Source of the DNA: Truepera sp.
Lineage (GTDB): Bacteria; Deinococcota; Deinococci; Deinococcales; Trueperaceae
DNA length: 64,000 bases
Reading direction: 5' to 3'
Assembly: GCA_032027045.1 (NCBI GenBank)
Contig: JAVSMU010000001.1
Span: forward strand, 2,506,620-2,570,619
The notes under the pieces were generated by a model that worked only from the letters and a program-made list of their open reading frames with translations, ran no database searches and was not told where the DNA came from. Numbering within the stretch: position 1 is the stretch's first letter; every line of letters begins with the position of its first letter. The position numbers and the translations under genes are program-made. Shown in pieces: positions 1 to 64,000 of the stretch.

Positions 1-1064
1 GGGAAGCCCGTGGGAGAAGCGCGCGCGTCGGTCTTGACGTGCGCCTTGCCGGCAGCGATGAGTTCGAGCACAGAGCGCTTGATTCCTTGGGCGATGCCGG
101 ACTCGCGGCAGTAGGCAAACAGCGTGCCCACCTGCACTCCCGCGGCGCCGTGCGCTTGTGCTTTCTCCAGCCCCTCGGGCGAGCCGAAGCCGCCAGCGAG
201 CCAGAACGGCAGGCCCAGATCGCGCATCTTCTCCAGGTCGGCCACGTCGCGGTCACCGTAGACGGGCTGACCTTCGTCATCGAATACGTTCTTGACCCGC
301 GGCGGCGCGTTGTGGCCGCCGGCGGTCGGACCTTCCACGACGAAGCCTTCTATGGAACCGGTCGCCTTCTTCTGCAGCATGCTCGCGAGCGAGTGCGAGG
401 AGACGATCGGTAGGAACGCGGGTCGCTTGAGGTTGCTATGGCCCTCGGCGCCGTAGTCGCGCGGGTCGAAGACCAGCAGTTCGCCGTCGCGGCGGAACTC
501 CGGCAGGTCCGGCGACTCGGTAACTTCCAACCTCACCGCGGCCGGCTCGTGAAGCGACAGGCGGTCGAGTGCCTCCGGGATCTCGCGGGGGATGCCCGCA
601 CCCATAAGCACGTAGTCGACGCCCGCCAACATGGAGCCGTACAGCGATGGCAGGTTGGGCAATTGGATCTTGGTGAGTAGGTTGACACCTACCTTGCCGC
701 TATGGCCCTCCTTGGCGAGGAAGACCTCGACGAAGGACGCGAGCATCCCCAGGCCGTTCTGCTCGTGGTTGTCTCCGCCCGCGCTGAACATGGGAGCACG
801 CCGGTACGGCTTACCGGGCTTGCGTCCTTCCGGGAGGAAGTACCGTTCGAGGGCCGCCTTCGCGATATCCGGGAGCGGGAACGCCGCTAGTGCCCGGCGG
901 ACCAGACCTCCGGCGTCGCCGTCCTGCAAACGCCTCACCATGACGGTGTCGATGCCGGTCGCCGAGACGACGCCGAGTTGCCCGAAAGACGAGACTGCCC
1001 GCGCAAGCCTCCAATTGGAGACCGCTACCCCCATGCCGCCCTGGATTACTTCAGCTAGTTTCAA
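1..1064 (-). CDS. Nitronate monooxygenase (2-nitropropane dioxygenase family), 3' end cut by window edge
   Basis: FMN-dependent TIM-barrel enzyme expected to oxidise alkyl nitronates. I translated this frame by hand. It opens LKLAEVIQGGMGVAVSNWRL, the usual N-terminal IQGGM(G/A) motif. Later it shows GVNLLTKIQLPNLPSLYG, VEGPTAGGHN (the FMN-loop glycine/histidine motif), LAGGFGSPEGL and GVQVGTLFAYCRESG. The last codons in the window (ASPTGFP) match the family's C-terminal third, so roughly the final 70-120 residues lie outside. No ATG or GTG is available upstream of the first motif, so the start is TTG at 1062-1064. A TATGAT box ends 8 nt before it, suggesting a leaderless message. It is downstream of the xyl operon but behind a hairpin and its own promoter, so it is probably a separate unit. 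Confidence 0.85.
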   Translation of the reverse strand, partial: MKLAEVIQGGMGVAVSNWRLARAVSSFGQLGVVSATGIDTVMVRRLQDGDAGGLVRRALAAFPLPDIAKAALERYFLPEGRKPGKPYRRAPMFSAGGDNHEQNGLGMLASFVEVFLAKEGHSGKVGVNLLTKIQLPNLPSLYGSMLAGVDYVLMGAGIPREIPEALDRLSLHEPAAVRLEVTESPDLPEFRRDGELLVFDPRDYGAEGHSNLKRPAFLPIVSSHSLASMLQKKATGSIEGFVVEGPTAGGHNAPPRVKNVFDDEGQPVYGDRDVADLEKMRDLGLPFWLAGGFGSPEGLEKAQAHGAAGVQVGTLFAYCRESGIAQGIKRSVLELIAAGKAHVKTDARASPTGF

Positions 1065-1072
1065 GATGGGCC

Positions 1073-1078
1073 ATCATA
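1073..1078 (-). promoter_or_regulatory. -10 box TATGAT, leaderless promoter of the nitronate monooxygenase gene
   Basis: TATGAT on the minus strand ends 8 nt before the TTG start at 1064, and there is no Shine-Dalgarno sequence. The spacing fits a transcript starting at or next to the initiation codon. I see no convincing -35 box. Confidence 0.45.
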
Positions 1079-1160
1079 AGCACGAACTGGGCCGATAGGA
1101 GTGATTAGGGCGACTGATGGGCCCCGGTCCGTTCCGTCGGAACCGCACACTGCCGGCGCC

Positions 1161-1178
1161 GGCCGCTCGGTCGCGGCC
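1161..1178 (-). terminator. Hairpin just after xylB, possible end of the xyl operon
   Basis: A perfect 6-bp stem (GGCCGC/GCGGCC, 6-nt loop) starts 3 nt past the xylB stop codon. The self-complementary GCCGGCGCCGGC at 1152-1163 overlaps its foot. There is no U-tract, so this could be a weak terminator or an mRNA 3'-end stabiliser. Confidence 0.4.
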
Positions 1179-1180
1179 CC

Positions 1181-2632
1181 CTAAAGCATGTCGGGCGCGC
1201 GTTCGCGGTAGCGCTCGTACGCCTCTACGAGGGCCGGGACTTGCCGCGGCTCGAGGGTGTCGGCAACGCTGATGCGCGGCCGCACGTCCGCCCCCAGCCC
1301 CCGCCACCCCAAGAGCGCCGCCCCGTAGGCCGCACCGTTCTCCTCGGCCAGTCGTGTCACGGGGAGGTGGAGGGCGTCGGCCAGCAGTTGCACCCAGAGG
1401 CGGGAGCGGCTGCCGCCGCCCGTGGCCACCAGCTCCTTCAGGTCGCTCAGCGGGCGCATGATCTCGAAGGCATGAGCGAGGCTGAACGCCACCCCCTCCA
1501 ACACGGCTCGCACCAGGTCGGCGGACGATGTCGCCAGGCTCAGGCCACGCCAAGCGCCCCGCAGGTCGGGGTCGAGGTACGGGGAGCGTTCGCCGGCGAG
1601 GTAGGGGTGGAAGGTAACGCCTCCCGCTCCGGTGGGGCTGGTGGCGGCGAGTTCCGCGAGCGAGGCGGCATCCAACGTTGGGAAGAGGGTCTCCTGCACC
1701 CAGCGCAGGCTTCCGGCCGCCGAGAGCGTGACGCCCATCAGCAGGAAGCCGCCATCGGCATGGGCGAACAGGTGTGCCCTGCCACCGGGCGCCGGCGTCG
1801 GCCGCTCGAGCGGCGCCTGCAGCACGCCGGAGGTGCCGAGCGACACGCTGCCGCGGCCCAGGTCATGCCGCGAGATGCCCAGGCCCGTCGCCGCGGCGGC
1901 GTTGTCGCCCGCGCCGGCCACCACCGGCGTGCCGGCAGGAACGCCCGTCGCACGGGCCGCGGCACCGCTCACGCGCCCGACGACGGTGTCTGACGCGATC
2001 AACGGCGGGTACAGACCGGCGTCCAAGCCCAGCGCCGAGAGGATCCCCTCGTCCCAGCGGCCGGACCGCAGGTCGAAGGCGTTCGAGCCAGAAGCGTCGG
2101 TCGGCTCCGCCTTGCGCTCTCCCGTCAGTCGGAACGTGAGGTAGTCCTTCGGGAACAACACCGTGCGCGTGCGCGCGAACGCCGCCGGTTCGTGGCGCCT
2201 CAGCCACACTAGCTTGGCGAGCTGGAAGCCGGTGATCGCGGGGTTGCCGCCACGCTCGACGAGTGTGCTACGCGGCACCGCCAGTTCTATCTCGGCGACG
2301 GCGTCGTCGGTGCGCTGGTCGTTCCACAAGATGGGGTTGCGCACCACCGCGCCATCCGCGTCGAGCGGAACCAGCCCGTGCATCTGCCCGGTCAGCGCTA
2401 TGGCCTCAGGCGGCCGGGGCGACCGCCTCGCGACCTCGGTCAGCACCGCTGCCGCCGCCGCCCACCATGCGTCGGCCGACTGCTCCGTCCAGCCCGGTCG
2501 GGGGACGAGTAACGGGTAACCGGACCCATGTTCCGCCAGCACCTCGCCGCGGCCGTTCACCGCCGTCGCCTTGGCGCCGCTGGTGCCGATGTCGAGGCCT
2601 ATGACGGTGCGGTCGTCCGCGGCTGCATGCAT
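1181..2632 (-). CDS. xylB: Xylulokinase
   Basis: FGGY-family sugar kinase of 483 residues that phosphorylates D-xylulose with ATP, feeding the pentose phosphate pathway. Visible motifs: N-terminal phosphate-binding LDIGTSGAKA (13-22), substrate loop TGQMHG (81-86), LWNDQR (102-107), and GAGDNAAAATG with the expected catalytic Asp near 243. A C-terminal ATP-binding stretch ATGGGSRS is also present. The start is the ATG at 2632 because GGAGG lies 6 nt upstream; the reading frame stays open farther upstream, but that is a shadow of xylA. It is the last gene of the xyl operon, 32 nt after xylA. Length and motifs are normal for the family. A related FGGY kinase is possible, but xylA as neighbour makes xylulose the likely substrate. 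Confidence 0.93.
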   Translation of the reverse strand: MHAAADDRTVIGLDIGTSGAKATAVNGRGEVLAEHGSGYPLLVPRPGWTEQSADAWWAAAAAVLTEVARRSPRPPEAIALTGQMHGLVPLDADGAVVRNPILWNDQRTDDAVAEIELAVPRSTLVERGGNPAITGFQLAKLVWLRRHEPAAFARTRTVLFPKDYLTFRLTGERKAEPTDASGSNAFDLRSGRWDEGILSALGLDAGLYPPLIASDTVVGRVSGAAARATGVPAGTPVVAGAGDNAAAATGLGISRHDLGRGSVSLGTSGVLQAPLERPTPAPGGRAHLFAHADGGFLLMGVTLSAAGSLRWVQETLFPTLDAASLAELAATSPTGAGGVTFHPYLAGERSPYLDPDLRGAWRGLSLATSSADLVRAVLEGVAFSLAHAFEIMRPLSDLKELVATGGGSRSRLWVQLLADALHLPVTRLAEENGAAYGAALLGWRGLGADVRPRISVADTLEPRQVPALVEAYERYRERAPDML

Positions 2633-2642
2633 CGAGAACCTC

Positions 2643-2664
2643 CTGGTGGCGGCCTGGTGGCGGC
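2643..2664. repeat. 11-nt tandem duplication in the xylA-xylB gap
   Basis: CTGGTGGCGGC occurs twice head to tail, directly abutting the xylA stop codon and next to the xylB ribosome-binding site. Confidence 0.8.
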
Positions 2665-3825
2665 CTAGTCGCGCGCGCCGGTCAGGTGATCGAAGACGAC
2701 CTGGTCGATGCGCTCGAGCTGCGGGCCGCGCCGGCGCATCTGATGAAGGTCGAACTCGCGCTCCTTCAAGGCGGTGGCCGCGGTGCGCTCGTAGGGCGCG
2801 AGCTTCGGCAGGGCCGCGTCCTCGACGCGGTAGCCGGCAAGCAGGGACTGGAACTCCTCGTCCTCTCGCAGCGCCTCCGCCTTGTGTTTCAAGATCAGAT
2901 AACTGCGCATGCAGCCGCGCGCGAACTCCCACACCCCCTCCTCGTCCTCGGTGCGCAGCGCGTGCGCGTCGAAGTGCCGTGGTCCGTCGTAGTGCTCCTC
3001 CAGCAGCATGACCGTGAACAGCGCCGTCTTGAGGCTCTCGGCGCCGAAGCGGAGGTCCTGGTCGAAGCGGCCCATCTTCTGGTCGTTCAGGTCCACGTGG
3101 AAAAGCTTGCCGGCGTCGATGGCCTGGGCCAGGGCGTGGGGGAAGTTGAGGCCCGCCATGGTCTCGTGAGCGAACTCGGGGTTCACGCCCACCATCTCCG
3201 GCTTCGCCAGCGTGGCGATGAAACCGAGGGCGGCACCGACGCTGGGCAAGAAGGCGTCGCCCCGCGGCTCGTTCGGCTTGGGCTCGAGGGCGAAGCGCAG
3301 TTCGTAGCCCTGGTCGACGGCGTACTCGCACAGGAAGTCGATGGCGTCGCGGTACCACGCGAGGGAGTCGAGCAGCTTACCTGCCCCGTCGACCTCGCTG
3401 CCCTCGCGACCACCCCAGAACACGTACGTCCGCGCGCCCAGTTCGACGCCCAAGTCCATCGCGCGCATCGTCTTCTGCAGCGCGTATGCGCGCACGCGCG
3501 CGTCGGCACTGGTGAACGCGCCGTCCTTGAACACCGGGTCGCTGAATAGGTTGGTGGTCGCCATGGGCACGACCATGCCATGCTCCGCCAGTGCCTGGCC
3601 GAACTCGCGCACGATACGGTCGCGCTGGTGGGCATTGCTGCCGGGTGGGACCAGGTCGTCGTCGTGGAAGTTGACGCCCCACGCTCCCAGCGCGGCCAGC
3701 TTGCCCACGCTGTACACGGGGTCCAGTGGCAGGCGGGTGGGCGCACCGAACGGGTCGCGCCCGACGTTGCCCACGGTCCAGAGTCCGAAACTGAACCGGT
3801 GCTCGGGCCTTGGTGAAAGGTCCAT
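2665..3825 (-). CDS. xylA: Xylose isomerase (short, actinobacterial/Thermus-type)
   Basis: Interconverts D-xylose and D-xylulose in the cytoplasm; a metal-dependent TIM barrel. The 386-residue length matches the short class I enzymes. Visible residues: catalytic-site FHDDD (53-57, His54), [10 protein letters not shown] (181-190, metal ligand Glu181 and Lys183), NPEFAHE (215-221, Glu217 and His220), FHVDLNDQ (242-249) and [13 protein letters not shown] at 3825 is preceded by TGGAGG at 6-nt spacing. The gene starts 2 nt after the dehydrogenase gene ends, so the two are almost certainly co-transcribed and coupled. Nothing is missing or odd. Confidence 0.96.
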
Positions 3826-3827
3826 CG

Positions 3828-5055
3828 TCAACCTCCAGAGTCGAAAGCGCCGCCCGCGGGGTCGACGAAGGGCGTCCATTTCGTGGTGGACGCGGACGAA
3901 GCGACTGCCGCCTCGATGAAGGCCACGCCGCGCGCGCCGTCGAGCACCGTTGGGAAGTCGGGGGCTACCGCGCCCGCCGCGGAGCCGGCGCCGAGGCTGC
4001 CGGCCGACGCTCCGCCGCCCGGGCCCGCGCCCTGGCGCGCCGCGATGGCGGCGGCGACGTTGGTGTAGACGTTGGCGAACGCTTCGATGAACGCCTCGGG
4101 GTGCCCCGAGGGCAGCCGCGTGTTGGCCTGCGCGGCCGCGCCCAGGTAGCCGCCCCCGTTGCGGGTCAGGATGCGCGTCGGCCCCTCGAGCGTCTTGTGG
4201 ATCAGCTTGTTCGGCTCTTCCTGGCGCCAGAGGAGTCCGCCGGTGGTGCCGTAGACGCGGATGCGCAGGTCGTTCTCCTCGCCCACCTCGATCTGGCTGG
4301 TGATCATCACGCCCTTGGCGCCGCCATGGAAACGCAGCAGCAGGTTGGCGTCGTCGTCTAGGCGCCGGCCGGGCACGAAGCTGGTCAGGTCGGCGCAAAG
4401 CGCGCTCAGCTCGAGCCCCGTGACGGTGGCAACCAGGTTCTCGGCGTGGCTGCCGATGTCGCCGATGGCCCCGCCGATCCCGGATCGCGCCGGGTCGGCG
4501 CGCCAGACCGCCTGTTTGGCGCCGGTGTCCTCGAGCTTGGTGGCGAGCCAGCCCTGGTTGTACTCGACGATCACCTTGCGGATCTCGCCGATCGCGCCCT
4601 CTTCAACCAGGCGGCGCGCCTCCTTCACCAGCGGGTAGCCGGTGTAGTTGTAGGTGACGGCGAAGACGGTGCCGGCGGCCTCCACCGCCCGCACCAGGTC
4701 GGCGGCCTGTTCGGAGTCGAGCACCATCGGCTTGTCGCACAAGACGTGGAAGCCGGCCTCCGTGAAGGCCTTCGCCACGGGATAGTGCAGGTGGTTGGGC
4801 GTCACGACGGAGACGGCGTCGATGCGCTCACCCACGGGCAGGGCCAGTTCGCGTTCGAGCATCTCCTCCCACGTCGGGTACGGGCGCGCCAGGCCGATCG
4901 CGCGGCCGCTCTCCAGCGCCCGTTCCGGCGTGCTCGAGAGCGCACCGGCCGTGATCTCCCAGGCGCCGTCGAGGCGGGCCGCCATGCGGTGCACCGCGCC
5001 TATGAAGGCGCCCGAGCCGCCGCCGACCATGCCGAGCTTCAGCGGTCTTCTGGGC

Positions 5056-5063
<8 letters not shown>
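3828..5063 (-). CDS. Gfo/Idh/MocA-family NAD(P)-dependent sugar dehydrogenase
   Basis: Predicted cytoplasmic oxidoreductase of 411 residues. The N-terminal Rossmann segment has [10 protein letters not shown] (11-20). The family's catalytic lysine motif appears as CDKP (109-112, Lys111) instead of EKP. GDIGSH (201-206) supplies the usual Asp/His pair. Near residues 335-360 there is a Gly/Ala-rich stretch ([17 protein letters not shown]) that looks like a flexible insertion. The ATG at 5063 follows GGGAGGA and overlaps the end of the epimerase gene by 8 nt, implying translational coupling. The exact substrate is unknown; sequences of this general type include levoglucosan and inositol dehydrogenases. 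Its place between transporter and xylA suggests it acts on the imported sugar or a glycoside of it. Confidence 0.85.
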
Positions 5064-6069
<1,006 letters not shown>

Positions 6070-6105
6070 TTGTTGCTCCTTCCTTTTGCTTGTGCGGTGC
6101 GGCCT

Positions 6106-6127
6106 GGGGCGGCCAACGTGCCGCCCC
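6106..6127 (-). terminator. Strong hairpin after the sugar-binding-protein gene
   Basis: Perfect 8-bp GC stem (GGGGCGGC/GCCGCCCC) with a 6-nt loop, 23 nt past the binding-protein stop. It lacks a U-tract and the next gene is on the same strand. It is therefore better read as a partial terminator or 3'-end stabiliser that would raise binding-protein mRNA relative to downstream enzymes. Confidence 0.5.
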
Positions 6128-6149
6128 CTTGCCGCTTCGGTTCAGGCGC

Positions 6150-7091
6150 TCAGAACGGCGAGTCGGGGAAGTAGTAGCGCGCCGCGTTCTCGGGCGTGAT
6201 GAGGGTGGCGTCGAGGATGTAGTTGCCCAGCATGGGGGCGTCGGACATGAAGTGCAGGGCCGTGACTTCCATCGCGGTGTAGATCATGGCCGGCGGGTAG
6301 AGGACGTCGACGGGTACTAGCCTGTCGCCGTCGAGCACGCGCTTGATCATCTCCTTCATGCCGGCGCCGCCGACTACGAACATCTCGTTCTCGCGGCCGG
6401 CCTGGCGCAGCGCCTCGATGACGCCGACTGTGATGTCGTCGTCTTGGGCCCAGACTGCGTCGATCTTGGGGAAGCGGGCCAGGAAGTCCTGCATTACTTC
6501 GAAGCCGTCGTCGCGGTTCCAGTTGGCGTAAGCGTTGTCGAGGACCTTGATGTCGGTCTTGTCGAGTACTTCCATGCAGGCGTTGAACCGCTGGTCGTCG
6601 ATGACCGTCGGGATGCCACGCAGGATGACGATCTGGCCCTTACCGCCCAAGCGTTCGGCGATGTACTCGCAGCTCACGCGGCCCATCCCGGGGTTGTCGC
6701 CGGCGACGTAGATGTCGTCGATTCCGGGTTCGATCAGGCCGCGGTCGACCACGGTGATGAACACGCCCTGAGCCTTGACCTGGGCAACGGGCGCCGTGAG
6801 CGGGTCGGACTCGAACGGCAGGATGATGAGGGCGTCGATCTTGTTGACCGCCACCAGGTCCTCCAGGTCGTTGGCCTGCTTCTCGGAGCTGCCGGCGGTG
6901 GTGATGATGAAGTCGAGGTTAGGGAAGCGGGCCTCGAGGATCTTCTCGCCCTGGGCGGCCCAGTAGTTGATGCCACCGGTCCAGCCGTGAGTAGCGGACG
7001 GGATAGAGACCCCGATGACGTACTTGTCTTGGGCGAAGCCGATGCCGACTAGGGCGGCGAGGGCGACGAGCAGTGCGATTCTGCGGAACAT
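6150..7091 (-). CDS. Sugar ABC transporter periplasmic substrate-binding protein
   Basis: 313-residue class I periplasmic binding protein (RbsB/XylF-like, Peripla_BP_4). Residues 1-20 form a signal peptide (MFRRIALLVALAALVGIGFA) with no lipobox, so it is exported and free or held by other means. The mature part has IGVSIPSATHGWTGGINYW and the ribose-binding-type signatures DALIILPFESDP, VVDRGL and WAQDDDITVGVIEAL. AGGAGG precedes the ATG. Together with the permease and ATPase upstream it forms a complete pentose-type ABC importer. The substrate is inferred as xylose or a related sugar from the operon, not from the binding site. Confidence 0.9.
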   Translation of the reverse strand: MFRRIALLVALAALVGIGFAQDKYVIGVSIPSATHGWTGGINYWAAQGEKILEARFPNLDFIITTAGSSEKQANDLEDLVAVNKIDALIILPFESDPLTAPVAQVKAQGVFITVVDRGLIEPGIDDIYVAGDNPGMGRVSCEYIAERLGGKGQIVILRGIPTVIDDQRFNACMEVLDKTDIKVLDNAYANWNRDDGFEVMQDFLARFPKIDAVWAQDDDITVGVIEALRQAGRENEMFVVGGAGMKEMIKRVLDGDRLVPVDVLYPPAMIYTAMEVTALHFMSDAPMLGNYILDATLITPENAARYYFPDSPF

Positions 7092-7191
7092 TCGGTCCTC
7101 CTACTGTTGGGGTGCGTGACGAACTGTCGGCACGCGGTTGGTGGAACGCGCGTATCTGGGCGCCCGAGGGGGCCGCGGAACCTCCCTTCTT

Positions 7192-8199
7192 TCAACCACG
7201 GCGGCCACGCTGGAGCAGCACGGCGCCGATGATGATGAGGCCTTGGACTGCCTGGTTGAGGTACTGACTGATGACGTCGGTGAGGTTGAGTACGTTGCCG
7301 ATGGTCGTGAGGAGCAGCGCGCCGACGATCGTGCCCCACACGTGGCCCGACCCGCCCTTGAGGGCGGTGCCACCGATGATCACGGCGGCGATGGCCTCGA
7401 GTTCCCACAGCAAGCCGGTGGACCCGGAAGCCGAGCCGAGCCTCGGAACGTAGATGACGACGGCGATGGCCACGCACACGCCCGCGATCACGTAGGTGAG
7501 GGTCTTGACGCGGTTGACGCGGATGGCCGAGTAGCGGGCGACGTCGGGGTTGGAGCCGATGGCCTGAACGTAGCGACCGAAGCGGGTGCGGTGGAGCAGG
7601 ACGCTGCCGGCGATGGCCACCAGCGCGAAGATGATTACGGGCCACGGGACGCCGAGCACGTTGCCGTAGAACGCCGGCCGGTACGTGCCGCGCAGGCCCA
7701 GCTCCAACGAGATCGTGCCGCCGTTGGCCAGGTAGGTCACGAGCGCGCGGTAGATGCCGAGCGTGCCCAGAGTGACGATGAACGGCTCTATCCGCCCCTT
7801 GGTGATGGTGAACCCGTTGAGGAAGCCCGCCACCAGCCCCAGGGCCAGTGCCAGGGCGACGCCAAGCAGGATGACCGTGACGTTGGAGCTTATGGAATCG
7901 TTCAGGCGGTTCATCGCGAGGATCATGGCGCCGGCGATGAACGCCGCCATGGAGCCGACCGACAGGTCGATGCCGCCGGCGATGATCACGAACGTCGCGC
8001 CCACGGCGATGATGCCGATGAACGACGAGCGCGTGAGCACGTTGAGCAGGTTGTTGGACGATAGGAACACCGGGTTGATCAGAGCGCCCAGCACGAACAA
8101 CGCGGCCAGGCCGAGCAGTGGCGTGAACGTCTGCCAGTCGATGCGCCGTAGGAGGCGCACCGCGGCGTTAGGCGACCGCGTCGTGGCGGGGGTGTCCAT
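7192..8199 (-). CDS. Sugar ABC transporter permease (RbsC/XylH family)
   Basis: 335-residue inner-membrane protein with about 8-10 hydrophobic segments. The family signature [18 protein letters not shown] lies near residues 67-84, and [22 protein letters not shown] supplies the EAA-like contact with the ATPase. The ATG at 8199 lies inside the end of the ATPase gene (32-nt overlap) with GGGAG upstream, so synthesis is coupled. A 100-nt gap with no obvious promoter separates it from the binding-protein gene downstream. Confidence 0.92.
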
Positions 8200-9700
8200 A
8201 CCCGCTCCCTTCGTCCTTGAGCCCGGTGGCGAACTGCACGATCTCCTCCTCCGTGATCCGCGTCTCGCTCAAGACGCCCGTGATGCGGCCGGAGCGCATC
8301 ACGACGACGCGGTGCGCCAGCCCGATCACCTCGCTCATCTCCGACGAGATCACCACGACGGCCTTACCCAAGCGCGCGAGTTCGGCGATGTAGAAGTAGA
8401 TCTCGCGCTTGGTGCCTACGTCGATGCCACGGGTGGGCTCGTCGAGGATCACGATGTCGGGTTGGGTGAGCATGATCTTGGCGAGCACCAGCTTCTGCTG
8501 GTTCCCACCGGAGAGGGTCCCGGCGAGCACGTCGAGGTGCGCGGCGCGGATGTCGAACTCGCGCTGCGCCTGCTCCAGGGCACCGCGCTCTGCCCTCTCG
8601 TCCAAGAACGGGCGGGCGAAGCGCTCGAGTGCCTGCAACGTCAGGTTGGGCCTTAGGCGCATGTCGCTCATCAAGCCCTTGCCCTTGCGATCTTCGGTGA
8701 GGTAGGCGATGCCCGCGCGCTTCGCGGCCTCCGGGTTGTGCAGGTGGACGGCCTCGCCCCGAACGCGCACGCTCCCTTGGCCAGGTCGCAGTCCCAGGAG
8801 TCCCTCGAACAACTCGGTGCGCCCGGCCCCGACCAGGCCGGAGAACGCCAGCACCTCGCCCGCGTGAAGGTCGAAGGACGCCGACGTCACCGCGCCGGGA
8901 ACATGGAAGTCGCGAACCTCGAGCATTACTGGGGCGTCGAGGCGGACCTGCTTCTCGGGGTACATGTCGGCAAGGTCGCGCCCGACCATCAGGCGCGCCA
9001 TGTCGTGCTCGGAAGTGTCGCCGATGGCCTTGGTCGCGATGTGGTTGCCGTCGCGCAGGATGGTCACGCGATCGGCGATCGCCATGACCTCGTCGAGCTT
9101 GTGGGACACGTAAACCACCGCGACCCCCTCGGCCGCTAGGCGGCGGATGAGGCCGAACAGCACCTCGGTCTCGGCCCCCGTGAGCACGTCGGTCGGTTCG
9201 TCCATGAAGAGCACGCGCACCTCGCGTGAAACGGCCTTGGCGATCTCGACCATCTGCTTATCCGACACGGAAAGATCGTCCACGCGGGTTCTGGGGTCGA
9301 CGGTCGTCTCCAGTTGTGTCAGGAGCTCCGCGGTGCGAGCGCGCATGGCGGCCTTGTCCAGGAACGGGCCGCGCGTGAGTTCGCGTCCGAGGAAGACGTT
9401 CTCCTCGACGGTCAGGTCGCCTGCGAGGTTGAACTCCTGGTGGATCAGTACCAGCCCGAGGGCTTCGGCCTCTCCGCTGCCGCGGAAGCGCACCTCCTGG
9501 CCCTGTAACCGGATGTCGCCGGAAGTCGGTTGAAGGTAGCCGCTGAGGCACTTCATGAGCGTCGACTTGCCGGCGCCGTTCTCGCCCACCAGGGCGTGGA
9601 CCTCACCGGGCTGGAAGTCGATGTCGACCCCGTGCAGTACCTCCACCGGACCGAACGCATGGCTCAGGGCGGTGGCGGTGAGTAGCGGGGAGTCCGGCAT
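8168..9700 (-). CDS. Sugar ABC transporter ATP-binding protein, two NBDs (RbsA/XylG family)
   Basis: 510 residues with two nucleotide-binding domains in tandem. NBD1: Walker [10 protein letters not shown] (39-47), a signature replaced by LSVSDKQ, and Walker [12 protein letters not shown], typical of this family. NBD2: a degenerate Walker A (GLVGAGRTE), intact signature LSGGNQQK and Walker [13 protein letters not shown]. It energises pentose import together with the permease. It is the first gene of the operon; a 259-nt gap to the divergent ROK regulator carries the promoters. An AGAGAGG stretch lies about 12 nt before the ATG, so the start is probable rather than certain. Confidence 0.93.
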
Positions 9701-9819
9701 CTTCCAGGGCCTCTCTGTCGGCGGGCGACGCAGCGCGCGGCTTCTCGGTGTCGAGTTCTTGAGCGTCGAACCCCTTGACGGGGCGCCGGCACGGCCGGCG
9801 GGGAGGTGGAGTGGCGGTG

Positions 9820-9838
9820 GTCAACGAAATAAGTTGAC
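9820..9838. promoter_or_regulatory. 19-bp palindrome, candidate operator of the ROK regulator
   Basis: GTCAAC-N7-GTTGAC, perfect 6-bp arms. It overlaps the -35 of the regulator promoter on plus and the -10 of the xyl operon promoter on minus, where a repressor would block both. Assignment to the ROK protein is inference from position. Confidence 0.6.
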
Positions 9839-9855
9839 ACTCGAACTAATTGTAA
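9827..9855 (-). promoter_or_regulatory. Candidate xyl operon promoter
   Basis: Minus strand: -35 TTACAA (9850-9855), 17-nt spacer, -10 TTATTT (9827-9832). It is weaker than the divergent promoter. The leader to the ATPase start would be about 120 nt. Confidence 0.45.
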
Positions 9856-9862
9856 CTATAGT
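9834..9862 (+). promoter_or_regulatory. Near-consensus sigma-70 promoter for the ROK regulator
   Basis: TTGACA (9834-9839), exactly 17 nt, then TATAGT (9857-9862), followed by a leader of roughly 90 nt. One of the few full -35/-10 promoters in the window. Confidence 0.75.
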
Positions 9863-9959
9863 CCGGGTGTAGGGCTCCGTCAAGCCGGTTACGGCCTTCA
9901 GCGCTTGGGCTCAGGCCGCCTCGCCGAAGTGGTGACGGGCCCACGAAGAAGGAGTCGCC

Positions 9960-11180
9960 GTGCAGCCCAAAGACGCGGGTTCGCGAAAGCGGGTGTCGGC
10001 CAATCCCGCCCTCATCAGGCAGCTCAACGTCGCACGGGTGTTCCACGCGCTGCGACTGCACCCGGGGGCCTCGCAACGTGAGCTATCGGGTATCACCTCG
10101 CTCGATCGGGCGACGGTGTCGGCGGTCGTGGCGCAACTCGAGGGCGAAGGGTTGGTGGTCAGGGGGTCGCGCCGCACCGCGGGTCGCGTCGGCAGGCCGG
10201 AGGTGGCCCTGAGCGTGGCCGAGGACGCCGGCGTGTTGCTGGGCGCCCGGCTCGAGCCGGGCAGCATACGGCTGATCGCCACCAGCCTCGTTGGCCGCAA
10301 GCGCGCCACCCTGCAGTTGCCGTCCAGCACGGACCCGGAGCGCGCCGCCAACCTGTTGGTGGAAGGCGCCGCGCGGCTACTTGCCGAGGCCGGAGTCGAT
10401 GAAAGCGCGGTACGCGGCATCGGCGTGGGGGTCCCGGCCCTCATGCAACTGGACGGCACGTTGCGCCTCGCCCCCAACTTCGGGTGGCGGGAGGTGCAGG
10501 TCAAGGGGTTCCTCGACGGCCGCTTCGCGGCCCCCGTCCAGGTAGACAACGACACCAACGCGGCCGCGCTCGCGGAGAAGCTGTTCGGCTCGTGCCAGCG
10601 TGTATCCGACTTCGTTTTCGTTGCCGGCCACTCCGGCGTCGGCGGGGCGCTGTATCTGGGCGGGAGGCTCTACCGCGGCCTCCACGGCTTCGCCGGGGAG
10701 ATCGGGCACATCAAGGTGGTGCCGGGCGGGCGGCCTTGCGGCTGCGGCGCCAAGGGGTGCCTGGAGGCGTACTTGTCGGAACCGAACCTGTTGGCGCAGG
10801 CGGTAGAAGCCGGCGTTCGAGTCGACGACCTGGGTGCGTTGCGAGCGCGCGCCGACGCCGGCGAGCCGGCCGCGGCCGCCGTGCTGACGCGCGCCGGGGA
10901 GTACCTCGGCGACGTCTTGGCGGGCGTCGTGAACCTGCTGGACCCCGAGCGCATCGTGCTTGGCGGGAACCTGACGACGGTGGGTGAACCGCTGCTCGCA
11001 GCGGCCCGTGGTCGCCTGCAGGAGAACGCCCTCGAGGCTACGGCCTCCGGCTGCGAACTGACAGTGTCGCCGCTCGGCCTCGACGCCGTCACCATGGGTG
11101 GCGTCGCCCTGGCGCTGGAGGGCTTCCTATCGCTGCCCAGCTGGCTGGCGGCAACCGAGATACAAGACAGCTTCGGCTGA
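9960..11180 (+). CDS. ROK-family transcriptional regulator (XylR-like)
   Basis: 406 residues. An N-terminal winged helix-turn-helix lies around residues 15-75 (QRELSGITSLDRATVSAVVAQL). The ROK sugar-kinase-like domain follows, with DNDTNAAALAE and the zinc motif CGCGAKGCLEAY preceded by GEIGHIKV. Known ROK regulators such as XylR repress pentose operons until sugar binds. GTG start with AAGGAG at 6 nt. It is divergent from the xylose-type operon across a palindrome that overlaps both promoters, which makes it the probable repressor of that operon and of itself. A catalytically active ROK kinase is unlikely because of the N-terminal DNA-binding domain. Confidence 0.9.
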   Translation: MQPKDAGSRKRVSANPALIRQLNVARVFHALRLHPGASQRELSGITSLDRATVSAVVAQLEGEGLVVRGSRRTAGRVGRPEVALSVAEDAGVLLGARLEPGSIRLIATSLVGRKRATLQLPSSTDPERAANLLVEGAARLLAEAGVDESAVRGIGVGVPALMQLDGTLRLAPNFGWREVQVKGFLDGRFAAPVQVDNDTNAAALAEKLFGSCQRVSDFVFVAGHSGVGGALYLGGRLYRGLHGFAGEIGHIKVVPGGRPCGCGAKGCLEAYLSEPNLLAQAVEAGVRVDDLGALRARADAGEPAAAAVLTRAGEYLGDVLAGVVNLLDPERIVLGGNLTTVGEPLLAAARGRLQENALEATASGCELTVSPLGLDAVTMGGVALALEGFLSLPSWLAATEIQDSFG

Positions 11181-11199
11181 GGAGCGGGCGCGCTCCTCA
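11178..11199. terminator. Bidirectional hairpin between convergent genes
   Basis: Stem TGAGGAGCG/CGCTCCTCA (9 bp), loop GGCG, overlapping the last base pairs of the ROK gene stop. No U-tract. GCTCCTCAACC from the right arm recurs about 18 nt downstream. Confidence 0.5.
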
Positions 11200-11271
11200 A
11201 CCTGCGTGCTCCTCAACCCGGCTTCGGCGCCCGTCGCACCGCCGGCGCCACCGCAGCGGGCTCGACGCGCC

Positions 11272-12603
11272 TCAGACGTCCTCGAACCCGAGCTGCCGGC
11301 GGCGGTCGTCGTAGCTGAAGAGCTCCGCGTAACGGCCCCAGGTGACGGCAGTGTGCAACGTCTCGCCGGCACTCTCCGGGTCGAGGGTCTCGCTCAGCAT
11401 CTCCTCCACCCGTTCGATCGGGAGCAGGTGGTCAGGGCGTTCCCGGATGGCCTCGACGATGTGGCCGATGAGGCCGACGTGCTCGAGCAACATCTCGCCG
11501 AAGAGCTTCTTGCGGCCATCGCCATCGGCGACGGCGAAGCTGGCACCCTGGGCGGTGAGCCTGAGGTCGCCGCCGCTGAGCTGGGCCATGTGGAGGTGCT
11601 GCAGAGTCTCGGCGACCGGGAAGAGGTCGCCGACGTCCAGCCGGAGCTCGTCGGCCAGGTCCGGCAGGTCCGCGCTACCGCGGTATGGCTCGTCCGCCAA
11701 CGTCTCGACGAGCCCGACGAGGAGTCCGGGCGCCACGTAGTGCAGTGACGTCTCCGCCGCCAACGGTTGCGGTGGGCGGACGCGACGTTCACCCGCCACC
11801 GCGTCGGTCAGCTCGGTGTAGAGGTGGTCGACGAGGAGCCGGAACTCGGACGCCTCACGCTCGCGCGGGTGCGGCAGGGTGATGGCCACGTCGGCCGTCA
11901 CGCGGCCGGGCTTGGTCGAGAAGACGAGCACCCGGTCGCACATGAGCACCGCTTCCTCGATGCTGTGGGTCACGAGCACCATGGCCTTTATCGGGAGCCT
12001 GCCGCCCTGCCAGAGGTCGAGGAGGTCGCTCCTCAGCGTCTCGGCGGTGAGGACGTCGAGGGCCGAGAAAGGCTCGTCCATCAGCAGGATGTTGGGATGG
12101 ACCACCAGGGCACGCGCCAGGCCGACGCGCTGCTGCATGCCGCCGGAGAGTTCGCGCGGGTACGCCTGCTCGAAGCCGTCTAGGCCGATGAGGTCGATGG
12201 CGTCTACCGCCCTGGTGCGCTGCTCCGCGGCCGGCAGCCCAAGCGCTTCCAACCCCAACTGCACGTTCTCCAACACCGTCAGCCACGGGAAGAGCCCGAA
12301 ACTCTGGAAGACCATCGCCACGCCCTCGGGGGGCCCCGCGATGGGCTTGCCTTGGTAGACGACCTTGCCTGCCGACGGTGGCAGCAGGCCCGCGATGATC
12401 CGCAGCAGCGTCGACTTGCCCGAACCCGAGCGGCCCAGCATGCCGACGATCTCGCCCTCTCGCAGCGTGAAGTCGATGCCGTCGAGCACCAGCAGGTCGC
12501 TCCCGTCAGGGCGCACGAAGCTGCGGTGTATCCCGACGAGTTCGAGCAATGGCGCCTCGGTAGCCACGCCCCAAGCTACCCCGCCGGCGCGCTCAGCCGA
12601 CAC
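11272..12603 (-). CDS. ABC transporter ATP-binding protein with C-terminal AAA-associated domain (NitT/TauT type)
   Basis: 443 residues. The ABC domain (about 20-260) has Walker A GRSGSGKST (57-65), signature LSGGMQQR and Walker B LLMDEPFSAL. The last about 150 residues form an AAA-associated C-terminal domain found on a subset of nitrate/sulfonate/bicarbonate-type ATPases (LADELRLDVGDLFPVAETLQ region), probably regulatory. GTG start; an internal GTG at 12567 is an alternative. It overlaps the end of the permease gene by 11 nt, so the pair is coupled. The substrate is unknown and no binding protein is encoded nearby. Confidence 0.88.
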   Translation of the reverse strand: MSAERAGGVAWGVATEAPLLELVGIHRSFVRPDGSDLLVLDGIDFTLREGEIVGMLGRSGSGKSTLLRIIAGLLPPSAGKVVYQGKPIAGPPEGVAMVFQSFGLFPWLTVLENVQLGLEALGLPAAEQRTRAVDAIDLIGLDGFEQAYPRELSGGMQQRVGLARALVVHPNILLMDEPFSALDVLTAETLRSDLLDLWQGGRLPIKAMVLVTHSIEEAVLMCDRVLVFSTKPGRVTADVAITLPHPREREASEFRLLVDHLYTELTDAVAGERRVRPPQPLAAETSLHYVAPGLLVGLVETLADEPYRGSADLPDLADELRLDVGDLFPVAETLQHLHMAQLSGGDLRLTAQGASFAVADGDGRKKLFGEMLLEHVGLIGHIVEAIRERPDHLLPIERVEEMLSETLDPESAGETLHTAVTWGRYAELFSYDDRRRQLGFEDV

Positions 12604-14389
12604 GGTAGCGCCGCGCCGCTCGCTCGTAGAGGGGGCGCCAGAACGCCCGGTTGAGTAAGACCACGTAGAGGCTCATGATCGCCACTCCGAGGATGATGCG
12701 CGGGTAGTCGCCGGCCTCGGTGGCGTTCACGATGTAGGCGCCGAGGCCGGTAGCCTCGAGCTTCTCGTCGCCCCAGACGATGACCTCGGCCACGATGCTG
12801 GCGTTCCAGGCGCCACCCGAGGCGGTGATGGCGCCGGTGATGAAGGAGGGGAAGACGGCGGGCAGGGCGATGCGCCGCCACCAGAGCCAGCCACGCACCC
12901 TCAGGTTCGCGCCCACGTCACGCAGGTCGTTGGGGATGGCCGAGGCACCCGCTATGACGTTGAAGAGGATGTACCACTGAGCCCCCAGGATCATCAGCGG
13001 ACTGAGCCAGATCTCGGTGTTCAGGCCGTACCGGACGATGACCCAGACGGCCAACGGGAACAGCAGGTTGGCGGGGAAGGCTGCCAGGAACTGCACGACC
13101 GGCTGCACCCGTTCGGTGAGGCGCGCGTCGAGGCCGATCATCACCCCGACCGGCACCCAGATCACGCTCGCCAAGGCGGTCAGCGAGAACACGCGGATGA
13201 GCGTGTAGAAGCCGAGCTTCAGCGTGTTTAGCCCCTCTCCCAGGGAGAGCGCGCTGCCGACGTATTGGTAGAGGTAATAGCCGACCACGCCGGTCAGGCC
13301 GACCAGTAGCGCGTACCAGACCACGTCAACCAGGACGCGCCTCGACCGCAGCCTCTTCCGGTCCGTCGGCCGGGGCGGCGGCGCCAGGCGCGGAGGCGCC
13401 CCGCGCCTCGGGCCGAAGCTGCGGCGCATGAGCGCGCCCAAGCGACCTGCGACGGCGTTCACAGCAGCTGAGCGGCCCAGCAGGTCCAGCATCCACGAGC
13501 GCGGCTTGGCAGCCGACGCCGACTGCCTGTCGAACCTGAAGCGGTCGGACCAGGCCACCAGGGGGCGGAACAGCAGCTGATCGTAGAGAACGATGACGAT
13601 CAGCATCGTCACGATGGCCCAGAGGACCGCGGTCAGGTCGCTGCGCTTCAACGCCATCTCGATGTATGAACCGATCCCCGGAAGCGCGACCTCGGTGTCA
13701 CCCACGAGGATGGCCTCCGACGCGACCACGAAGAACCAGCCACCCGACATAGACATCATGGTGTTCCACACGAGCGGCGGTACGGCGAACGGCACCTCGA
13801 GACGCCAGAAGCGCATCCAGCGGCTCATGCGGAAGGAGTCGGCAACCTCGATCAGCTCACGCGGCACCGTGCGCAGCGAGCCGTAGAGGCTGTAGGTCAT
13901 GTTCCAGACCTGCGAGGTGAAGATGGCGAAGATGGCCACCAGCTCCGCCCCCAGCACCTTGCCGGGGGCCAGCGCCAGGAACCAGATCACCGTGACCGAC
14001 ACGAACCCCAGGATGGGCACGGACTGCAGGATGTCGAGCAGCGGCATCAGGACCTGCTCGGCCCGCCTGCTCTTGGCGGCAAGGGTGGCGTAACCGAAGG
14101 TGAAGAGCAGCGAGAGGACGAGTGCCACCAGCATGCGCAAGGTGGTTCGCGCCGCGTAGCCGGGCAGGTGGCGCGGGTCCAGCGAGATGGGCGCTGCGGC
14201 CAGCTCCTTGAGGCTGCCGAAGACCCCCTGGCTGCCCGCGGCGAGCAGTGCGACGACGCCCAGCAACAAGACCGCCGCCAGCAGGTCCCAGACCGAGAAG
14301 GCGAAACGGCCGCGCTCGACCGAGACCGGGTTGACGGTCAGGGGCTCCCCGTCTTCGAGGGGGTGGGGCCTACTTCGCGATTTGGGCAC
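12593..14389 (-). CDS. ABC transporter permease, two BPD_transp domains fused in one chain
   Basis: 598-residue inner-membrane protein. It contains two NitT/TauT-type permease halves in tandem, each with an EAA-like loop: DSFRMSRWMRFWRLEVPFAV around residue 200, and ANLRVRGWLWWRRIALPAVF around residue 520. A charged cytoplasmic linker (about 300-350, rich in Arg/Pro) joins them. One chain can thus supply both membrane halves of the importer. GTG start at 14389 with GGGAGGGG 6 nt upstream; the nearby ATG at 14393 is out of frame. Partner of the ATPase at 11272-12603. Confidence 0.88.
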   Translation of the reverse strand: MPKSRSRPHPLEDGEPLTVNPVSVERGRFAFSVWDLLAAVLLLGVVALLAAGSQGVFGSLKELAAAPISLDPRHLPGYAARTTLRMLVALVLSLLFTFGYATLAAKSRRAEQVLMPLLDILQSVPILGFVSVTVIWFLALAPGKVLGAELVAIFAIFTSQVWNMTYSLYGSLRTVPRELIEVADSFRMSRWMRFWRLEVPFAVPPLVWNTMMSMSGGWFFVVASEAILVGDTEVALPGIGSYIEMALKRSDLTAVLWAIVTMLIVIVLYDQLLFRPLVAWSDRFRFDRQSASAAKPRSWMLDLLGRSAAVNAVAGRLGALMRRSFGPRRGAPPRLAPPPRPTDRKRLRSRRVLVDVVWYALLVGLTGVVGYYLYQYVGSALSLGEGLNTLKLGFYTLIRVFSLTALASVIWVPVGVMIGLDARLTERVQPVVQFLAAFPANLLFPLAVWVIVRYGLNTEIWLSPLMILGAQWYILFNVIAGASAIPNDLRDVGANLRVRGWLWWRRIALPAVFPSFITGAITASGGAWNASIVAEVIVWGDEKLEATGLGAYIVNATEAGDYPRIILGVAIMSLYVVLLNRAFWRPLYERAARRYRVG

Positions 14390-14545
14390 GCATCACCCCT
14401 CCCGTCCAATCGCCTCGTCAGCAGGCAGTGCTACGTTATCCCCTCGAGACCGGGCCGACTATGATGGCCGGTAGTGAGGCGAAGCCTGCTCCGGCGTTGG
14501 CCGCATACGCCCGCGTGTTCTCGCCTTCGGAAGGAAGTACCTCCC

Positions 14546-14983
14546 ATGCGAAGAAACCCACGCTCTCTCGCGCTCGTGGTGACCCTACTCGTCATTACCC
14601 TCTCCGCCTGTCTTCCCGTCACCGTTCCGGGCCTGCGGAACGTGGACGGTCAGACCTGGTCCGCGCGCTTCGAGGTCGAGGTGCGACCCGCCAACGTGGC
14701 GGCCATCCGCTTGCCAGTAGACCTCACGCTTACCTTCAGCCAGCGTCTGCACGACGTTACGGCCCAGGCCAGGCTCCAGTACGACACGGGGATCATCCGC
14801 CTGCAGACCGGCAGCCTGGTCGACCTCCAGGGCCGCCTCGGGTTCGACGACCACTTGGACCTCCAGAGCAGTTCGAACGCCCTGACGTTCGAGGGGTACT
14901 TCGTGGGCAACAAGCTCGTGGGGACGGTCTCGATCGGCGGCCTCGTGCCCGTCACCAACGTCACGTTCACGAAGGCCCGGTGA
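14546..14983 (+). CDS. Small predicted lipoprotein of unknown function
   Basis: 145 residues. Basic N-terminus, hydrophobic stretch and lipobox (LVITLSAC, Cys about 24), so probably a diacylglyceryl-anchored outer-surface or periplasmic protein. The rest looks all-beta, with alternating hydrophobic strands and no recognised motif. I start at the ATG at 14546 (GGAAGGAAG upstream) because the signal peptide begins there; the longer frame from 14474 is unsupported. Followed by a hairpin at 14987-15004, so it is a single-gene unit. Divergent from the double permease, but it does not resemble a solute-binding protein in size. Confidence 0.7.
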   Translation: MRRNPRSLALVVTLLVITLSACLPVTVPGLRNVDGQTWSARFEVEVRPANVAAIRLPVDLTLTFSQRLHDVTAQARLQYDTGIIRLQTGSLVDLQGRLGFDDHLDLQSSSNALTFEGYFVGNKLVGTVSIGGLVPVTNVTFTKAR

Positions 14984-14986
14984 GGA

Positions 14987-15004
14987 AGACGGCCTTGGCC
15001 GTCT
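14987..15004 (+). terminator. Hairpin terminator after the lipoprotein gene
   Basis: AGACGGCC-TT-GGCCGTCT inverted repeat starting 4 nt after the stop codon; the real stem is probably 6 bp with a 6-nt loop. Only a weak A/T stretch follows. Confidence 0.55.
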
Positions 15005-15112
15005 AGAATCCTGGCTGCCTAGAAGCCTCACTTCCGGTACGTCTGCCCTAACGACATGTCATCCGTGCGCTAAACTCGGCACGAAAAGACTCGTACGCAA
15101 GGGAGGCACTAC

Positions 15113-16108
15113 ATGAAGCGCTCGTGGCTGACCATAGCTATCGTGGCAGGGTTGGCGTTCGGCGTTGCGTCGGCGCAACGGACCCAAGTCGTCATCGGTA
15201 CCGGCGGAACCGGCGGCGTCTACTTCTTCTACGGCACGCAGGTCGCGCAGATACTCAGCACCAACACCGACATCAGCGCCACCGCCATCCAAACGGCGGC
15301 CTCCATCGACAACAACCTCCTGTTGCGGGACAAGACGAACCCGGACCGCAACATCTACTACTGCGAACTCACCCTGCCCGACTCTGCCCTGGTGGCGTAC
15401 AACGGCACCCACGAGAAGTTCAAGGACAACCCCGCTCCCTCGCGCATCCTCTGGATGACCTACCCGAACTACCTGCAGATCGTCACGACGGCAGGCTCGG
15501 GCATCAAGAGCATCACCGACCTGGCCGGCAAACGCGTGTCGACGGGTGCGCCCAGCTCCGGCACCGAGTACACCTCGCTGCTGGTGCTCGACGCCGCCGG
15601 GGTCAAGACGGACGGCTTCGCCAAGTGGGCGCGCCTGGGCGCCGCGGAATCGGCCGACGGCCTGGCGAACGGCACGCTCGATGCCTACTTCTGGTCTGGC
15701 GGTATTCCCACCGGCTCCATCAGCGAGCTGGCGTCCACCCTCGCGCGCAACGGCAAGCAGATAGCGCTGGTACAGTTGGCGCCCGATAGTGACGCGGTGA
15801 AGACCTTCCAGGAACGGTTCCCCGGCCTGGGCGACGTTCGCACCATCCCCGCCGACGTGTACGGAAGCCCCGCGGACATCACGACGCTGGCGTTCTGGAA
15901 CCTGATGGCGTGCCCGGCCTCCATGCCGGACGACGTGGCCTACACGATCACGAAGACCGTGTTCGAGCACTTGAGTGATCTGCAGGCGGCCGTGAAGCCG
16001 GCCGTCGACACCTCGGTCGAGAACACGGCCAAGTTCATCGGCGAGACCACCATCCCGTTCCACCCGGGAGCAATAAAGTACTTCAAGGAAGTGGGAGCCA
16101 CGCAGTAA
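15113..16108 (+). CDS. TAXI-family TRAP transporter solute-binding protein
   Basis: 331 residues. Signal peptide about 1-21 (ends GVASAQ), then the TAXI signature VVIGTGGTGGVYFFYG near 26-41 and further family features (LAGKRVSTGAPSSGTEYTS, WSGGIPTGSI, HPGAIKYFKE at the C-terminus). It binds an unidentified, probably organic-acid-like substrate in the periplasm and passes it to the fused permease encoded two genes downstream. GGGAGG upstream of the ATG fits a leadered message. First gene of a three-gene operon. Confidence 0.93.
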   Translation: MKRSWLTIAIVAGLAFGVASAQRTQVVIGTGGTGGVYFFYGTQVAQILSTNTDISATAIQTAASIDNNLLLRDKTNPDRNIYYCELTLPDSALVAYNGTHEKFKDNPAPSRILWMTYPNYLQIVTTAGSGIKSITDLAGKRVSTGAPSSGTEYTSLLVLDAAGVKTDGFAKWARLGAAESADGLANGTLDAYFWSGGIPTGSISELASTLARNGKQIALVQLAPDSDAVKTFQERFPGLGDVRTIPADVYGSPADITTLAFWNLMACPASMPDDVAYTITKTVFEHLSDLQAAVKPAVDTSVENTAKFIGETTIPFHPGAIKYFKEVGATQ

Positions 16109-16111
16109 CCC

Positions 16112-16600
16112 ATGTCGTCGGCCCAGTCCGGTCGATTACCTGATGAACCAACATCGGCCGGACCCGTCAAGGCAGACCCTGCTTTCCGGTCGGGTAAGAA
16201 ATCACGCCGCGTCCTGGGGTTCACGCTCCTGGCCGCGGCGTTCTTGGCGGTGGCACTGTCGCGGCCGGTGCACGTCGAAGGCGACGGGATCGATGAGCGC
16301 CTGTGGCTCTGGGCCTGGCAGCACGGCAACGTGACGTTCACGAACTCGGTGACGGGCGCACCGGTCGTCATCGAGTTCGGACTCTTGACGGGCATGGACC
16401 GGCAGCGGATGCTGACCGACGAGAAGACCGAGAACTACTACACCAGCGGCACCTACGACCTCAACCAGCGTTTGCTGGGCAACCGCACGCGGCAACTCAG
16501 GTACTGCTCCATCGTCGGCATCGATGTCGCCATCGCCTCCCACCGCTACGCGCTAGCGGACAGTTGCCTGGAGATAACGCTGTTGTGGCCACCCTTCTGA
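16112..16600 (+). CDS. Small membrane-anchored protein in DUF1850-like position of a TAXI TRAP operon
   Basis: 162 residues. One hydrophobic segment (about 34-50) after a hydrophilic N-terminus, then an extracytoplasmic domain containing GNVTFTNSVTGAPVVIEF, which resembles the F-x-HSV-x-x-x-PV start of DUF1850 domains. DUF1850 proteins commonly sit between the TAXI binding protein and permease, as here. Match by memory and position only; the rest of the sequence is divergent. It starts 3 nt after the binding-protein stop and overlaps the permease start by 16 nt. Confidence 0.6.
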   Translation: MSSAQSGRLPDEPTSAGPVKADPAFRSGKKSRRVLGFTLLAAAFLAVALSRPVHVEGDGIDERLWLWAWQHGNVTFTNSVTGAPVVIEFGLLTGMDRQRMLTDEKTENYYTSGTYDLNQRLLGNRTRQLRYCSIVGIDVAIASHRYALADSCLEITLLWPPF

Positions 16601-18666
16601 AGCGCGTCACTTTCGCTCTCCTCCTGCTGGCCACCCTCTATCACCTGTACCTGGTCATCAACCCCTTCACGCCATGGTCGGGCGCGCACATCGCCATCTT
16701 CGACCTGACGCAGGTACAGCGCGCGACTCACGTGTTCCTCCTCGCCCTGTGCGGCTTCTTGTTGCTGGCAGCGCGCAAGCCGGTCGAGAAGGCGAGCGCG
16801 GGCGGCTGGGTGTTCCTCGTGCTCAGCGCGGTCCCCCTCTGGGCCTTCTGGGGGCTCGACCTGCCGCTCATGGCCAAACTCGCCGGAACGGTGTTCTGGG
16901 TCGCCGCCGTGCTGCCAGCGGTGTTGCCGCGCGCGGCGCCGGTCCCCGACCTGCTGGCGTCACTTCTCAGCGTTGCTCCGTACCTCTACCTGCTGCTGCA
17001 GTTCAACGAACTGGTGAACCGCGCCATGGTGGCGGAGCCCTGGGACCTCGTCATGTCCTTCGGGCTGATCTTCCTGCTGCTGGGCCTCGCATATCGCTGG
17101 TTGGGGCCGGTGCTGCCCGGGCTGGTCATCGTCTTCTTGCTCTACAACCTCTACGGCTACCAGATCCCCGGCATCCTGCAGAGCCCGGGGTTCCCACTCG
17201 ACATGCTGCTCGGCAAGCTCTACGCGGAGACCGAGGCCGGCCTGTTCGGGATCATCACCGGCGTTTCGCTCAAGTACCTCGTGTACTTCACGGTCCTGGG
17301 TGCCGTGCTGGCGGCGATGGGCTACGGCGAGGTCATCGCCAACATCGCCTTCCGCCTGGTGGGCAAGAGTCCCGCGGCGCCGGGCCGGGCTACCTCCGTC
17401 ATGGCCGTGATGATGGGTTGGTTCTCCGGCTCCGGCGCGGCAGACACGCTCTTCGTCGCGACGCTCAACGAGCCGCTGTTCCGGCGCGCGGGTTACCGCC
17501 AACTGGTAGCGGCCGGCCTCGCGGCGACCGTGGGCACCATCGCTTACATCACGCCGCCGGTCCTCGGCTCCATCGCGTTCGTGATGGTCGAGCTGCTCGG
17601 CATTCCCTACACGCAGATCATCGTCATGGCCATCGGCCCGATGATCCTGATGCTCGTCGCGGTCTGGGCCTTCAACGAGTTCTACGTCCGCCGGGAGAAG
17701 CTCGAGGCAGTGGAGCCGGCGGCCGGCGTCGACCGCCGTTACCTCCTGCGTTTCTCTTACGTGTTCGCCCCCGTGCTGCTCATCCTCGTGCTCATCTTCC
17801 GTGGTTACACCGTGAGCCTCGCCGTCAGCCTCGCCATCTTCACGTTCATCCTGCTGGCGTACGTCGATCCCAAGATCCGCCCCCCGGTCGTGAAGCTCCT
17901 CAAGGGGTTGGCCGACGGCTTCGAGCACCTCATCCCCATCGGCGTCGCCGTGGTGGCCGCCAACATGATCATGACCATGATGGTCATGACGGGCCTGGCT
18001 TCGAAGGTTTCCGAGCTGTTGCTGGCGGTTTCGGGGCAGTCGCTGATCATAGGGACCATCCTGGGTGCGCTGTTCAGCCTCATCCTGGGGATGGGCGTGC
18101 CGCCGATCGCAACCTACGTGCTGACCTCGGCGCTGGTCGCGCCCGCCATCCAGAAGCTGGCGATGGCCAACGGCGTGCCCCCGCACGCGGCGCTGCTGTC
18201 AACCCAGATGTTCCTGTTCTATTACGCGGTCCTGGCCGACGTCACGCCGCCCGTGGCGCTGTCGGCGTTCGCCTCGGCGTCCGTCTTCAAGACCGATCCC
18301 ATCCGCACGGGCCTGTACTCCGCCATGGTGGCCCTACCCAAGTACCTGATCGGCTTCACGTTCCTGCTGTCGTTCTCCGGCACCGCGCTGTTGATAATCC
18401 CCGTCATCGAAGGCACCACGCTCGTCAATGCGCTGCTGCTCATCGTGCCGCGCTTCGTGTTCGCCCTGGCCGGCACCGTATTGGTGGCGGCCGCGGGAGC
18501 CGGATTCGTGTACGTGCGCCTGCCGCGCCTCGACCGCTTCCTGTTCGCCGTCGTCGGGCTGGTGCTGCTCTACCCGGCCACTATCGTGAACATAGTGGCC
18601 CTCGTCTTCGGCGTCATCCTGCTCGCGCGGGAGCGGTTCAGGCGCGAGGTCGTGATCGCCACCTAG
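16585..18666 (+). CDS. TRAP transporter fused permease (DctQ-DctM), TAXI class
   Basis: 693 residues with about 18 hydrophobic segments. The N-terminal part corresponds to the small DctQ subunit. The rest is the large DctM-type subunit with conserved GWFSGSGAADTLFVATLNEP, TVGTIAYITPPVLGSIAFVM and a late ADVTPPVALSAFASASV. Ion-driven uptake with the TAXI binding protein. I use the GTG at 16585 (MATLLKRVTFALLLL), since it begins just before the first membrane segment and has GGAGA about 11 nt upstream; the frame extending back to 16303 only reads through the previous gene. Confidence 0.93.
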   Translation: MATLLKRVTFALLLLATLYHLYLVINPFTPWSGAHIAIFDLTQVQRATHVFLLALCGFLLLAARKPVEKASAGGWVFLVLSAVPLWAFWGLDLPLMAKLAGTVFWVAAVLPAVLPRAAPVPDLLASLLSVAPYLYLLLQFNELVNRAMVAEPWDLVMSFGLIFLLLGLAYRWLGPVLPGLVIVFLLYNLYGYQIPGILQSPGFPLDMLLGKLYAETEAGLFGIITGVSLKYLVYFTVLGAVLAAMGYGEVIANIAFRLVGKSPAAPGRATSVMAVMMGWFSGSGAADTLFVATLNEPLFRRAGYRQLVAAGLAATVGTIAYITPPVLGSIAFVMVELLGIPYTQIIVMAIGPMILMLVAVWAFNEFYVRREKLEAVEPAAGVDRRYLLRFSYVFAPVLLILVLIFRGYTVSLAVSLAIFTFILLAYVDPKIRPPVVKLLKGLADGFEHLIPIGVAVVAANMIMTMMVMTGLASKVSELLLAVSGQSLIIGTILGALFSLILGMGVPPIATYVLTSALVAPAIQKLAMANGVPPHAALLSTQMFLFYYAVLADVTPPVALSAFASASVFKTDPIRTGLYSAMVALPKYLIGFTFLLSFSGTALLIIPVIEGTTLVNALLLIVPRFVFALAGTVLVAAAGAGFVYVRLPRLDRFLFAVVGLVLLYPATIVNIVALVFGVILLARERFRREVVIAT

Positions 18667-18684
18667 TGTTGGCGGACCCTGCCG

Positions 18685-19005
18685 TCAGCTGACGAGTTTC
18701 AGCCCGACGACGCACCCGATCACTCCGAGCAGTAGCACGACCCTCATGGTGGAGACGGGCTCGGTGCCGGTGATCATCCCGTACATCACGGCCAGCGTGG
18801 CGCCGACGGCGACCCAGACGGCGTAGGAGGTGCCCGTCGGGAGGGTCTTCATGGCGTACGCCAAGCCGCTCATGCTGATGATCAGGGCGACGGCGAACAC
18901 CAGCGACGGCGCGAGCTTGCTGAACCCGCCCGACTTGCCCAGCGCGACCGCCCACACCGCCTCGAACACGCCTGAAGCAACGAGAACGAACCACGCCACC
19001 TGCAT
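18685..19005 (-). CDS. sugE: SMR-family exporter, SugE/Gdx type (guanidinium exporter class)
   Basis: 106 residues, four transmembrane helices. The membrane-embedded Glu of the family is in GVFEAVWAVAL (Glu about 15). TLPTGTSYAVWVAVGATLAV and the ending GCVVGLKLVS fit SugE/Gdx rather than EmrE. Characterised Gdx proteins exchange protons for guanidinium; some SugE proteins export quaternary ammonium compounds. It starts ATG with GGAGG close upstream. The 68-nt gap before the preceding gene is too short for a guanidine riboswitch. Convergent with the TRAP permease (18-nt gap). Confidence 0.88.
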   Translation of the reverse strand: MQVAWFVLVASGVFEAVWAVALGKSGGFSKLAPSLVFAVALIISMSGLAYAMKTLPTGTSYAVWVAVGATLAVMYGMITGTEPVSTMRVVLLLGVIGCVVGLKLVS

Positions 19006-19032
19006 CCTCCTCTAGTTACGGCTTGTCATCTT

Positions 19033-19064
19033 GGGGGCTGGGGATTGGGGACTGGGGACTGGGG
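19033..19064. repeat. Heptanucleotide G-rich tandem repeat (TGGGGAC/T)
   Basis: Five runs of at least four G separated by 2-3 nt on the plus strand (units TGGGGAT, TGGGGAC). Such a pattern can form a G-quadruplex. It lies between sugE and the AhpD-like gene, which are both read from the minus strand, so the transcript would carry the C-rich strand. Similar heptameric repeats are known from cyanobacteria. Confidence 0.85.
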
Positions 19065-19073
19065 ACCCCGTGC

Positions 19074-19421
19074 TCAAGCCTGCTCGGCAGCCAGCTCGTT
19101 CATCACGTCCAGCGCCAGGTTCGAGTGCGCGTACGCGCCACCGGCGCGCATCTCGGCGGCCACCCAGATGGCCTCCATGACCTCTTCGCGGGTCGCGCCC
19201 GCCTTGAGGGCCCCCCTCGTGTGGCTCCTTATGCAGTAGGGGCACTGCGTCACGTGAGCCACGGCCACGGCCAGTAGTTGTTTCGTCTTGGCGTCGAGCG
19301 CGCCCGGCGCGAACACCGTCCTGCTGAACTTGGTCCAGGCCTCGCCGATCTCGGGTGCCAACTCGTTCCGTTGGTTCCGTAACTCACGGGTCGCTTCGGG
19401 GAACAGGGGCTTGTCTGTCAT
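19074..19421 (-). CDS. Carboxymuconolactone decarboxylase / AhpD-family protein
   Basis: 115 residues, all-helical. It contains VTQCPYCIRSHTRGA with the CxxC pair at Cys60 and Cys63 followed by His67, the redox-active motif of AhpD-like peroxidases. Characterised relatives reduce peroxides or act as small thiol oxidoreductases; true decarboxylases lack the CxxC. GGAAGGGTG lies 5-6 nt before the ATG. It is upstream of sugE on the same strand with only 68 nt between them, perhaps one transcript. Confidence 0.88.
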   Translation of the reverse strand: MTDKPLFPEATRELRNQRNELAPEIGEAWTKFSRTVFAPGALDAKTKQLLAVAVAHVTQCPYCIRSHTRGALKAGATREEVMEAIWVAAEMRAGGAYAHSNLALDVMNELAAEQA

Positions 19422-19658
19422 TCGTCTTCACCCTTCCTAGGCGCGTTTGCCGGACGACGCGAAGGCCGGGCCCAGCCGCGATGCCTAATGGTAATCCCCC
19501 GCTCCAGTTGCCGCTGGTTCGTGTTGAGCGTTGGCCCCATGGCCTACGTGGAGCCCACCCGCAACGCCACGCCCTCCGCCCCCTCTCGGTTCGCTCTGCG
19601 CCCGGTCTCGGTTCGCGCAAGCCGTGACGGCCGATTCGAGCGGGACGGGTGGACGCAA

Positions 19659-19664
19659 TATCAT
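19659..19664 (+). promoter_or_regulatory. -10 box TATCAT, near-leaderless promoter of FAD oxidase gene
   Basis: TATCAT ends 10 nt before the ATG at 19675, and no Shine-Dalgarno is visible. Expected transcript leader 0-4 nt. Confidence 0.4.
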
Positions 19665-19674
19665 CGGCGGCGTC

Positions 19675-21045
19675 ATGAGTATCCCGGAAGATCCAAAGGT
19701 CCACGTAGCACCCGCTCCCTTGCCGGCGCGAGCGCTGCTGCCAACCAACGAGGACTACGACCGAGCTTGCCTGGGTTTCAACCTCGCCCTCACCAAACGA
19801 CCGCAGATGGTCGTGATGGCGAGGAACACGGATGACGTTGCCGCGGCCGTCAAGCATGCGGGTGCAGCCGGCATGAAGGTCTCCGTGCAAGCCACGGGCC
19901 ATGGCGGTGGCGTCCAGGTAACGGACGGGCTGCTGGTCAACACCTCCCGGATGCAGTCGCTGACAGTCGACCCGCACGCCAGGACCGCCCGCGTTGGAGC
20001 GGGCGTGATGTGGCGCGAGGTGATCGAGGCGGCCGCACCTTACGGGTTGGCCCCCCTGAACGGCTCCTCTCCGAGCGTCGGCGTCGTCGGCCTCACCCTG
20101 GGTGGGGGCATGGGGCCCATGGGCCGCACCTTCGGCTTCGCCGCGGATCACGTTCTGCGCCTCCGACTGGTCACTGCGGAGGGCGCGGTGATCGAAGTCG
20201 ACGCCGAGCACGAGCCGGAGCTCTTCTGGGCCTTACGCGGCGGCAAGTGCTCGGTCGGGATCGTCACCGAGTTGGAGTTCGCGCTCATGGAAGTGGCCGA
20301 CTACTACGGCGGGGCGATCTTCTACCCGGGCTCCGCAGCCGAGGCCGTCTTGAACGCCTTCGGCCCGTGGGCCGCCACGCTACCCGAACAGGCGAGCACT
20401 TCGCTGGCCCTCCTGCGGTTGCCCGATTGGGACGAGGTCCCGGAGCCACTGCGCGGCAGGTTGTCGCTCAGCCTGCGCTACGTTTTCGTAGGAGACGACG
20501 AGAGTGGCGCGGCGCTGCTCGGCCCCATGCGGGCTGCCGCGAGCCCGCTATTCGACTTGGTCGCGCGCACCCCGTACACGGCCATCGGAAGCGTGCATCA
20601 GGACCCGGAGGGTCCCCTGCCCGGCTGGGATCGCGGGCAACTGCTACGCGAGTTGCCGCCAGAGGCCGTGGAGACGCTACTTGCAGCAGCCGGGCCGGGT
20701 GTCGACTTGCCGCTCATCATGGTCGAGGTTCGCATGATGGGCGGGGCCCTTGCGCGACCCCCGCAGGTACCGAACGCCGTCGGTGGGCGCCACGCCGCGT
20801 TCTCGCTAGAGGTCGTCGGGGCCTGCCCGCCGCCCATGAAAGAGGCCGTAACGGCAGCCGGCAACGCGGTGCTGGCCGCATTGGAGCCCTGGAGCACGGG
20901 CGGCACACTCATCAACTTCCAAGGGGACGCCACCTCACCCCAAGCCGTGTCACATGCGTGGCCCGAACCCACCTGGGCGCGGCTTCAGGAGTTGAAGCAC
21001 CGCCGCGATCCGGAAGGGCGCTTCGCCTTCGGCTATCCCGTCTGA
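19675..21045 (+). CDS. FAD-binding oxidoreductase (PCMH/berberine-bridge type)
   Basis: 456 residues. The PCMH-type FAD domain has VSVQATGHGGGV (69-80), where His76 is placed like the covalent 8-alpha-histidyl FAD residue, and GLTLGGGMGPMGRTFG as the second flavin loop. A C-terminal berberine-bridge-like end (DPEGRFAFGYPV) follows. It lacks the Cys that gives bicovalent FAD in plant enzymes. Start taken as ATG 19675 because a -10 box lies just upstream and the earlier in-frame codons read as low-complexity shadow. Oxidises an unknown alcohol or sugar-like substrate. Divergent from the AhpD-like gene; convergent with the next gene. Confidence 0.88.
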   Translation: MSIPEDPKVHVAPAPLPARALLPTNEDYDRACLGFNLALTKRPQMVVMARNTDDVAAAVKHAGAAGMKVSVQATGHGGGVQVTDGLLVNTSRMQSLTVDPHARTARVGAGVMWREVIEAAAPYGLAPLNGSSPSVGVVGLTLGGGMGPMGRTFGFAADHVLRLRLVTAEGAVIEVDAEHEPELFWALRGGKCSVGIVTELEFALMEVADYYGGAIFYPGSAAEAVLNAFGPWAATLPEQASTSLALLRLPDWDEVPEPLRGRLSLSLRYVFVGDDESGAALLGPMRAAASPLFDLVARTPYTAIGSVHQDPEGPLPGWDRGQLLRELPPEAVETLLAAAGPGVDLPLIMVEVRMMGGALARPPQVPNAVGGRHAAFSLEVVGACPPPMKEAVTAAGNAVLAALEPWSTGGTLINFQGDATSPQAVSHAWPEPTWARLQELKHRRDPEGRFAFGYPV

Positions 21046-21069
21046 ACTGGGCGTCCGTTCTACCCGGGT

Positions 21070-21963
21070 TCAGCGCGCTGAGGCGGCCTCGAGGATCTCG
21101 CCCAGATGGTCTTCCAGGGGTTCGAGCGCGAGCCCGAACGCCGCCACCGCCGGCCGCGGGTCGCCGGTGTTGCCGGCCAATAGCATCAGGAACTGATCGC
21201 GCGTGATCGGCGGGTTGGGCAGCAGACCGAACAGCGCCACACCCATCCGCATGAGCGGCAGCGGCACGTTCACGAGGGGCTTTCTCGAACCGAGCGCGCC
21301 ACGCACCAGGAGCAGCAACTCGCGCAGGCTGTACTCCTTCGGACCCACCAGGTCGAAGGTCTGCCCCGCCACGCCATGGCGCTCCAGCGCGCGCAGGAAC
21401 GCAGTGGCGACGTCGCCTGCGTACACCGGCCTGAAGGGGTAGCCGCCGGTGCCCACCACGGGAACGACGGGAGGCAACCTGACGAGTTGCCGCAGCGTGC
21501 CGCCGAAGAAGTCGTCCCCCACGCCGAAGATGAGGCTCGGGCGCATGATGGTCCAAGCCAGACCCGACACGCGCACCAGCTCTTCGGCGCGGGCCTTGGT
21601 CCGCTGGTAGCCGCTGCCCGAGTCGAGGCCGGCGCCAAGGGCGCTCATGTGCACCAGCCGCGAGACGCCGGCGGCGGTGGCCGCCTCGATGACGTTGCGA
21701 GTGCCCTCGACGTGGACGCGTTCGAACGTCTGCGAGCCGCGCTCCTGGATGATGCCGACGAGGTGCACCACGGCGTCGATCCCGGTCATGGCGCGCCCCA
21801 GCCCGTCGCCGCTGGTTACGTCACCTGTGAGCGCCGTAACGTCGGTCGGCAGCCTGGCGTCACTCTTACGGCTCAGCCCCGTGACCTGGCAACCCGCGCC
21901 AACGAGGGCGCGGCAGACGTAGCCGCCCACGAAACCGTTGGCGCCCGTCACCAGTACCCTCAC
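21070..21963 (-). CDS. NAD(P)-binding SDR, atypical a5 class (NDUFA9/complex-I-type epimerase-like)
   Basis: About 297 residues. It begins VRVLVTGANGFVGGYVCRAL, the Rossmann TGxxGxxG motif, followed by GDVTSGDGL, VVHLVGI and MSALGA. YQRTKARAEE holds the Tyr-x3-Lys pair, with Gln-Arg between. Similar proteins are listed as complex I NDUFA9-subunit-like and may bind lipid or isoprenoid quinone intermediates rather than catalyse a known reaction. Starts: GTG 21963 places the Rossmann strand at the N-terminus; a TTG at 21987 would add eight residues. Neither has a clear ribosome-binding site. Confidence 0.82.
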   Translation of the reverse strand: MRVLVTGANGFVGGYVCRALVGAGCQVTGLSRKSDARLPTDVTALTGDVTSGDGLGRAMTGIDAVVHLVGIIQERGSQTFERVHVEGTRNVIEAATAAGVSRLVHMSALGAGLDSGSGYQRTKARAEELVRVSGLAWTIMRPSLIFGVGDDFFGGTLRQLVRLPPVVPVVGTGGYPFRPVYAGDVATAFLRALERHGVAGQTFDLVGPKEYSLRELLLLVRGALGSRKPLVNVPLPLMRMGVALFGLLPNPPITRDQFLMLLAGNTGDPRPAVAAFGLALEPLEDHLGEILEAASAR

Positions 21964-22074
21964 CTCAGCAGCGTAGCCCGGCGGCAAGGGCTCACCGCGT
22001 GGCCGCGTGCAGCATCACGCGTCACGGAACCTGCGTTTTCAGGAGCGCATCATGCCCGCGTGAAGGAGGCATCC

Positions 22075-22989
22075 ATGATGCGTTCACATTCACTGGCAGT
22101 AACCAATTCGGACGGCTTCAGCGCACCGCGCGGCGTCCTGGCCGCGTTGCTACTTGCACTGCCCCTCCTGTTGGGGGCCACGCAGGCGCATGCCGCGGCG
22201 GACCTGTCGTTCAATTACGCCTCGGGCGCCCTGACGGGCACCGACACGTTCGCAGGGCTCGGCTATCACTCGTTGGGGTTGGTCAACGGCACCGCTGCCC
22301 CGGCGACGTTCACCCTGGCCTACCTGAAGGACGGCACCGACGTTGCCGGCTACGAGAGCCTCAACGACTCCCTGCTGGCCGCGATCGCTAGCCACGGCGA
22401 CGAGGCCAAGGTGATCCCCGACCTCATGAAGTCGGTTGAAGCCTTGGGCGGCACGATAGTCGCTCCCAACGGCGAGATCGACATGTACGCCGACCTCCAG
22501 GCCGGTACCTACGTGGTGGCGGCCTCGGCCGTTGGTCCGAACGGCGCCGCCAGCGGGAAGACCAGTTACCTGGCCTTCACGGTCAGCGACAACGGCAAGG
22601 CAGCAGCGGCAGCGCCCAGCACCACCAACGCCGTTGACTTCAAGGACTTCAGCTTCGACTTCCCCGCCAAGGTGCCGGCGGGCGACAACCTGTGGAAGAT
22701 CACGAACGCCGGTAGTCAGGTTCACCTGTCCACCATCTACAAGCTGCTGCCCGGCAAGTCCGTGGACGACCTCAAGGCTTTCCTCTCGCCCGATTCCGCA
22801 GGCGGGCCGCCACCGTTCGACCCGAGCGCCGTGGTCGACGTCGAAGCGGTCTCCCCAGGCCAGACCGTCTACATCCCGCTCGACCTGAGCAAGGGTGATT
22901 GGGTGGCGGTCTGCTTCATCCAAGACCTCACCCCTCCGCACCTGCCGCACTTCATGGAAGGGATGATCGAGGAGTTCGCCGTCAGCTGA
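22075..22989 (+). CDS. Secreted protein with two cupredoxin-like halves; copper-type ligands only in the second
   Basis: 304 residues. Signal peptide about 1-40 (ends TQAHA). The C-terminal half (about 195-304) reads like a plastocyanin-type domain: FSFDFPAKVPAGDNLWKITN, then His217 in SQVHLST, later VAVCFIQD (Cys280), PHLPHF (His289/His292) and EGM (Met297). That is a His-Cys-His-Met order as in type 1 copper sites. The N-terminal half repeats the layout (LGLVNGTAAPATFTLAYL ... LQAGTYVVAASA ... FTVSDN) without the Cys. GAAGGAGG upstream of ATG 22075. The copper role is inference and no copper protein partner is adjacent. Followed by a clear hairpin, so a single-gene unit. Confidence 0.75.
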   Translation: MMRSHSLAVTNSDGFSAPRGVLAALLLALPLLLGATQAHAAADLSFNYASGALTGTDTFAGLGYHSLGLVNGTAAPATFTLAYLKDGTDVAGYESLNDSLLAAIASHGDEAKVIPDLMKSVEALGGTIVAPNGEIDMYADLQAGTYVVAASAVGPNGAASGKTSYLAFTVSDNGKAAAAAPSTTNAVDFKDFSFDFPAKVPAGDNLWKITNAGSQVHLSTIYKLLPGKSVDDLKAFLSPDSAGGPPPFDPSAVVDVEAVSPGQTVYIPLDLSKGDWVAVCFIQDLTPPHLPHFMEGMIEEFAVS

Positions 22990-23016
22990 TCCACGGTCGG
23001 CAAACCCGGATCACAT

Positions 23017-23039
23017 GGGCGCAGAGACCTTCTGCGCCC
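23017..23039 (+). terminator. Intrinsic terminator after the cupredoxin-like gene
   Basis: Perfect 8-bp stem GGGCGCAG/CTGCGCCC, 7-nt loop, followed by a pyrimidine-rich stretch with T-runs (ACTTCTCTTTCCC). One of the best terminators in the window. Confidence 0.7.
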
Positions 23040-23206
23040 ACTTCTCTTTCCCGTCGCGATCCGGCCGCTCAGGTGGCGCGGTGCGGCCGGACACGTGGGT
23101 GCCCAAGAACGTGCGCCGCCATGTACGTGTGCCGCCGAGGCCCATGGGCGACCGAGGTACACGCGCGGGTACGTGGCGGCCGGCGCCCCCGTCGCGGTTC
23201 AGGTTT

Positions 23207-23212
23207 TACACT
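23207..23212 (+). promoter_or_regulatory. -10 box TACACT, leaderless promoter of pepF
   Basis: TACACT preceded by TTT, ending 6 nt before ATG 23219, with no ribosome-binding site. The rest of the 22990-23206 gap, beyond the terminator, shows nothing recognisable. Confidence 0.55.
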
Positions 23213-23218
23213 CGCCCC

Positions 23219-25033
23219 ATGGCCAAACCTCTCCCCAGCAGGAACGAAGCCGACCCCGCCTTCACTTGGAACCTAGAAGCCACTTACGCCACTCGGGAAG
23301 CCTTCGATACCGACCTAGCTTCTGCGAACGACGACCTGGCGCGGCTGGTTTCGTTCAGGGGCCGCCTGGGCGATAGCGCCGTCACGCTGGGCGACTTCTT
23401 CGCCGCCTACTGGCCCACGCTTCAGAAGCTCCAGAAGCTGAGGATCTACGCCACCATGCCTCTCGCCGTCGACCAGAACGACCAGGAGGCGCGAGCCGTG
23501 GCGGGTCGCTTCCAGGCCCTGGTCGCCCGCTTCAGTGCCGAACTGGCTTTCGCGCAGCCCGAGCTATTGTCCATCGGCCCCGAGAAGCTCGACGAGTTCC
23601 GCTCCCAGGACGCGCGCCTTGCAGACCTGGGGCGCTACTTCGAGCGCCTCGAGGCCAGCCGTCCGTTCGTCCGCTCCGCCGAGGTGGAGGACGTGCTTGG
23701 CCGCACGGCGGATCCGTTCAGCGCGCTCGAGCGGGCATACAACTCCCTGGCCAACGGCGAGCTGCCGTTCGAACCGGTCATGCACGAGGGCCAGACGTAC
23801 GAGGTCGAGCGCAGCACGTTTCCGGCGCTGCGCATGGCTGCGGACCGCACCCTGAGAGAGAAGAGCTACGACTCGTACTCCCAGGCGTTCCTGGCCCACA
23901 AGGACACGTTCACCGACCTCTACGTCGGGCGCATCAAGCAGTCGGTGTTCCTGGCGGAGGTGCGTGGGTACGAGGACACGCTCGACGAGCAACTGCGCCC
24001 CCGCGAGGTGCCGCGGGAGGTGCTCACGAACGTGTTGAGCGTCTTCGAGAAGAACCTTGGCGTGTGGCACCGCTACTGGGAGGCCCGTAGGCGGCTCCTG
24101 CAGGTGGACGAGTTGAAGGAGTGGGACGTCTTCGCGCCGCTGGCCAAGAACCCCGCACCCCTTCCCTACTCCGAGGCCATCGAGAACGTGCTCCAGGGCA
24201 TGGCGCCCCTCGGCGAGGAGTACACGGCACCGCTGCGCAAGGGCCTGCTCGAGGAGCGCTGGGTGGACGTCTACCCGAACCGCGGGAAACGGGACGGCGC
24301 CTTCGCCACGCGCTGGTACGGCGGTCCGCCTTACATCATGATGAGCTACCAGGACGACCTCGAGAGCATGAGCACGCTGGCGCACGAGCTCGGCCACGCC
24401 ATGCACTCGAAGCTCATGGACGCTTCGCAACCGCCCGCCAACGCCAACTACGCCATGGCGGTGGCCGAAACGGCTTCCAACTTCAATCAAGCGTTGGTGC
24501 GCAGCCACCTGCTGAGCGTCCGCACCGACCCCGCCGAGCGCCTGGCCGTGCTGGACGAGGCCTTCTACAACTTCCACCGTTACTTCTTCATCATGCCCAC
24601 CCTCGTACGCTTCGAGTTGGAGGCCCACCAGGCCGTGGCGCGGGGCGAGGGGCTGACCTCATCGCGACTGATCGGCATGATGCAGCGCCTCTTCCAGGAG
24701 GGTTACGGCGACGCCATCCAGGCCGACGAGCGCACCGGCATCACGTGGGCCCAGTTCGGGCACCTCTACATGCCCTTCTACACGTTCCAGTACTCGGTGG
24801 GCATAGCCGCAGCGGCGGCGCTCGCCAGCGAGGTCCGCGCCGGCTACGAGGCCGGCGATCGCGGGCCGGCCGAGCGCTACCTCGCCTTCCTCAAGGCAGG
24901 CTCGGCCGTCAAGCCGCTCGACTTGTTCCGCGCCACGGGAGTAGACATGACTACCCCGGCGCCCATCGAGAAGGCCTTCAGCGTCCTGGACGGTTACGTG
25001 CACGAGTTGGAAGAGCTGGCGGCGGCCGGTTGA
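23219..25033 (+). CDS. pepF: Oligoendopeptidase F (M3 family zinc peptidase)
   Basis: 604-residue cytoplasmic metallopeptidase that cuts medium-size oligopeptides. Zinc site HELGH at 389-393 with the third ligand Glu in VAETASNFNQ about 25 residues on. The C-terminal TFQYSVGIAAAAAL segment is typical of PepF. No signal peptide. ATG 23219 is chosen since a -10 box lies 6 nt upstream; the frame back to 23015 is shadow. The 3' end including the stop codon is echoed by a 15-nt repeat downstream. A second M3 enzyme is encoded at 46948-48663. Confidence 0.95.
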   Translation: MAKPLPSRNEADPAFTWNLEATYATREAFDTDLASANDDLARLVSFRGRLGDSAVTLGDFFAAYWPTLQKLQKLRIYATMPLAVDQNDQEARAVAGRFQALVARFSAELAFAQPELLSIGPEKLDEFRSQDARLADLGRYFERLEASRPFVRSAEVEDVLGRTADPFSALERAYNSLANGELPFEPVMHEGQTYEVERSTFPALRMAADRTLREKSYDSYSQAFLAHKDTFTDLYVGRIKQSVFLAEVRGYEDTLDEQLRPREVPREVLTNVLSVFEKNLGVWHRYWEARRRLLQVDELKEWDVFAPLAKNPAPLPYSEAIENVLQGMAPLGEEYTAPLRKGLLEERWVDVYPNRGKRDGAFATRWYGGPPYIMMSYQDDLESMSTLAHELGHAMHSKLMDASQPPANANYAMAVAETASNFNQALVRSHLLSVRTDPAERLAVLDEAFYNFHRYFFIMPTLVRFELEAHQAVARGEGLTSSRLIGMMQRLFQEGYGDAIQADERTGITWAQFGHLYMPFYTFQYSVGIAAAAALASEVRAGYEAGDRGPAERYLAFLKAGSAVKPLDLFRATGVDMTTPAPIEKAFSVLDGYVHELEELAAAG

Positions 25034-25113
25034 TGTGGGGGCCGGTCGAGGCGGCGGCGGGTCGAGGTGGCAGCCGGCCGATGTGGCGACCGGTTGATGT
25101 GGGGCTGGTTGAT
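25025..25113. repeat. Decayed short repeats at the pepF 3' end
   Basis: CCGGTTGATGTGGGG at 25025-25039 (containing the pepF stop) recurs exactly at 25089-25103. Partial copies (GGTCGAGG twice, GCCGATGTGG, CTGGTTGATG) lie between and after. The remainder of the gap to 25237 holds no clear feature beyond the antiporter ribosome-binding site. Confidence 0.7.
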
Positions 25114-25237
25114 GCCCTTCCGGCCGCGTGAACGCGCGGCGGGACAAATCGCCGAGCGCCGCGATATACCCTGTTAGGCGGCAATGCGGCCGCTACAACC
25201 GCCGCCCGACCCACGCTCGCCCCCTTAGGAGCCCACC

Positions 25238-26443
25238 GTGACGCCTTTCTTGGAACTCATGCTCGTCCTTGCGCTGATAGTCGCCGGCGCGAAACTGGTC
25301 GGGTACCTGGTCGGCATGCTCGGCCAGCCCACGGTGGTGGGCGAGATCGCCTTCGGCCTCATCATCGGACCGAGCGTCCTGAACGTGTTGGGCATGCCCA
25401 TCTTCACCCATGCCGCCGAGACGGGCGAGACTATCAAGCTCTTAGGCGAGTTGGGCGTCGTGCTCCTCATGTTCCTGGCGGGCCTCGAGACCGACCTGTC
25501 GGCCATGCGCCGGGTGGGAATGCCGGCGCTCGTGTCGGCGCTGGGCGGCGTTGTCCTGCCGTTCTTCGCAGGTTGGGGTTTCGGCCACCTGGTCGGCATG
25601 CCGACGAACGAGGCCGTGTTCGTAGGAACCATCCTCACCGCCACCAGCGTGTCGATCAGCGCTCAGACGCTCCTCGAACTTAGGAAACTGCGCACGCACG
25701 AGGGCATGACGATCCTCGGCGCCGCCGTCATCGACGACGTGCTCGGCATCCTCATCCTCTCCGTGGTCGTAGCCCTGTTCGCCAGCGGGGGCGTGGTCGT
25801 GCCGGTGTGGCTCGTGACCGTGAAGATGGTGGCCTACTTCGTAATCGCCATAGCGCTCGGGCCCGTGGTGAAGTGGCTCCTTGGCTGGTTCTCCAGGTTG
25901 CCTATCGCCGAGCCGTTGGTGGCCATCTCGCTGGTGCTCGTGCTCCTCTTCTCCTGGTCGGCTGAGTACCTGGGCGGCGTCGCGGCCATCACCGGGGCCT
26001 ACCTGGTGGGCATCCTCATAGGCCAGACCGACTTCAAGCACAAGATCGAGAACGCCATGAAGGTGTTCTCGTACGGCTTCTTCGTCTCGATCTTCTTCGT
26101 CGACATCGGCCTGCGCGCCAACTTGCGCGAGGCTCTCGGCGGGCCTCTCATCTGGATAGGCCTCGCCATCATCGTCATCGCCATCCTCACGAAGATGCTC
26201 GGCTCTGGCCTCGGGGCGCGCGTCATGGGCTTCAACAACTTCCAGTCCTTGCGCGTGGGCGCCGGCATGGTGTCGCGCGGGGAGGTCGGCCTGATCGTCG
26301 CGGCCATCGGCGTCGACCGCGGCGTCATACCGCAGGACCTCTTCGCGATCATCGTCCTGATGGTCGTCGTCACCACCCTGGTCACCCCGATCTTCCTGCG
26401 GGCGGCGTTTCGCGTCGGGCCGCCGTCGAAAGAGCCTGCTTGA
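25238..26443 (+). CDS. Monovalent cation:proton antiporter, CPA2 (KefB/NapA-like) family
   Basis: 401 residues, about 12-13 transmembrane helices. The ion-binding region has the double-aspartate motif in GAAVIDDVLGILIL (about 161-174). It lacks the C-terminal TrkA-N/RCK domain of KefB/KefC, so it resembles NapA-type Na+/H+ antiporters. GTG start with TTAGGAG 6 nt upstream. The stop overlaps the start of the next gene in a TTGA tetranucleotide, so the antiporter and flavoenzyme are translationally coupled. Confidence 0.9.
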   Translation: MTPFLELMLVLALIVAGAKLVGYLVGMLGQPTVVGEIAFGLIIGPSVLNVLGMPIFTHAAETGETIKLLGELGVVLLMFLAGLETDLSAMRRVGMPALVSALGGVVLPFFAGWGFGHLVGMPTNEAVFVGTILTATSVSISAQTLLELRKLRTHEGMTILGAAVIDDVLGILILSVVVALFASGGVVVPVWLVTVKMVAYFVIAIALGPVVKWLLGWFSRLPIAEPLVAISLVLVLLFSWSAEYLGGVAAITGAYLVGILIGQTDFKHKIENAMKVFSYGFFVSIFFVDIGLRANLREALGGPLIWIGLAIIVIAILTKMLGSGLGARVMGFNNFQSLRVGAGMVSRGEVGLIVAAIGVDRGVIPQDLFAIIVLMVVVTTLVTPIFLRAAFRVGPPSKEPA

Positions 26444-27618
26444 CCCGAACGGCCGACGTGGCCGTGATCGGCGCGGGCATCATCGGCGCTGCGGTCGCCT
26501 TCAATCTGGCCCGCCGGGGCGCCAAGGTGGTCGTGCTCGAGGCCCAACCCGCCCCGGCCGCGGGTTCAACGGGCCGGAGCGCAGCGGGCGTCAGGGTGCA
26601 GTTCAGCGAGACGCTGAACGTGCAGCTCTCGTGGGAGTCCATCGAGGAGTACCGCGATTTCGGGGGCCTGTACGGTTACGAGTCGGGCTACGATCCCGTC
26701 GGCTACCTGTTCCTCGTGCCGGCCGCGAACACGGAGGAGCACCGCAGCGCCATGGCGCTGCAGCTAGGCCTCGGAGCACCCGTGCAGGAGCTGAGCCCGG
26801 CCGAGGCGCAAGAGCTCGTCCCCTTCGCGGCCGACCCCGAGGCAACGTTCACCACCACGTTCGGCCCCGCCGACGGGGTGGTCGACCCACACTCGCTAAC
26901 CATGGCCTACCTGAGCATGGCGCGGTCGCTGGGGTCCGCGGTCATGCTCGGTTCACCGGTGCGCGCTGCGCGCTTCGAGGACTCTACGTGGCGCCTGGAA
27001 ATGCCGGCTGGGCCGCTGTCGGTGGGGCAGGTAGTTTGCGCTTGTGGGGCGTGGTCGGGCGAGGTGGCGGCGCTGGCGGGACTTCGCGTCCCCGTGTCGC
27101 CCATGCTCCGGAGCGTGTACGCCACGGCGCCGCTGCCCGGCCCCCACCGTTACCCGCTCACCGTCGACCTCTCCTCTGGCCTCTACCTGAGGAGCGAGGG
27201 CAAGCGCGTCATCTTCGGCCGCTCCAACCATGAGCAGCCCGCGGGGTTCTTCGAGGGCGTCGACTTCGGCGACTTGGACCGCGTGCTCGGTTTCGGCCTC
27301 GCGCGCTTCCCGTGGCTCGGGAGCACGGGCCTGGACCGACGGGCGTGCTGGTGGGGTTACTACGAGGTGACGCCCGACGAGAACCCGGTCCTAGGCCGCA
27401 TGCCGGACCTCGCACCAGGCGCCACGGCGTGGCTTAACGCGTGCGGCTTCTCCGGCCACGGTGTGCAGCAGGCGGCCGCGGTGGGGCGGCTCCTGGCCGA
27501 AGAGGCGCTGGAAGGCCGTGCGACCAGTCTCGAGTTGGGGCCGTTCCGTTACGAGCGATTCCTATCGCCCGCAGGCGAGTTCGTTGGCGCCGCGAAGCGG
27601 GAGACTTACATAGTCTGA
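26440..27618 (+). CDS. FAD-dependent amine/amino-acid oxidoreductase (DAO family)
   Basis: 392 residues. N-terminal FAD-binding VAVIGAGIIGAAVAFNLAR (7-25, GxGxxG) with a terminal acidic residue in VVVLEAQ. It has STGRSAAGVRVQF near 44-56 as in glycine/sarcosine oxidases, and a C-terminal NACGFSGHGVQQAAAVGRLL flavin motif. It likely oxidises a secondary amine or amino acid. TTG start overlapping the antiporter stop by 4 nt. Coupling to a cation antiporter is uncommon and not explained by the sequence. Confidence 0.88.
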   Translation: MTRTADVAVIGAGIIGAAVAFNLARRGAKVVVLEAQPAPAAGSTGRSAAGVRVQFSETLNVQLSWESIEEYRDFGGLYGYESGYDPVGYLFLVPAANTEEHRSAMALQLGLGAPVQELSPAEAQELVPFAADPEATFTTTFGPADGVVDPHSLTMAYLSMARSLGSAVMLGSPVRAARFEDSTWRLEMPAGPLSVGQVVCACGAWSGEVAALAGLRVPVSPMLRSVYATAPLPGPHRYPLTVDLSSGLYLRSEGKRVIFGRSNHEQPAGFFEGVDFGDLDRVLGFGLARFPWLGSTGLDRRACWWGYYEVTPDENPVLGRMPDLAPGATAWLNACGFSGHGVQQAAAVGRLLAEEALEGRATSLELGPFRYERFLSPAGEFVGAAKRETYIV

Positions 27619-27677
27619 CGTCGCCGGCTCTGAGAGGCCGCGCCCCAAGTTTGCCGCAGCCCGCGCCCCCCGCGCCC

Positions 27678-28145
27678 TCAGATCGCCGTGACCCGCGCCT
27701 TGTAGTGGCCCGGCTCCAGCCTGAAGCCGACGCCCAAGCGGTTCCAGCCGTTGATGGCGATGATGGCCAGAGTCAGGTTCGCCAGCTCGGCCTCACTGAA
27801 CTCGGCCCGCGCCTGTTCGTACACCTCGTCGGGCACCCCCGTGGAAGCGACCTCGGTGACAGCCTCGGTCCAGGCGAGGGCGGCGCGCTCGCGCGGTGTG
27901 TAGAGCTCCCCGGCCTCGCGCCAAACGGACAGCAGGTAGATGCGGTTCTCCCTCTCCCCCTCCGCTCGTGCATCGATGGTGTGCATGTCGAGGCAGTACG
28001 CGCAACCGTTGATCTGCGAGGCCCGGATCTTCACCAGCTCGTAGAGCGTGTTATCGGCCACCAAGCTCCGGGCCGCGTGTTCGAGCCCCAGCATCGCCTG
28101 TAGCACCTGGGGAGACGCCTTACCGTAGTCCAAACGTTTCGACAT
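27678..28145 (-). CDS. AhpD-family alkylhydroperoxidase / carboxymuconolactone decarboxylase-like protein
   Basis: 155 residues. ASQINGCAYCLDMHT has the redox CxxC (Cys48, Cys51) and His55, typical of the alkylhydroperoxidase D-like group with peroxide-reducing thiol activity. It ends with the NxWNRxxxGF signature (INGWNRLGVGFRL). AAGGAGG lies 5 nt before the ATG. Downstream of the ornithine-cyclodeaminase-like gene is not possible as a leader: here the AhpD gene is the more 3' of two minus-strand genes, 53 nt after it. Second AhpD-like gene of the window. Confidence 0.9.
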   Translation of the reverse strand: MSKRLDYGKASPQVLQAMLGLEHAARSLVADNTLYELVKIRASQINGCAYCLDMHTIDARAEGERENRIYLLSVWREAGELYTPRERAALAWTEAVTEVASTGVPDEVYEQARAEFSEAELANLTLAIIAINGWNRLGVGFRLEPGHYKARVTAI

Positions 28146-28198
28146 CAGGACCTCCTTGACGCCTTAACGGTACCGCCGAACCCCCACGGGTGGGCCGT

Positions 28199-29134
28199 TC
28201 ACATGAGACGCAACGCCAGCCTCGCGGCTGCCAGGTCGAACATGGAGTGCCCGACGCTCTTGAAGAGCACCGGCTTGCCCTGGCGCTCGAAACCGCCCAG
28301 CGCGCTCACCAGCTCGGTGGCGCCGTCCCAGCTCCATGCACCCCGTTCGGCGGCCTGGATGAGGTCGCCGGCCTCGCTTAGCGCTCCATGCAGCGTGTCG
28401 ACCACCACGTTGCAGCGCGCGACCACCTCTGGCGCCACCTCCGCCATGTCGGGCCTGAAGGCGCCAACGGCGAGGACGGTGGCGCCAGGCCGCAGCGCCT
28501 CCGCAACGGTTGCGGGTATCACCGGACTCACCGAGTTGGTGGCTGTGATGATCAGGTCCGCATCACCGATCGCGCGGACGAGCGCGCCTGGCGCAAGATC
28601 GATGACGCCTGCCTCTACGCCCGACTTCCGTGCGGCGGCCGCCAGTTGCTCCGCGGGCCGCTTGCGACGCGCGTACACGAGCAGGCGCTCCATCTCGAGG
28701 CCCCCTGCCAACGCCTCCACGTGGCCGCGAGCTTGCACCCCGGCGCCGATGACCACCGTCGTCCGCGCTGACGCGCCAAGGCGTTGTGCCGCCAACAGGG
28801 ACAGGGCGGCCGTGCGCCTGGTCGTCACGGTGGTGCCGTCGAGTACGGCGCGGAGCGAGCCGTCCACCGCGTCGACGATCACCAGGGCGGCCTGCACCGT
28901 CGGTAGGCCGCGTTCGGTGTTGAGCGGGTGAACGCTGCCCACCTTCACGATGGCCGCGCCTGCGTCGGCGGCTGCCATGGAGAGGAAGGTTCCACCGCCC
29001 GGAAGCGGGAGGGTGCCGCGCTCCAGGGCGTGCACCCCGCCGGCCGCCGCCAGCGCCAGCACGCGGCCGATCTCGGTTGCGAGTTCCGGATAGGGCAGCA
29101 GCGCGGCCGTCTGCGCCGCATTCAAGGTGAGCAT
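28199..29134 (-). CDS. Ornithine cyclodeaminase / mu-crystallin family NAD(P)-dependent enzyme
   Basis: 311 residues from ATG 29134 (MLTLNAAQTAALLPYPELA, the normal family N-terminus). The NAD-binding TTVVIGAGVQARGHVEAL motif is central, followed by DLIITATNSVSPVI and GAFRPDMAEV. Relatives include ornithine cyclodeaminase, ketimine reductases and N-(carboxyethyl)amino acid dehydrogenases; the reaction cannot be told. The frame stays open to TTG 29233, giving 33 extra residues that look unlike the family, so I prefer the shorter form; neither start has a good ribosome-binding site. Divergent from the HicB-like gene. Confidence 0.82.
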   Translation of the reverse strand: MLTLNAAQTAALLPYPELATEIGRVLALAAAGGVHALERGTLPLPGGGTFLSMAAADAGAAIVKVGSVHPLNTERGLPTVQAALVIVDAVDGSLRAVLDGTTVTTRRTAALSLLAAQRLGASARTTVVIGAGVQARGHVEALAGGLEMERLLVYARRKRPAEQLAAAARKSGVEAGVIDLAPGALVRAIGDADLIITATNSVSPVIPATVAEALRPGATVLAVGAFRPDMAEVAPEVVARCNVVVDTLHGALSEAGDLIQAAERGAWSWDGATELVSALGGFERQGKPVLFKSVGHSMFDLAAARLALRLM

Positions 29135-29232
29135 GCCCAAGGTTGGCGCATCCCCGGCCGCAGCGCAAGCCGCACCCGGGAAACCGCGGCAGGGAGCGTC
29201 CAGCACGGCTCTGGTTAGATTTATCACGGACA

Positions 29233-29370
29233 ATACCAGTATCTGATATCTCCCAAGTTTGGAACAGGTGCCTAGAACGTGCCCGGCTTCCGCGGTCCGG
29301 GACCTTCAGCCGGCCACCAGGGTGGAACCGCCGCTCCGTCTTGGCATCATTAGATATCTGGTGTTAGTAT
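29233..29370. promoter_or_regulatory. Divergent control region with two GATATC-centred sites
   Basis: TGATATCT (29244-29251) and AGATATCT (29352-29359) lie in inverted arrangement, each next to an ATAC/GTAT sequence. The left site sits on an extended -10-like TGGTATTGT (minus strand) pointing into the cyclodeaminase gene. The right site lies between TTGGCA (29341-29346) and TAGTAT (29365-29370), a -35/-10-like pair for the hicB-like gene. Ribbon-helix-helix antitoxins bind such short palindromes, so autoregulation is plausible. The 100 nt between the sites contains no recognisable toxin gene. Confidence 0.45.
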
Positions 29371-29389
29371 CATGCCCGGAGGTGCGGTC

Positions 29390-29872
29390 ATGGATCCGAA
29401 GCCAAGCGGCAAGCGGCGAGGCACCGCCGCCACGCCGACCCCCCGCGGCAAGCCGAGGCGGCCGCCCCCGGCCAAGCCGCCCAGGTCCGGCGCGCGCCCG
29501 TCCCCTCGCACTAGCACCATGCGCCACAAGGGCTACACAGCGAAGGTCTTCTTCGACGACGCCAGCGGCAGCCTGCGCGGTGAGGTCATCGACTTACGAG
29601 ACGAGATAACGTTCGAGGCCACCAGCGTCGCACAGCTCAGGCGCGAGTTCCACGCCGCCGTCGACGGCTACCTCCTCGACTGCGCCACTCGCGGCGTCGA
29701 GCCGGCCAAGCCCTTCTCGGGCAAGATCCTGCTGCGGCTGCCGCCGGACCTTCACCGCCGGGCGGCCATCACCGCCGCCGCACTTGACGTCAGCCTCAAC
29801 GACTTCCTGGTCGGCAGCATCGACGTGGGTGTGACGCGGATCGCAGCGGCGCGGCCGGACGAGGCCTCCTGA
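29390..29872 (+). CDS. HicB-family antitoxin-like protein (type II TA), no adjacent HicA
   Basis: 160 residues. The conserved part starts about residue 44: MRHKGYTAKVFFDD, EVIDLRDEITFEATSVAQL, then FSGKILLRLPPDLHR and a C-terminal ribbon-helix-helix (AAITAAALDVSLNDFLVGSI), the HicB partial-RNase-fold plus RHH architecture. The first about 43 residues are an unusual Pro/Lys/Arg-rich extension. ATG 29390 has GGAGG 7 nt upstream; ATG 29519 would drop the extension. HicA is a roughly 60-80-residue dsRBD-like toxin normally next to HicB; none is found on either side, so this may be a solitary regulator. Confidence 0.75.
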   Translation: MDPKPSGKRRGTAATPTPRGKPRRPPPAKPPRSGARPSPRTSTMRHKGYTAKVFFDDASGSLRGEVIDLRDEITFEATSVAQLRREFHAAVDGYLLDCATRGVEPAKPFSGKILLRLPPDLHRRAAITAAALDVSLNDFLVGSIDVGVTRIAAARPDEAS

Positions 29873-29965
29873 CGAGTACCAGTTCGCGAAACAGGCAAAG
29901 CCCTGAACGCCGACCCCTCCCACGGCTCTGCCCTGCGGCCCCCACGGCCCCTACGTTCCATGCGG

Positions 29966-30010
29966 CCCCTACAGCCCCTACAGCCCCTTCGGCCCCTTCG
30001 GCCCCTAAAG
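29966..30010. repeat. Five 9-nt tandem repeats reaching into the quinone reductase 3' end
   Basis: Units CCCCTACAG, CCCCTACAG, CCCCTTCGG, CCCCTTCGG, CCCCTAAAG. The last unit contains the stop codon of the minus-strand gene at 30005. Imperfect relatives (GCCCCCACG, GCCCCTACG) extend the array toward 29935. Confidence 0.85.
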
Positions 30011-30574
30011 TCCGGCTACCAGCGCGGCCACACCCGCCTCAACCTCGCGCAACCACTCCGCCCGCTCCCCCGCGCCCGACCCCGCTACCTTCGAGCACCG
30101 CAGCCGCCTGACTTCGGCCACCCCGGCCGGCGCGAACACGATCCTCCGCCAGAACGTGTCTAGCGGGTCGCCGAACGCCTCCCTCTCGACCGCCTCGGGG
30201 GCGTTGGCCGTGTTGATGATCAGGGCCCGCCTCGCTCGCAACAGGCCGCCGGACTCTCCTCCCGGCGCGAGTTCATAGACGACGCCCTCGCGCAGCACCC
30301 GGTCCACCCAGCCCTTGAGGATGGCCGGCACGCCGAAGAACCACACTGGGTGAACGATCACCAGGGCATCGGCGGCCAGCACCTCCGCCGCGTAGCGCTC
30401 GACCAACCGGTCGGCCATGAACGTCGTGCCGACCTCCGAAAGGGGCATGCGCGGGTCGAAACCATCGGCGTAGAGGTCATGCACCGCGATCTCCATCCCG
30501 AGGGCGCCCAGCGCCCTCCGGGCGGCGGTGCTCAGGGCGGCGCAAAGGCTCTCCCCACCGGGATGCGCCAGCAC
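30005..30574 (-). CDS. NAD(P)H dehydrogenase (quinone)-like flavodoxin-fold protein
   Basis: 189 residues from GTG 30574 (MLAHPGGESLCAAL). Flavodoxin-fold motifs: VLAHPGGES flavin phosphate loop and DALVIVHPVWFFGVPAILKGWVDRVLREGVVYEL, the hallmark of the NQO/MdaB/KefF group of FMN/FAD NAD(P)H oxidoreductases. The annotated start cuts into the first beta-strand. The frame continues upstream through SDAKRVVV to a CTG at 30601 that overlaps the preceding TGA stop as CTGA, which would restore the strand. The real start may thus be non-canonical. Third gene of the beta-oxidation operon. Confidence 0.83.
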   Translation of the reverse strand: MLAHPGGESLCAALSTAARRALGALGMEIAVHDLYADGFDPRMPLSEVGTTFMADRLVERYAAEVLAADALVIVHPVWFFGVPAILKGWVDRVLREGVVYELAPGGESGGLLRARRALIINTANAPEAVEREAFGDPLDTFWRRIVFAPAGVAEVRRLRCSKVAGSGAGERAEWLREVEAGVAALVAGL

Positions 30575-30597
30575 GACGACGACTCGCTTGGCGTCAC

Positions 30598-32736
30598 TCA
30601 GGAGCGGCGCTGCCCCTCGTAGTAACGCTCGTCGCCCTCGGCCATGGTGACCAGCGACTCAGGCGGCGAGAACCGCGCCCCGTGCCTCGCCTCCAGCGCG
30701 CGCAAGCGCGCGACGACGGCCACGGGGCCCTCCTGATCGACGAGGTAGAAGGGCCCGCCCCGGAAGGGCGGGAAGCCGAGGCCGAACACCGCGCCGACGT
30801 CGCCGTCGCGCGCGGAGCGCAGCACCCCCTCCTCCAGGCACAACGCGGCCTCGCGCACGAACGTCAGTGCCAGACGGTCGGCCAGGGCAGCACCCTGTTC
30901 CACGGCGGCCGCGCCGTGGCGCGCGAAGCCCGCCACGCGCAGCGCCTCTTCATCGAATTCCTTCTTCCTGTGCCCGCCCTCGTACTTGTAGAAGCCCTTG
31001 CCCGCCTTGCGGCCCAGGTAGCCGGCGTCGACCAGCTTCTGGCTGGCCGGGCTCACCTCCAGTCCGCGCGCCGCCATCAGCGGCGCCAGCACGATCTCGA
31101 TCTTGGCTCCCACGTCGATCCCCACGTCGTCCATCAGGGCGAGGGGCCCGAGCGGGAAGCCGTAGGCGACCATCGCGCGCTCGAGGTCCGCCGGCGCGGC
31201 GCCCTCGTGCAGGGCGCGCATGGCCTCGGCTATGTACACCGACAGCACCCGCGTGGTGTAGAAGCCCGGCCCGTCGTGGACGACGATGGTCGTCTTGCCC
31301 TGCCTCGAGCCCACCTCGAACGCGGTGGCGGCCGCCCAGTCGGCCGTTTCGCCTGTGACCACGACCTCGAGCAGCGGCATCTTGGGCACGGGCGAGAAGT
31401 AGTGCATGCCCAGCACCGCCTCCGGCCGGCGGGCGCCGGCCGCGATCTCCGAGATGGGGATGGCCGACGTGTTGGACGCGAACACGTGCTGCTCGGCCCC
31501 GACGACGCGCTCGATCTCGGCCACCATCTGCCGCTTCAGGTCCGGTTGCTCGAGTACGGCTTCGATGGTCAGCTGGGTGCCCGCCATGGCCTCGTACCTG
31601 TCGACCGCGCTCACGCGCTCCGCCAGCCGGTCGCGCTCGAAGGCCGTGCGGCCCTTGCCGACCCTGCCGGAGAGTCCGCGGTAGACGGCCGCCTTGCCCT
31701 TGAGGGCAAGTTCGAGGTCGCGGTCCTTGAGCAGCACGTTCATGCCGTGGGCGGCGGTGACCTCGGCGATGCCCGAACCCATGAGTCCCGCGCCCAGCAC
31801 GCCGACGCTTTCTACCTTTAGCGCCTGCCCCGGCCAGGGGTTCTTCTTGGCCGCCGTTTGCGCGAAGAACAGGTGGATGAGCGCGCGCGCCTCAGGGGTG
31901 AACAGCAGCTCGGCGAACGCCTTGGCGCTGGCGTCGAGCCCTGCGTGGCGTCCGCCTCGGGCCCACGCCGCCAGCACCTCCAAGATGCGGCGCGGCGCGG
32001 GGTAGTTCCCGTGCGTGCGGGCCTCCACCTGCTTGGCGGCACGGTCGAACACGAGAGCCCTCGCTGGGGTCTCCTCCAGCAGCCTCTCCATGAGCTTGCG
32101 CCTGCGCTTCGGGACGTCGAGTTTGCCATCCGCGAGGAGACCGGCGGCGCGCACGGCCGCGTCTATCAGGCCCTCGGGGTGCACCGTGGCGTGAACCAGC
32201 CCGGCGCGACGGGCCTGCTTGGCGTAGAGGTTGCGGCCCGTCAGGATGAGGTCCAGCGCGGCGGTCAGGCCGATGCGCTCGGGCAGCCGCACGGTTCCGC
32301 CCAGACCGGGCAGCAGGCCCAACTGGACCTCGGGCAGGCCGAAATACGTCTTGGGGCCGGTGCTGGCCAGCAGGTAACGGCCGGCCAGGGCAAGCTCGGT
32401 GCCGCCACCGAGGCAGACGCCGTCGACCGCCACGACCAGCGGCTTGCGCCACGCCTCCAGCCTGGCCATGAACGCGTTCCCCTCGTGGATCCTGGCCTCG
32501 ATCTGCGCGGGGTTCTCGTATTCCAGGAACGACGCGACGTCGGCGCCGGCCAAGAAGGTGCCGCGCTTGGCGTTGGCCAGCACGACGGCCCGCACGTCCT
32601 GGTCCTTGTCGAGCTCGTCGACCATCTTGGGCAAGGCCTCTAAGAGCTCCATGTCGAGGAGCGCCACGCTGCGCCCCGGCTGGTCTATCCACAAGATCGC
32701 GACGTCGCCGCGCTTCTCGACGAAGAGCCCGCTCAC
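30598..32736 (-). CDS. Fatty-acid oxidation multifunctional protein: enoyl-CoA hydratase + 3-hydroxyacyl-CoA dehydrogenase
   Basis: 712 residues, FadJ/FadB-like. N-terminal crotonase domain (about 1-300) with oxyanion-hole segment GTFLAGADVASF and GLPEVQLGLLPGLGGTVRLP bearing the catalytic Glu. Then the 3-hydroxyacyl-CoA dehydrogenase domain with SVGVLGAGLMGSGIAEV (NAD-binding), SNTSAIPI and GMHYFSPVPKMPLLEVV, and C-terminal dimerisation domains. It hydrates trans-2-enoyl-CoA and oxidises 3-hydroxyacyl-CoA. GTG start overlaps the thiolase stop as GTGA, so the two subunits are coupled, as in trifunctional beta-oxidation complexes. Confidence 0.94.
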   Translation of the reverse strand: MSGLFVEKRGDVAILWIDQPGRSVALLDMELLEALPKMVDELDKDQDVRAVVLANAKRGTFLAGADVASFLEYENPAQIEARIHEGNAFMARLEAWRKPLVVAVDGVCLGGGTELALAGRYLLASTGPKTYFGLPEVQLGLLPGLGGTVRLPERIGLTAALDLILTGRNLYAKQARRAGLVHATVHPEGLIDAAVRAAGLLADGKLDVPKRRRKLMERLLEETPARALVFDRAAKQVEARTHGNYPAPRRILEVLAAWARGGRHAGLDASAKAFAELLFTPEARALIHLFFAQTAAKKNPWPGQALKVESVGVLGAGLMGSGIAEVTAAHGMNVLLKDRDLELALKGKAAVYRGLSGRVGKGRTAFERDRLAERVSAVDRYEAMAGTQLTIEAVLEQPDLKRQMVAEIERVVGAEQHVFASNTSAIPISEIAAGARRPEAVLGMHYFSPVPKMPLLEVVVTGETADWAAATAFEVGSRQGKTTIVVHDGPGFYTTRVLSVYIAEAMRALHEGAAPADLERAMVAYGFPLGPLALMDDVGIDVGAKIEIVLAPLMAARGLEVSPASQKLVDAGYLGRKAGKGFYKYEGGHRKKEFDEEALRVAGFARHGAAAVEQGAALADRLALTFVREAALCLEEGVLRSARDGDVGAVFGLGFPPFRGGPFYLVDQEGPVAVVARLRALEARHGARFSPPESLVTMAEGDERYYEGQRRS

Positions 32737-34079
32737 GGTCCTACCCTCTCGAGGAGCATGGCGTGCCCCTGGCCGCCGGCCGCGCAGGCGGTGACGAGCG
32801 CGAACCTGCCGCCCTCGACGTGGAGCCTGTGAATGGCCGTGGTCACGAGGCGCGCGCCCGTGGCGCCGAACGGGTGGCCCAGCGACACCGAGCCGCCCCA
32901 CGGGTTCACCTTGTCAATGTCGATCTCCTTGGCGAAGGCTGCCTTGAGCCCGAGGTTCTGGCGCCCGAAGGCGTCCGACTCCAGCGCGCGCAACACCGCC
33001 AGCACCTGGCCCGCGAAGGCCTCGTGGATCTCGATCACGTCGATATCGTCCCAACCCAGGCGGTTCCGGGCCAACAAGCGCGGCACCGCGTAGGCGGGGC
33101 CAAGGAGCAGTTCGTCGCCGGGGTCTTGCGCCACGAACGTGAAGTCGACGATGCGCGCTAGCCCCTCGCGTCCCTCTGCCAGGGCGCGCTTCTCGCTCAT
33201 GAGGACGACGGCGGCGGCCCCGTCCGTTAGGGGGCTCGCGTTGCCCGCGGTGACCGTGCCGAACGGTCTGACGAACGCCGGCTTGAGCTTCGCGAGCTGC
33301 TCCATGCTGGTGTCGTCCCTGACGCCGTTGTCGGCGCCCACCACGGTGCCCTTGGGCGGCACCATGACGGCGATGATCTCCGCGGCCAAGTGCTCGCGGT
33401 TGGCGGCCGCGCCCTGGTGCGAGCGCAGCGCGTAGGCGTCCTGCTCGGCGCGGGAGACACCGAACTTGGCCGCGAGGCGGTCGGCGCTCTCGCCCATGGT
33501 CTCGCCGGTGGAGAACTCGGCTATGGCGGGCGCCTTGGGCAGCAGGTCGCGCGGCTTGAGGCCCTTGAAGAAGGCGGGCCAGTCCTTGAGGCCCTTGTAG
33601 CGGCGGCTGTCGAAGAATCGCCTGCGCAGCTCGCGGCTGAAGCCCACGGGCACGTCGCCCAGCATCTCCACGCCGCCTGCTAAGGCCACGCCCGCGTGGC
33701 CTGTCACGATGCCGAGGGTGGCGTCGGCGATGGCGCGGTTGGACGAGATGCACGCCATGGTGACGGTGTGCGCCGGCACGCCGTCCGGCACCCCGGCCGC
33801 CAGGGCGGCGTCGCGAGCGACGTTGCTGACGGCCACGTTCTGCACCACCGTGCCCATGACGACCTGGTCGATCTCGGCGCCGCTCAGCCCGGCCCTGGCG
33901 AGCACACCGGCGAGGGCCATGCGCGCCAGGTCGTAGGCGACGAGCGAGCGGTAGTCGGAGCCGGCACGGCTGAAGGGGATGCGCCCGCCCGCCGCCACCA
34001 CGACGCCCTTGCCGCTGCGTCCGGCCCGCGGCCCCGCCCTCTCGGCGGAGGCCGAGAAATTTGTACTGGGTCTAAACAT
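32733..34079 (-). CDS. Acetyl-CoA acyltransferase (thiolase, FadI-like beta subunit)
   Basis: 448 residues. Nucleophilic Cys in TMACISSNRAI, then GGVEMLGDVPVGF, TAGNASPLTDGAAA, and the C-terminal catalytic pair GHPFGATGAR (His) and ACAAGGQGHAM (Cys). It performs thiolytic cleavage of 3-ketoacyl-CoA. The long N-terminus and the order thiolase-then-hydratase/dehydrogenase resemble the FadI-FadJ pair. ATG 34079 is preferred to 34106 because TACACT ends 9 nt before it, a leaderless arrangement. First gene of the operon with the multifunctional protein and quinone reductase. Confidence 0.94.
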   Translation of the reverse strand: MFRPSTNFSASAERAGPRAGRSGKGVVVAAGGRIPFSRAGSDYRSLVAYDLARMALAGVLARAGLSGAEIDQVVMGTVVQNVAVSNVARDAALAAGVPDGVPAHTVTMACISSNRAIADATLGIVTGHAGVALAGGVEMLGDVPVGFSRELRRRFFDSRRYKGLKDWPAFFKGLKPRDLLPKAPAIAEFSTGETMGESADRLAAKFGVSRAEQDAYALRSHQGAAANREHLAAEIIAVMVPPKGTVVGADNGVRDDTSMEQLAKLKPAFVRPFGTVTAGNASPLTDGAAAVVLMSEKRALAEGREGLARIVDFTFVAQDPGDELLLGPAYAVPRLLARNRLGWDDIDVIEIHEAFAGQVLAVLRALESDAFGRQNLGLKAAFAKEIDIDKVNPWGGSVSLGHPFGATGARLVTTAIHRLHVEGGRFALVTACAAGGQGHAMLLERVGP

Positions 34080-34088
34080 ATTGCCTGA

Positions 34089-34094
34089 AGTGTA
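34089..34094 (-). promoter_or_regulatory. -10 box TACACT, leaderless promoter of the beta-oxidation operon
   Basis: TACACT on minus, 9 nt before ATG 34079. No Shine-Dalgarno. No operator for a FadR/PaaR-type regulator is recognised. Confidence 0.5.
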
Positions 34095-34169
34095 CCGCCC
34101 ACCCACCCGCTAGTGAGCATGTGATTCGACGGCCGCGGCGGCCCCAGCGGCGTGCCGCCCACCCACCCG
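34095..34169. repeat. 15-nt direct repeat flanking the gap after the PfkB gene
   Basis: CCGCCCACCCACCCG at 34095-34109 and 34155-34169; the right copy abuts the PfkB stop codon. GC-rich dyad (GCCGCGGC region, about 34133) between them. Confidence 0.75.
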
Positions 34170-35108
34170 TCAGGGGTCTGCGTCCCGGAGCACCTGAGCC
34201 AGCGCCTCGTCAGGCCGCGGTCTGGCACCGATCCTCTCGACCACCCACGCCGACACGCGGTTCGCCTTGCGGGCGGCCTCGACCGGCGGGGCCCCGGTAA
34301 GCCACGCCGCGAGGAAGGCCCCGGCGAACGAGTCTCCGGCGCCGGTGGAGTCCACCGGCCGCGCGCTCACGGCGTCGAGGTGTGTGCCCCGGCCGTGCTC
34401 GTAAACGTACGAGCCGGCCGCGTCCAACTTGAGAGCCACCAGGGCCCCCGCGTAGAGCTCGTGCAGGCGGGCGCAGATGGCCTCGGGCTCGCGCTCGCCC
34501 GACAAGACCGCGCCCTCCTCGAAGTTCGGGAAGATGAGGTCGGCGCCCAGATCGGTCGTCTCCTGCAGGAAGCGCTCCACCCCCATCCCCCGGATCATCT
34601 GGAACGAGCCCGGGTCGAAAGACACGCGGCCGCCGTTAGCCGCCACCAGCTTAGCGGCGCGGCGCACGGCGGACCGCGGCGGATCGCCGAAGAACGACCA
34701 GCCGTGCAGGTGGAGGTTGCCCGCCTGCTCCAAGGTCGCCACGGGAAGTTCCGACGGGAGCAGGTAGTGGTCGGCTCCCTTGCCCGACACCATCGAGCGC
34801 TCGCCTTCCTGATCGATCCATACCGCTACCGAGCCCGTGAGGTGCGCGTCGCTGCGCACCCAGTCGGCCGTGAGGCCCTCCGCATGGAGCTCGTCCACCG
34901 CCAACTGCCCGAACGGGTCGTGGCCGATCTTGCCCACGAAGTGGGTGGGAACGCCGCAGCGCTGCGCCCACACGGCGGTGTTGGCGGCGCTGCCGCCGGG
35001 GGCGAGCTGCACCTCCCCGAACACGTCGCCGCCCGCCTGCAGTGGTGAGTTGGTGCGGATGAGGACGTCCCAGGCGTAATCCCCGACGACCACCAGCGCG
35101 GGCTCCAC
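34170..35108 (-). CDS. PfkB-family carbohydrate/nucleoside kinase
   Basis: 312 residues. PfkB signature 1 region APGGSAANTAVWAQRCG near 36-52, where the Gly-Gly-x-x-x-Asn motif binds the sugar. Signature 2 PVDSTGAGDSFAGAFLAAWL has the catalytic Asp in GAGD. Acts in the cytoplasm on a sugar (ribose, fructose, KDG) or nucleoside that cannot be told apart here. GTG start 3 nt after the M24 peptidase stop, so they form an operon. Confidence 0.9.
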   Translation of the reverse strand: MEPALVVVGDYAWDVLIRTNSPLQAGGDVFGEVQLAPGGSAANTAVWAQRCGVPTHFVGKIGHDPFGQLAVDELHAEGLTADWVRSDAHLTGSVAVWIDQEGERSMVSGKGADHYLLPSELPVATLEQAGNLHLHGWSFFGDPPRSAVRRAAKLVAANGGRVSFDPGSFQMIRGMGVERFLQETTDLGADLIFPNFEEGAVLSGEREPEAICARLHELYAGALVALKLDAAGSYVYEHGRGTHLDAVSARPVDSTGAGDSFAGAFLAAWLTGAPPVEAARKANRVSAWVVERIGARPRPDEALAQVLRDADP

Positions 35109-35111
35109 GCC

Positions 35112-36290
35112 TCAGACGACCTCGAGCTCGTCCTGTAAGTCGGTGGTGGCCCGGGGCCCGTCGGCCTGCAGGAAGACGTTTATCTCGGAGCGCACGCCGA
35201 AGTCCGGGAAGTACGCGCCGGGCTCGATGGTCACGCCGATGCCGGGCCGCAGCAGGCGCGTGTCGTTCGTCTCGAAGCCGTCGAGGTGCGCGGCCACACC
35301 GTGCGTCGCGCTCGTGCCCAGGCTGTGGCCCGTTCTGTGGGTGAACGCGGCGCCGTAGCCGGCCTCCTCCAAAACCTTGCGCGCGGCCCCGTCGGCCTCC
35401 GCGCCGCTCGGCCAGCGGCCCGCCGTGTAGGCCTCGGCGATGCACCTGAATGCGGCGTCACGCGCGCCCTTCACCGCCGCCCACACGTTCGTCAGTTCCG
35501 CGGAGGGCTCGCCGTGCACGCCCATCCACGTCACGTCTGCGTAGGGCGCGCTGACCTCGCCGACCTTGGCCCACAGGTCTATCAACACCACGTCACCCGG
35601 CGTCAGCACGGCGTCGCGCACGCCGGGCAGCGGGTGGTAGTGCGGATCGCCCGAGTGCGCACCGAAGCTCACGTTGGGTGAGGTCCCGGGCGTGAGGCCG
35701 AGGTCCGCGAACTGGCGCTCGATGAGCCGCTGAACCTCGCCCTCGGTCACCTCCTGACCGAGTTGCGCCCGGTGAGCGATGAACGAGAACGCGGCATCCT
35801 TGGCCGCCATCACGCCCGCCGCGGCCGTCAGGTGCTGCTCGAGTTGCTCTGGCGTCCAGACCTCCAGCACCTGCGCCACGTCACCGGACGACACGACTTC
35901 CACTCCCAGCGACCTCACCCACTCCACCGTGCCGGCGTCCACGCGCCCCACGTAAGGGTTGTCGCCGCTCGGGCTGAACTCCATGGCCACTCGTTCGTGG
36001 CCGGCCAACAAGCCCTCCAGGACCGACTGCAGGCTCTGGCGGCTCGAATAGCTCTTCACGTCCACGCCCAGGTCCGGCTTCAACGACCCCGCCTCGATGG
36101 CGTGCACGGCCATGGTCGGCCTGCCGCGTGCCGGCACCAGGAGGAAGACGCGGCGGCTGGCCGTGTTGCCCTCCAGCAGCGGCCCAAGGATGGGGGCCGC
36201 CAGGGGGTTGCTGCGCCTGAAGTCGTAAACCAGCCAGGCGTCCAGCCCCTGCCTCGTCAGCTCCGCCTGCACCTCGGGTAACCAGTTCAT
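35112..36290 (-). CDS. M24-family aminopeptidase (Xaa-Pro peptidase-like)
   Basis: 392 residues. N-terminal creatinase-like domain (1-140), then the pita-bread catalytic domain. The dinuclear metal ligands are all visible: Asp in VLIDLWAK and YADVTW, His in THRTGHSLG, Glu in TIEPGAY and Glu in RSEINV. Removes N-terminal residues, probably before proline. No signal peptide. ATG 36290 lies 6 nt after TATGAT, so the message is leaderless. First gene of a two-gene unit with the PfkB kinase; divergent from yojF. Confidence 0.92.
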   Translation of the reverse strand: MNWLPEVQAELTRQGLDAWLVYDFRRSNPLAAPILGPLLEGNTASRRVFLLVPARGRPTMAVHAIEAGSLKPDLGVDVKSYSSRQSLQSVLEGLLAGHERVAMEFSPSGDNPYVGRVDAGTVEWVRSLGVEVVSSGDVAQVLEVWTPEQLEQHLTAAAGVMAAKDAAFSFIAHRAQLGQEVTEGEVQRLIERQFADLGLTPGTSPNVSFGAHSGDPHYHPLPGVRDAVLTPGDVVLIDLWAKVGEVSAPYADVTWMGVHGEPSAELTNVWAAVKGARDAAFRCIAEAYTAGRWPSGAEADGAARKVLEEAGYGAAFTHRTGHSLGTSATHGVAAHLDGFETNDTRLLRPGIGVTIEPGAYFPDFGVRSEINVFLQADGPRATTDLQDELEVV

Positions 36291-36296
36291 CCGCGA

Positions 36297-36302
36297 ATCA
36301 TA
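36297..36302 (-). promoter_or_regulatory. -10 box TATGAT, leaderless promoter of the M24 peptidase
   Basis: TATGAT ends 6 nt before ATG 36290. The opposite-strand box for yojF is 25 nt away, so the two promoters share a 50-nt region. Confidence 0.6.
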
Positions 36303-36327
36303 GCGAGCCGAGCGTGCGCTACAACGG

Positions 36328-36333
36328 TAGAAT
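36328..36333 (+). promoter_or_regulatory. -10 box TAGAAT, leaderless promoter of yojF-bshB2
   Basis: TAGAAT ends 7 nt before GTG 36341, which is in frame with YojF. This decides the yojF start. Confidence 0.6.
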
Positions 36334-36340
36334 CCTCACC

Positions 36341-36802
36341 GTGCCAGTCGCTCGCGGAGGCCGCCGCGGCGACGAGTACGCTCGCCCGGCGGTGTCCCCC
36401 GGCACCAGCGGCGCCAGCCAAGCGGAGGATCAGTTGAGACCAATCGACCGTCAGAGGGTGCAGGCGGAGCTCGACCAGCGGCTCCAGCATGACGTCTACC
36501 TGCACCTGGAAACCACCACCGGTTCCTATACCAAGCTCGGGCCCGAGAAGAAGGATCCCGTGATCGCGTTCGTGCGTAACGCGCGGGTGAACTACAGCCG
36601 CGGCACCATCACGGGCTCGGGTCCGTACAGAGTAGGCCTCAAGCTGGAGGGGGGCTGGGTGTACGCCGACGGCCTCACCGACTTCGAGGTCAACGAGCGT
36701 GACGAGCTCCTGCTGGCCGGAGTGAACGGCGAGGGTCAACTCACGATGGCGCTGCAGCTATCCCTCACGCCCTTCAGAGAGGGTCCCGACGATGCCCGGT
36801 AA
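36341..36802 (+). CDS. yojF: YojF-family protein, partner of bacillithiol deacetylase BshB2
   Basis: 153 residues from GTG 36341. The core DVYLHLETTTGSYTKL, FVRNARVNYSRGTITG, GPYRVGLKLEGGWVYADGLT and LLAGVNGEGQLTMALQLS matches the YojF (DUF1806) family as I know it from Bacillus, where yojF is next to bshB2/yojG. Function unproven; probably assists or modulates the deacetylase. The GTG is preferred to an earlier codon at 36314 since the -10 box lies between them. Its 3' end overlaps bshB2 by 11 nt. Confidence 0.88.
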   Translation: MPVARGGRRGDEYARPAVSPGTSGASQAEDQLRPIDRQRVQAELDQRLQHDVYLHLETTTGSYTKLGPEKKDPVIAFVRNARVNYSRGTITGSGPYRVGLKLEGGWVYADGLTDFEVNERDELLLAGVNGEGQLTMALQLSLTPFREGPDDAR

Positions 36803-37556
36803 GAACACCGCCGTGCCCGACGCACTGGCCGGAAGCAACCGTATGGCCCCGTTCGTCGCGGAGAACGAGCGGGCCGTCCTCGTGGTGCTGCCTCATCCAG
36901 ACGACGAGTCGTTCGCCACGGGCGGCACCCTCGCCCTCTGCGCGGACGCCGGCGTCCCTACCATGTACCTGTGCGGCACCTACGGCGACATGGGGCGCCG
37001 CATGGGAAAGCCCGCCTTCACGAACCGCGAGGCGCTGCGCGACGTGCGCACGGTCGAGTTGAAGAACGCGTGCGCCGTACTGAAGTGCGAGCTGAGGTTC
37101 ATGGGCATGCGTGACAAGTGCATCGAGTTCGAGGACCCGGCCGAGGTCGCCGCGCGCGTGCGCGACGTGATCGTCGAGCTGGGCGCGAGCACGGTGATCA
37201 CCTATTACCCCGGTCACGGCGTGCACCCCGATCACGACGCCCTCGGGCACGCCACGGTGCTGGCCGTGCGGGGGCTGCCGGCCGGCTCTCGCCCGCGCAT
37301 CCTGGCCGCCGCCGTGGGCAACCCGGAGGCGCTGCTAGAGGAACTGGGTGAGCCCGACGTGGCCGCCGACATCACGCCGGTCGCAGACACCAAGCTGGAC
37401 GCCCTAAAGGCCCACCGGTCGCAGACCGAGGTCATGTTCAAGCACTTGGAAGGTGACGCCCCGGAAGACGCGCAAGCGCGCAACTTCTCGGAGCGTCTGA
37501 CGAAGAGCGAGAACTATTACGTGCTGGACCCGGACGCGCCGACCCTGCTCGAGTGA
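36792..37556 (+). CDS. bshB2: N-acetylglucosaminyl-malate deacetylase for bacillithiol synthesis
   Basis: 254 residues, LmbE-like zinc deacetylase. PHPDDE at 34-39 supplies the zinc His-Asp pair, and PGHGVHPDH (140-148) the later His ligands. It removes the acetyl group from GlcNAc-malate to give GlcN-malate, the second step of bacillithiol synthesis. Bacillithiol is the main low-molecular-weight thiol of Firmicutes and Deinococcus. AGAGAGGG upstream of the ATG. bshA and bshC are not in this window. Pairing with yojF supports BshB2 over other LmbE proteins. Confidence 0.92.
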   Translation: MPGKNTAVPDALAGSNRMAPFVAENERAVLVVLPHPDDESFATGGTLALCADAGVPTMYLCGTYGDMGRRMGKPAFTNREALRDVRTVELKNACAVLKCELRFMGMRDKCIEFEDPAEVAARVRDVIVELGASTVITYYPGHGVHPDHDALGHATVLAVRGLPAGSRPRILAAAVGNPEALLEELGEPDVAADITPVADTKLDALKAHRSQTEVMFKHLEGDAPEDAQARNFSERLTKSENYYVLDPDAPTLLE

Positions 37557-37558
37557 GC

Positions 37559-38383
37559 TCAGCGCGGCTCGGCGTCGGAGCCGGGCGTGGACGGCGGCTC
37601 GGTGTCGTGGCCGGGCGTGGGCCGCGGCTCAACCCCGTGACCGGGCGCGGGCGGGGCCGCCACACCGGAACCGGGCGCGCCCGGGGCCGCCACGTCGGTC
37701 CCGGGCGTGGGTGTGGCCGCCGGCCGAGGCTCCGGGCTAGGGCCCTCGCCGCGCGGTCGCCCCAGGGCGCCGAGCATGCCGTTCCGGTAGAAGAGGTAGA
37801 GGCCACCGGCGATCAGGAACAGGGGCACGAACCAGTTGCCGCTGTTCTTGCCGCCCAGCAGGTCGGCCACGGCCAACACGGCGAGCACGCCCGCTGGGTA
37901 GATGGCCCAGGCCTGCGGCTTCACGACCAGGCGGGTGAGCGCGAAGAAGGTGGCGGCCATCCCGAGGAGGAACGCGGTTCCGCTGAAGGCGTCGAGGGGA
38001 CCCGAGAGGGTCGAGGCCAGCGCCAGGGAGCCGAGCGTGCCCGCGACGATCACGGCCCACCAGCGGTTGGGGTCGTTGCGCCAGACGAGCGCGAATGCCA
38101 GGCCGATCGCGGCGAGGAACAGCCCTCCGCCCACGAAGCTCGGGAAGATGCTGGCCAGCGCCAGTCCGGCGAGCGGCAGCGCGGCCAACTGCATGACCTG
38201 GTTGTCCTGGCGCTTGCCCTGCTGATAGACGTAGTAGGCCAAGCCGCCGAACAGCGCGGCGCCGATGAGTCGCCCGAAGACGTTGAACAGCCCTATTCCA
38301 CCGAGCAGGAACAGCAGCCCGAGCAGAATGAGCACTGCTCCCGGGACCATCTTGGCGTTGACGTTGTTGCTTCCTTGTTCCAT
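37559..38383 (-). CDS. Multi-pass membrane protein with Pro/Gly decapeptide-repeat tail
   Basis: 274 residues. About 7-8 transmembrane helices in residues 15-205, starting MVPGAVLILLGLLFLLGGIG as in LiaI/LiaF-type or DUF5668-like proteins. The hydrophilic tail (about 215-274) repeats a ten-residue unit with PG(T/S/H)(D/G), for example PTPGTDVAAP, PAPGHGVEPR, STPGSDAEPR. The helix block FLLGMAATFFALTRL...FLIAGGLYLFYR resembles the protein at 40813-41538. GGAGG upstream of ATG. Divergent from the response regulator, so probably a member or target of the same signalling module. Confidence 0.75.
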   Translation of the reverse strand: MEQGSNNVNAKMVPGAVLILLGLLFLLGGIGLFNVFGRLIGAALFGGLAYYVYQQGKRQDNQVMQLAALPLAGLALASIFPSFVGGGLFLAAIGLAFALVWRNDPNRWWAVIVAGTLGSLALASTLSGPLDAFSGTAFLLGMAATFFALTRLVVKPQAWAIYPAGVLAVLAVADLLGGKNSGNWFVPLFLIAGGLYLFYRNGMLGALGRPRGEGPSPEPRPAATPTPGTDVAAPGAPGSGVAAPPAPGHGVEPRPTPGHDTEPPSTPGSDAEPR

Positions 38384-38562
38384 CCTCGTGCCTCCGTCGC
38401 GGCGCGCAGGTGAGGCGCCGCCTTGGTACTCAGGCTAGACCGGCGCCCACGCCCGGCGCCTCGGCGTTGGGGAGGCCATGGGTCTAGTCAGTTGGGGGCT
38501 CCGTTCCTCATCCTAAAGAGTGACGCGCCGCGGCCCGGCCCCGGGTACCCTGGACGCGGAAG

Positions 38563-39225
38563 GTGACTCACGTGGCTACCAGCTCCGCCCCCATCCGCGT
38601 TCTCCTGGTGGACGACCACACCGTGGTGCGTCGCGGGCTGCGCCTGGCCTTCGACCTCGAGCCCGACCTGCAGGTCGTGGGCGAAGCGGCCAACGGCCAG
38701 GAGGCGGTTCAGCGGGCCGGGGAGCTTCGCCCCGACGTCGTGGTCATGGACCTGCTCATGCCGGTCATGAACGGCGTGGACGCCACGCGCGTGATCAGGC
38801 GCGAGTACCCGGAGGTCGAGGTCGTGGCCCTCACCAGCGTCCTGGAGGACCGTCTCGTCATCGACGTCGTCGAGGCCGGCGCGGCGGGCTACATGCTCAA
38901 GGAGACGCGCCCGGACGAGCTCTTCGAAGCCGTACGCGCCGCCGCCAGGGGCGAGGTGCGCCTCGACCCCCGCGCGCAGCAGCGGCTGGTACGTGAGATG
39001 CGCGGGGGCGGCCCAGCGAGGGAGTCCCTCACCGATCGAGAGCTCGAGGTCTTGGCGCTCCTGGCCGCCGGCGCCACCAACAAGTCGATAGCGCAGCAGC
39101 TCGACATCGCAGAGGCGACGGTGAAGAGCCACGTCTCCAACCTGCTCTCCAAGCTGGACCTGAGGAGCCGCACGCAGGCCGCGCTTTACGCCATGCGTGA
39201 GGGGTTGGTGGTGCGTGACCCCTGA
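38563..39225 (+). CDS. NarL/LuxR-type response regulator
   Basis: 220 residues. Receiver domain with acidic pocket VDDH (17-20), phospho-acceptor Asp63 in VVMDLLMPVMNG, Thr in ALTSV and Lys in MLKE. C-terminal GerE helix-turn-helix LTDRELEVLALLAAGATNKSIAQQLDIAEATVKSHVSNLL. Resembles LiaR/VraR-type cell-envelope regulators. GTG 38563 used; GTG 38572 (GGAAGG 7-8 nt upstream) is equally possible. Overlaps the kinase start by 11 nt. Confidence 0.93.
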   Translation: MTHVATSSAPIRVLLVDDHTVVRRGLRLAFDLEPDLQVVGEAANGQEAVQRAGELRPDVVVMDLLMPVMNGVDATRVIRREYPEVEVVALTSVLEDRLVIDVVEAGAAGYMLKETRPDELFEAVRAAARGEVRLDPRAQQRLVREMRGGGPARESLTDRELEVLALLAAGATNKSIAQQLDIAEATVKSHVSNLLSKLDLRSRTQAALYAMREGLVVRDP

Positions 39226-40816
39226 ACCGGGGGCCGCTGCCGACCGTGACGGGTCGCACACGGCCTGGTACCACAGCCTTTCCAACCGCCTGACGCTGCT
39301 CCTACTCGGCGTGGTCGCGGTCCTCGCCGTCGCCACCGGCGTCCTGCTGTGGCGGGGGCTCGCCACCCTGGTGAGCGCGTCGACTGCCGGCAGCGACCTC
39401 GCGGGGGCCGCCGCCGCGGTGGCGGGAGCCGACCAGGCGACGGTCGCCGCCGTCTTGCGCAGCACGCTCGTGAACTTAGCCGTCGTCGTGGCAGTCACGC
39501 TCCTGGCGGCGGCCGCCTTCTCACGCGCGCTCCTGGTAGAGCCCATCTCGCGCCTCACACAGACGAGCCGGGCACTGGCGTCCGGCGACCTGGCGGCGCG
39601 CGTCGACCTCGCCGACCGCTCCGAGCTGGGCGAGCTGGCGCGTTCGTTCAACGCCATGGCCGACAGCCTTGCGGCCGCCCAGAGCGACCTCGAGGCCCGC
39701 GTCACGGCCCGCACGGCCGAGCTGCGCGCGCTCTTGTCGCTCTCGAACACCATCGCGCTGACCACCGACCTCAAGCCGCAGGTCGACGCGGTGCTCGAGC
39801 AGCTCGTGGCCGGGGGCCGCGTGGCCTCGGCCGAGATCTTCGAGCTCGAGCCCACGGGCAGGCTGTTGACGCTGGCCCGAGCCGGCCTGCCCGCGCAGAC
39901 GGCCGCCGCGCGAGCAGGTCCTCCCCTCACCGACATGGAGGCCGGCATCAGCGAGATCGTGCCGCACGCCGTGGTGGACGGCGACGAGCTGGCCCTGCCG
40001 CTGCGCGCCCGCGACCGCGTGGTGGGCGTCCTCACCGCCACGGCCAAGGCGGGCGCCGGCTGGGACGAGGAGAACCTCCGCTGGGTGGGTGGGCTGGCGG
40101 CGCAGGCGGCCGTGGCACTGGAGAACAACCGCCTTTACGAGCTGGCCCGCGACGAGGCCGCGGAGGAGGAGCGCCGCCACCTCGCCCGCGAGCTGCACGA
40201 CTCGGTCAGCCAGGCGATCTACTCGGCCGTGCTCACCGCCCACGCCGCGGAGCGGCGCCTGGAGAGCGACCCGGAGGCGGCGCGCAAGGGGCTGCAGGGG
40301 GTGATCGAGCTGGCGGAAGCGGCGCTGGCCGAGATGCGCGCGCTGATCTTCGAGTTGCGGCCAGAGGCCCTCGCCGAGGTCGGTCTGATCGGCGCGCTGC
40401 ACCGGCAGTTGGACGGCCTCGAGCTGAGGCACGGCCTGCAGGCCGAGAGACGCCTTGGTTCCGAACCCGACGTGCCCTTCACCACGAAGCAGGTGCTCCT
40501 GCGCGTGGCCCAAGAGGCACTCCACAACGTCGTCAAACACGCGAGCGCCAAGAGCGTCAGGGTGACTACCGGTGTGGACGGCCTCAACCTGCTCCTCACG
40601 GTAGCCGACGACGGCGTCGGCTTCGATACCGCGCAGTCGCATCCGGGCCACCTGGGCCTGACGTCGATGCACGAGCGCGTTGCTGCGCTGGGCGGTAGCC
40701 TCCGAGTGGAGAGCAAGATCGGCAGCGGCACCACGGTCAGCGTGCGAGTGCCGTACGACCCGGCCGCACCGGCAACCGATCCCGCCGGGCCGGTGCCGGA
40801 ACGAGACCCCCGATGA
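39215..40816 (+). CDS. Sensor histidine kinase (HAMP-GAF-HisKA_3-HATPase_c)
   Basis: 533 residues. Two transmembrane helices (about 25-50 and 90-112) with a short, Ala-rich extracytoplasmic loop, then HAMP (VEPISRLTQTSRALASGDL), a coiled coil, a GAF-like domain (about 165-305), HisKA_3 with phospho-His328 in ARELHDSVSQ, and HATPase_c (QEALHNVVKHA, DDGVGFD, GLTSMHERVAALGG). The small external loop suggests sensing in or at the membrane, perhaps through a partner membrane protein. GTG 39215 preferred (GAGGGG 10 nt upstream). ATGA overlap with the next gene. Confidence 0.92.
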   Translation: MTPEPGAAADRDGSHTAWYHSLSNRLTLLLLGVVAVLAVATGVLLWRGLATLVSASTAGSDLAGAAAAVAGADQATVAAVLRSTLVNLAVVVAVTLLAAAAFSRALLVEPISRLTQTSRALASGDLAARVDLADRSELGELARSFNAMADSLAAAQSDLEARVTARTAELRALLSLSNTIALTTDLKPQVDAVLEQLVAGGRVASAEIFELEPTGRLLTLARAGLPAQTAAARAGPPLTDMEAGISEIVPHAVVDGDELALPLRARDRVVGVLTATAKAGAGWDEENLRWVGGLAAQAAVALENNRLYELARDEAAEEERRHLARELHDSVSQAIYSAVLTAHAAERRLESDPEAARKGLQGVIELAEAALAEMRALIFELRPEALAEVGLIGALHRQLDGLELRHGLQAERRLGSEPDVPFTTKQVLLRVAQEALHNVVKHASAKSVRVTTGVDGLNLLLTVADDGVGFDTAQSHPGHLGLTSMHERVAALGGSLRVESKIGSGTTVSVRVPYDPAAPATDPAGPVPERDPR

Positions 40817-41538
40817 ACGGCCCGGACGGACCGCGGGCAGCCGGCAACGCCGGTCCGCCAATGGGTGGCGGGGAGCACGGCAAGCGTGCGGGGCGCGATC
40901 GGCACTCCGGGCGCGCCCGCACGGGCCTGCTACTGATCGTCCTTGGCGCGGCCTTCGCCCTACGGCAACTTGGCGCGTCGGGCTTGCTCTTCGAACTCCT
41001 GTGGCTGGCGGCCATCTTCGCGGCCGCCTCGTGGACTTACCGGCTCATCGAGCGGCGTTCCACGTCGGCACCGGCCAAGACGCGTTCCCGCACTCTCGTG
41101 TTCCTGTTGGCGGCGTTCGGGCTCTTCGCGGTCATCACCCTCGACCGGCTCGCGGGCCCGGCTTTCCTCGGAACCGTCGCGCTCTACTTCTGGCTCAGGT
41201 ACTCGTCGCCCTCCGTCGGGCGCTCGCGGGCGACGGGGCTTGCCATCGTCGCGGGCGCGGTGTCCACCGTCGCCCTGGTGGCCGCGGTCAGTGAACTGTT
41301 CCCGCGCTGGGACTCGGGCGCCATCTTCTTCCTCGGGATGACGGCAACGTTCACGTTCGTCTACCTGCTGCCCCGGGAGCGGGGTGGGGCACGCTGGGCT
41401 CTCTGGCCGGCCCTGGCGTGGGCGGCGCTCACGCTCCTCGTCAACGACCCCACCGGTACCTTCACGCGTTGGGCGCTGCCGCTCACGCTCATCGGGGTTG
41501 GCGTCGCGCTGTTGGGCTATACGCGAGGCCGGCGATAG
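40813..41538 (+). CDS. Multi-pass membrane protein coupled to the histidine kinase
   Basis: 241 residues. Gly/Arg-rich hydrophilic N-terminus (1-35), then about 7 helices starting ARTGLLLIVLGAAFALRQLG. The helix block IFFLGMTATFTFVYLLPRE through LIGVGVALLGYTR aligns by eye with the protein at 37559-38383. The ATGA overlap with the kinase stop makes co-translation likely. Candidate accessory membrane sensor or inhibitor, by analogy with LiaF in LiaFSR; analogy only. Followed by a 170-nt gap with no clear feature. Confidence 0.78.
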   Translation: MNGPDGPRAAGNAGPPMGGGEHGKRAGRDRHSGRARTGLLLIVLGAAFALRQLGASGLLFELLWLAAIFAAASWTYRLIERRSTSAPAKTRSRTLVFLLAAFGLFAVITLDRLAGPAFLGTVALYFWLRYSSPSVGRSRATGLAIVAGAVSTVALVAAVSELFPRWDSGAIFFLGMTATFTFVYLLPRERGGARWALWPALAWAALTLLVNDPTGTFTRWALPLTLIGVGVALLGYTRGRR

Positions 41539-41708
41539 GCGGCGCCAACGACGTTTCGGGACGATCGCCAGACGCCTGGCGGCAACAGCGAGACCGTCAC
41601 GCACGCGGTGCACGGGCATCTTGACCGCCTTGGAACGGAGGCCCGGCGGGCGGCTGCGGAGGCTCGATGTGGACGCGTGGGGTGATATCAGCTGCTGGTA
41701 CTACTTCG

Positions 41709-42872
41709 TCAGTAGACGAACTCGTCGATGTGATAGAGCGCCACCTTGGCGGCGCCCACCCTCGAGCGCGCGCCGGCCCTGAACGCGGCGTACTGGGCGG
41801 CGGCCTCGTCCTCGTCGAGGGGCTCCACGCCGCCCTCGGCAGCCCGCGTCTCGTACGCCGAGCCGGGCTGCAGCACGAACGGCGAGAGGTAGACGAGGTC
41901 CTCGGCGTCCAGCGGCAGCCGCTCAAGCAGGGCAAGACTGTCAGCCAAGTGCGCCTCCGCGAACCGACGACCACCGGCCCCCACCATCACGATGACCGAT
42001 ACGCTCAGTCCGGCCTCCTTGAGGCATGCCACGAACTCCGCGGCCTCGTCCGCGCTGCCCGGCTTGTTCAACCAACCGAGGAGCTCGTCGTTACCGGTCT
42101 CGACCCCGATGGCGACCCTGCCCAGGCCCAACTCGCGCAGTTCGCGCCACTGCTCGAGGCCCTTCTTCTCGCCAGAGAACACGTCCACGAAGGCGTTGAT
42201 CGGCCTGCCGGGAAAGGCGGACCTGGCGACCTCGAACACGGGCCGCAGCTTCGAGTTCGCGAGCACCAGGGCGTTGCCGTCCGCGAGGAAGACGCTCTCG
42301 CGCGCCTCCGCAGCGGCGCCGAGCAACCCTTTGACTCCGGCAACGTGCGCCTCGAACTCATCGATGCGCCGCATCCGGAAGGGACGGTCCTGGTAGAAGG
42401 TGCAGAAAGTGCAGCGGTTCCAACTGCAGCCGAAACTGGCTTGTAATACTACCGACTGATACTGGTCTGGGGGTAGGATCGACACGGGCTGGTAGACCCT
42501 CAAGAAGCGCTCGCGCTCGGCCGCCAGCGACTCGGGTGTCCACTCCAACACGCGCTCGACGCGGCGGGCGAGTTCCCCACCGCTACCGGTCACCACGATG
42601 TCGGCAAGCGAAGCTTGCGCCTCGCGCGCCACCGCGAGCGCCCGCGCGAACAACCGCTCGGTATCCTCGCTCGGAACCCGCCACCTGCGGCGCGTACCGC
42701 GCTCCCGGCGACGCCCGAACACTTCCGAGGCCAGCGAGCGCTTGTAAGTTTCGCCGGCCCTGAACCAGTGGATCGGTCGTCCTTCCAGGTCGAACCCCAC
42801 CACCTCACGCCGGCTCGGGCTGAGAGTGGTGCTGCCCGCGTGAACCGTAGCCAGGAAGGGCTCTTCACTCAT
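41709..42872 (-). CDS. Radical SAM protein with C-x4-C-x2-C cluster motif
   Basis: 387 residues. The iron-sulfur motif is FGCSWNRCTFCTFY (Cys149, Cys154, Cys157), with four rather than three residues between the first two cysteines, and ...CTFC as in a little-studied subfamily. Barrel strands follow: SVFLADGNALVL, NAFVDVFSG, VAIGVETGNDELLGWLNK (GxETG SAM-binding region), VSVIVMVGAGG. The N-terminal 120 residues carry no known domain. Function unknown; heme-like or tRNA roles cannot be inferred. AAGGTGG upstream of ATG 42872. Divergent from prfC. Confidence 0.85.
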   Translation of the reverse strand: MSEEPFLATVHAGSTTLSPSRREVVGFDLEGRPIHWFRAGETYKRSLASEVFGRRRERGTRRRWRVPSEDTERLFARALAVAREAQASLADIVVTGSGGELARRVERVLEWTPESLAAERERFLRVYQPVSILPPDQYQSVVLQASFGCSWNRCTFCTFYQDRPFRMRRIDEFEAHVAGVKGLLGAAAEARESVFLADGNALVLANSKLRPVFEVARSAFPGRPINAFVDVFSGEKKGLEQWRELRELGLGRVAIGVETGNDELLGWLNKPGSADEAAEFVACLKEAGLSVSVIVMVGAGGRRFAEAHLADSLALLERLPLDAEDLVYLSPFVLQPGSAYETRAAEGGVEPLDEDEAAAQYAAFRAGARSRVGAAKVALYHIDEFVY

Positions 42873-42954
42873 GCGGCCACCTTACGACCGGCACGGTGCC
42901 GATTTCCCACCGTGAAGTACCAGGCTCCGAACGCCGCGAACGCCGCCGACCGAG

Positions 42955-42960
42955 TACACT
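42955..42960 (+). promoter_or_regulatory. -10 box TACACT, leaderless promoter of prfC
   Basis: TACACT directly precedes an ATG at 42961 and ends 9 nt before ATG 42970. Transcription would start near 42967-42970, so only the second ATG can be used. Confidence 0.55.
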
Positions 42961-42969
42961 ATGCGCCGC

Positions 42970-44601
<1,632 letters not shown>

Positions 44602-44603
44602 CG

Positions 44604-44620
44604 CGGCCGGCCGCCGGCCG
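44604..44620. terminator. GC-rich hairpin after prfC
   Basis: CGGCCGG-CCG-CCGGCCG inverted repeat starting 3 nt after the prfC stop, between convergent genes; no U-tract, very short loop. Confidence 0.4.
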
Positions 44621-44632
44621 AGGCGAGGCGTT

Positions 44633-44677
44633 GGCCCGGCGTCAATCGAGCGTGGGCCCAGCGTCAGCCGAGCGTCA
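44633..44677. repeat. 22-nt imperfect tandem duplication over the YeiH 3' end
   Basis: Two copies of a GGCCC-RGCGTCA-NN-CGAGCGT unit (44633-44654 and 44656-44677), four mismatches; the right copy carries the stop codon at 44664-44666. Confidence 0.7.
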
Positions 44678-45740
44678 GCGCGTAGTAACTGCTCATCACG
44701 ATCAACATGGCGAAGAAGCCGACGACCCCCAGCGAGACGGCCTGCCGACCCGCCCTGCCGAGGCCGCGGAACTGCACGCCCAGGCCGATGCCGACCATGG
44801 CGGCGGCGGTCAGGAGCGTGCCTCCCAGGGTGAGGTAGGTGACGGCGTCGGCGCTCAACCAACCGAGGCTCGTGACGCCGCTCAGCGCCAGGAACCCGAG
44901 CACGAAGCCAGGAACGAGCGGTGGCACGCGCCGCTTGGTGCCGGTCGCGGCCGCCCCTGGCACCTCGGTCGCCCGGGCGCCGTCCCTGACGGCCTCGCGC
45001 CGCAGCCACCAGCCGAGCAGCATGAGGACGGGGGCGAGGAGCACTACCCGGGAAAGCTTGACGAGGAGCGCCAGGTCCCCTTCCCCGCCACCGACCGCGG
45101 CGCCGGCGGCGACTACGTGGCCGACTTCTTGCAACGTGGCGCCGGCGATCACGGCCACCAGCTTCGACGACACGAGGGCGAGCCCGTCCCAGGCCGCGAA
45201 CGCCACCACGCCCAGGGTGCCGAGGACGCTGACGACCGCGACCGAGAGCGACACGTGCTTCTCGTCGGGCTTGAGCAGGGGCAGGGCCGCCGCGATCGCC
45301 GACGCGCCGCACACCCCGGTGCCGACGGCGATGGAGCGACGCAGGTCGCGCGGCACCCCCCAACGCCGACCGATGGCCTCGACGGCGCCGAAGGCCACCA
45401 GCACGCCCAGCGCACTGCCGACGAGCACCGTCGGCCCGACGGCCGCCAACGCCCGCATGTCCAGCCGCACTCCCAACAGCACGATCCCCAGGCGGAGCAG
45501 GAACGTGGCCGCGAAGCGGGCCCCCGGTGCGACGGCTGCGGTCCGGGTCCCGCTGGCGAGCCGCCACCCGGCGCCACCGAGCAGCGCAAGAACCAGGGGT
45601 CCTAGCAGCTTGAAACCGGGCACCCGGGCCAGTTCGAAGGCCAAGAAGGTGAGCAAGACGACCACTGCCAGGCCGGCCAACAAGGGCTTGAACCTACCGG
45701 TTTCCTGGCCGATCCGCTGGGAAGGGTGCGCGTTGAGCAT
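44664..45740 (-). CDS. YeiH-family putative sulfate exporter
   Basis: 358 residues with about 10-11 transmembrane helices. Family motifs: RLGIVLLGVRLDMRAL, VGTGVCGASAIAAALPLLKPDEKHVSLSVAVVS, and AVIAGATLQEVGHVVAAG. Annotated family function is sulfate/sulfonate export, with little direct evidence. Divergent from a LysR regulator, the pairing seen for yeiH/yeiE-type loci. No strong ribosome-binding site visible; ATG 45740 is the likely start. Confidence 0.87.
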   Translation of the reverse strand: MLNAHPSQRIGQETGRFKPLLAGLAVVVLLTFLAFELARVPGFKLLGPLVLALLGGAGWRLASGTRTAAVAPGARFAATFLLRLGIVLLGVRLDMRALAAVGPTVLVGSALGVLVAFGAVEAIGRRWGVPRDLRRSIAVGTGVCGASAIAAALPLLKPDEKHVSLSVAVVSVLGTLGVVAFAAWDGLALVSSKLVAVIAGATLQEVGHVVAAGAAVGGGEGDLALLVKLSRVVLLAPVLMLLGWWLRREAVRDGARATEVPGAAATGTKRRVPPLVPGFVLGFLALSGVTSLGWLSADAVTYLTLGGTLLTAAAMVGIGLGVQFRGLGRAGRQAVSLGVVGFFAMLIVMSSYYALTLG

Positions 45741-45765
45741 GGGGCGAGCCTAAGCGCGTGCGAGG

Positions 45766-45771
45766 TATAAT
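45766..45771 (+). promoter_or_regulatory. Consensus -10 TATAAT between yeiH-like and lysR genes
   Basis: Perfect TATAAT on plus; its reverse strand reads CATTATACC and could serve the exporter gene. No matching -35 on plus, consistent with an activator-dependent promoter. A second -10-like TATACT lies at 45810-45815. The leader to GTG 45981 is over 160 nt and includes a short ATG-initiated frame at 45787. Confidence 0.55.
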
Positions 45772-45980
45772 GCTAGAGGCGTTGGAGTGATGTATGTATC
45801 AGCGGCATTTATACTGGGCCTTCCGGAGGGCTGCCGGCCGGCGTCCCAGCACCACCCAGCCCCGAGGCGGCCGGCCGCGCGACCGGACGGGCGGACGGCT
45901 GGTCAGACGGACGAACGGCCGAGCCCCCAGCGTTCCGCTAGCGTTCGCAGCGCAACCGTCCACCACAAGGAGGTATCAGC

Positions 45981-47018
45981 GTGACTGATGATCAACAGCC
46001 TGCACGGGCGCAGTCCACCAACCTCGCTTCACCCAAAGCCCCCCGCCTCGACCCACATCTGCTGCATACCTTCCTGGTGGTCGCGCGCGCCGGCACCATC
46101 ACCCGGGCCGCCAAGCTGCTTCACCGCTCACAACCCGCAGTGACGGCGGCGGTGAAGCGCCTGGAGGCCGGCTTCGGCGAGCCCCTGTTCACGCGCACCG
46201 CTCGTGGCGTGCGCCTCACCCACCTGGGAACACGGCTGCAGCCGCACGCCGAGGCGCTAGAGCGGGTGCTGGGCGGCGTGGAGGAGCTGGCCTCGGAGGT
46301 CGCCAGGCTGGAGGGCGCCCGGCTCCGCATAGCCGCCAGCACCACGATCGCCCTCTACTGGCTCCCGCTCCGCCTGGCGCGCTTCTTGGGCACTCACCCC
46401 ACGGCCACCGCCTTGGTTCACACGCGCAACTCGGTGGGGGCGATCGCCGAGCTGAGCGCCGGCGAGGTCGACCTCGCGCTCGTCGAGTCTCCCAGCTCCA
46501 GCTGGGCCGGGCTTCAGCCCGGGCTTCTCGGCCCCACCACGGTCCACGAGGACGAGCTCGTGCTCGTCGTCGACCCCGGCCACTTCCTCGCGCGGCGCGG
46601 CCGCGTCTCCCCGGAAGAGCTCGGCGGGCTCGAGTTCATCGGGCGCGAGGTGGGCTCGGGCACCCGCGACGTCCTGGAGAAGGCGCTCGAGGACGGTGGC
46701 ATCGTGCTCGACGTGAGGCTCGAGCTCGGCGAGCCGGAGGCCATCAAGCGCGCCGTGCGCGCGGGGCTCGGGGCAGCCGTACTCTCCCGCGTGGCGGTGG
46801 ACGCGGAGGTCGAGCGGGGGGAGCTTGTCGCCCTGTCCATCGACCACCCCGGGTTCCGGCGCCAGTTCACCCTCCTCCACCCGCCGCAGGAGCTGGCCGG
46901 CCAGGCCGCCTGGGCGTTCAGGACGCTGGCGGTCGAGACCCGCGGGCCTATGCCTCCTCGCCGAGCGCCTCGACCGCCGACTCCGCGAGGTGGGCGATGG
47001 TCGCCTGGTCGAACCTGA
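45981..47018 (+). CDS. LysR-family transcriptional regulator (YeiE/CysB-like neighbour of YeiH)
   Basis: 345 residues. N-terminal helix-turn-helix (about 25-85: LLHTFLVVARAGTITRAAKLLHRSQPAVTAAVKRLE), then a two-lobed effector domain (LRIAASTTIALYWLP ... RQFTLLH). The last about 25 residues (GPMPPRRAPRPPTPRGG) are Pro/Arg-rich and overlap the 3' end of the opposite-strand peptidase gene by 71 nt, so the tail is probably non-functional read-on. GTG start with AAGGAGG. Likely activates the divergent exporter. Confidence 0.9.
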   Translation: MTDDQQPARAQSTNLASPKAPRLDPHLLHTFLVVARAGTITRAAKLLHRSQPAVTAAVKRLEAGFGEPLFTRTARGVRLTHLGTRLQPHAEALERVLGGVEELASEVARLEGARLRIAASTTIALYWLPLRLARFLGTHPTATALVHTRNSVGAIAELSAGEVDLALVESPSSSWAGLQPGLLGPTTVHEDELVLVVDPGHFLARRGRVSPEELGGLEFIGREVGSGTRDVLEKALEDGGIVLDVRLELGEPEAIKRAVRAGLGAAVLSRVAVDAEVERGELVALSIDHPGFRRQFTLLHPPQELAGQAAWAFRTLAVETRGPMPPRRAPRPPTPRGGRWSPGRT

Positions 47019-48663
47019 AGCTGACGCCGGCCGTCTCGTACAGTTCGTCGAGGGGTCTCGTGCCGCCCAGGGACAGCGCCGCCTTGTAGTCCGCCAACGC
47101 CTTGGGGGCGTCGCGCCGCGCGTTCTCCCACACCTGCAGCGCCCCCAGGTAGGCCATGGCGTACTCGATGTAATAGAAGGGGAACAAGAACACGTGGATG
47201 ATCTGCCACCCCTTGGCCGCGGGCCCCTCGAAGCCCGTGTAGTCCACCCCCACGTCGAAGCGCTTGCTCAGGCGCACCCACTCGGCGTCGATCTCCTCGA
47301 TGGACGGCCCGTCCTCGGCGGGGTGTGTGTAGACGAAGTGTTGGACGGCGTCGACCTTCGATGCCTGAACCAACAGCTCGAGCGCGCGCACCAGCAGCGC
47401 GGCCTGCGACCTGCCCGCGTCCTCCGCATCGTAGAAGCCACCCTTCTCGCGCGTGAGGTACGGCAGCGTGAGGAGCTCCATGGCTTGCGAGGCCAGCTCG
47501 TTCATCTCGGGCCTCTCCGAGAAGTGCCACAGGTACGGCCACGCGTTCTGGGTCAGCACGCTGTGGAAGGCGTGGCCGGCCTCGTGGCGCATGGTGAGCA
47601 GATCGTCGTCGGTGCCGACGGTGCTCCAGTACACGTAAGGGCGGCGCGAGCGCGGGAAGTAGTTCTGGTAGCCAAGCCCCGGCACCTTCGTGGGGCGGGG
47701 CTCCAGGTCCATCCAACCGTCGCGCAGGAGCTCGTAGCCGGCCGCCAGCTCGGGGTCCAGGGCGTGGAACATGCGGCCCAGGCCCTCCTCCAGTTCCCGC
47801 ACCGACTCGAACGGCTCGAGCGCCTCGCGGCCCCGGACATCGCAGGCGAGGTCCCAGGGGCGCAACCGCTCGAGCCCTAGGAGCCGGGCCCTGCGCGCGT
47901 AGACCTCGCGCAGGCGCGGCACCACCTCGCGCTCTACCGCCTCGTGCATGCGCAGCGTGTCCTCCGGCGTGTACTCACGGCGCTTCAACTGCCGCCAGGC
48001 CAAGGCGCGGTAATCGGGCAAACCGACGTTCCACGCCGTCTGGTTGCGCACGGTCATCAAGCGCGAGAACAACACGTCGAGGTCGGCGAAGAGGGCCGTA
48101 CGGCCCGCGACTATGGCGCGATAAGCGCGCTCACGAAGCGCCCGGTCGGGGCTCTCCAGCTTGCTCTGCGCCTGGCCGAGCGTGAGCACCTCGCCGTCGA
48201 GCTCGATGCGCAGGCCGCCGGCGATCTCACCGTAGCGCTGCCCGAGAGCCGCCTCCTCGGCCATTAGGGGCAGGTTCTCCTGCCTGAAGAGCTCCACGGC
48301 GTCGCGCATGTCGACCCACGTCCCCGCGAGCTCGGGAGGCGGCTCGTAGCCGGGCACGGCCAAGAGCTTGCGGTTGAGCAGGTCATCCAGGCGCACCAAC
48401 TCCGGCAGCACGCGACCGACGAAGTCGAGGTAGGCGTTCTTCGCGTCCTCGTCGGCAGTGTCCTCGTCCTTGGCGCGGGTGAGGCCCGCCATGAGCTCCC
48501 GGAAGTCGACGCTGACCTCGTTCACCTCGGTCAGGAACGCGGGCATGTCGGCGGCCGTCACGCTCTTGGCCAGCAGCGCCTCGGCGCGCGGGGCAAGCGA
48601 GTCCGGGTTTATGGCGGCGACGACGAACTTGCCGTCCGCGCTGCTACTCGTGGCTTGTGACAT
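46948..48663 (-). CDS. M3-family oligoendopeptidase
   Basis: 571 residues. Zinc site HEAGH (360-364) in LLTMRHEAGHAFHSVL, third ligand Glu in the MNELASQAMELL helix. C-terminal VFLFPFYYIEYAMAYLGAL is typical of the M3 oligoendopeptidase group close to, but distinct from, PepF. No signal peptide. ATG 48663 lies 17 nt after the P1 peptidase stop (same strand), so the two are probably co-transcribed. The same frame continues upstream to 49551, but that only overlies the P1 gene. The 3' end overlaps the convergent lysR by 71 nt. Confidence 0.93.
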   Translation of the reverse strand: MSQATSSSADGKFVVAAINPDSLAPRAEALLAKSVTAADMPAFLTEVNEVSVDFRELMAGLTRAKDEDTADEDAKNAYLDFVGRVLPELVRLDDLLNRKLLAVPGYEPPPELAGTWVDMRDAVELFRQENLPLMAEEAALGQRYGEIAGGLRIELDGEVLTLGQAQSKLESPDRALRERAYRAIVAGRTALFADLDVLFSRLMTVRNQTAWNVGLPDYRALAWRQLKRREYTPEDTLRMHEAVEREVVPRLREVYARRARLLGLERLRPWDLACDVRGREALEPFESVRELEEGLGRMFHALDPELAAGYELLRDGWMDLEPRPTKVPGLGYQNYFPRSRRPYVYWSTVGTDDDLLTMRHEAGHAFHSVLTQNAWPYLWHFSERPEMNELASQAMELLTLPYLTREKGGFYDAEDAGRSQAALLVRALELLVQASKVDAVQHFVYTHPAEDGPSIEEIDAEWVRLSKRFDVGVDYTGFEGPAAKGWQIIHVFLFPFYYIEYAMAYLGALQVWENARRDAPKALADYKAALSLGGTRPLDELYETAGVSFRFDQATIAHLAESAVEALGEEA

Positions 48664-48680
48664 GCTCGAGGTTACCCCCG

Positions 48681-49757
48681 TCAAGTCGGCGGCGCCAGCA
48701 ACTCCAGCGGCAACGCCTCGCCCACGTTGCCCCGGTAACCGACCACCGTGGTTGCCATGCACAGCGAGTCGTAGATGGCCTCCTCGGTGGCCTCGATGGC
48801 GGCCAGGAAGAGGGGCGATAGGTCGTCGTTGCCCACCTCGCGCCAGTCGCGGCGCGGGCCGGAGCCCCCGCGCCGCCTCACGCTCTCGGCCGTGGAGAAG
48901 GCGAGGGCGTAATCGCCGGAACCGTTCGAGAACGCCGCCCCGGTGCGCGCCAGCCCGGCCATGGCGCGCGCGGCCAGGCGCCTCAGGCTGCCGGCGCTCA
49001 GGGGAGCGTCGGTGGCGAGCACCATCATGATGGAGCCGTCGGGGTCGACCGGGGCTCCGGCGCCGGCCAACTCGTCCCTCAGGTAGTGGCGGCCGCCCCG
49101 TATCCCCACCGGCATTCCCGCCACCTGCAGCACGCCGCCGAAGTTCGACTGCACCAACGCGCCCACGGTCCAACCCCCCAGGCCTCCAGGTAGGCGCCGC
49201 GACGCCGTGCCGATGCCTCCCTTGAACCCGAACGCCATGGTGCCGGTGCCGGCCCCCACGCTGCCCTGCGTCACGGGGCCGTCGGCAGCGCTCTCCAGCG
49301 CCAGCAACACGTGCTCGGCCGTGACCCTGCGGGCCCGGATGTCGTTCAGCCGGCCGTCGTTGGTCTCCCCCACGAAGGCATTCACCGAGCCCACGCGCTC
49401 GTTCCCCCTTGCACTCAACGTCCACTCGAGCAGCGCGTCGGCGGCGCGCGGCACGCTGAGCGTGTTGGTGAGCGCGACGGGCGTCTCGAGCTCTCCCAAC
49501 TCCACGACCTGCGTGGCGCCCATGAGCTTGCCGTAACCGTTCCCCACGCACATGCCGGCGGGCACGCGCCAGCGGTACGGGTCGTCGGGGTGGGCCAGGA
49601 TCACCGTTGCGCCCGTGCGCACGCCTTCGCCCTCCACCAGCGTGTGGTGCCCGACGCGCACCCCGGCCACGTCGGTGACGGCGTTCAGCGGTCCCGTGGG
49701 TAGCACCCCGGTGACGACGCCGAGGTCACGAAGCCGTGCGCGCGCAGCAGGTTGCAT
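48681..49757 (-). CDS. P1-family peptidase (DmpA-like N-terminal nucleophile aminopeptidase)
   Basis: 358 residues. DmpA-type enzymes self-cleave before a nucleophilic Ser; here GFKGGIGTASRRLP has Ser186, preceded by QGSVGAGTGTMAF. N-terminal TDVAGVRVGHHTLVEGEGVRTGAT and C-terminal ESVRRRGG are also family-like. It releases N-terminal residues or beta-amino acids from peptides or amides. ATG 49757 sits 7 nt after TACGCT: leaderless. First gene of a unit with the M3 peptidase. Confidence 0.92.
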   Translation of the reverse strand: MQPAARARLRDLGVVTGVLPTGPLNAVTDVAGVRVGHHTLVEGEGVRTGATVILAHPDDPYRWRVPAGMCVGNGYGKLMGATQVVELGELETPVALTNTLSVPRAADALLEWTLSARGNERVGSVNAFVGETNDGRLNDIRARRVTAEHVLLALESAADGPVTQGSVGAGTGTMAFGFKGGIGTASRRLPGGLGGWTVGALVQSNFGGVLQVAGMPVGIRGGRHYLRDELAGAGAPVDPDGSIMMVLATDAPLSAGSLRRLAARAMAGLARTGAAFSNGSGDYALAFSTAESVRRRGGSGPRRDWREVGNDDLSPLFLAAIEATEEAIYDSLCMATTVVGYRGNVGEALPLELLAPPT

Positions 49758-49764
49758 GACCGGC

Positions 49765-49770
49765 AGCGTA
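49765..49770 (-). promoter_or_regulatory. -10 box TACGCT, leaderless promoter of the P1 peptidase
   Basis: TACGCT ends exactly 7 nt before ATG 49757. The rest of the 173-nt divergent gap shows only a weak AAAGG ribosome-binding site for the plus-strand gene. Confidence 0.5.
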
Positions 49771-49930
49771 CTACCGCGCGGCGGCGCGCCGGCGGTCCGA
49801 AGCGCCCTTGCGCGGGCGCCCGTCCGACCTCATGATTGAGTCGTAGGGCACGGCCGCGCTCCCGCCACGCCGCGCCAACAGCCGTCCTCCCAACCGCCCC
49901 CCCAGGGCGTGGCAAACGAAAGGCCGAACC

Positions 49931-51145
49931 ATGACCGACCAACAGCCCGTTCCCGCCACCACCGAGCTCGCACGTGGCACGCCCCTCAAGTACCTCGACA
50001 AGGCCCTCGGCGGCCTCCGGGACCTGGGGCTCGTGCCCGAGAACACGAGCAGTCAAGAAACGCCGATCGTCGCGCTCCTGAGCCAGATCTCTGACCTCGA
50101 CCGTGACCGCGTCGTGGCCATCACGCGCACCCTCGCGCAGGCGTCGCTGTTCAACGACGTGGTGCGCCAGCAGGTGGAGGCCATGCACGTCGCGACGCGC
50201 TACGAGGACCTCACCAAGTCGTTCAACAGCATCCGCGACGACGCGAAGATGATGGTCGACCAACTCGACGACGGCAAGCTGAGCACCTTCGAGCGCCTCG
50301 CCAACGTCTGGATGAAGGTCACCCGTGGCGACATCGCCAACCGCTTCGACAAGATCAAGAGCACCTACCTAGACGTCACCAAGGACGCCCAGGACCAGAT
50401 CCAGCGCGAGCACGCGATCCTCGAGGCCTACCGCGACTTCCGCGGCGCGCTCAAGGAGTCCGAGGTACTCGCGTTCGAGGTGCTGAAGAAGGGCGAGGCC
50501 GAGCTGGAAGCGGCCAAGGCGGCCGTCAACGAGTCGATGGCCGCCGTCGACGCCTACCAGGGCGAGGACCTGGCCGAGCGCGCCCGGCTGGAACTGGCGC
50601 GTGACGAGAAGGTCCGCGCTTTGCAGCTCACCGACAAGCGCTACCAGATCGCCAAGGACCTGTCCGACAACCTCACCATCTCGTACAACACGTCCGAGGT
50701 CGTGATGGCGCGACTCATGCAGACCAACACCGCCAAGGAGCGCGTGCGCGCGCAGGCCGTGTCGTTCTTCAGCACCAACGAGACGGTGCTGACCGCGCTC
50801 ACGGCGACCTTCACGGGCCTATTCGGCCTCAACGAGGCCACGCGCAGCCTAGACGCCATGACGAAGGGCGTGAGCGACTCGCTCGACACGCTCTCCGACA
50901 TCGGGGGCAAGGTGCAGGAGGCCGCCCTGAAGGCGGGCTACGGTCCGACCGTGCGTGCCGAGTCGGTCAAGCGTCTGGTCGACTCGGTCGTCAACTACCA
51001 GGAGCGCTCGCTCGAGATCATCGACGAGATGCGCGAACAGGCCACCAGCAACGCCGCCGAGATCCGCACGGCCGTCGAGGACGGTAAGCGCCGCCTCGCG
51101 CGCCTGGCGGAACAGGGGGCGACTCTGACGACCACCGATGGCTGA
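49931..51145 (+). CDS. Cytoplasmic coiled-coil protein of unknown function (gene 1 of a three-gene module)
   Basis: 404 residues, no signal peptide. Almost entirely helical with heptad-rich stretches about 120-255 and 340-395. A short hydrophobic segment about 275-300 (VLTALTATFTGLFGLNEATR) might touch a membrane but is weak. I do not recognise it; it vaguely recalls TelA-like helical proteins. The next gene starts inside its last codons (8-nt overlap), tying expression together. Confidence 0.75.
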   Translation: MTDQQPVPATTELARGTPLKYLDKALGGLRDLGLVPENTSSQETPIVALLSQISDLDRDRVVAITRTLAQASLFNDVVRQQVEAMHVATRYEDLTKSFNSIRDDAKMMVDQLDDGKLSTFERLANVWMKVTRGDIANRFDKIKSTYLDVTKDAQDQIQREHAILEAYRDFRGALKESEVLAFEVLKKGEAELEAAKAAVNESMAAVDAYQGEDLAERARLELARDEKVRALQLTDKRYQIAKDLSDNLTISYNTSEVVMARLMQTNTAKERVRAQAVSFFSTNETVLTALTATFTGLFGLNEATRSLDAMTKGVSDSLDTLSDIGGKVQEAALKAGYGPTVRAESVKRLVDSVVNYQERSLEIIDEMREQATSNAAEIRTAVEDGKRRLARLAEQGATLTTTDG

Positions 51146-52052
51146 CGCACCGGGCCCGAGCGGGGCGCCCAGACCAGCGCCCCCGCCCCTGGATGACGTC
51201 ATGCTCGCCATGGACGTCGTCGACACGCTGCGCCACCGCGAGCGGCTCGTGCAGACGGAACTGGCCTCGGACGGCCGCGACGAGGCCATGCTCGAGAGCC
51301 TGCGGAGCATCTACGCTTCGCAGGGCATAACCGTCAGCGACGAGGTCCTCAAGCAAGGCGTCGAGGCCCTCGCGGAGGGACGCTTCGTCTACGAGGCGCC
51401 GGCGCGGCGGCCCGAAACGCGGTGGGCGTACGTGTACGTGAACCGCGCCAAGTGGGGTCGGTTGCTCCTCGCGCTGTTCGTCGTGGGGGCCTTGGTGTTC
51501 TACGGCTACGACCAGGTCTTCAGGGCCCCGCACCGCGCGCTGGTGAACGACGTCGGCCGCGTGCACGCCACGGTCCTCGCCGAGTCGAGGGACCCCGCCG
51601 CCACGGCGCGCGCCGAGACCCTCTACTCCCTGGCCACCACAGCCCTGGCGAAGGGCGAGGACGAGGAGGCGCGCAGCTCGCTCGCCTCGCTCCGGACCCT
51701 CGAGGCGCAGTTGCAGGCGTCTTACACGCTGCGGATCGCCGCCGAGACCACCGGGGTGTGGCGCGTTCCCGACCTCAACACCGAGGCGGCGAACTACTAC
51801 ATCATCGTCGAGCCCATCGACCGTAACGGCAAGAACATCGCCATCGACGTCACCAACGAAGAGACGGGCAAGACCGAGCGCGTCAAGAGCTTCGGCCTGC
51901 GGGTCTCGGACGCCACCTTCGAGGAGATCAGGCGCGACAAGCTCGACGACGGCATCATCCAGCGCGACGTTTTCGGCGAGAAGCAGGCCGGCTTCTTGCA
52001 GCCCGAGTACTACTTCGACACCACCGGCGCCGCCATAACGAGTTGGGACTGA
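51138..52052 (+). CDS. Single-pass membrane protein (possible DUF6384) (gene 2 of the module)
   Basis: 304 residues. Cytoplasmic helical N-terminus (1-110) with DDVMLAMDVVDTLRHRERL and LRSIYASQGITVSDEVL, one transmembrane helix (about 112-130, LLLALFVVGALVFYGY), then a 170-residue outer domain ending in a beta-rich region (NYYIIVEPIDRNGKNIAIDV). The N-terminal pattern reminds me of DUF6384, from memory only. Stop and next start overlap as TGATG. An envelope role is inferred from topology. Confidence 0.75.
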   Translation: MADAPGPSGAPRPAPPPLDDVMLAMDVVDTLRHRERLVQTELASDGRDEAMLESLRSIYASQGITVSDEVLKQGVEALAEGRFVYEAPARRPETRWAYVYVNRAKWGRLLLALFVVGALVFYGYDQVFRAPHRALVNDVGRVHATVLAESRDPAATARAETLYSLATTALAKGEDEEARSSLASLRTLEAQLQASYTLRIAAETTGVWRVPDLNTEAANYYIIVEPIDRNGKNIAIDVTNEETGKTERVKSFGLRVSDATFEEIRRDKLDDGIIQRDVFGEKQAGFLQPEYYFDTTGAAITSWD

Positions 52053-53668
52053 TGATCAGCGGTAGCAAGACCCTCGAAGGCCTGGTGCAGGCACTGCAGC
52101 AGGAGCAGGCACGCACCAGCCAGTTGGACTCGTCCCTCAACCGCAGCAACGACGAGCTGCTCGCCATCGACGCCAAGCGCGTGGCCGAGCTGGGGCGCCT
52201 CGCCCAACTGCGCCTGCGTTACCTGGCCAGCAAGGACGCCAGGGTCGAGGACACGACCGACGAGCAGGTGCTCAAGTTCATCGCGCAGCGCGACGCCGCG
52301 TACCAGGACGTCCGCCGGCGCCAGGCGCAGCACGATGCCGACTTGGCGGCGCTCGAGGAGGCGCGGGCGGCCGCCCAAGACGAGCTCGGCGCCGCGATGC
52401 AAGCGGTCGAGGACGCCGAAGCCGCCACGCAGCAGCGCCTGGGGGCCGACCCCGCCTACCAGCGGCAACTCGAGGCAGCCCACGAGGCCGACCGCGTTGC
52501 CCAGAAGGCCGACGCCAAGGCGACCCAAAGCGAGAACGAGCAGGCGACGAAGGGCGAGGCGTACCGCGCCGACCCGCTCTTCTCGTACCTGTGGCGCAGG
52601 AAGTACGGCACCGTGGAGTACCGTCCGGGCGGCTTAGTCTTCGCTCCGCTCGTGCGCTACCTGGACGGGCGGGTTGCGCGCATCTGCTCGTACATGGACG
52701 CGCGCGCCAACTACGCGCGCCTGCTCGAGATACCGGTGCGTCTGCGAGAGCACGCCGCGCACAAGGCGGCGGCCGCCGAAGCCGCGCACGCGGAACTCGA
52801 ACGCCTCGACCTGCAGGCGAGGGAGGACGACGGGATCGGCGCCCTGGATGCCCGGCGCACCGCCGCTCAGGCCAAGGTGGACGAGCTGGACGCCAAGATC
52901 GCGGCCAAGGCCGCCGAGGGCCAACAGATCCAAGAGGCCCTCGGACGCTTCGCGCAAGGCCAGGACAGCGACTACCAGAACGCCACCGAGTTCCTCCGCA
53001 ACGAGTTCGGCCGCACGCCCATCGACGTGCTGCGCGCCGGCGCCCTTGCGACCCCCACGCCCGAGGACGACCTCGTGGTGGCGCGACTGGCCCAGCTCTC
53101 GAGCAAGCGTGAGGAGCTGGCGGCCAGCGTCGACGAACTGCGCGCCGCCGCCGAGGCCAGCCGCCGGCGCCTGCAGGAGCTCACGAAGCTGCGGTCGGAT
53201 TTCAACCAGGCCGGGATGGCCCAGCCCAACTCGTCGTTCCGTGACGGGCAAGCGATAAGCACCGGCATCACGCAGTACCTTGCCGGCATGCTCACCGCGC
53301 AGGCGCTGTGGCAGCTCTTCAACCGGCAACGGCAGGTGACGAGCGGCAACGTCGACCCCACCTTCGGCTCGGGCGGCTTCGGTCGCGGGACGGTCTGGGG
53401 CGGCGGCCGGCCGCCGAGGGGCGGCGTGAACCAGGGCATCGACGTCCTGGGGTCGATCCTCGACGCGGTCGCGCGCTCGCAGTCGCACTCGAGTGGGCGG
53501 CCGAGCGGCGGCGGGTTCGGTGGCGGCTCCAGGCCGAGCGGCGGCGGGTTCAAGCCTAGTGGTGGCGGCTTCAAGCCGAGCGGCGGGTCGAAGCCGAGTG
53601 GCGGCTCGCGCCCAAGTGGCGGCAGCATGCCCAAGCGGGGCGGGTTCAAGACGGGAGGGAAGTTCTGA
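52052..53668 (+). CDS. Coiled-coil protein with Gly/Ser/Pro/Lys-rich repeat tail (gene 3 of the module)
   Basis: 538 residues. Long coiled coils at about 5-160 and 225-385 around a globular block (YLWRRKYGTVEYRPGGLVF ... RICSYMDARANYARLLEIPV, about 178-232). The last 57 residues repeat PSGG(G/S) units with Phe-Lys or Arg/Lys between, similar in style to YgcG-like tails. No signal peptide or transmembrane helix. Start ATG 52052 preferred to TTG 52043. Unrecognised; acts presumably with the two preceding proteins. Confidence 0.75.
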   Translation: MISGSKTLEGLVQALQQEQARTSQLDSSLNRSNDELLAIDAKRVAELGRLAQLRLRYLASKDARVEDTTDEQVLKFIAQRDAAYQDVRRRQAQHDADLAALEEARAAAQDELGAAMQAVEDAEAATQQRLGADPAYQRQLEAAHEADRVAQKADAKATQSENEQATKGEAYRADPLFSYLWRRKYGTVEYRPGGLVFAPLVRYLDGRVARICSYMDARANYARLLEIPVRLREHAAHKAAAAEAAHAELERLDLQAREDDGIGALDARRTAAQAKVDELDAKIAAKAAEGQQIQEALGRFAQGQDSDYQNATEFLRNEFGRTPIDVLRAGALATPTPEDDLVVARLAQLSSKREELAASVDELRAAAEASRRRLQELTKLRSDFNQAGMAQPNSSFRDGQAISTGITQYLAGMLTAQALWQLFNRQRQVTSGNVDPTFGSGGFGRGTVWGGGRPPRGGVNQGIDVLGSILDAVARSQSHSSGRPSGGGFGGGSRPSGGGFKPSGGGFKPSGGSKPSGGSRPSGGSMPKRGGFKTGGKF

Positions 53669-53718
53669 GCCGGAAACGTGGCCGCACGCAACCAAGGACG
53701 AGCGTCAGGCGCCACGAC

Positions 53719-55005
53719 ATGCGCCGCAAGATCGGCGCCGTGCCCGGCGCCGTCGTCTACACCGGCCCGCAGCGTGATTACGGGGCGCACCTACAACTCA
53801 TCCACTACCAGGAGGACTCGCTAGAGGAGACCGAGGTCTCCGACATCGCGAGCCTGCCTAAGCTCCTCGAGGCTCCCGGAGTGCACTGGCTGAACGTGGT
53901 AGGCGTGCACGACACGAAGCTGCTCGAGAACCTAGGACAAGTGCTGGGCCTGCACCCGCTCACGGTCGAGGACCTGGCGAGCCTGGGACAGCGCCCCAAG
54001 ACCGAGGAGTACGAACACTACCTCTTCATGGTCTTCCGCATCCTCACCCGCCACGGCGTCCCGGTCACCACCTCCGAAGAGCAAGGTGCTCAAGGTCGTG
54101 GTTCGGCGCCCGGCGCGCGAGCCGCGGATCCGGCGGCGGCCGAGGCTCCAGGCGCGGCCACCCCCGCCACTGGCCCAGCAACCCCCGCCCCAGGCCCGGC
54201 CACCCCCGCCACTGGCCCCGCGGCGGCAACCCCCACCCGAAGCCCGGCAGCTCCCGCCAAGCTGGTGCAGCTGGAGCCATCGGCGTCCGCCGGCACGGTC
54301 GGCCACGACCTGCTCCACAGCGAGCAGTTCTCCCTCGTGTTGCGAGAGGGCCTGCTGGTCACGTTCCAGGAGCTCGAGAGGGACCCGTTCGAGCCGCTGC
54401 GAGAGAGGTTGCGGAAGGGCGCCGGGCGGCTCAGGAAGATGGGCGCCGACTACCTCGCCTACACGCTCATCGACCTCGTCATCGACCAGTACTTCGAGGT
54501 GGTGGAGGCCTACGGTGACGACCTGGAGGCCATCGAGGAGAAGATACTGCGGGGCCCCGAGCGCGACTCGCTCGAGCGCGTCAACGACCTGCGCCGCGAC
54601 CTGCTGGTGGTGCGCCGCGCAGTCTGGCCCCTGCGTGACGTGATGGCGTCGTTGCAACGCAAGGATCAGGCATACTTCTCGCCCGAGGTATCGAACTACC
54701 TGCGCGACGCGCACGACCACGCCGTGCAGGTCATGGACGCCGTGGAAACGCAGCGCGAGCAGCTCACCAGCCTGCACGACATCTACCTCACGCTGCTGAG
54801 CGTGCGCATGAACGACGTCATGAAGGTCCTGACGATCATCGCGACCATCTTCATCCCGCTCACCTTCTTGGCGGGCATCTACGGCATGAACTTCAAGTAC
54901 ATGCCCGAGTACCACTGGCGCTGGGCGTATCCAGCCCTGTGGCTGGTCATGCTGCTGTTGGGAGGGGGCATGCTCGCGGCCTTCAGGCGCCGGGGGTGGT
55001 TGTGA
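53719..55005 (+). CDS. corA: CorA-family magnesium/cobalt channel with Ala/Pro-rich insertion
   Basis: 428 residues. Cytoplasmic alpha/beta domain, long helix (about 250-360) and two C-terminal transmembrane helices with the selectivity motif YGMNF (388-392). Odd: residues about 118-175 are a low-complexity Ala/Pro/Gly/Thr insertion (ATPATGP repeats) within the N-terminal domain, encoded by 21-nt DNA repeats. Mg2+ or divalent uptake otherwise as usual. The 50-nt gap after the module gene has no terminator, so it may be co-transcribed. Confidence 0.92.
   Translation: MRRKIGAVPGAVVYTGPQRDYGAHLQLIHYQEDSLEETEVSDIASLPKLLEAPGVHWLNVVGVHDTKLLENLGQVLGLHPLTVEDLASLGQRPKTEEYEHYLFMVFRILTRHGVPVTTSEEQGAQGRGSAPGARAADPAAAEAPGAATPATGPATPAPGPATPATGPAAATPTRSPAAPAKLVQLEPSASAGTVGHDLLHSEQFSLVLREGLLVTFQELERDPFEPLRERLRKGAGRLRKMGADYLAYTLIDLVIDQYFEVVEAYGDDLEAIEEKILRGPERDSLERVNDLRRDLLVVRRAVWPLRDVMASLQRKDQAYFSPEVSNYLRDAHDHAVQVMDAVETQREQLTSLHDIYLTLLSVRMNDVMKVLTIIATIFIPLTFLAGIYGMNFKYMPEYHWRWAYPALWLVMLLLGGGMLAAFRRRGWL
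54156..54218. repeat. Three 21-nt tandem repeats inside corA
   Basis: Copies 1 and 3 (54156-54176, 54198-54218) are identical; copy 2 (54177-54197) differs at a few sites. Each encodes ATPATGP or ATPAPGP. Period is a multiple of three, so length changes keep the frame. Confidence 0.85.
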
Positions 55006-55099
55006 GCGCACCGGCGTGGGCGGCGTACCGCGAAACGGTCGCCCTCGCCTCCGCGCCGAGCGCCGGGGCCCGGGCCGTGCGGTGCGGCCTGGCCGTTGG

Positions 55100-55726
55100 C
55101 TAACGCCCCGATAGGTCTCGCAGCGCCTCGATCAACGGCCGCAGCACGTGCGACTTGAGCTTGAGCGCGGCCCGGTTCACCACCAGCCGCGCGCTCGATT
55201 CGGCTATCACGTCCACCTCGGCAAGGCCGTTGGCTCTCAGCGTCGCCCCCGTCTGAACCACGTCCACCACGGCGTCGGCCAGGCCCGAGAGGCAGGCTAG
55301 CTCGACGTTGCCCGAGAGCGCTACCACCTCCGCCGGGCTGCCGAGGCGCCTGAGGTACTCGGCCGCTACCCGCGGGTACTTGCTGGCCACGCGCCGGATG
55401 GGCCCGCTCTGGCCCTCCGGGCGGATGAGCGACAGGCGGCAAGCCGCGAAGCCCAGGTCCACGGGCGCGTAGAGGCGACTCCCGTGCTCCAGCAAAACGT
55501 CGCGCCCGACCACCCCCGCGTCGGCCACGCCCAGCTCTACGTAAGTGGGCACATCGGCGTTGCGCATGACGAGCACGGTTGCGTCGGGACCGTCGTGCCG
55601 CAGGGCGCGGTCGTCGTCACTCAAGGCGAGGCGCAAGCCGGCGCTGCGCAGCGCCGCCAGTGCCTCCTCCAGCACCCGCCCTTTGGGCAGCGCCAGCACG
55701 AGCGGCGCACCGTTGGCCCGCGTCAC
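55100..55726 (-). CDS. hisG: ATP phosphoribosyltransferase, short form
   Basis: 208 residues: the catalytic domain only, without the C-terminal regulatory domain of long His[25 protein letters not shown] and the PRPP loop [16 protein letters not shown] are visible. Short HisG needs HisZ, encoded immediately upstream with a GTGA overlap (55723-55726). Catalyses the first step of histidine synthesis: ATP + PRPP. No other his genes in the window. Confidence 0.96.
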
Positions 55727-56955
55727 CTCCGGCCCCCGTTGCCAGCGAGCAGGGCCTGCAGCTCGAGCCTGCGTGCCTCCGACGCGCCCCCTTCGGCCAC
55801 GCTCCTCAGGGTGCCGTCCACGAGGAGGTAAGGGATGCGCTCGGCGCGCGCCTCGCGCTCCGCCCCGCCGGGGTCGCTCGCCACCGCCCGCGCCACGGCG
55901 ATGCCCGCGGCGCGCAGGAGCCTGGCGGCGGGGTCGTCGAGGGTGAGCACCTGAGGACCGAGCGCCTCCGGCCGGGCGCCAGGAGCCGCGCTCAGGAGCC
56001 GCTCGAGCCCCAACGAGAACCCGGCGGCGTAAGGCAACAGCGCCCCGTCGTAACGCCCGCCCCCTAGCAGCGGTTGGCCGTAGTCGAACGTGTAGGCGCG
56101 GAAGGTGACGCCCGTGTAGTAGCTGAGGCGCCGCGCCAGGCCGAGGTCGAGGAGTAACTCGCTGGCGTCTTCGAACTCCTCGAGCACGCCCTCGAGCCGG
56201 TCGACGGCCTGGCGCGCCGCCGCGTTCGGCGCCAGTCGGCGGGCCTCGTCGAGCAGGCCCTCGTCACCGTAGAGGTCGGGGCAGCGCAAGATGGCGTCGG
56301 CAGCGCGGCCACGCAAGCCGAGTGCGCCGATCAGGGCAAGGACGTCGGCGCGGTCTTTGCGGTCGATGGCATCGGCCAGCGCGGGCTCGTGTTCGCGCGG
56401 GACGTCGGCCGCCTCCAGTAGCGCCCTCACGTAGGCGGGGTTGCCGACCTCGATCCGCGGCGTCAGCCCCACGGCCCGGACGGACTCGCGGGCGAGGTGG
56501 ATGATCTCGGCGTCGGCACGGGCGTTGCTCACGCCCACGAGCTCGATGCCGACCTGCGTGAACTCGCGGGTGCCCGCGAGTTCGGGGTGGTGTGCGTGCC
56601 AAACGGTGCCCGCGTAACGCAGGCGCAACGCGCGGCGCTCGCCGGCGGCGACCCCGGGGTAGTTGACCGTGACGAGGCGCGCCAGCGCGGGCGTGAAGTC
56701 GGACCTCAGGGCCAGCACGTCGCTGCCGTTGTCCGTCAGCTTGAAGGCCTGCGCCTCGCGCGGGTGGCTGGGGTCGAAGTGCTCTAGACCGGGGACCTCG
56801 ACGGGCAGGTAACCCCACGACGCATAGAGATCGCGTAGCCGCTCGAGGGCGACCTCGCGCGCGGCAGCCGCCTCGGGCGGCGCGAAGCGCGTGCCGTCAG
56901 GCAGGCCGGTCAGGGGTTCGGCCCCGCTTCTTGCGGCCGCCGGGCGTCGAACCAT
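55723..56955 (-). CDS. hisZ: ATP phosphoribosyltransferase regulatory subunit
   Basis: 410 residues, class II histidyl-tRNA-synthetase-like without the anticodon domain. [11 protein letters not shown] at the N-terminus, [13 protein letters not shown] motif 2 region, [13 protein letters not shown], and [10 protein letters not shown] motif 3-like. Activates short HisG and mediates histidine feedback. ATG 56955 lies inside the 3' end of the upstream small membrane-protein gene (46-nt overlap); a later start cannot be excluded but the motif spacing fits. Confidence 0.93.
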
Positions 56956-57314
56956 GCCAGCAGGATGCCCGCCAGCGCCACAATCTCGCTCAGGAGGAAC
57001 AGGACGTTGAGTAGCGTCACCGCGCCGTCGATCACTACCGAGAGGAGCCGCGCGGCGGCGACTGCGCCCACCAGCAACGCGGCGACGCCGAGGATGGCGG
57101 GTGCCCCCGCGCGCCGTACGGCGCCGCGCAGGACGAGTCCCCCGAGCGCCAGATGCATGGCGCCGAAGGTCGCTCGCACCTGGCTGATGCCCCGAACGTC
57201 CGCTATCTCCAACCCAAGCATCTTCGCGGTGAAGAAAGGGTTGGCGAGCCCCAGCAGGCCCAGCGCGAACAGGATGGCCGTGGAAACGTAAACGAGCTGG
57301 GAGCGGACGTTCAT
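56910..57314 (-). CDS. Small membrane protein, DUF4345-like
   Basis: 134 residues, four predicted transmembrane helices. MNVRSQLVYVSTAILFALGLLGL then RGISQVRATFGAMHLALGG, as in DUF4345 proteins of unknown function. ATG 57314 is chosen over the longer frame from 57380 since TAGCAT ends 7 nt before it: leaderless. Its 3' end overlaps hisZ, so it heads a hisZ-hisG transcript, a puzzling partner. Confidence 0.75.
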   Translation of the reverse strand: MNVRSQLVYVSTAILFALGLLGLANPFFTAKMLGLEIADVRGISQVRATFGAMHLALGGLVLRGAVRRAGAPAILGVAALLVGAVAAARLLSVVIDGAVTLLNVLFLLSEIVALAGILLAWFDARRPQEAGPNP

Positions 57315-57321
57315 GACGCGA

Positions 57322-57327
57322 ATGCTA
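57322..57327 (-). promoter_or_regulatory. -10 box TAGCAT, leaderless promoter of the DUF4345-hisZ-hisG unit
   Basis: TAGCAT ends 7 nt before ATG 57314; no Shine-Dalgarno. Confidence 0.55.
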
Positions 57328-57410
57328 TCACCGGCCGGCGGCGGGCCCCGGATTAGTAGGGCGCAGGCAGCGCGCCGCACGCTAGCGAGTTGCGGGTAGC
57401 GGACCCCGGG

Positions 57411-58553
57411 CTAGCGGGGCGCCGGCGGCGTGCCTTGCGCCTGCGCCGCCGCGCTCGTCAGCATGAAGTTGTCGCGGTGGATCACCTCGTCGTAGTCCTT
57501 GTGGCCCAGCAGCTCGGCGATCGCCTGGCTATGCCGGCCGCGGATCCGTTCGACCGCCTCGGAGCCGTAGTTGGTGAGCCCCACCCCGATCCGCGTGCCC
57601 TCGTGGCGTATCTCCACCGCGTCGCCGAACGTGAACACGCCGGTAACTCCCGTTACGCCGCCCGGCAGTAGGCTCTTGCCGGCTGCCAGGGCCCTGGCGG
57701 CGCCGGCGTCCACCAGCAGCGCGCCGCGAACGGGCTGGTTGGCTATCCAGGCCTTGCGCGCCGGCACGTGGACGGGAGCCAGGAAGCGCGTGCCGCGCCG
57801 CTCCCCCCGCGCGAGGGCCTCCAGCGCCGCGCCGCCCCCGCCGAGCACGATGGTCTCGATGCCGGCGCCCGTCGCAATCCGCGCCGCCCGCAGTTTGGTG
57901 GCCATGCCACCGGTGCCGAGCGCAGAGCCTGGGCGGCCGGCAAGTTGCGTCACCTCGCCGATGTCGCTAACCACCTCTATGCGCTTGGCGTCCGGGTTGC
58001 GCTTCGGGTCGGAATCGTACAGGCCGTCAACGTCGGTCAGGATGATCAGCACGTCGGCGTCCACCAGGTAGCTCACCCAGGCCGAGAGCGTGTCGTTGTC
58101 GCCCAGCTTCAACTCCGCGGTGGCCACGCTGTCGTTCTCGTTGATGACGGGCACCACGCCCAGCGCGAGCGTGGCCTCGAGGGCGCTCTTGGCGTTCACG
58201 TAGCGCTCCCGCTCCTGAACGTCGCTTGCCGATATGAGTAGCTGCGCCGTGGGGCGCGGCGAGAGGGCCCGCTCCCAATCGAGCATCAGCAGCGCCTGGC
58301 CCACGGCCGCGGCCGCTTGCTTGTCAGGCAGCGTGAGGGGGAGCTTGAGCCCCAAGCGCTGCCGCCCCGCCGCGCCCGCACCCGAGGAGACGATCACGAA
58401 CTGCGCCGAGCCCTTTTGGGCCGCCGCCAGGACCTGGGCCCCACGCGCCACGTCCCACATCTTGTAAGGAGCTATGCGTCCGGACTCGTCCACCAGGGAG
58501 CTGGTGCCGACCTTGATCACGATGCGCCGCCAGCGGCCTTGAACGCGCGACAT
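57411..58553 (-). CDS. proB: Glutamate 5-kinase
   Basis: 380 residues. Amino-acid kinase domain: IVIKVGTSSL (11-20), VSSGAGAAGRQRLGL, NENDSV, LSAWVSYLVDADVLIILTDVDGLYDSDP and GTGGMATKLRAARIA. A C-terminal PUA domain follows (about 285-370). Phosphorylates glutamate in the first step of proline synthesis. The usual SSGA(I/V)AAG reads SSGAGAAG. ATG 58553 with TAGCAT 7 nt upstream rather than the longer open frame. proA is not adjacent. Divergent from asd. Confidence 0.96.
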   Translation of the reverse strand: MSRVQGRWRRIVIKVGTSSLVDESGRIAPYKMWDVARGAQVLAAAQKGSAQFVIVSSGAGAAGRQRLGLKLPLTLPDKQAAAAVGQALLMLDWERALSPRPTAQLLISASDVQERERYVNAKSALEATLALGVVPVINENDSVATAELKLGDNDTLSAWVSYLVDADVLIILTDVDGLYDSDPKRNPDAKRIEVVSDIGEVTQLAGRPGSALGTGGMATKLRAARIATGAGIETIVLGGGGAALEALARGERRGTRFLAPVHVPARKAWIANQPVRGALLVDAGAARALAAGKSLLPGGVTGVTGVFTFGDAVEIRHEGTRIGVGLTNYGSEAVERIRGRHSQAIAELLGHKDYDEVIHRDNFMLTSAAAQAQGTPPAPR

Positions 58554-58560
58554 GTCGGTA

Positions 58561-58566
58561 ATGCTA
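58561..58566 (-). promoter_or_regulatory. -10 box TAGCAT, leaderless promoter of proB
   Basis: TAGCAT, 7 nt before ATG 58553; same box and spacing as at 57322-57327. Confidence 0.6.
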
Positions 58567-58594
58567 CTGCCTGCCGCCCTCGGGGCGGCGGTGC

Positions 58595-58600
58595 TAGACT
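58595..58600 (+). promoter_or_regulatory. -10 box TAGACT, leaderless promoter of asd
   Basis: TAGACT, 7 nt before ATG 58608. The proB and asd boxes lie 28 nt apart facing outward. Confidence 0.6.
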
Positions 58601-58607
58601 CCCCCGC

Positions 58608-59633
58608 ATGCGCGTCGCCGTCGTCGGAGCCACCGGGGCCGTGGGCCAAGAGCTACTCGCAATATTGGAGGAGCGGCAGTTCCCCATCACGGAACTCAAG
58701 CTCTACGCGTCGCCCAGGTCCGCCGGCAAGGCGGTGAGGTTCAAGGGCGAGGACCACCTGCTGCGGAGCTTGCCGGAAGACGGGGACCTCGGCGCCGACT
58801 TCATCTTCTCCAGCGCGGGCGGCAGCCTTTCAAAGGAGCACGCCTGGGCGTGGGCGTCACGGGGCGGCGTGGTCATCGACAACACGAGCGCGTGGCGCAT
58901 GGACGCCCGGGTGCCCCTGGTGATACCGGAAGTGAACCCGGACGCGCTTAAGAACCACCCGGGCCTGATAGCCAACCCGAACTGCTCCACCATCATCGCG
59001 CTGATGGCCCTGGCGCCACTACACCGCGCCTTCGGGCTCAAGCGGGCGACGGTCGCCACCTACCAGGCCGTTTCCGGCGCCGGCGCGGCCGGCATGGGCG
59101 AGCTGCGCGAGCAGAGTCAGGCGGTGCTGGCCGGCGCCTCCGGCCCCAACGGGGAACCGCTGGGCGCGCCGACGGCGCCCGTTAAGTTCCAGCACCCGAT
59201 CGCGTTCAACCTCTTCAGCCACGATTCCGAGATCGGCGAGGACGGCTACAACACCGAGGAGCGCAAGTTGGCCCTCGAGTCGCGCAAGATCCTCGGGGCA
59301 CCCCAACTGGCCATCAGCGCCACGTGCGTGCGCGTACCAGTGTTCAGGGCCCACAGCGAGTCCATCCACGCCGAGTTCGAGCGCCCCGTCACGGAATCGG
59401 ACGCCCGCGAGGTGCTGAGCCACGCGCCGGGCGTGCGCGTCGTGGACGACCGCCAAGGGAACAGGTTCCCCATGCCACTGGACGCCAGCGGCCAGGACTA
59501 CACGCTGGTCGGCAGGATCCGCGCCGACATGAGCCTGCCGGGCGGCCTCGCCCTGTTCGTGGCCGGCGACCAGATCCGTAAGGGCGCCGCCCTCAACGCG
59601 GTGCAGATCGGCGAGGCGCTGCTCGACTCCTAG
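58608..59633 (+). CDS. asd: Aspartate-semialdehyde dehydrogenase
   Basis: 341 residues. NADP-binding MRVAVVGATGAVGQELL (1-17), catalytic Cys126 in NPNCSTI, TYQAVSGAGAAGM, and active-site His in VFRAHSESIH. Reduces aspartyl phosphate to the semialdehyde for lysine/diaminopimelate, threonine and methionine. ATG 58608 fixed by the -10 box 7 nt upstream. Confidence 0.97.
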   Translation: MRVAVVGATGAVGQELLAILEERQFPITELKLYASPRSAGKAVRFKGEDHLLRSLPEDGDLGADFIFSSAGGSLSKEHAWAWASRGGVVIDNTSAWRMDARVPLVIPEVNPDALKNHPGLIANPNCSTIIALMALAPLHRAFGLKRATVATYQAVSGAGAAGMGELREQSQAVLAGASGPNGEPLGAPTAPVKFQHPIAFNLFSHDSEIGEDGYNTEERKLALESRKILGAPQLAISATCVRVPVFRAHSESIHAEFERPVTESDAREVLSHAPGVRVVDDRQGNRFPMPLDASGQDYTLVGRIRADMSLPGGLALFVAGDQIRKGAALNAVQIGEALLDS

Positions 59634-59663
59634 GTGCCGAGCTGCTCGGGTCCGGCGCTCGCC

Positions 59664-59722
59664 GTCACTCGGCCAGCCGCCCGGACCATCCGGCACTTCC
59701 GGTCACTCGGCCAGCCGCCCGG
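59664..59722. repeat. 21-nt direct repeat duplicating the ydcF-like 3' end
   Basis: GTCACTCGGCCAGCCGCCCGG at 59664-59684 and 59702-59722. The right copy holds the last codons and stop (59703-59705) of the minus-strand gene; the left copy lies in the gap after it. Confidence 0.85.
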
Positions 59723-60476
59723 CCCGCTTGTAGACCTCGTAAGCCCCCCACTCGCGCACTACGCGGTCCAGCCCCGCCAGCCGCTTGCCCACCGCCAGGT
59801 CGAAGCGCCAGGCGCTCCGCCACTCGCTGGGGGGCAGCGAGCGGTAGTCGACGGGGAACGGTGTTACCGACCAACCCTGGGCCCTGAACGTACCCAACGC
59901 CCGCGGCATGTGCAGTGCGCTCGTGACGAGAAGCCAGGTGGAACCCGGCTGCGGCGCCACCCTCTCGAGGCTCAGGAGCGCGTCCTCGTACGTGCTGCGC
60001 GACTCGCCCAGGTAAGTCACCGGGTGCCCGCGCAGCGCGTCCTCGAACAGCAGACCCTCGCCGCCGGCGCCCTTCCACTCCCACTTGATGGCGTCATCGA
60101 ACAGTCCGGTGAACACGACCTGCGCGCCCGGGTAGCGCTTCGCCAGCGCCAGCGCCGCGAGCATGCGCTCGCCCGCGTCGTCGAGCGTTAGTTGGCCGCG
60201 CGCCTGCCCGATCCGCCACTCGACGGCACCGCCCAGCACGATGATCCCGTCCACCTTCTCGGGTAGGGCCGCGGGTGCCGGGACGCGGCTCTCCAGCCCG
60301 TTGGCCAGGTACTGATCGACCGGTGCCAGTACGAGCACCAGCAGCGCTAACAGGGGCAGGAAGAGGAACCCCGCGGCAAGGCGGCCCGCGCCGAGGCGTC
60401 CGGCCACGAACGCCAATAGCGCCAACAGCACCAACAGGGTGCTTGGCGTCAGCAGCCACCAGACGGCTTCCAGCAT
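59703..60476 (-). CDS. YdcF/ElyC-family DUF218 membrane protein
   Basis: 257 residues. Two N-terminal transmembrane helices (about 7-60), then a DUF218 domain: GIIVLGGAVEWRIGQ, AGERMLAALALAKRYPGAQVVFTG, SRSTYEDAL, LLVTSALHMPRALGTF. Relatives include ElyC, linked to envelope biogenesis, and SanA; the substrate is unknown. ATG 60476 with TAATGT 7 nt upstream; the extension to 60530 is unsupported. Confidence 0.88.
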   Translation of the reverse strand: MLEAVWWLLTPSTLLVLLALLAFVAGRLGAGRLAAGFLFLPLLALLVLVLAPVDQYLANGLESRVPAPAALPEKVDGIIVLGGAVEWRIGQARGQLTLDDAGERMLAALALAKRYPGAQVVFTGLFDDAIKWEWKGAGGEGLLFEDALRGHPVTYLGESRSTYEDALLSLERVAPQPGSTWLLVTSALHMPRALGTFRAQGWSVTPFPVDYRSLPPSEWRSAWRFDLAVGKRLAGLDRVVREWGAYEVYKRAGRLAE

Positions 60477-60483
60477 CTGCCTC

Positions 60484-60489
60484 ACATTA
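60484..60489 (-). promoter_or_regulatory. -10 box TAATGT, leaderless promoter of the ydcF-like gene
   Basis: TAATGT ends 7 nt before ATG 60476. The rest of the 212-nt divergent gap holds only a TATATC (about 60613) that may be part of the degV-like promoter. Confidence 0.5.
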
Positions 60490-60688
60490 CCCGGCCCGAA
60501 CCCGCAGCCATGAACACCGCAGGGCCACACGGCCGGGCCGCCCGCATGCGCTCCCTTCGGCGCTCCACCTCCGGCGCGTCGGCCGCATGTGCGTTAGTGC
60601 ACCGCTCTCGTATATCCTGGCTACGACATCACGACCCTTCCTCGCTTAGCCGTGGTGCTGCCGCGGGCGCGAAGTTACGGAGCCAGGT

Positions 60689-61540
60689 ATGAAACTCGCG
60701 ATCATCACCGACTCGACATGCGACCTCACTGCGGAGGAGCTCGCCAAGCTGGAGGTGGAGGCGGTACCGCTTCACGTCCACTTCCAAGGCGGCACGTTCA
60801 ACGACTGGTCCGAGATCGACCCGGCCAGGATCATCGCCGGCGTTGCCGCCGGCGCCGAGATGCCCTCGACGAGTCAGCCGAGCCCTGCGGAGTTCTCGGA
60901 GGCCTACGGCCGCGCCGTGGCGGCCGGCGCCGACCAGATCCTGGTTATCACGATCTCCTCGGAGATCTCGGGCACGTTCCAGTCGGCCAACATCGCCAAG
61001 GAGGACGCCGGCGTGCCGGTGACCGTCTTCGATAGCCGAGCGGCCAGCCTCGGCCACGGCGAGATGGTCCGCGTGGCGTCGCGCATGCGCGACGAGGGCG
61101 CCGAAACCAGCGCCATCGTCAGCGCCCTCGAGAGGGTGCGCGACACCAACTTCGTCATCTTCACCGTTGCCACCATGGACTACCTGCAGAAGAACGGCCG
61201 CATCGGGCGCGCCTCGGCTCTCCTCGGGAGCCTTCTGAACGTCAAGCCCCTCCTGACGCTCGAGGACGGCAAGGTGGGGCCACTGAGCCGCGCGCGCGGC
61301 CTCAAGAAGGCGCAGCAGGAGATGGTCGAACGCCTGAAGGCGTACGCCGCGGCCGCGGGTGGGCCGATCGTGCTCAACCTCATCCACGTGCAGGACCTGG
61401 CCGCCGCCGAGGGTCTTCGCACGGCCGTCGACGCGGCGGGAATCGCCTATCAGTTCGGCGGCTTCCACGAGATCGGCGCCGTGATAGCCAGTCACGTGGG
61501 GCCCAACACCTTCGGGCTCTACGCGCACGAAGCCGTCTGA
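60689..61540 (+). CDS. DegV-family fatty-acid-binding protein
   Basis: 283 residues. IITDSTCDLT (5-14), then TSQPSPAEF, ITISSEISGTFQSAN (fatty-acid carboxylate-binding Ser/Thr), VFDSRAASLGHGEM and LLNVKPLLTLEDGKV are hallmark DegV motifs. Relatives such as FakB bind fatty acids for phosphorylation by FakA; no fakA is nearby. ACGGAG precedes the ATG. Confidence 0.94.
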   Translation: MKLAIITDSTCDLTAEELAKLEVEAVPLHVHFQGGTFNDWSEIDPARIIAGVAAGAEMPSTSQPSPAEFSEAYGRAVAAGADQILVITISSEISGTFQSANIAKEDAGVPVTVFDSRAASLGHGEMVRVASRMRDEGAETSAIVSALERVRDTNFVIFTVATMDYLQKNGRIGRASALLGSLLNVKPLLTLEDGKVGPLSRARGLKKAQQEMVERLKAYAAAAGGPIVLNLIHVQDLAAAEGLRTAVDAAGIAYQFGGFHEIGAVIASHVGPNTFGLYAHEAV

Positions 61541-61637
61541 GCCCCTGCCCCGGCCGTGGGCCGCCGCCTAGCGCCCACGGGCTCGAGCCCAAGGCGCCGC
61601 GCACGTGACCTGAACGTCGGCCTACCGTCGGTGGAAG

Positions 61638-63161
61638 ATGTTCGCCGCCGTCACCTCCGCCACCATCCAGGGCGTGGAGGCGTTGGAGGTGAGGGTCGAG
61701 GCGTTCGTGAGCGGCGGGCTGCCCAACTTCACCATCGTCGGGCTGCCCGGCGCGGCGGTGCAGGAGTCGCGGGAGCGGGTCCGTGCGAACCTCAAACTGC
61801 TCGGGTTGCCGCTGCCGCCCAGCCGCATCCTCGTCAACCTGGCGCCCGCCGACGTTCGCAAGGAGGGTCCGGCGCTGGACCTTCCCATCGCGCTGGCCCT
61901 CCTAGCCGCGGACCGTCGCCTGCCCGCCCGCGCCCTGGAAGGGCTCGTGGCGTTCGGCGAGCTGGCGCTCGACGGAGGCCTGCGCCCCGTCCGCGGCGCC
62001 GTGGCCATCGCGCTGATGAGCGCCGGCCTGGGGGCCGCCGCAGGCAGCGTGGGGCGCATACTCGCGCCGGCGGCCAATGCCGACGAGGCCGCCCTGGTGC
62101 CGGGCACCCAGGTGTTCGCGGTCGCCAAGCTGGCGGCGGCGCTCGGCCACCTGACGGGCAGGCAGGTTCTTCCCGCACACGCGCCGCCGAGTTCGGCCGC
62201 GGTGCCTGGAGCCGCTGCCGACCCTCTCCCAGACCTGGCCGACGTGCGCGGCCAGGCGCTTCCCCGCCGGGCCTTGGAGGTGGCTGCCGCCGGGCGCCAC
62301 AACTTGCTCCTCACCGGCCCCCCGGGGGCCGGCAAGAGCATGCTCGCGCGGCGCCTGCCGGGCATCCTGGCCCCGCTGCCCGACGCTGAGGCGCTCGAGG
62401 TCACCCGCGTCCACTCCAGCGCCGGCCGCTTCCCCGGCGGCGGCCTCATGCGCACCGCACCGTTCAGGCAACCGCATCACTCCGGCTCCGAAGCCGGGAT
62501 CATCGGCGGCGGCGCCGTGGTGCGCCCAGGAGAGGCCTCGCTCGCGCACCTGGGCGTGCTGTTCCTCGACGAGTTGCCGGAGTTCTCGCGGTCGGTGCTC
62601 GAGGCGTTGCGGCAGCCGCTGGAGGACGGCGTCATCACCATCTCGCGCGCCAGTGGCAGCGTCCGGCTGCCCGCGCGCTTCCAGCTCGTGGCGGCGCGCA
62701 ACCCCTGCCCGTGCGGCTACCACGGCGCCGATGACGACGCGCACCCTTGCCTCTGCCACCCGGGCGAGGTTTCCCGCTACCAGCGGCGCCTATCCGGGCC
62801 GCTCCTCGATAGGCTCGACCTCCGCGTGCACGTGCCGCGGCTCTCCGAGGCCGAACTGCTCTCGGCCACGCCCGGCGAGGCAAGCGAGGTGGTCGCGTCA
62901 CGAGTGGCGGCGGCGCGGTTCCTGGCCCTCGAGCGCCAGGGGGTTCCCAACGCCTACCTCAGCGGCCGCGCGCTCAGTTCGCACGCCTTGCTCGAACCCA
63001 CCGGAGAGGCCGTCCTGGGGCGGATAGTTCGTAGCAGGAGGCCCACGGCTCGCGGGCTGGACCGACTATTGCGCGTGGCCCGCACCGTGGCCGATCTGAA
63101 CGGCTCCGCAGGGGTGAATGGCGCCCACCTGCTGGAGGCTTCCAGCTACCGTGACGGTTGA
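61638..63161 (+). CDS. comM: ComM/YifB-family Mg-chelatase-like AAA+ ATPase
   Basis: 507 residues. N-terminal Lon-protease-like domain (GLPNFTIVGLPGAAVQESRERVRANL, then LAPADVRKEGPALDLPIALAL), AAA+ domain with Walker A GPPGAGKS (227-234), Walker B FLDELPEF, and a C-terminal Mg-chelatase-like part with cysteines in ARNPCPCGY and CLCHP that probably bind zinc. ComM acts as a branch-migration helicase in natural transformation in Vibrio. Normal length; ATG has GGTGGAAG immediately upstream. Confidence 0.94.
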   Translation: MFAAVTSATIQGVEALEVRVEAFVSGGLPNFTIVGLPGAAVQESRERVRANLKLLGLPLPPSRILVNLAPADVRKEGPALDLPIALALLAADRRLPARALEGLVAFGELALDGGLRPVRGAVAIALMSAGLGAAAGSVGRILAPAANADEAALVPGTQVFAVAKLAAALGHLTGRQVLPAHAPPSSAAVPGAAADPLPDLADVRGQALPRRALEVAAAGRHNLLLTGPPGAGKSMLARRLPGILAPLPDAEALEVTRVHSSAGRFPGGGLMRTAPFRQPHHSGSEAGIIGGGAVVRPGEASLAHLGVLFLDELPEFSRSVLEALRQPLEDGVITISRASGSVRLPARFQLVAARNPCPCGYHGADDDAHPCLCHPGEVSRYQRRLSGPLLDRLDLRVHVPRLSEAELLSATPGEASEVVASRVAAARFLALERQGVPNAYLSGRALSSHALLEPTGEAVLGRIVRSRRPTARGLDRLLRVARTVADLNGSAGVNGAHLLEASSYRDG

Positions 63162-63382
63162 CTTCGCCACCCCAGCCGCGCTTTCGCACCCCCCTAGCAG
63201 CCCGAACGCGAAGGGCCGAACGAGGGGGGCCATGATCAGGAATGCGTCCTAGGCGCACAGTCCGGCGGGCCAATCCCGATCCCTTAGCCGTTCCGCTTCC
63301 GACGTGTGTGCTACATTAGCGCTCAGATTCTGGGGCCCAAACCCTTCGCCAGCCCCAATTCAAACCTCCCGAGGAGGGAATC

Positions 63383-64000
63383 GTGCCTATGAGGTGGTTG
63401 AGGCGGGGCCTGCCCGTCGCCTTTCTCGCGCCGTTGCTGGCCAGTTGTTCGCTGCAGGGCGAGCAGTCGACTTTCAGCCCTATCGGCAGCATCGCCCAGG
63501 ACCAGCTGGACCTGTTCATGTGGACCTGGTACCTGAGCATCCCCGTGATGGTCGGCGTGTTCGGGGCCCTGATCTACGCCGTCTTCAAGTTCAGGCGGCG
63601 CAAGGACGACAAGCTCCCGGTGCAGTCACACGGCAATCCCATAGTGGAACTGATCCTCGTCATCGTGCCCGTCATCATCATCGTCTTGGTAGCCATCCCG
63701 ACCATCCGCTCCGTCTTCCGCACGCAGTCTCACGTGGTGGCGACGGCCGACGACGTGGTGGTCAACGTGGTCGGGCATCAGTGGTGGTGGAGCTTCGAGT
63801 ACCCCGAGCTCGGCATCACCACGGCCAACGAGTTGCATATCCCAGCCGGCAAGCGCGTTATCTTGCACCTCAATTCGGCGGACGTCGTTCACGCCTTCTG
63901 GGCCCCGCGCCTGGCCGGTAAGGTCGACCTCATCCCCAATCAAGACAATCAGCTCTGGTTCGACACCAACGAGGACAGCGTGGGCATCTACTCGGGCCAG
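63383..64000 (+). CDS. Cytochrome c oxidase subunit II, 3' end beyond the window
   Basis: 206 codons present. Lipobox LLASC (Cys about 22) makes it a lipoprotein. Two transmembrane helices (about 48-75 and 93-115) and the start of the CuA cupredoxin domain: VVGHQWWWSFEYP, then ELHIPAGKRVILHLNSADVVHAFWAPRLAGKVDLIPNQ. The window ends at SVGIYSGQ, one codon before the expected CuA Cys-x3-Cys. GTG 63383 (GGAGGG 4 nt upstream) or ATG 63389 (10 nt) could be the start. The upstream 221-nt gap has TACATT at 63312-63317 as a possible -10. Confidence 0.93.
   Translation, partial: MPMRWLRRGLPVAFLAPLLASCSLQGEQSTFSPIGSIAQDQLDLFMWTWYLSIPVMVGVFGALIYAVFKFRRRKDDKLPVQSHGNPIVELILVIVPVIIIVLVAIPTIRSVFRTQSHVVATADDVVVNVVGHQWWWSFEYPELGITTANELHIPAGKRVILHLNSADVVHAFWAPRLAGKVDLIPNQDNQLWFDTNEDSVGIYSGQ

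What the first reader, a model, noticed from the sequence alone, without database searches (positions are those of the whole stretch)
49931..53668. Uncharacterised three-gene module: coiled-coil, single-pass membrane and coiled-coil/glycine-repeat proteins
The three genes overlap at both junctions (8 nt and 1 nt), so their products are made together. Two large soluble coiled-coil proteins flank a membrane protein with a sizeable outer domain; the last has a 57-residue PSGG repeat tail. None matches a family I can name with confidence (the second may be DUF6384). The architecture fits a membrane-linked scaffold or stress-responsive assembly. corA follows without a terminator and may belong to it.
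Basis: partly seen in the sequence, partly recalled or inferred. Interest (0 to 1): 0.65.

Follow-up and report, generated by a model that had tools for sequence, protein, structure and literature searches.

The report
Conserved three-gene membrane module, function unknown
Three neighbouring genes of unknown function always travel together, in the same order, across four bacterial lineages, large plasmids and one giant virus of bacteria, so they very probably make one membrane-anchored protein machine that nobody has described.

Summary
Three overlapping genes (49931-51145, 51138-52052, 52052-53668) form a tight unit. Only the middle one belongs to a known family (PF19911/DUF6384, E 6e-102). 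P1 and P3 match nothing credible in Pfam, NCBIfam, PHROGs, PADLOC or PDB.

The order P1-P2-P3 holds in all 80 related genome loci wherever the contig reaches, in Trueperaceae, Gamma- and Alphaproteobacteria, Planctomycetota, Pseudomonas and rhizobial megaplasmids, and in jumbo phage phiR1-37 (g190-g191-g192). Flanking genes are not conserved. corA follows only within the window's own genus, so it is not part of the module. The PSGG repeat is a local feature; the conserved tail element is a C-terminal motif, GGF[RK]TGGxF.

P2 is an N-in, C-out single-pass membrane protein. One relative has its outer domain as a separate lipoprotein. P1 is all-helical, with 60% or more identity across phyla over its whole length.

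The likeliest mechanism is an inner-membrane-anchored assembly protecting or remodelling the envelope, working like PspA or TelA modules. This is inferred; membership in TelA and PspA was tested and not met. No stress promoter was found. The function is untested anywhere, and DUF6384 occurs in no paper of the held library.

The parts
49931..51145 (+). P1: 404-aa all-helical soluble protein; 60-88% identical over its full length in relatives; no Pfam, NCBIfam, PHROG, PADLOC or PDB family
51138..52052 (+). P2: DUF6384 (PF19911), single-pass membrane protein, N-in/C-out
   Evidence: Pfam 6.2e-102; topology
51189..51437 (+). P2 cytosolic N-terminal domain (residues 18-100); invariant LDDVMLAMDxVDxLR; most conserved part of P2, presumed docking site
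   Evidence: found alone with a TM in planctomycetes
51444..51518 (+). P2 membrane-spanning helix (about residues 103-127)
   Evidence: KD19 peak at 109; helix 103-149 in the model
51525..52049 (+). P2 outer domain: helical bundle plus C-terminal alpha/beta domain (residues 195-304) without a convincing solved match
   Evidence: pLDDT about 94-98, Foldseek PDB best E 0.5; stand-alone lipoprotein copy in L081
52052..53668 (+). P3: 538-aa mostly coiled-coil protein with basic Gly-rich tail; no named family
53492..53665 (+). P3 PSGG-rich tail (residues 481-538); repeat not conserved elsewhere
53639..53668 (+). P3 C-terminal motif GGFKTGGKF plus stop; conserved as GGF[RK]TGGxF (FSTSDSF-like in Pseudomonas and phage); the only such site in this genome

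Best explanation
A self-contained, horizontally mobile three-gene operon makes one inner-membrane-anchored assembly. Shown: the three genes are inherited as a unit in fixed order; P2 crosses the membrane once, with the conserved N-domain in the cytosol and an alpha/beta domain outside; P1 is helical and constrained over nearly its whole length; P3 ends in a conserved short C-terminal motif. Inferred: P1 self-assembles and docks on the cytosolic N-domain of P2, P3 cross-links or caps this scaffold, and its F-x-T-G-G-x-F end is a binding tag. Inferred and least certain: the assembly protects or remodels the cell envelope under an insult sensed by the outer domain of P2. It would then work like PspA/PspBC or TelA/XpaC modules without being homologous to them. 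That would also explain why megaplasmids and a lytic jumbo phage carry it. The confidence given is for the whole statement including the envelope role; for 'one conserved module, corA excluded' alone it is about 0.97.
For: P1+P2 in 80 of 80 loci, P3 next in every one where the contig reaches. The same trio is in all Trueperaceae carriers examined, gammaproteobacterial genomes, plasmids and phiR1-37. Pfam alone assigns phage g191 to DUF6384 at 4.7e-26. P1-P2-P3 distance matrices correlate at r 0.80-0.85. Planctomycete copies nest among gammaproteobacterial ones with 100/97 support, which suggests transfer as a unit. Topology: positive-inside in 94 of 97; an L081 paralogue of the outer domain has a lipobox (LVALAGC; P2 profile 3e-66). 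P1 invariants span residues 22-386. The C-terminal motif is unique to P3 in the genome.
Against: No experiment, expression or interaction data were found. No stress-sigma or SOS site is enriched upstream. P1 has no significant sequence kinship to PspA or TelA, and the P2 outer domain has no solved relative that would name its ligand. Distribution is patchy (18 of 39 Trueperaceae, 17 of 369 gamma, 2 of 289 alpha), so it is dispensable. A purely structural role or a mobile-element conflict role fits most of the same facts.
Confidence: 0.42

Rival explanations
1. Mobile-element conflict module: defence, superinfection exclusion or counter-defence. The membrane protein senses infection or conjugation at the envelope, and the helical P1 with P3 executes a membrane event.
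For: Carried by at least ten megaplasmids and a lytic jumbo phage; patchy and transferred across phyla. g190-192 are not marked as structural proteins in the phiR1-37 record, while neighbours are.
Against: No PADLOC match; no recurrent neighbours of any kind around chromosomal copies; P1 is exceptionally conserved, whereas arms-race proteins usually diverge.
Confidence: 0.22
2. Remote branch of the TelA (toxic-anion-resistance) systems: P1 a diverged TelA, P2 playing the part of its membrane partner.
For: Foldseek against viral models lists three TelA/tellurite proteins at probability 0.91-0.99. Profile-profile score 33.5 over 301 colinear columns exceeds all 40 block-shuffled decoys (max 28.0) and reversed controls (16).
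Against: No PF05816 match in P1. hhalign probability is only 13% and an unrelated coiled-coil pair (P1-P3) scores the same 33.7. TelA proteins do not rank at the top with the P1 profile, nor P1 with the TelA profile. TM-scores are 0.31-0.36.
Confidence: 0.14
3. Cytoskeletal or spatial scaffold (polymer positioning DNA, plasmid or membrane sites) rather than a stress system.
For: Uniform conservation along P1 fits a homopolymer; P3 is a long coiled coil with a basic, probably disordered tail (pI 11.9 for residues 396-538); large replicons carry it.
Against: No nucleotide-binding family or cytomotive fold found; no recurrent partition neighbours; most carriers are ordinary chromosomes; P2 invests in a conserved outer domain.
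Confidence: 0.12
4. Helical membrane-inserting or pore-forming system: P1 segment 279-340 enters the membrane when triggered.
For: The strongly conserved, charge-poor FFxTNExVLTALxAxFTGxxGL-GYGPT stretch is the low-confidence part of the P1 model. Some alpha-pore-former chains appear among the PDB hits (7a0g, 2nrj, 6h2f).
Against: All those hits have E > 0.1 and TM of 0.40 or below; helical bundles match promiscuously. No TM-grade hydrophobicity in P1 (1% of members).
Confidence: 0.06

Closest known systems
PF19911 DUF6384 (Pfam family of unknown function)
   Same: P2 is a full-length member (E 6e-102, profile positions 5-308 of 308)
   Different: Pfam describes only P2; the partners P1 and P3, the phage copy, the topology and the split or lipoprotein variants were not found described in the held literature (0 papers name DUF6384)
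TelA / KlaB toxic anion resistance family PF05816 (with XpaC)
   Same: About 400-aa helical cytosolic protein beside another gene; patchy on chromosomes and plasmids; weak fold resemblance
   Different: No sequence match either way. TelA is absent from this genome, and the four Trueperaceae with TelA lack DUF6384
PspA/IM30 phage-shock system
   Same: Helical cytosolic protein plus inner-membrane partners is the general layout (from general knowledge)
   Different: PspA_IM30 scores far below its cut-off and only on P2 (13.2 vs 33.9 bits); no PspBC-like partners; no psp-type sigma-54 site upstream
phiR1-37 g190-g191-g192
   Same: The same three genes in the same order; 42% identity for P1; g191 is DUF6384; g192 ends in FSSSDSF like the Pseudomonas plasmid P3 proteins
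   Different: P2 has an extra helical insert (440 aa); g192 is recognisable mostly by position and C-terminal motif (profile E 9e-4); deposited without a function

Membership tests
PF19911 DUF6384 (P2) | Score over the Pfam gathering cut-off along most of the model | tested here: met
   341 vs 25 bits, positions 5-308 of 308
P1-P2-P3 module (defined here) | All three genes adjacent, same strand, same order | tested here: met
   80 of 80 for P1+P2, P3 wherever sequence reaches; plasmids and phage as well
P1-P2-P3 module (defined here) | P3 ends in the FxTGGxF-type motif | tested here: met
   GGFKTGGKF at the C-terminus; 79 of 89 relatives end in F
P1-P2-P3 module (defined here) | corA as fourth member | tested here: not met
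   corA next to the module only in the same genus
TelA (PF05816) | Score over the gathering cut-off (30 bits) | tested here: not met
   0 matches for P1 and none in this genome; profile searches both ways not significant
TelA (PF05816) | Same fold | tested here: inconclusive
   Three TelA models at probability 0.91-0.99 but TM 0.31-0.36; hhalign probability 13%
PspA/IM30 | PF04012 match | tested here: not met
   Only P2, 13.2 vs 33.9 bits; none in P1 or P3
PspA/IM30 | ESCRT-III-like polymerisation on membranes | not testable with these tools
   needs purified protein
Known anti-phage defence system | PADLOC-DB model match | tested here: not met
   best E 0.52, 7.4 bits
Envelope-stress regulon | Stress sigma or SOS site upstream | tested here: not met
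   0-1 of 80 upstream regions, as in controls

The most novel reading that the evidence does not exclude
A new class of bacterial membrane machine: a mobile, self-assembling helical coat (P1) anchored by DUF6384 and organised by a coiled-coil protein whose C-terminal F-x-T-G-G-x-F tag is recognised by a partner, shared between chromosomes of several phyla, megaplasmids and a jumbo phage.
Probability: 0.3. Interest if true: 0.82.

Novelty: categorically new. Interest (0 to 1): 0.6.

Why it matters
Two protein families in it (P1, P3) are absent from the main family libraries although P1 keeps 60% or more identity across phyla. A fixed trio that moves between phyla, megaplasmids and a lytic giant phage must do something useful on its own. 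The result makes it testable: it defines the unit, excludes corA, gives the topology, and names lab-tractable carriers (phiR1-37, Bradyrhizobium, Pelagibacterium, Devosia, Pseudomonas megaplasmids). 'Categorically new' means that no described system fits; it does not claim a demonstrated new mechanism.

Tried and rejected
(1) corA as fourth gene: rejected by synteny. (2) TelA membership of P1: recalled resemblance and Foldseek hits tested with profile searches, hhalign and decoys; not significant enough. (4) Weak Pfam hits across the P1 and P3 families (ApoLp-III, TetR_C_24, SH3BP5, BAR) are inconsistent coiled-coil noise. (5) Regulatory sites upstream of P1: nothing above controls; no promoter or real terminator by consensus; no Rfam element. 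(6) Conserved neighbours beyond the trio: none. (7) IMG/VR copies other than phiR1-37 lie beside an integrase and ordinary chromosomal genes and are probably Pseudomonas host DNA. (8) SkaA of pMPPla107 (a hypothetical megaplasmid protein with a known phenotype) might be in this module, but the primary paper is not held and its locus could not be checked. (9) First IMG/VR scan with the narrow P1 alignment found nothing. (10) Names such as 'merozoite surface protein 3b' or 'cell surface protein' in public records probably reflect coiled-coil similarity and are not informative.

Full report
WHAT IS THERE. P2 is a full member of PF19911/DUF6384 (6e-102). P1 and P3 have no credible match in Pfam, NCBIfam, PHROGs, PADLOC or the PDB, singly or as family profiles.

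THE UNIT. A genome-wide search with P2 returned 80 loci from Trueperaceae, Gamma- and Alphaproteobacteria and Planctomycetota. P1 lies upstream in all 80. P3 follows in 75, and the other five are cut by the contig end or hold only a truncated start of P3. One locus (L075) has an extra gene of about 560 codons between P1 and P2, and two others have one between P2 and P3. The trio also holds in ten further Trueperaceae loci and in the gammaproteobacterial genomes, wherever contigs reach. It is present in the megaplasmid regions examined from Pseudomonas, Bradyrhizobium, Rhizobium and Methylorubrum. Yersinia jumbo phage phiR1-37 carries it as g190 (42% identical to P1), g191 (Pfam DUF6384, 4.7e-26) and g192, in the same order, and g192 ends in the same FSSSDSF as plasmid P3 proteins. 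It was found in no other phage of 50,697. phiR1-37 is reported to lack chimallin (PMC10299810), so the module is not tied to the phage nucleus.

WHAT IS NOT PART. Clustering of all flanking ORFs gave no gene family that recurs beside the module beyond near relatives. corA follows P3 in the window and in same-genus genomes, but in another genus of the family hisG follows directly and elsewhere no corA is near. The PSGG repeat is local; relatives have other Gly/Ser/Arg-rich tails that share only the last nine residues.

DISTRIBUTION AND TRANSFER. 18 of 39 Trueperaceae genomes (the window's own included) have full DUF6384, and no other Deinococcota does. 17 of 369 gammaproteobacterial genomes carry P1. 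2 of 289 alphaproteobacterial and 3 of 245 planctomycete genomes carry full DUF6384. It is absent from 14 model genomes, which probably explains the lack of literature. In the P1 tree the two planctomycete copies nest among gammaproteobacteria with 100/97 support. P1, P2 and P3 distances correlate (r 0.80-0.85; permutations at most 0.19), as expected for co-inheritance, though vertical descent alone also produces such correlation. Codon G+C is native, so the copy is not an obvious recent arrival here.

ANATOMY. P1: all-helical model, pLDDT 72.5, with a long hairpin 135-208/214-314. Its most conserved segment (about 279-340, FFxTNExVLTAL...AGYGPT) is partly low-confidence, which suggests a partner or self-interface (inference). 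Identity of 60-88% over the whole length across phyla, against medians of 43% for P2 and 31% for P3, suggests that nearly every surface is a contact (inference). P2: N-domain with invariant LDDVMLAMDxVDxLR, one TM helix, helical bundle and a C-terminal alpha/beta domain at pLDDT about 94-98. Foldseek found no PDB chain better than E 0.5, and the best were small helix bundles, so the alpha/beta domain may be a new fold. Topology is N-in. In L081 a paralogue of the outer half alone follows P2 and begins with a lipobox (LVALAGC), independent evidence that this domain lies outside the cytoplasm. In two planctomycetes the N-domain plus TM occurs alone. P3: coiled coil, acidic up to residue 395, then a basic tail (pI 11.9), a conserved central DPLFxYLWxRxYG...LDGxVA...NY..L..IP.RL region, and the C-terminal motif.

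HOW IT MOST LIKELY WORKS. Shown: one operon unit, mobile, membrane-anchored, with an outer domain and inner helical partners. Inferred: P1 assembles on the inner face through the P2 N-domain, and P3 bridges and presents its C-terminal tag. The purpose most consistent with a dispensable, transferable module used by bacteria, large plasmids and a lytic phage is protecting or remodelling the envelope, comparable to PspA or TelA modules in layout. I put this at about 0.4. A conflict/defence role (0.22), a remote TelA branch (0.14) and a cytoskeletal scaffold (0.12) remain open. TelA kinship was examined closely: Foldseek viral hits and a colinear 301-column profile alignment that beats 40 shuffled decoys are suggestive, but a coiled-coil control pair scores equally and direct profile searches fail, so P1 is not filed as TelA. 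No stress promoter was found, so 'stress-responsive' is not established.

VERDICT. The finding is a real, undescribed three-gene system. It is new in the sense that no described system fits, with the mechanism untested.

Noticed in passing
L081:8906-9556 (+): 217-aa lipoprotein-like paralogue of the P2 outer domain (lipobox LVALAGC) inserted between P2 and P3 in a Hyphomonadaceae MAG; evidence for P2 topology and for a split or duplicated sensor domain.
   Followed up: yes
L186:1474-1845, L187:1414-1824: Planctomycete ORFs of 124-137 aa with only the DUF6384 N-terminal domain plus TM, followed in both by a gene for a small multi-TM membrane protein, without P1 or P3 nearby: a second, different context for this domain.
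   Followed up: partly
L096 / W03:C1:558372-559502: The P1 match in the Methylorubrum extorquens AM1 megaplasmid was reported with one in-frame TGA; it may be a broken copy or a match running past the gene's end.
   Followed up: no
window 53719-55005: CorA here carries a long Ala/Pro/Thr-rich insert (about residues 125-190) in the cytosolic domain.
   Followed up: no
L094, L153, L154: In Pseudomonas megaplasmids the module is followed by dcd (dCTP deaminase), and in two of them preceded by a StiP-domain cysteine protease and peptidyl-tRNA hydrolase: a shared megaplasmid core or a functional link.
   Followed up: no
L011, L012, L018, L021, L027: A BON-LysM (YgaU/Kbp-like) gene lies within 3 kb of the module in five gammaproteobacterial loci, in L011 directly upstream of P1.
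   Followed up: partly
Trueperaceae genomes: TelA (4 genomes) and full DUF6384 (18 genomes) never co-occur among 39 Trueperaceae; hypergeometric p about 0.07, suggestive only. One gammaproteobacterium (G260) has both.
   Followed up: partly
L173-L176: IMG/VR Pseudomonas prophage contigs appear to contain host DNA past the integrase; the module there is probably chromosomal, so its label 'viral' misleads.
   Followed up: partly
G724 (L181, L182): One alphaproteobacterial genome carries two complete copies of the trio.
   Followed up: no
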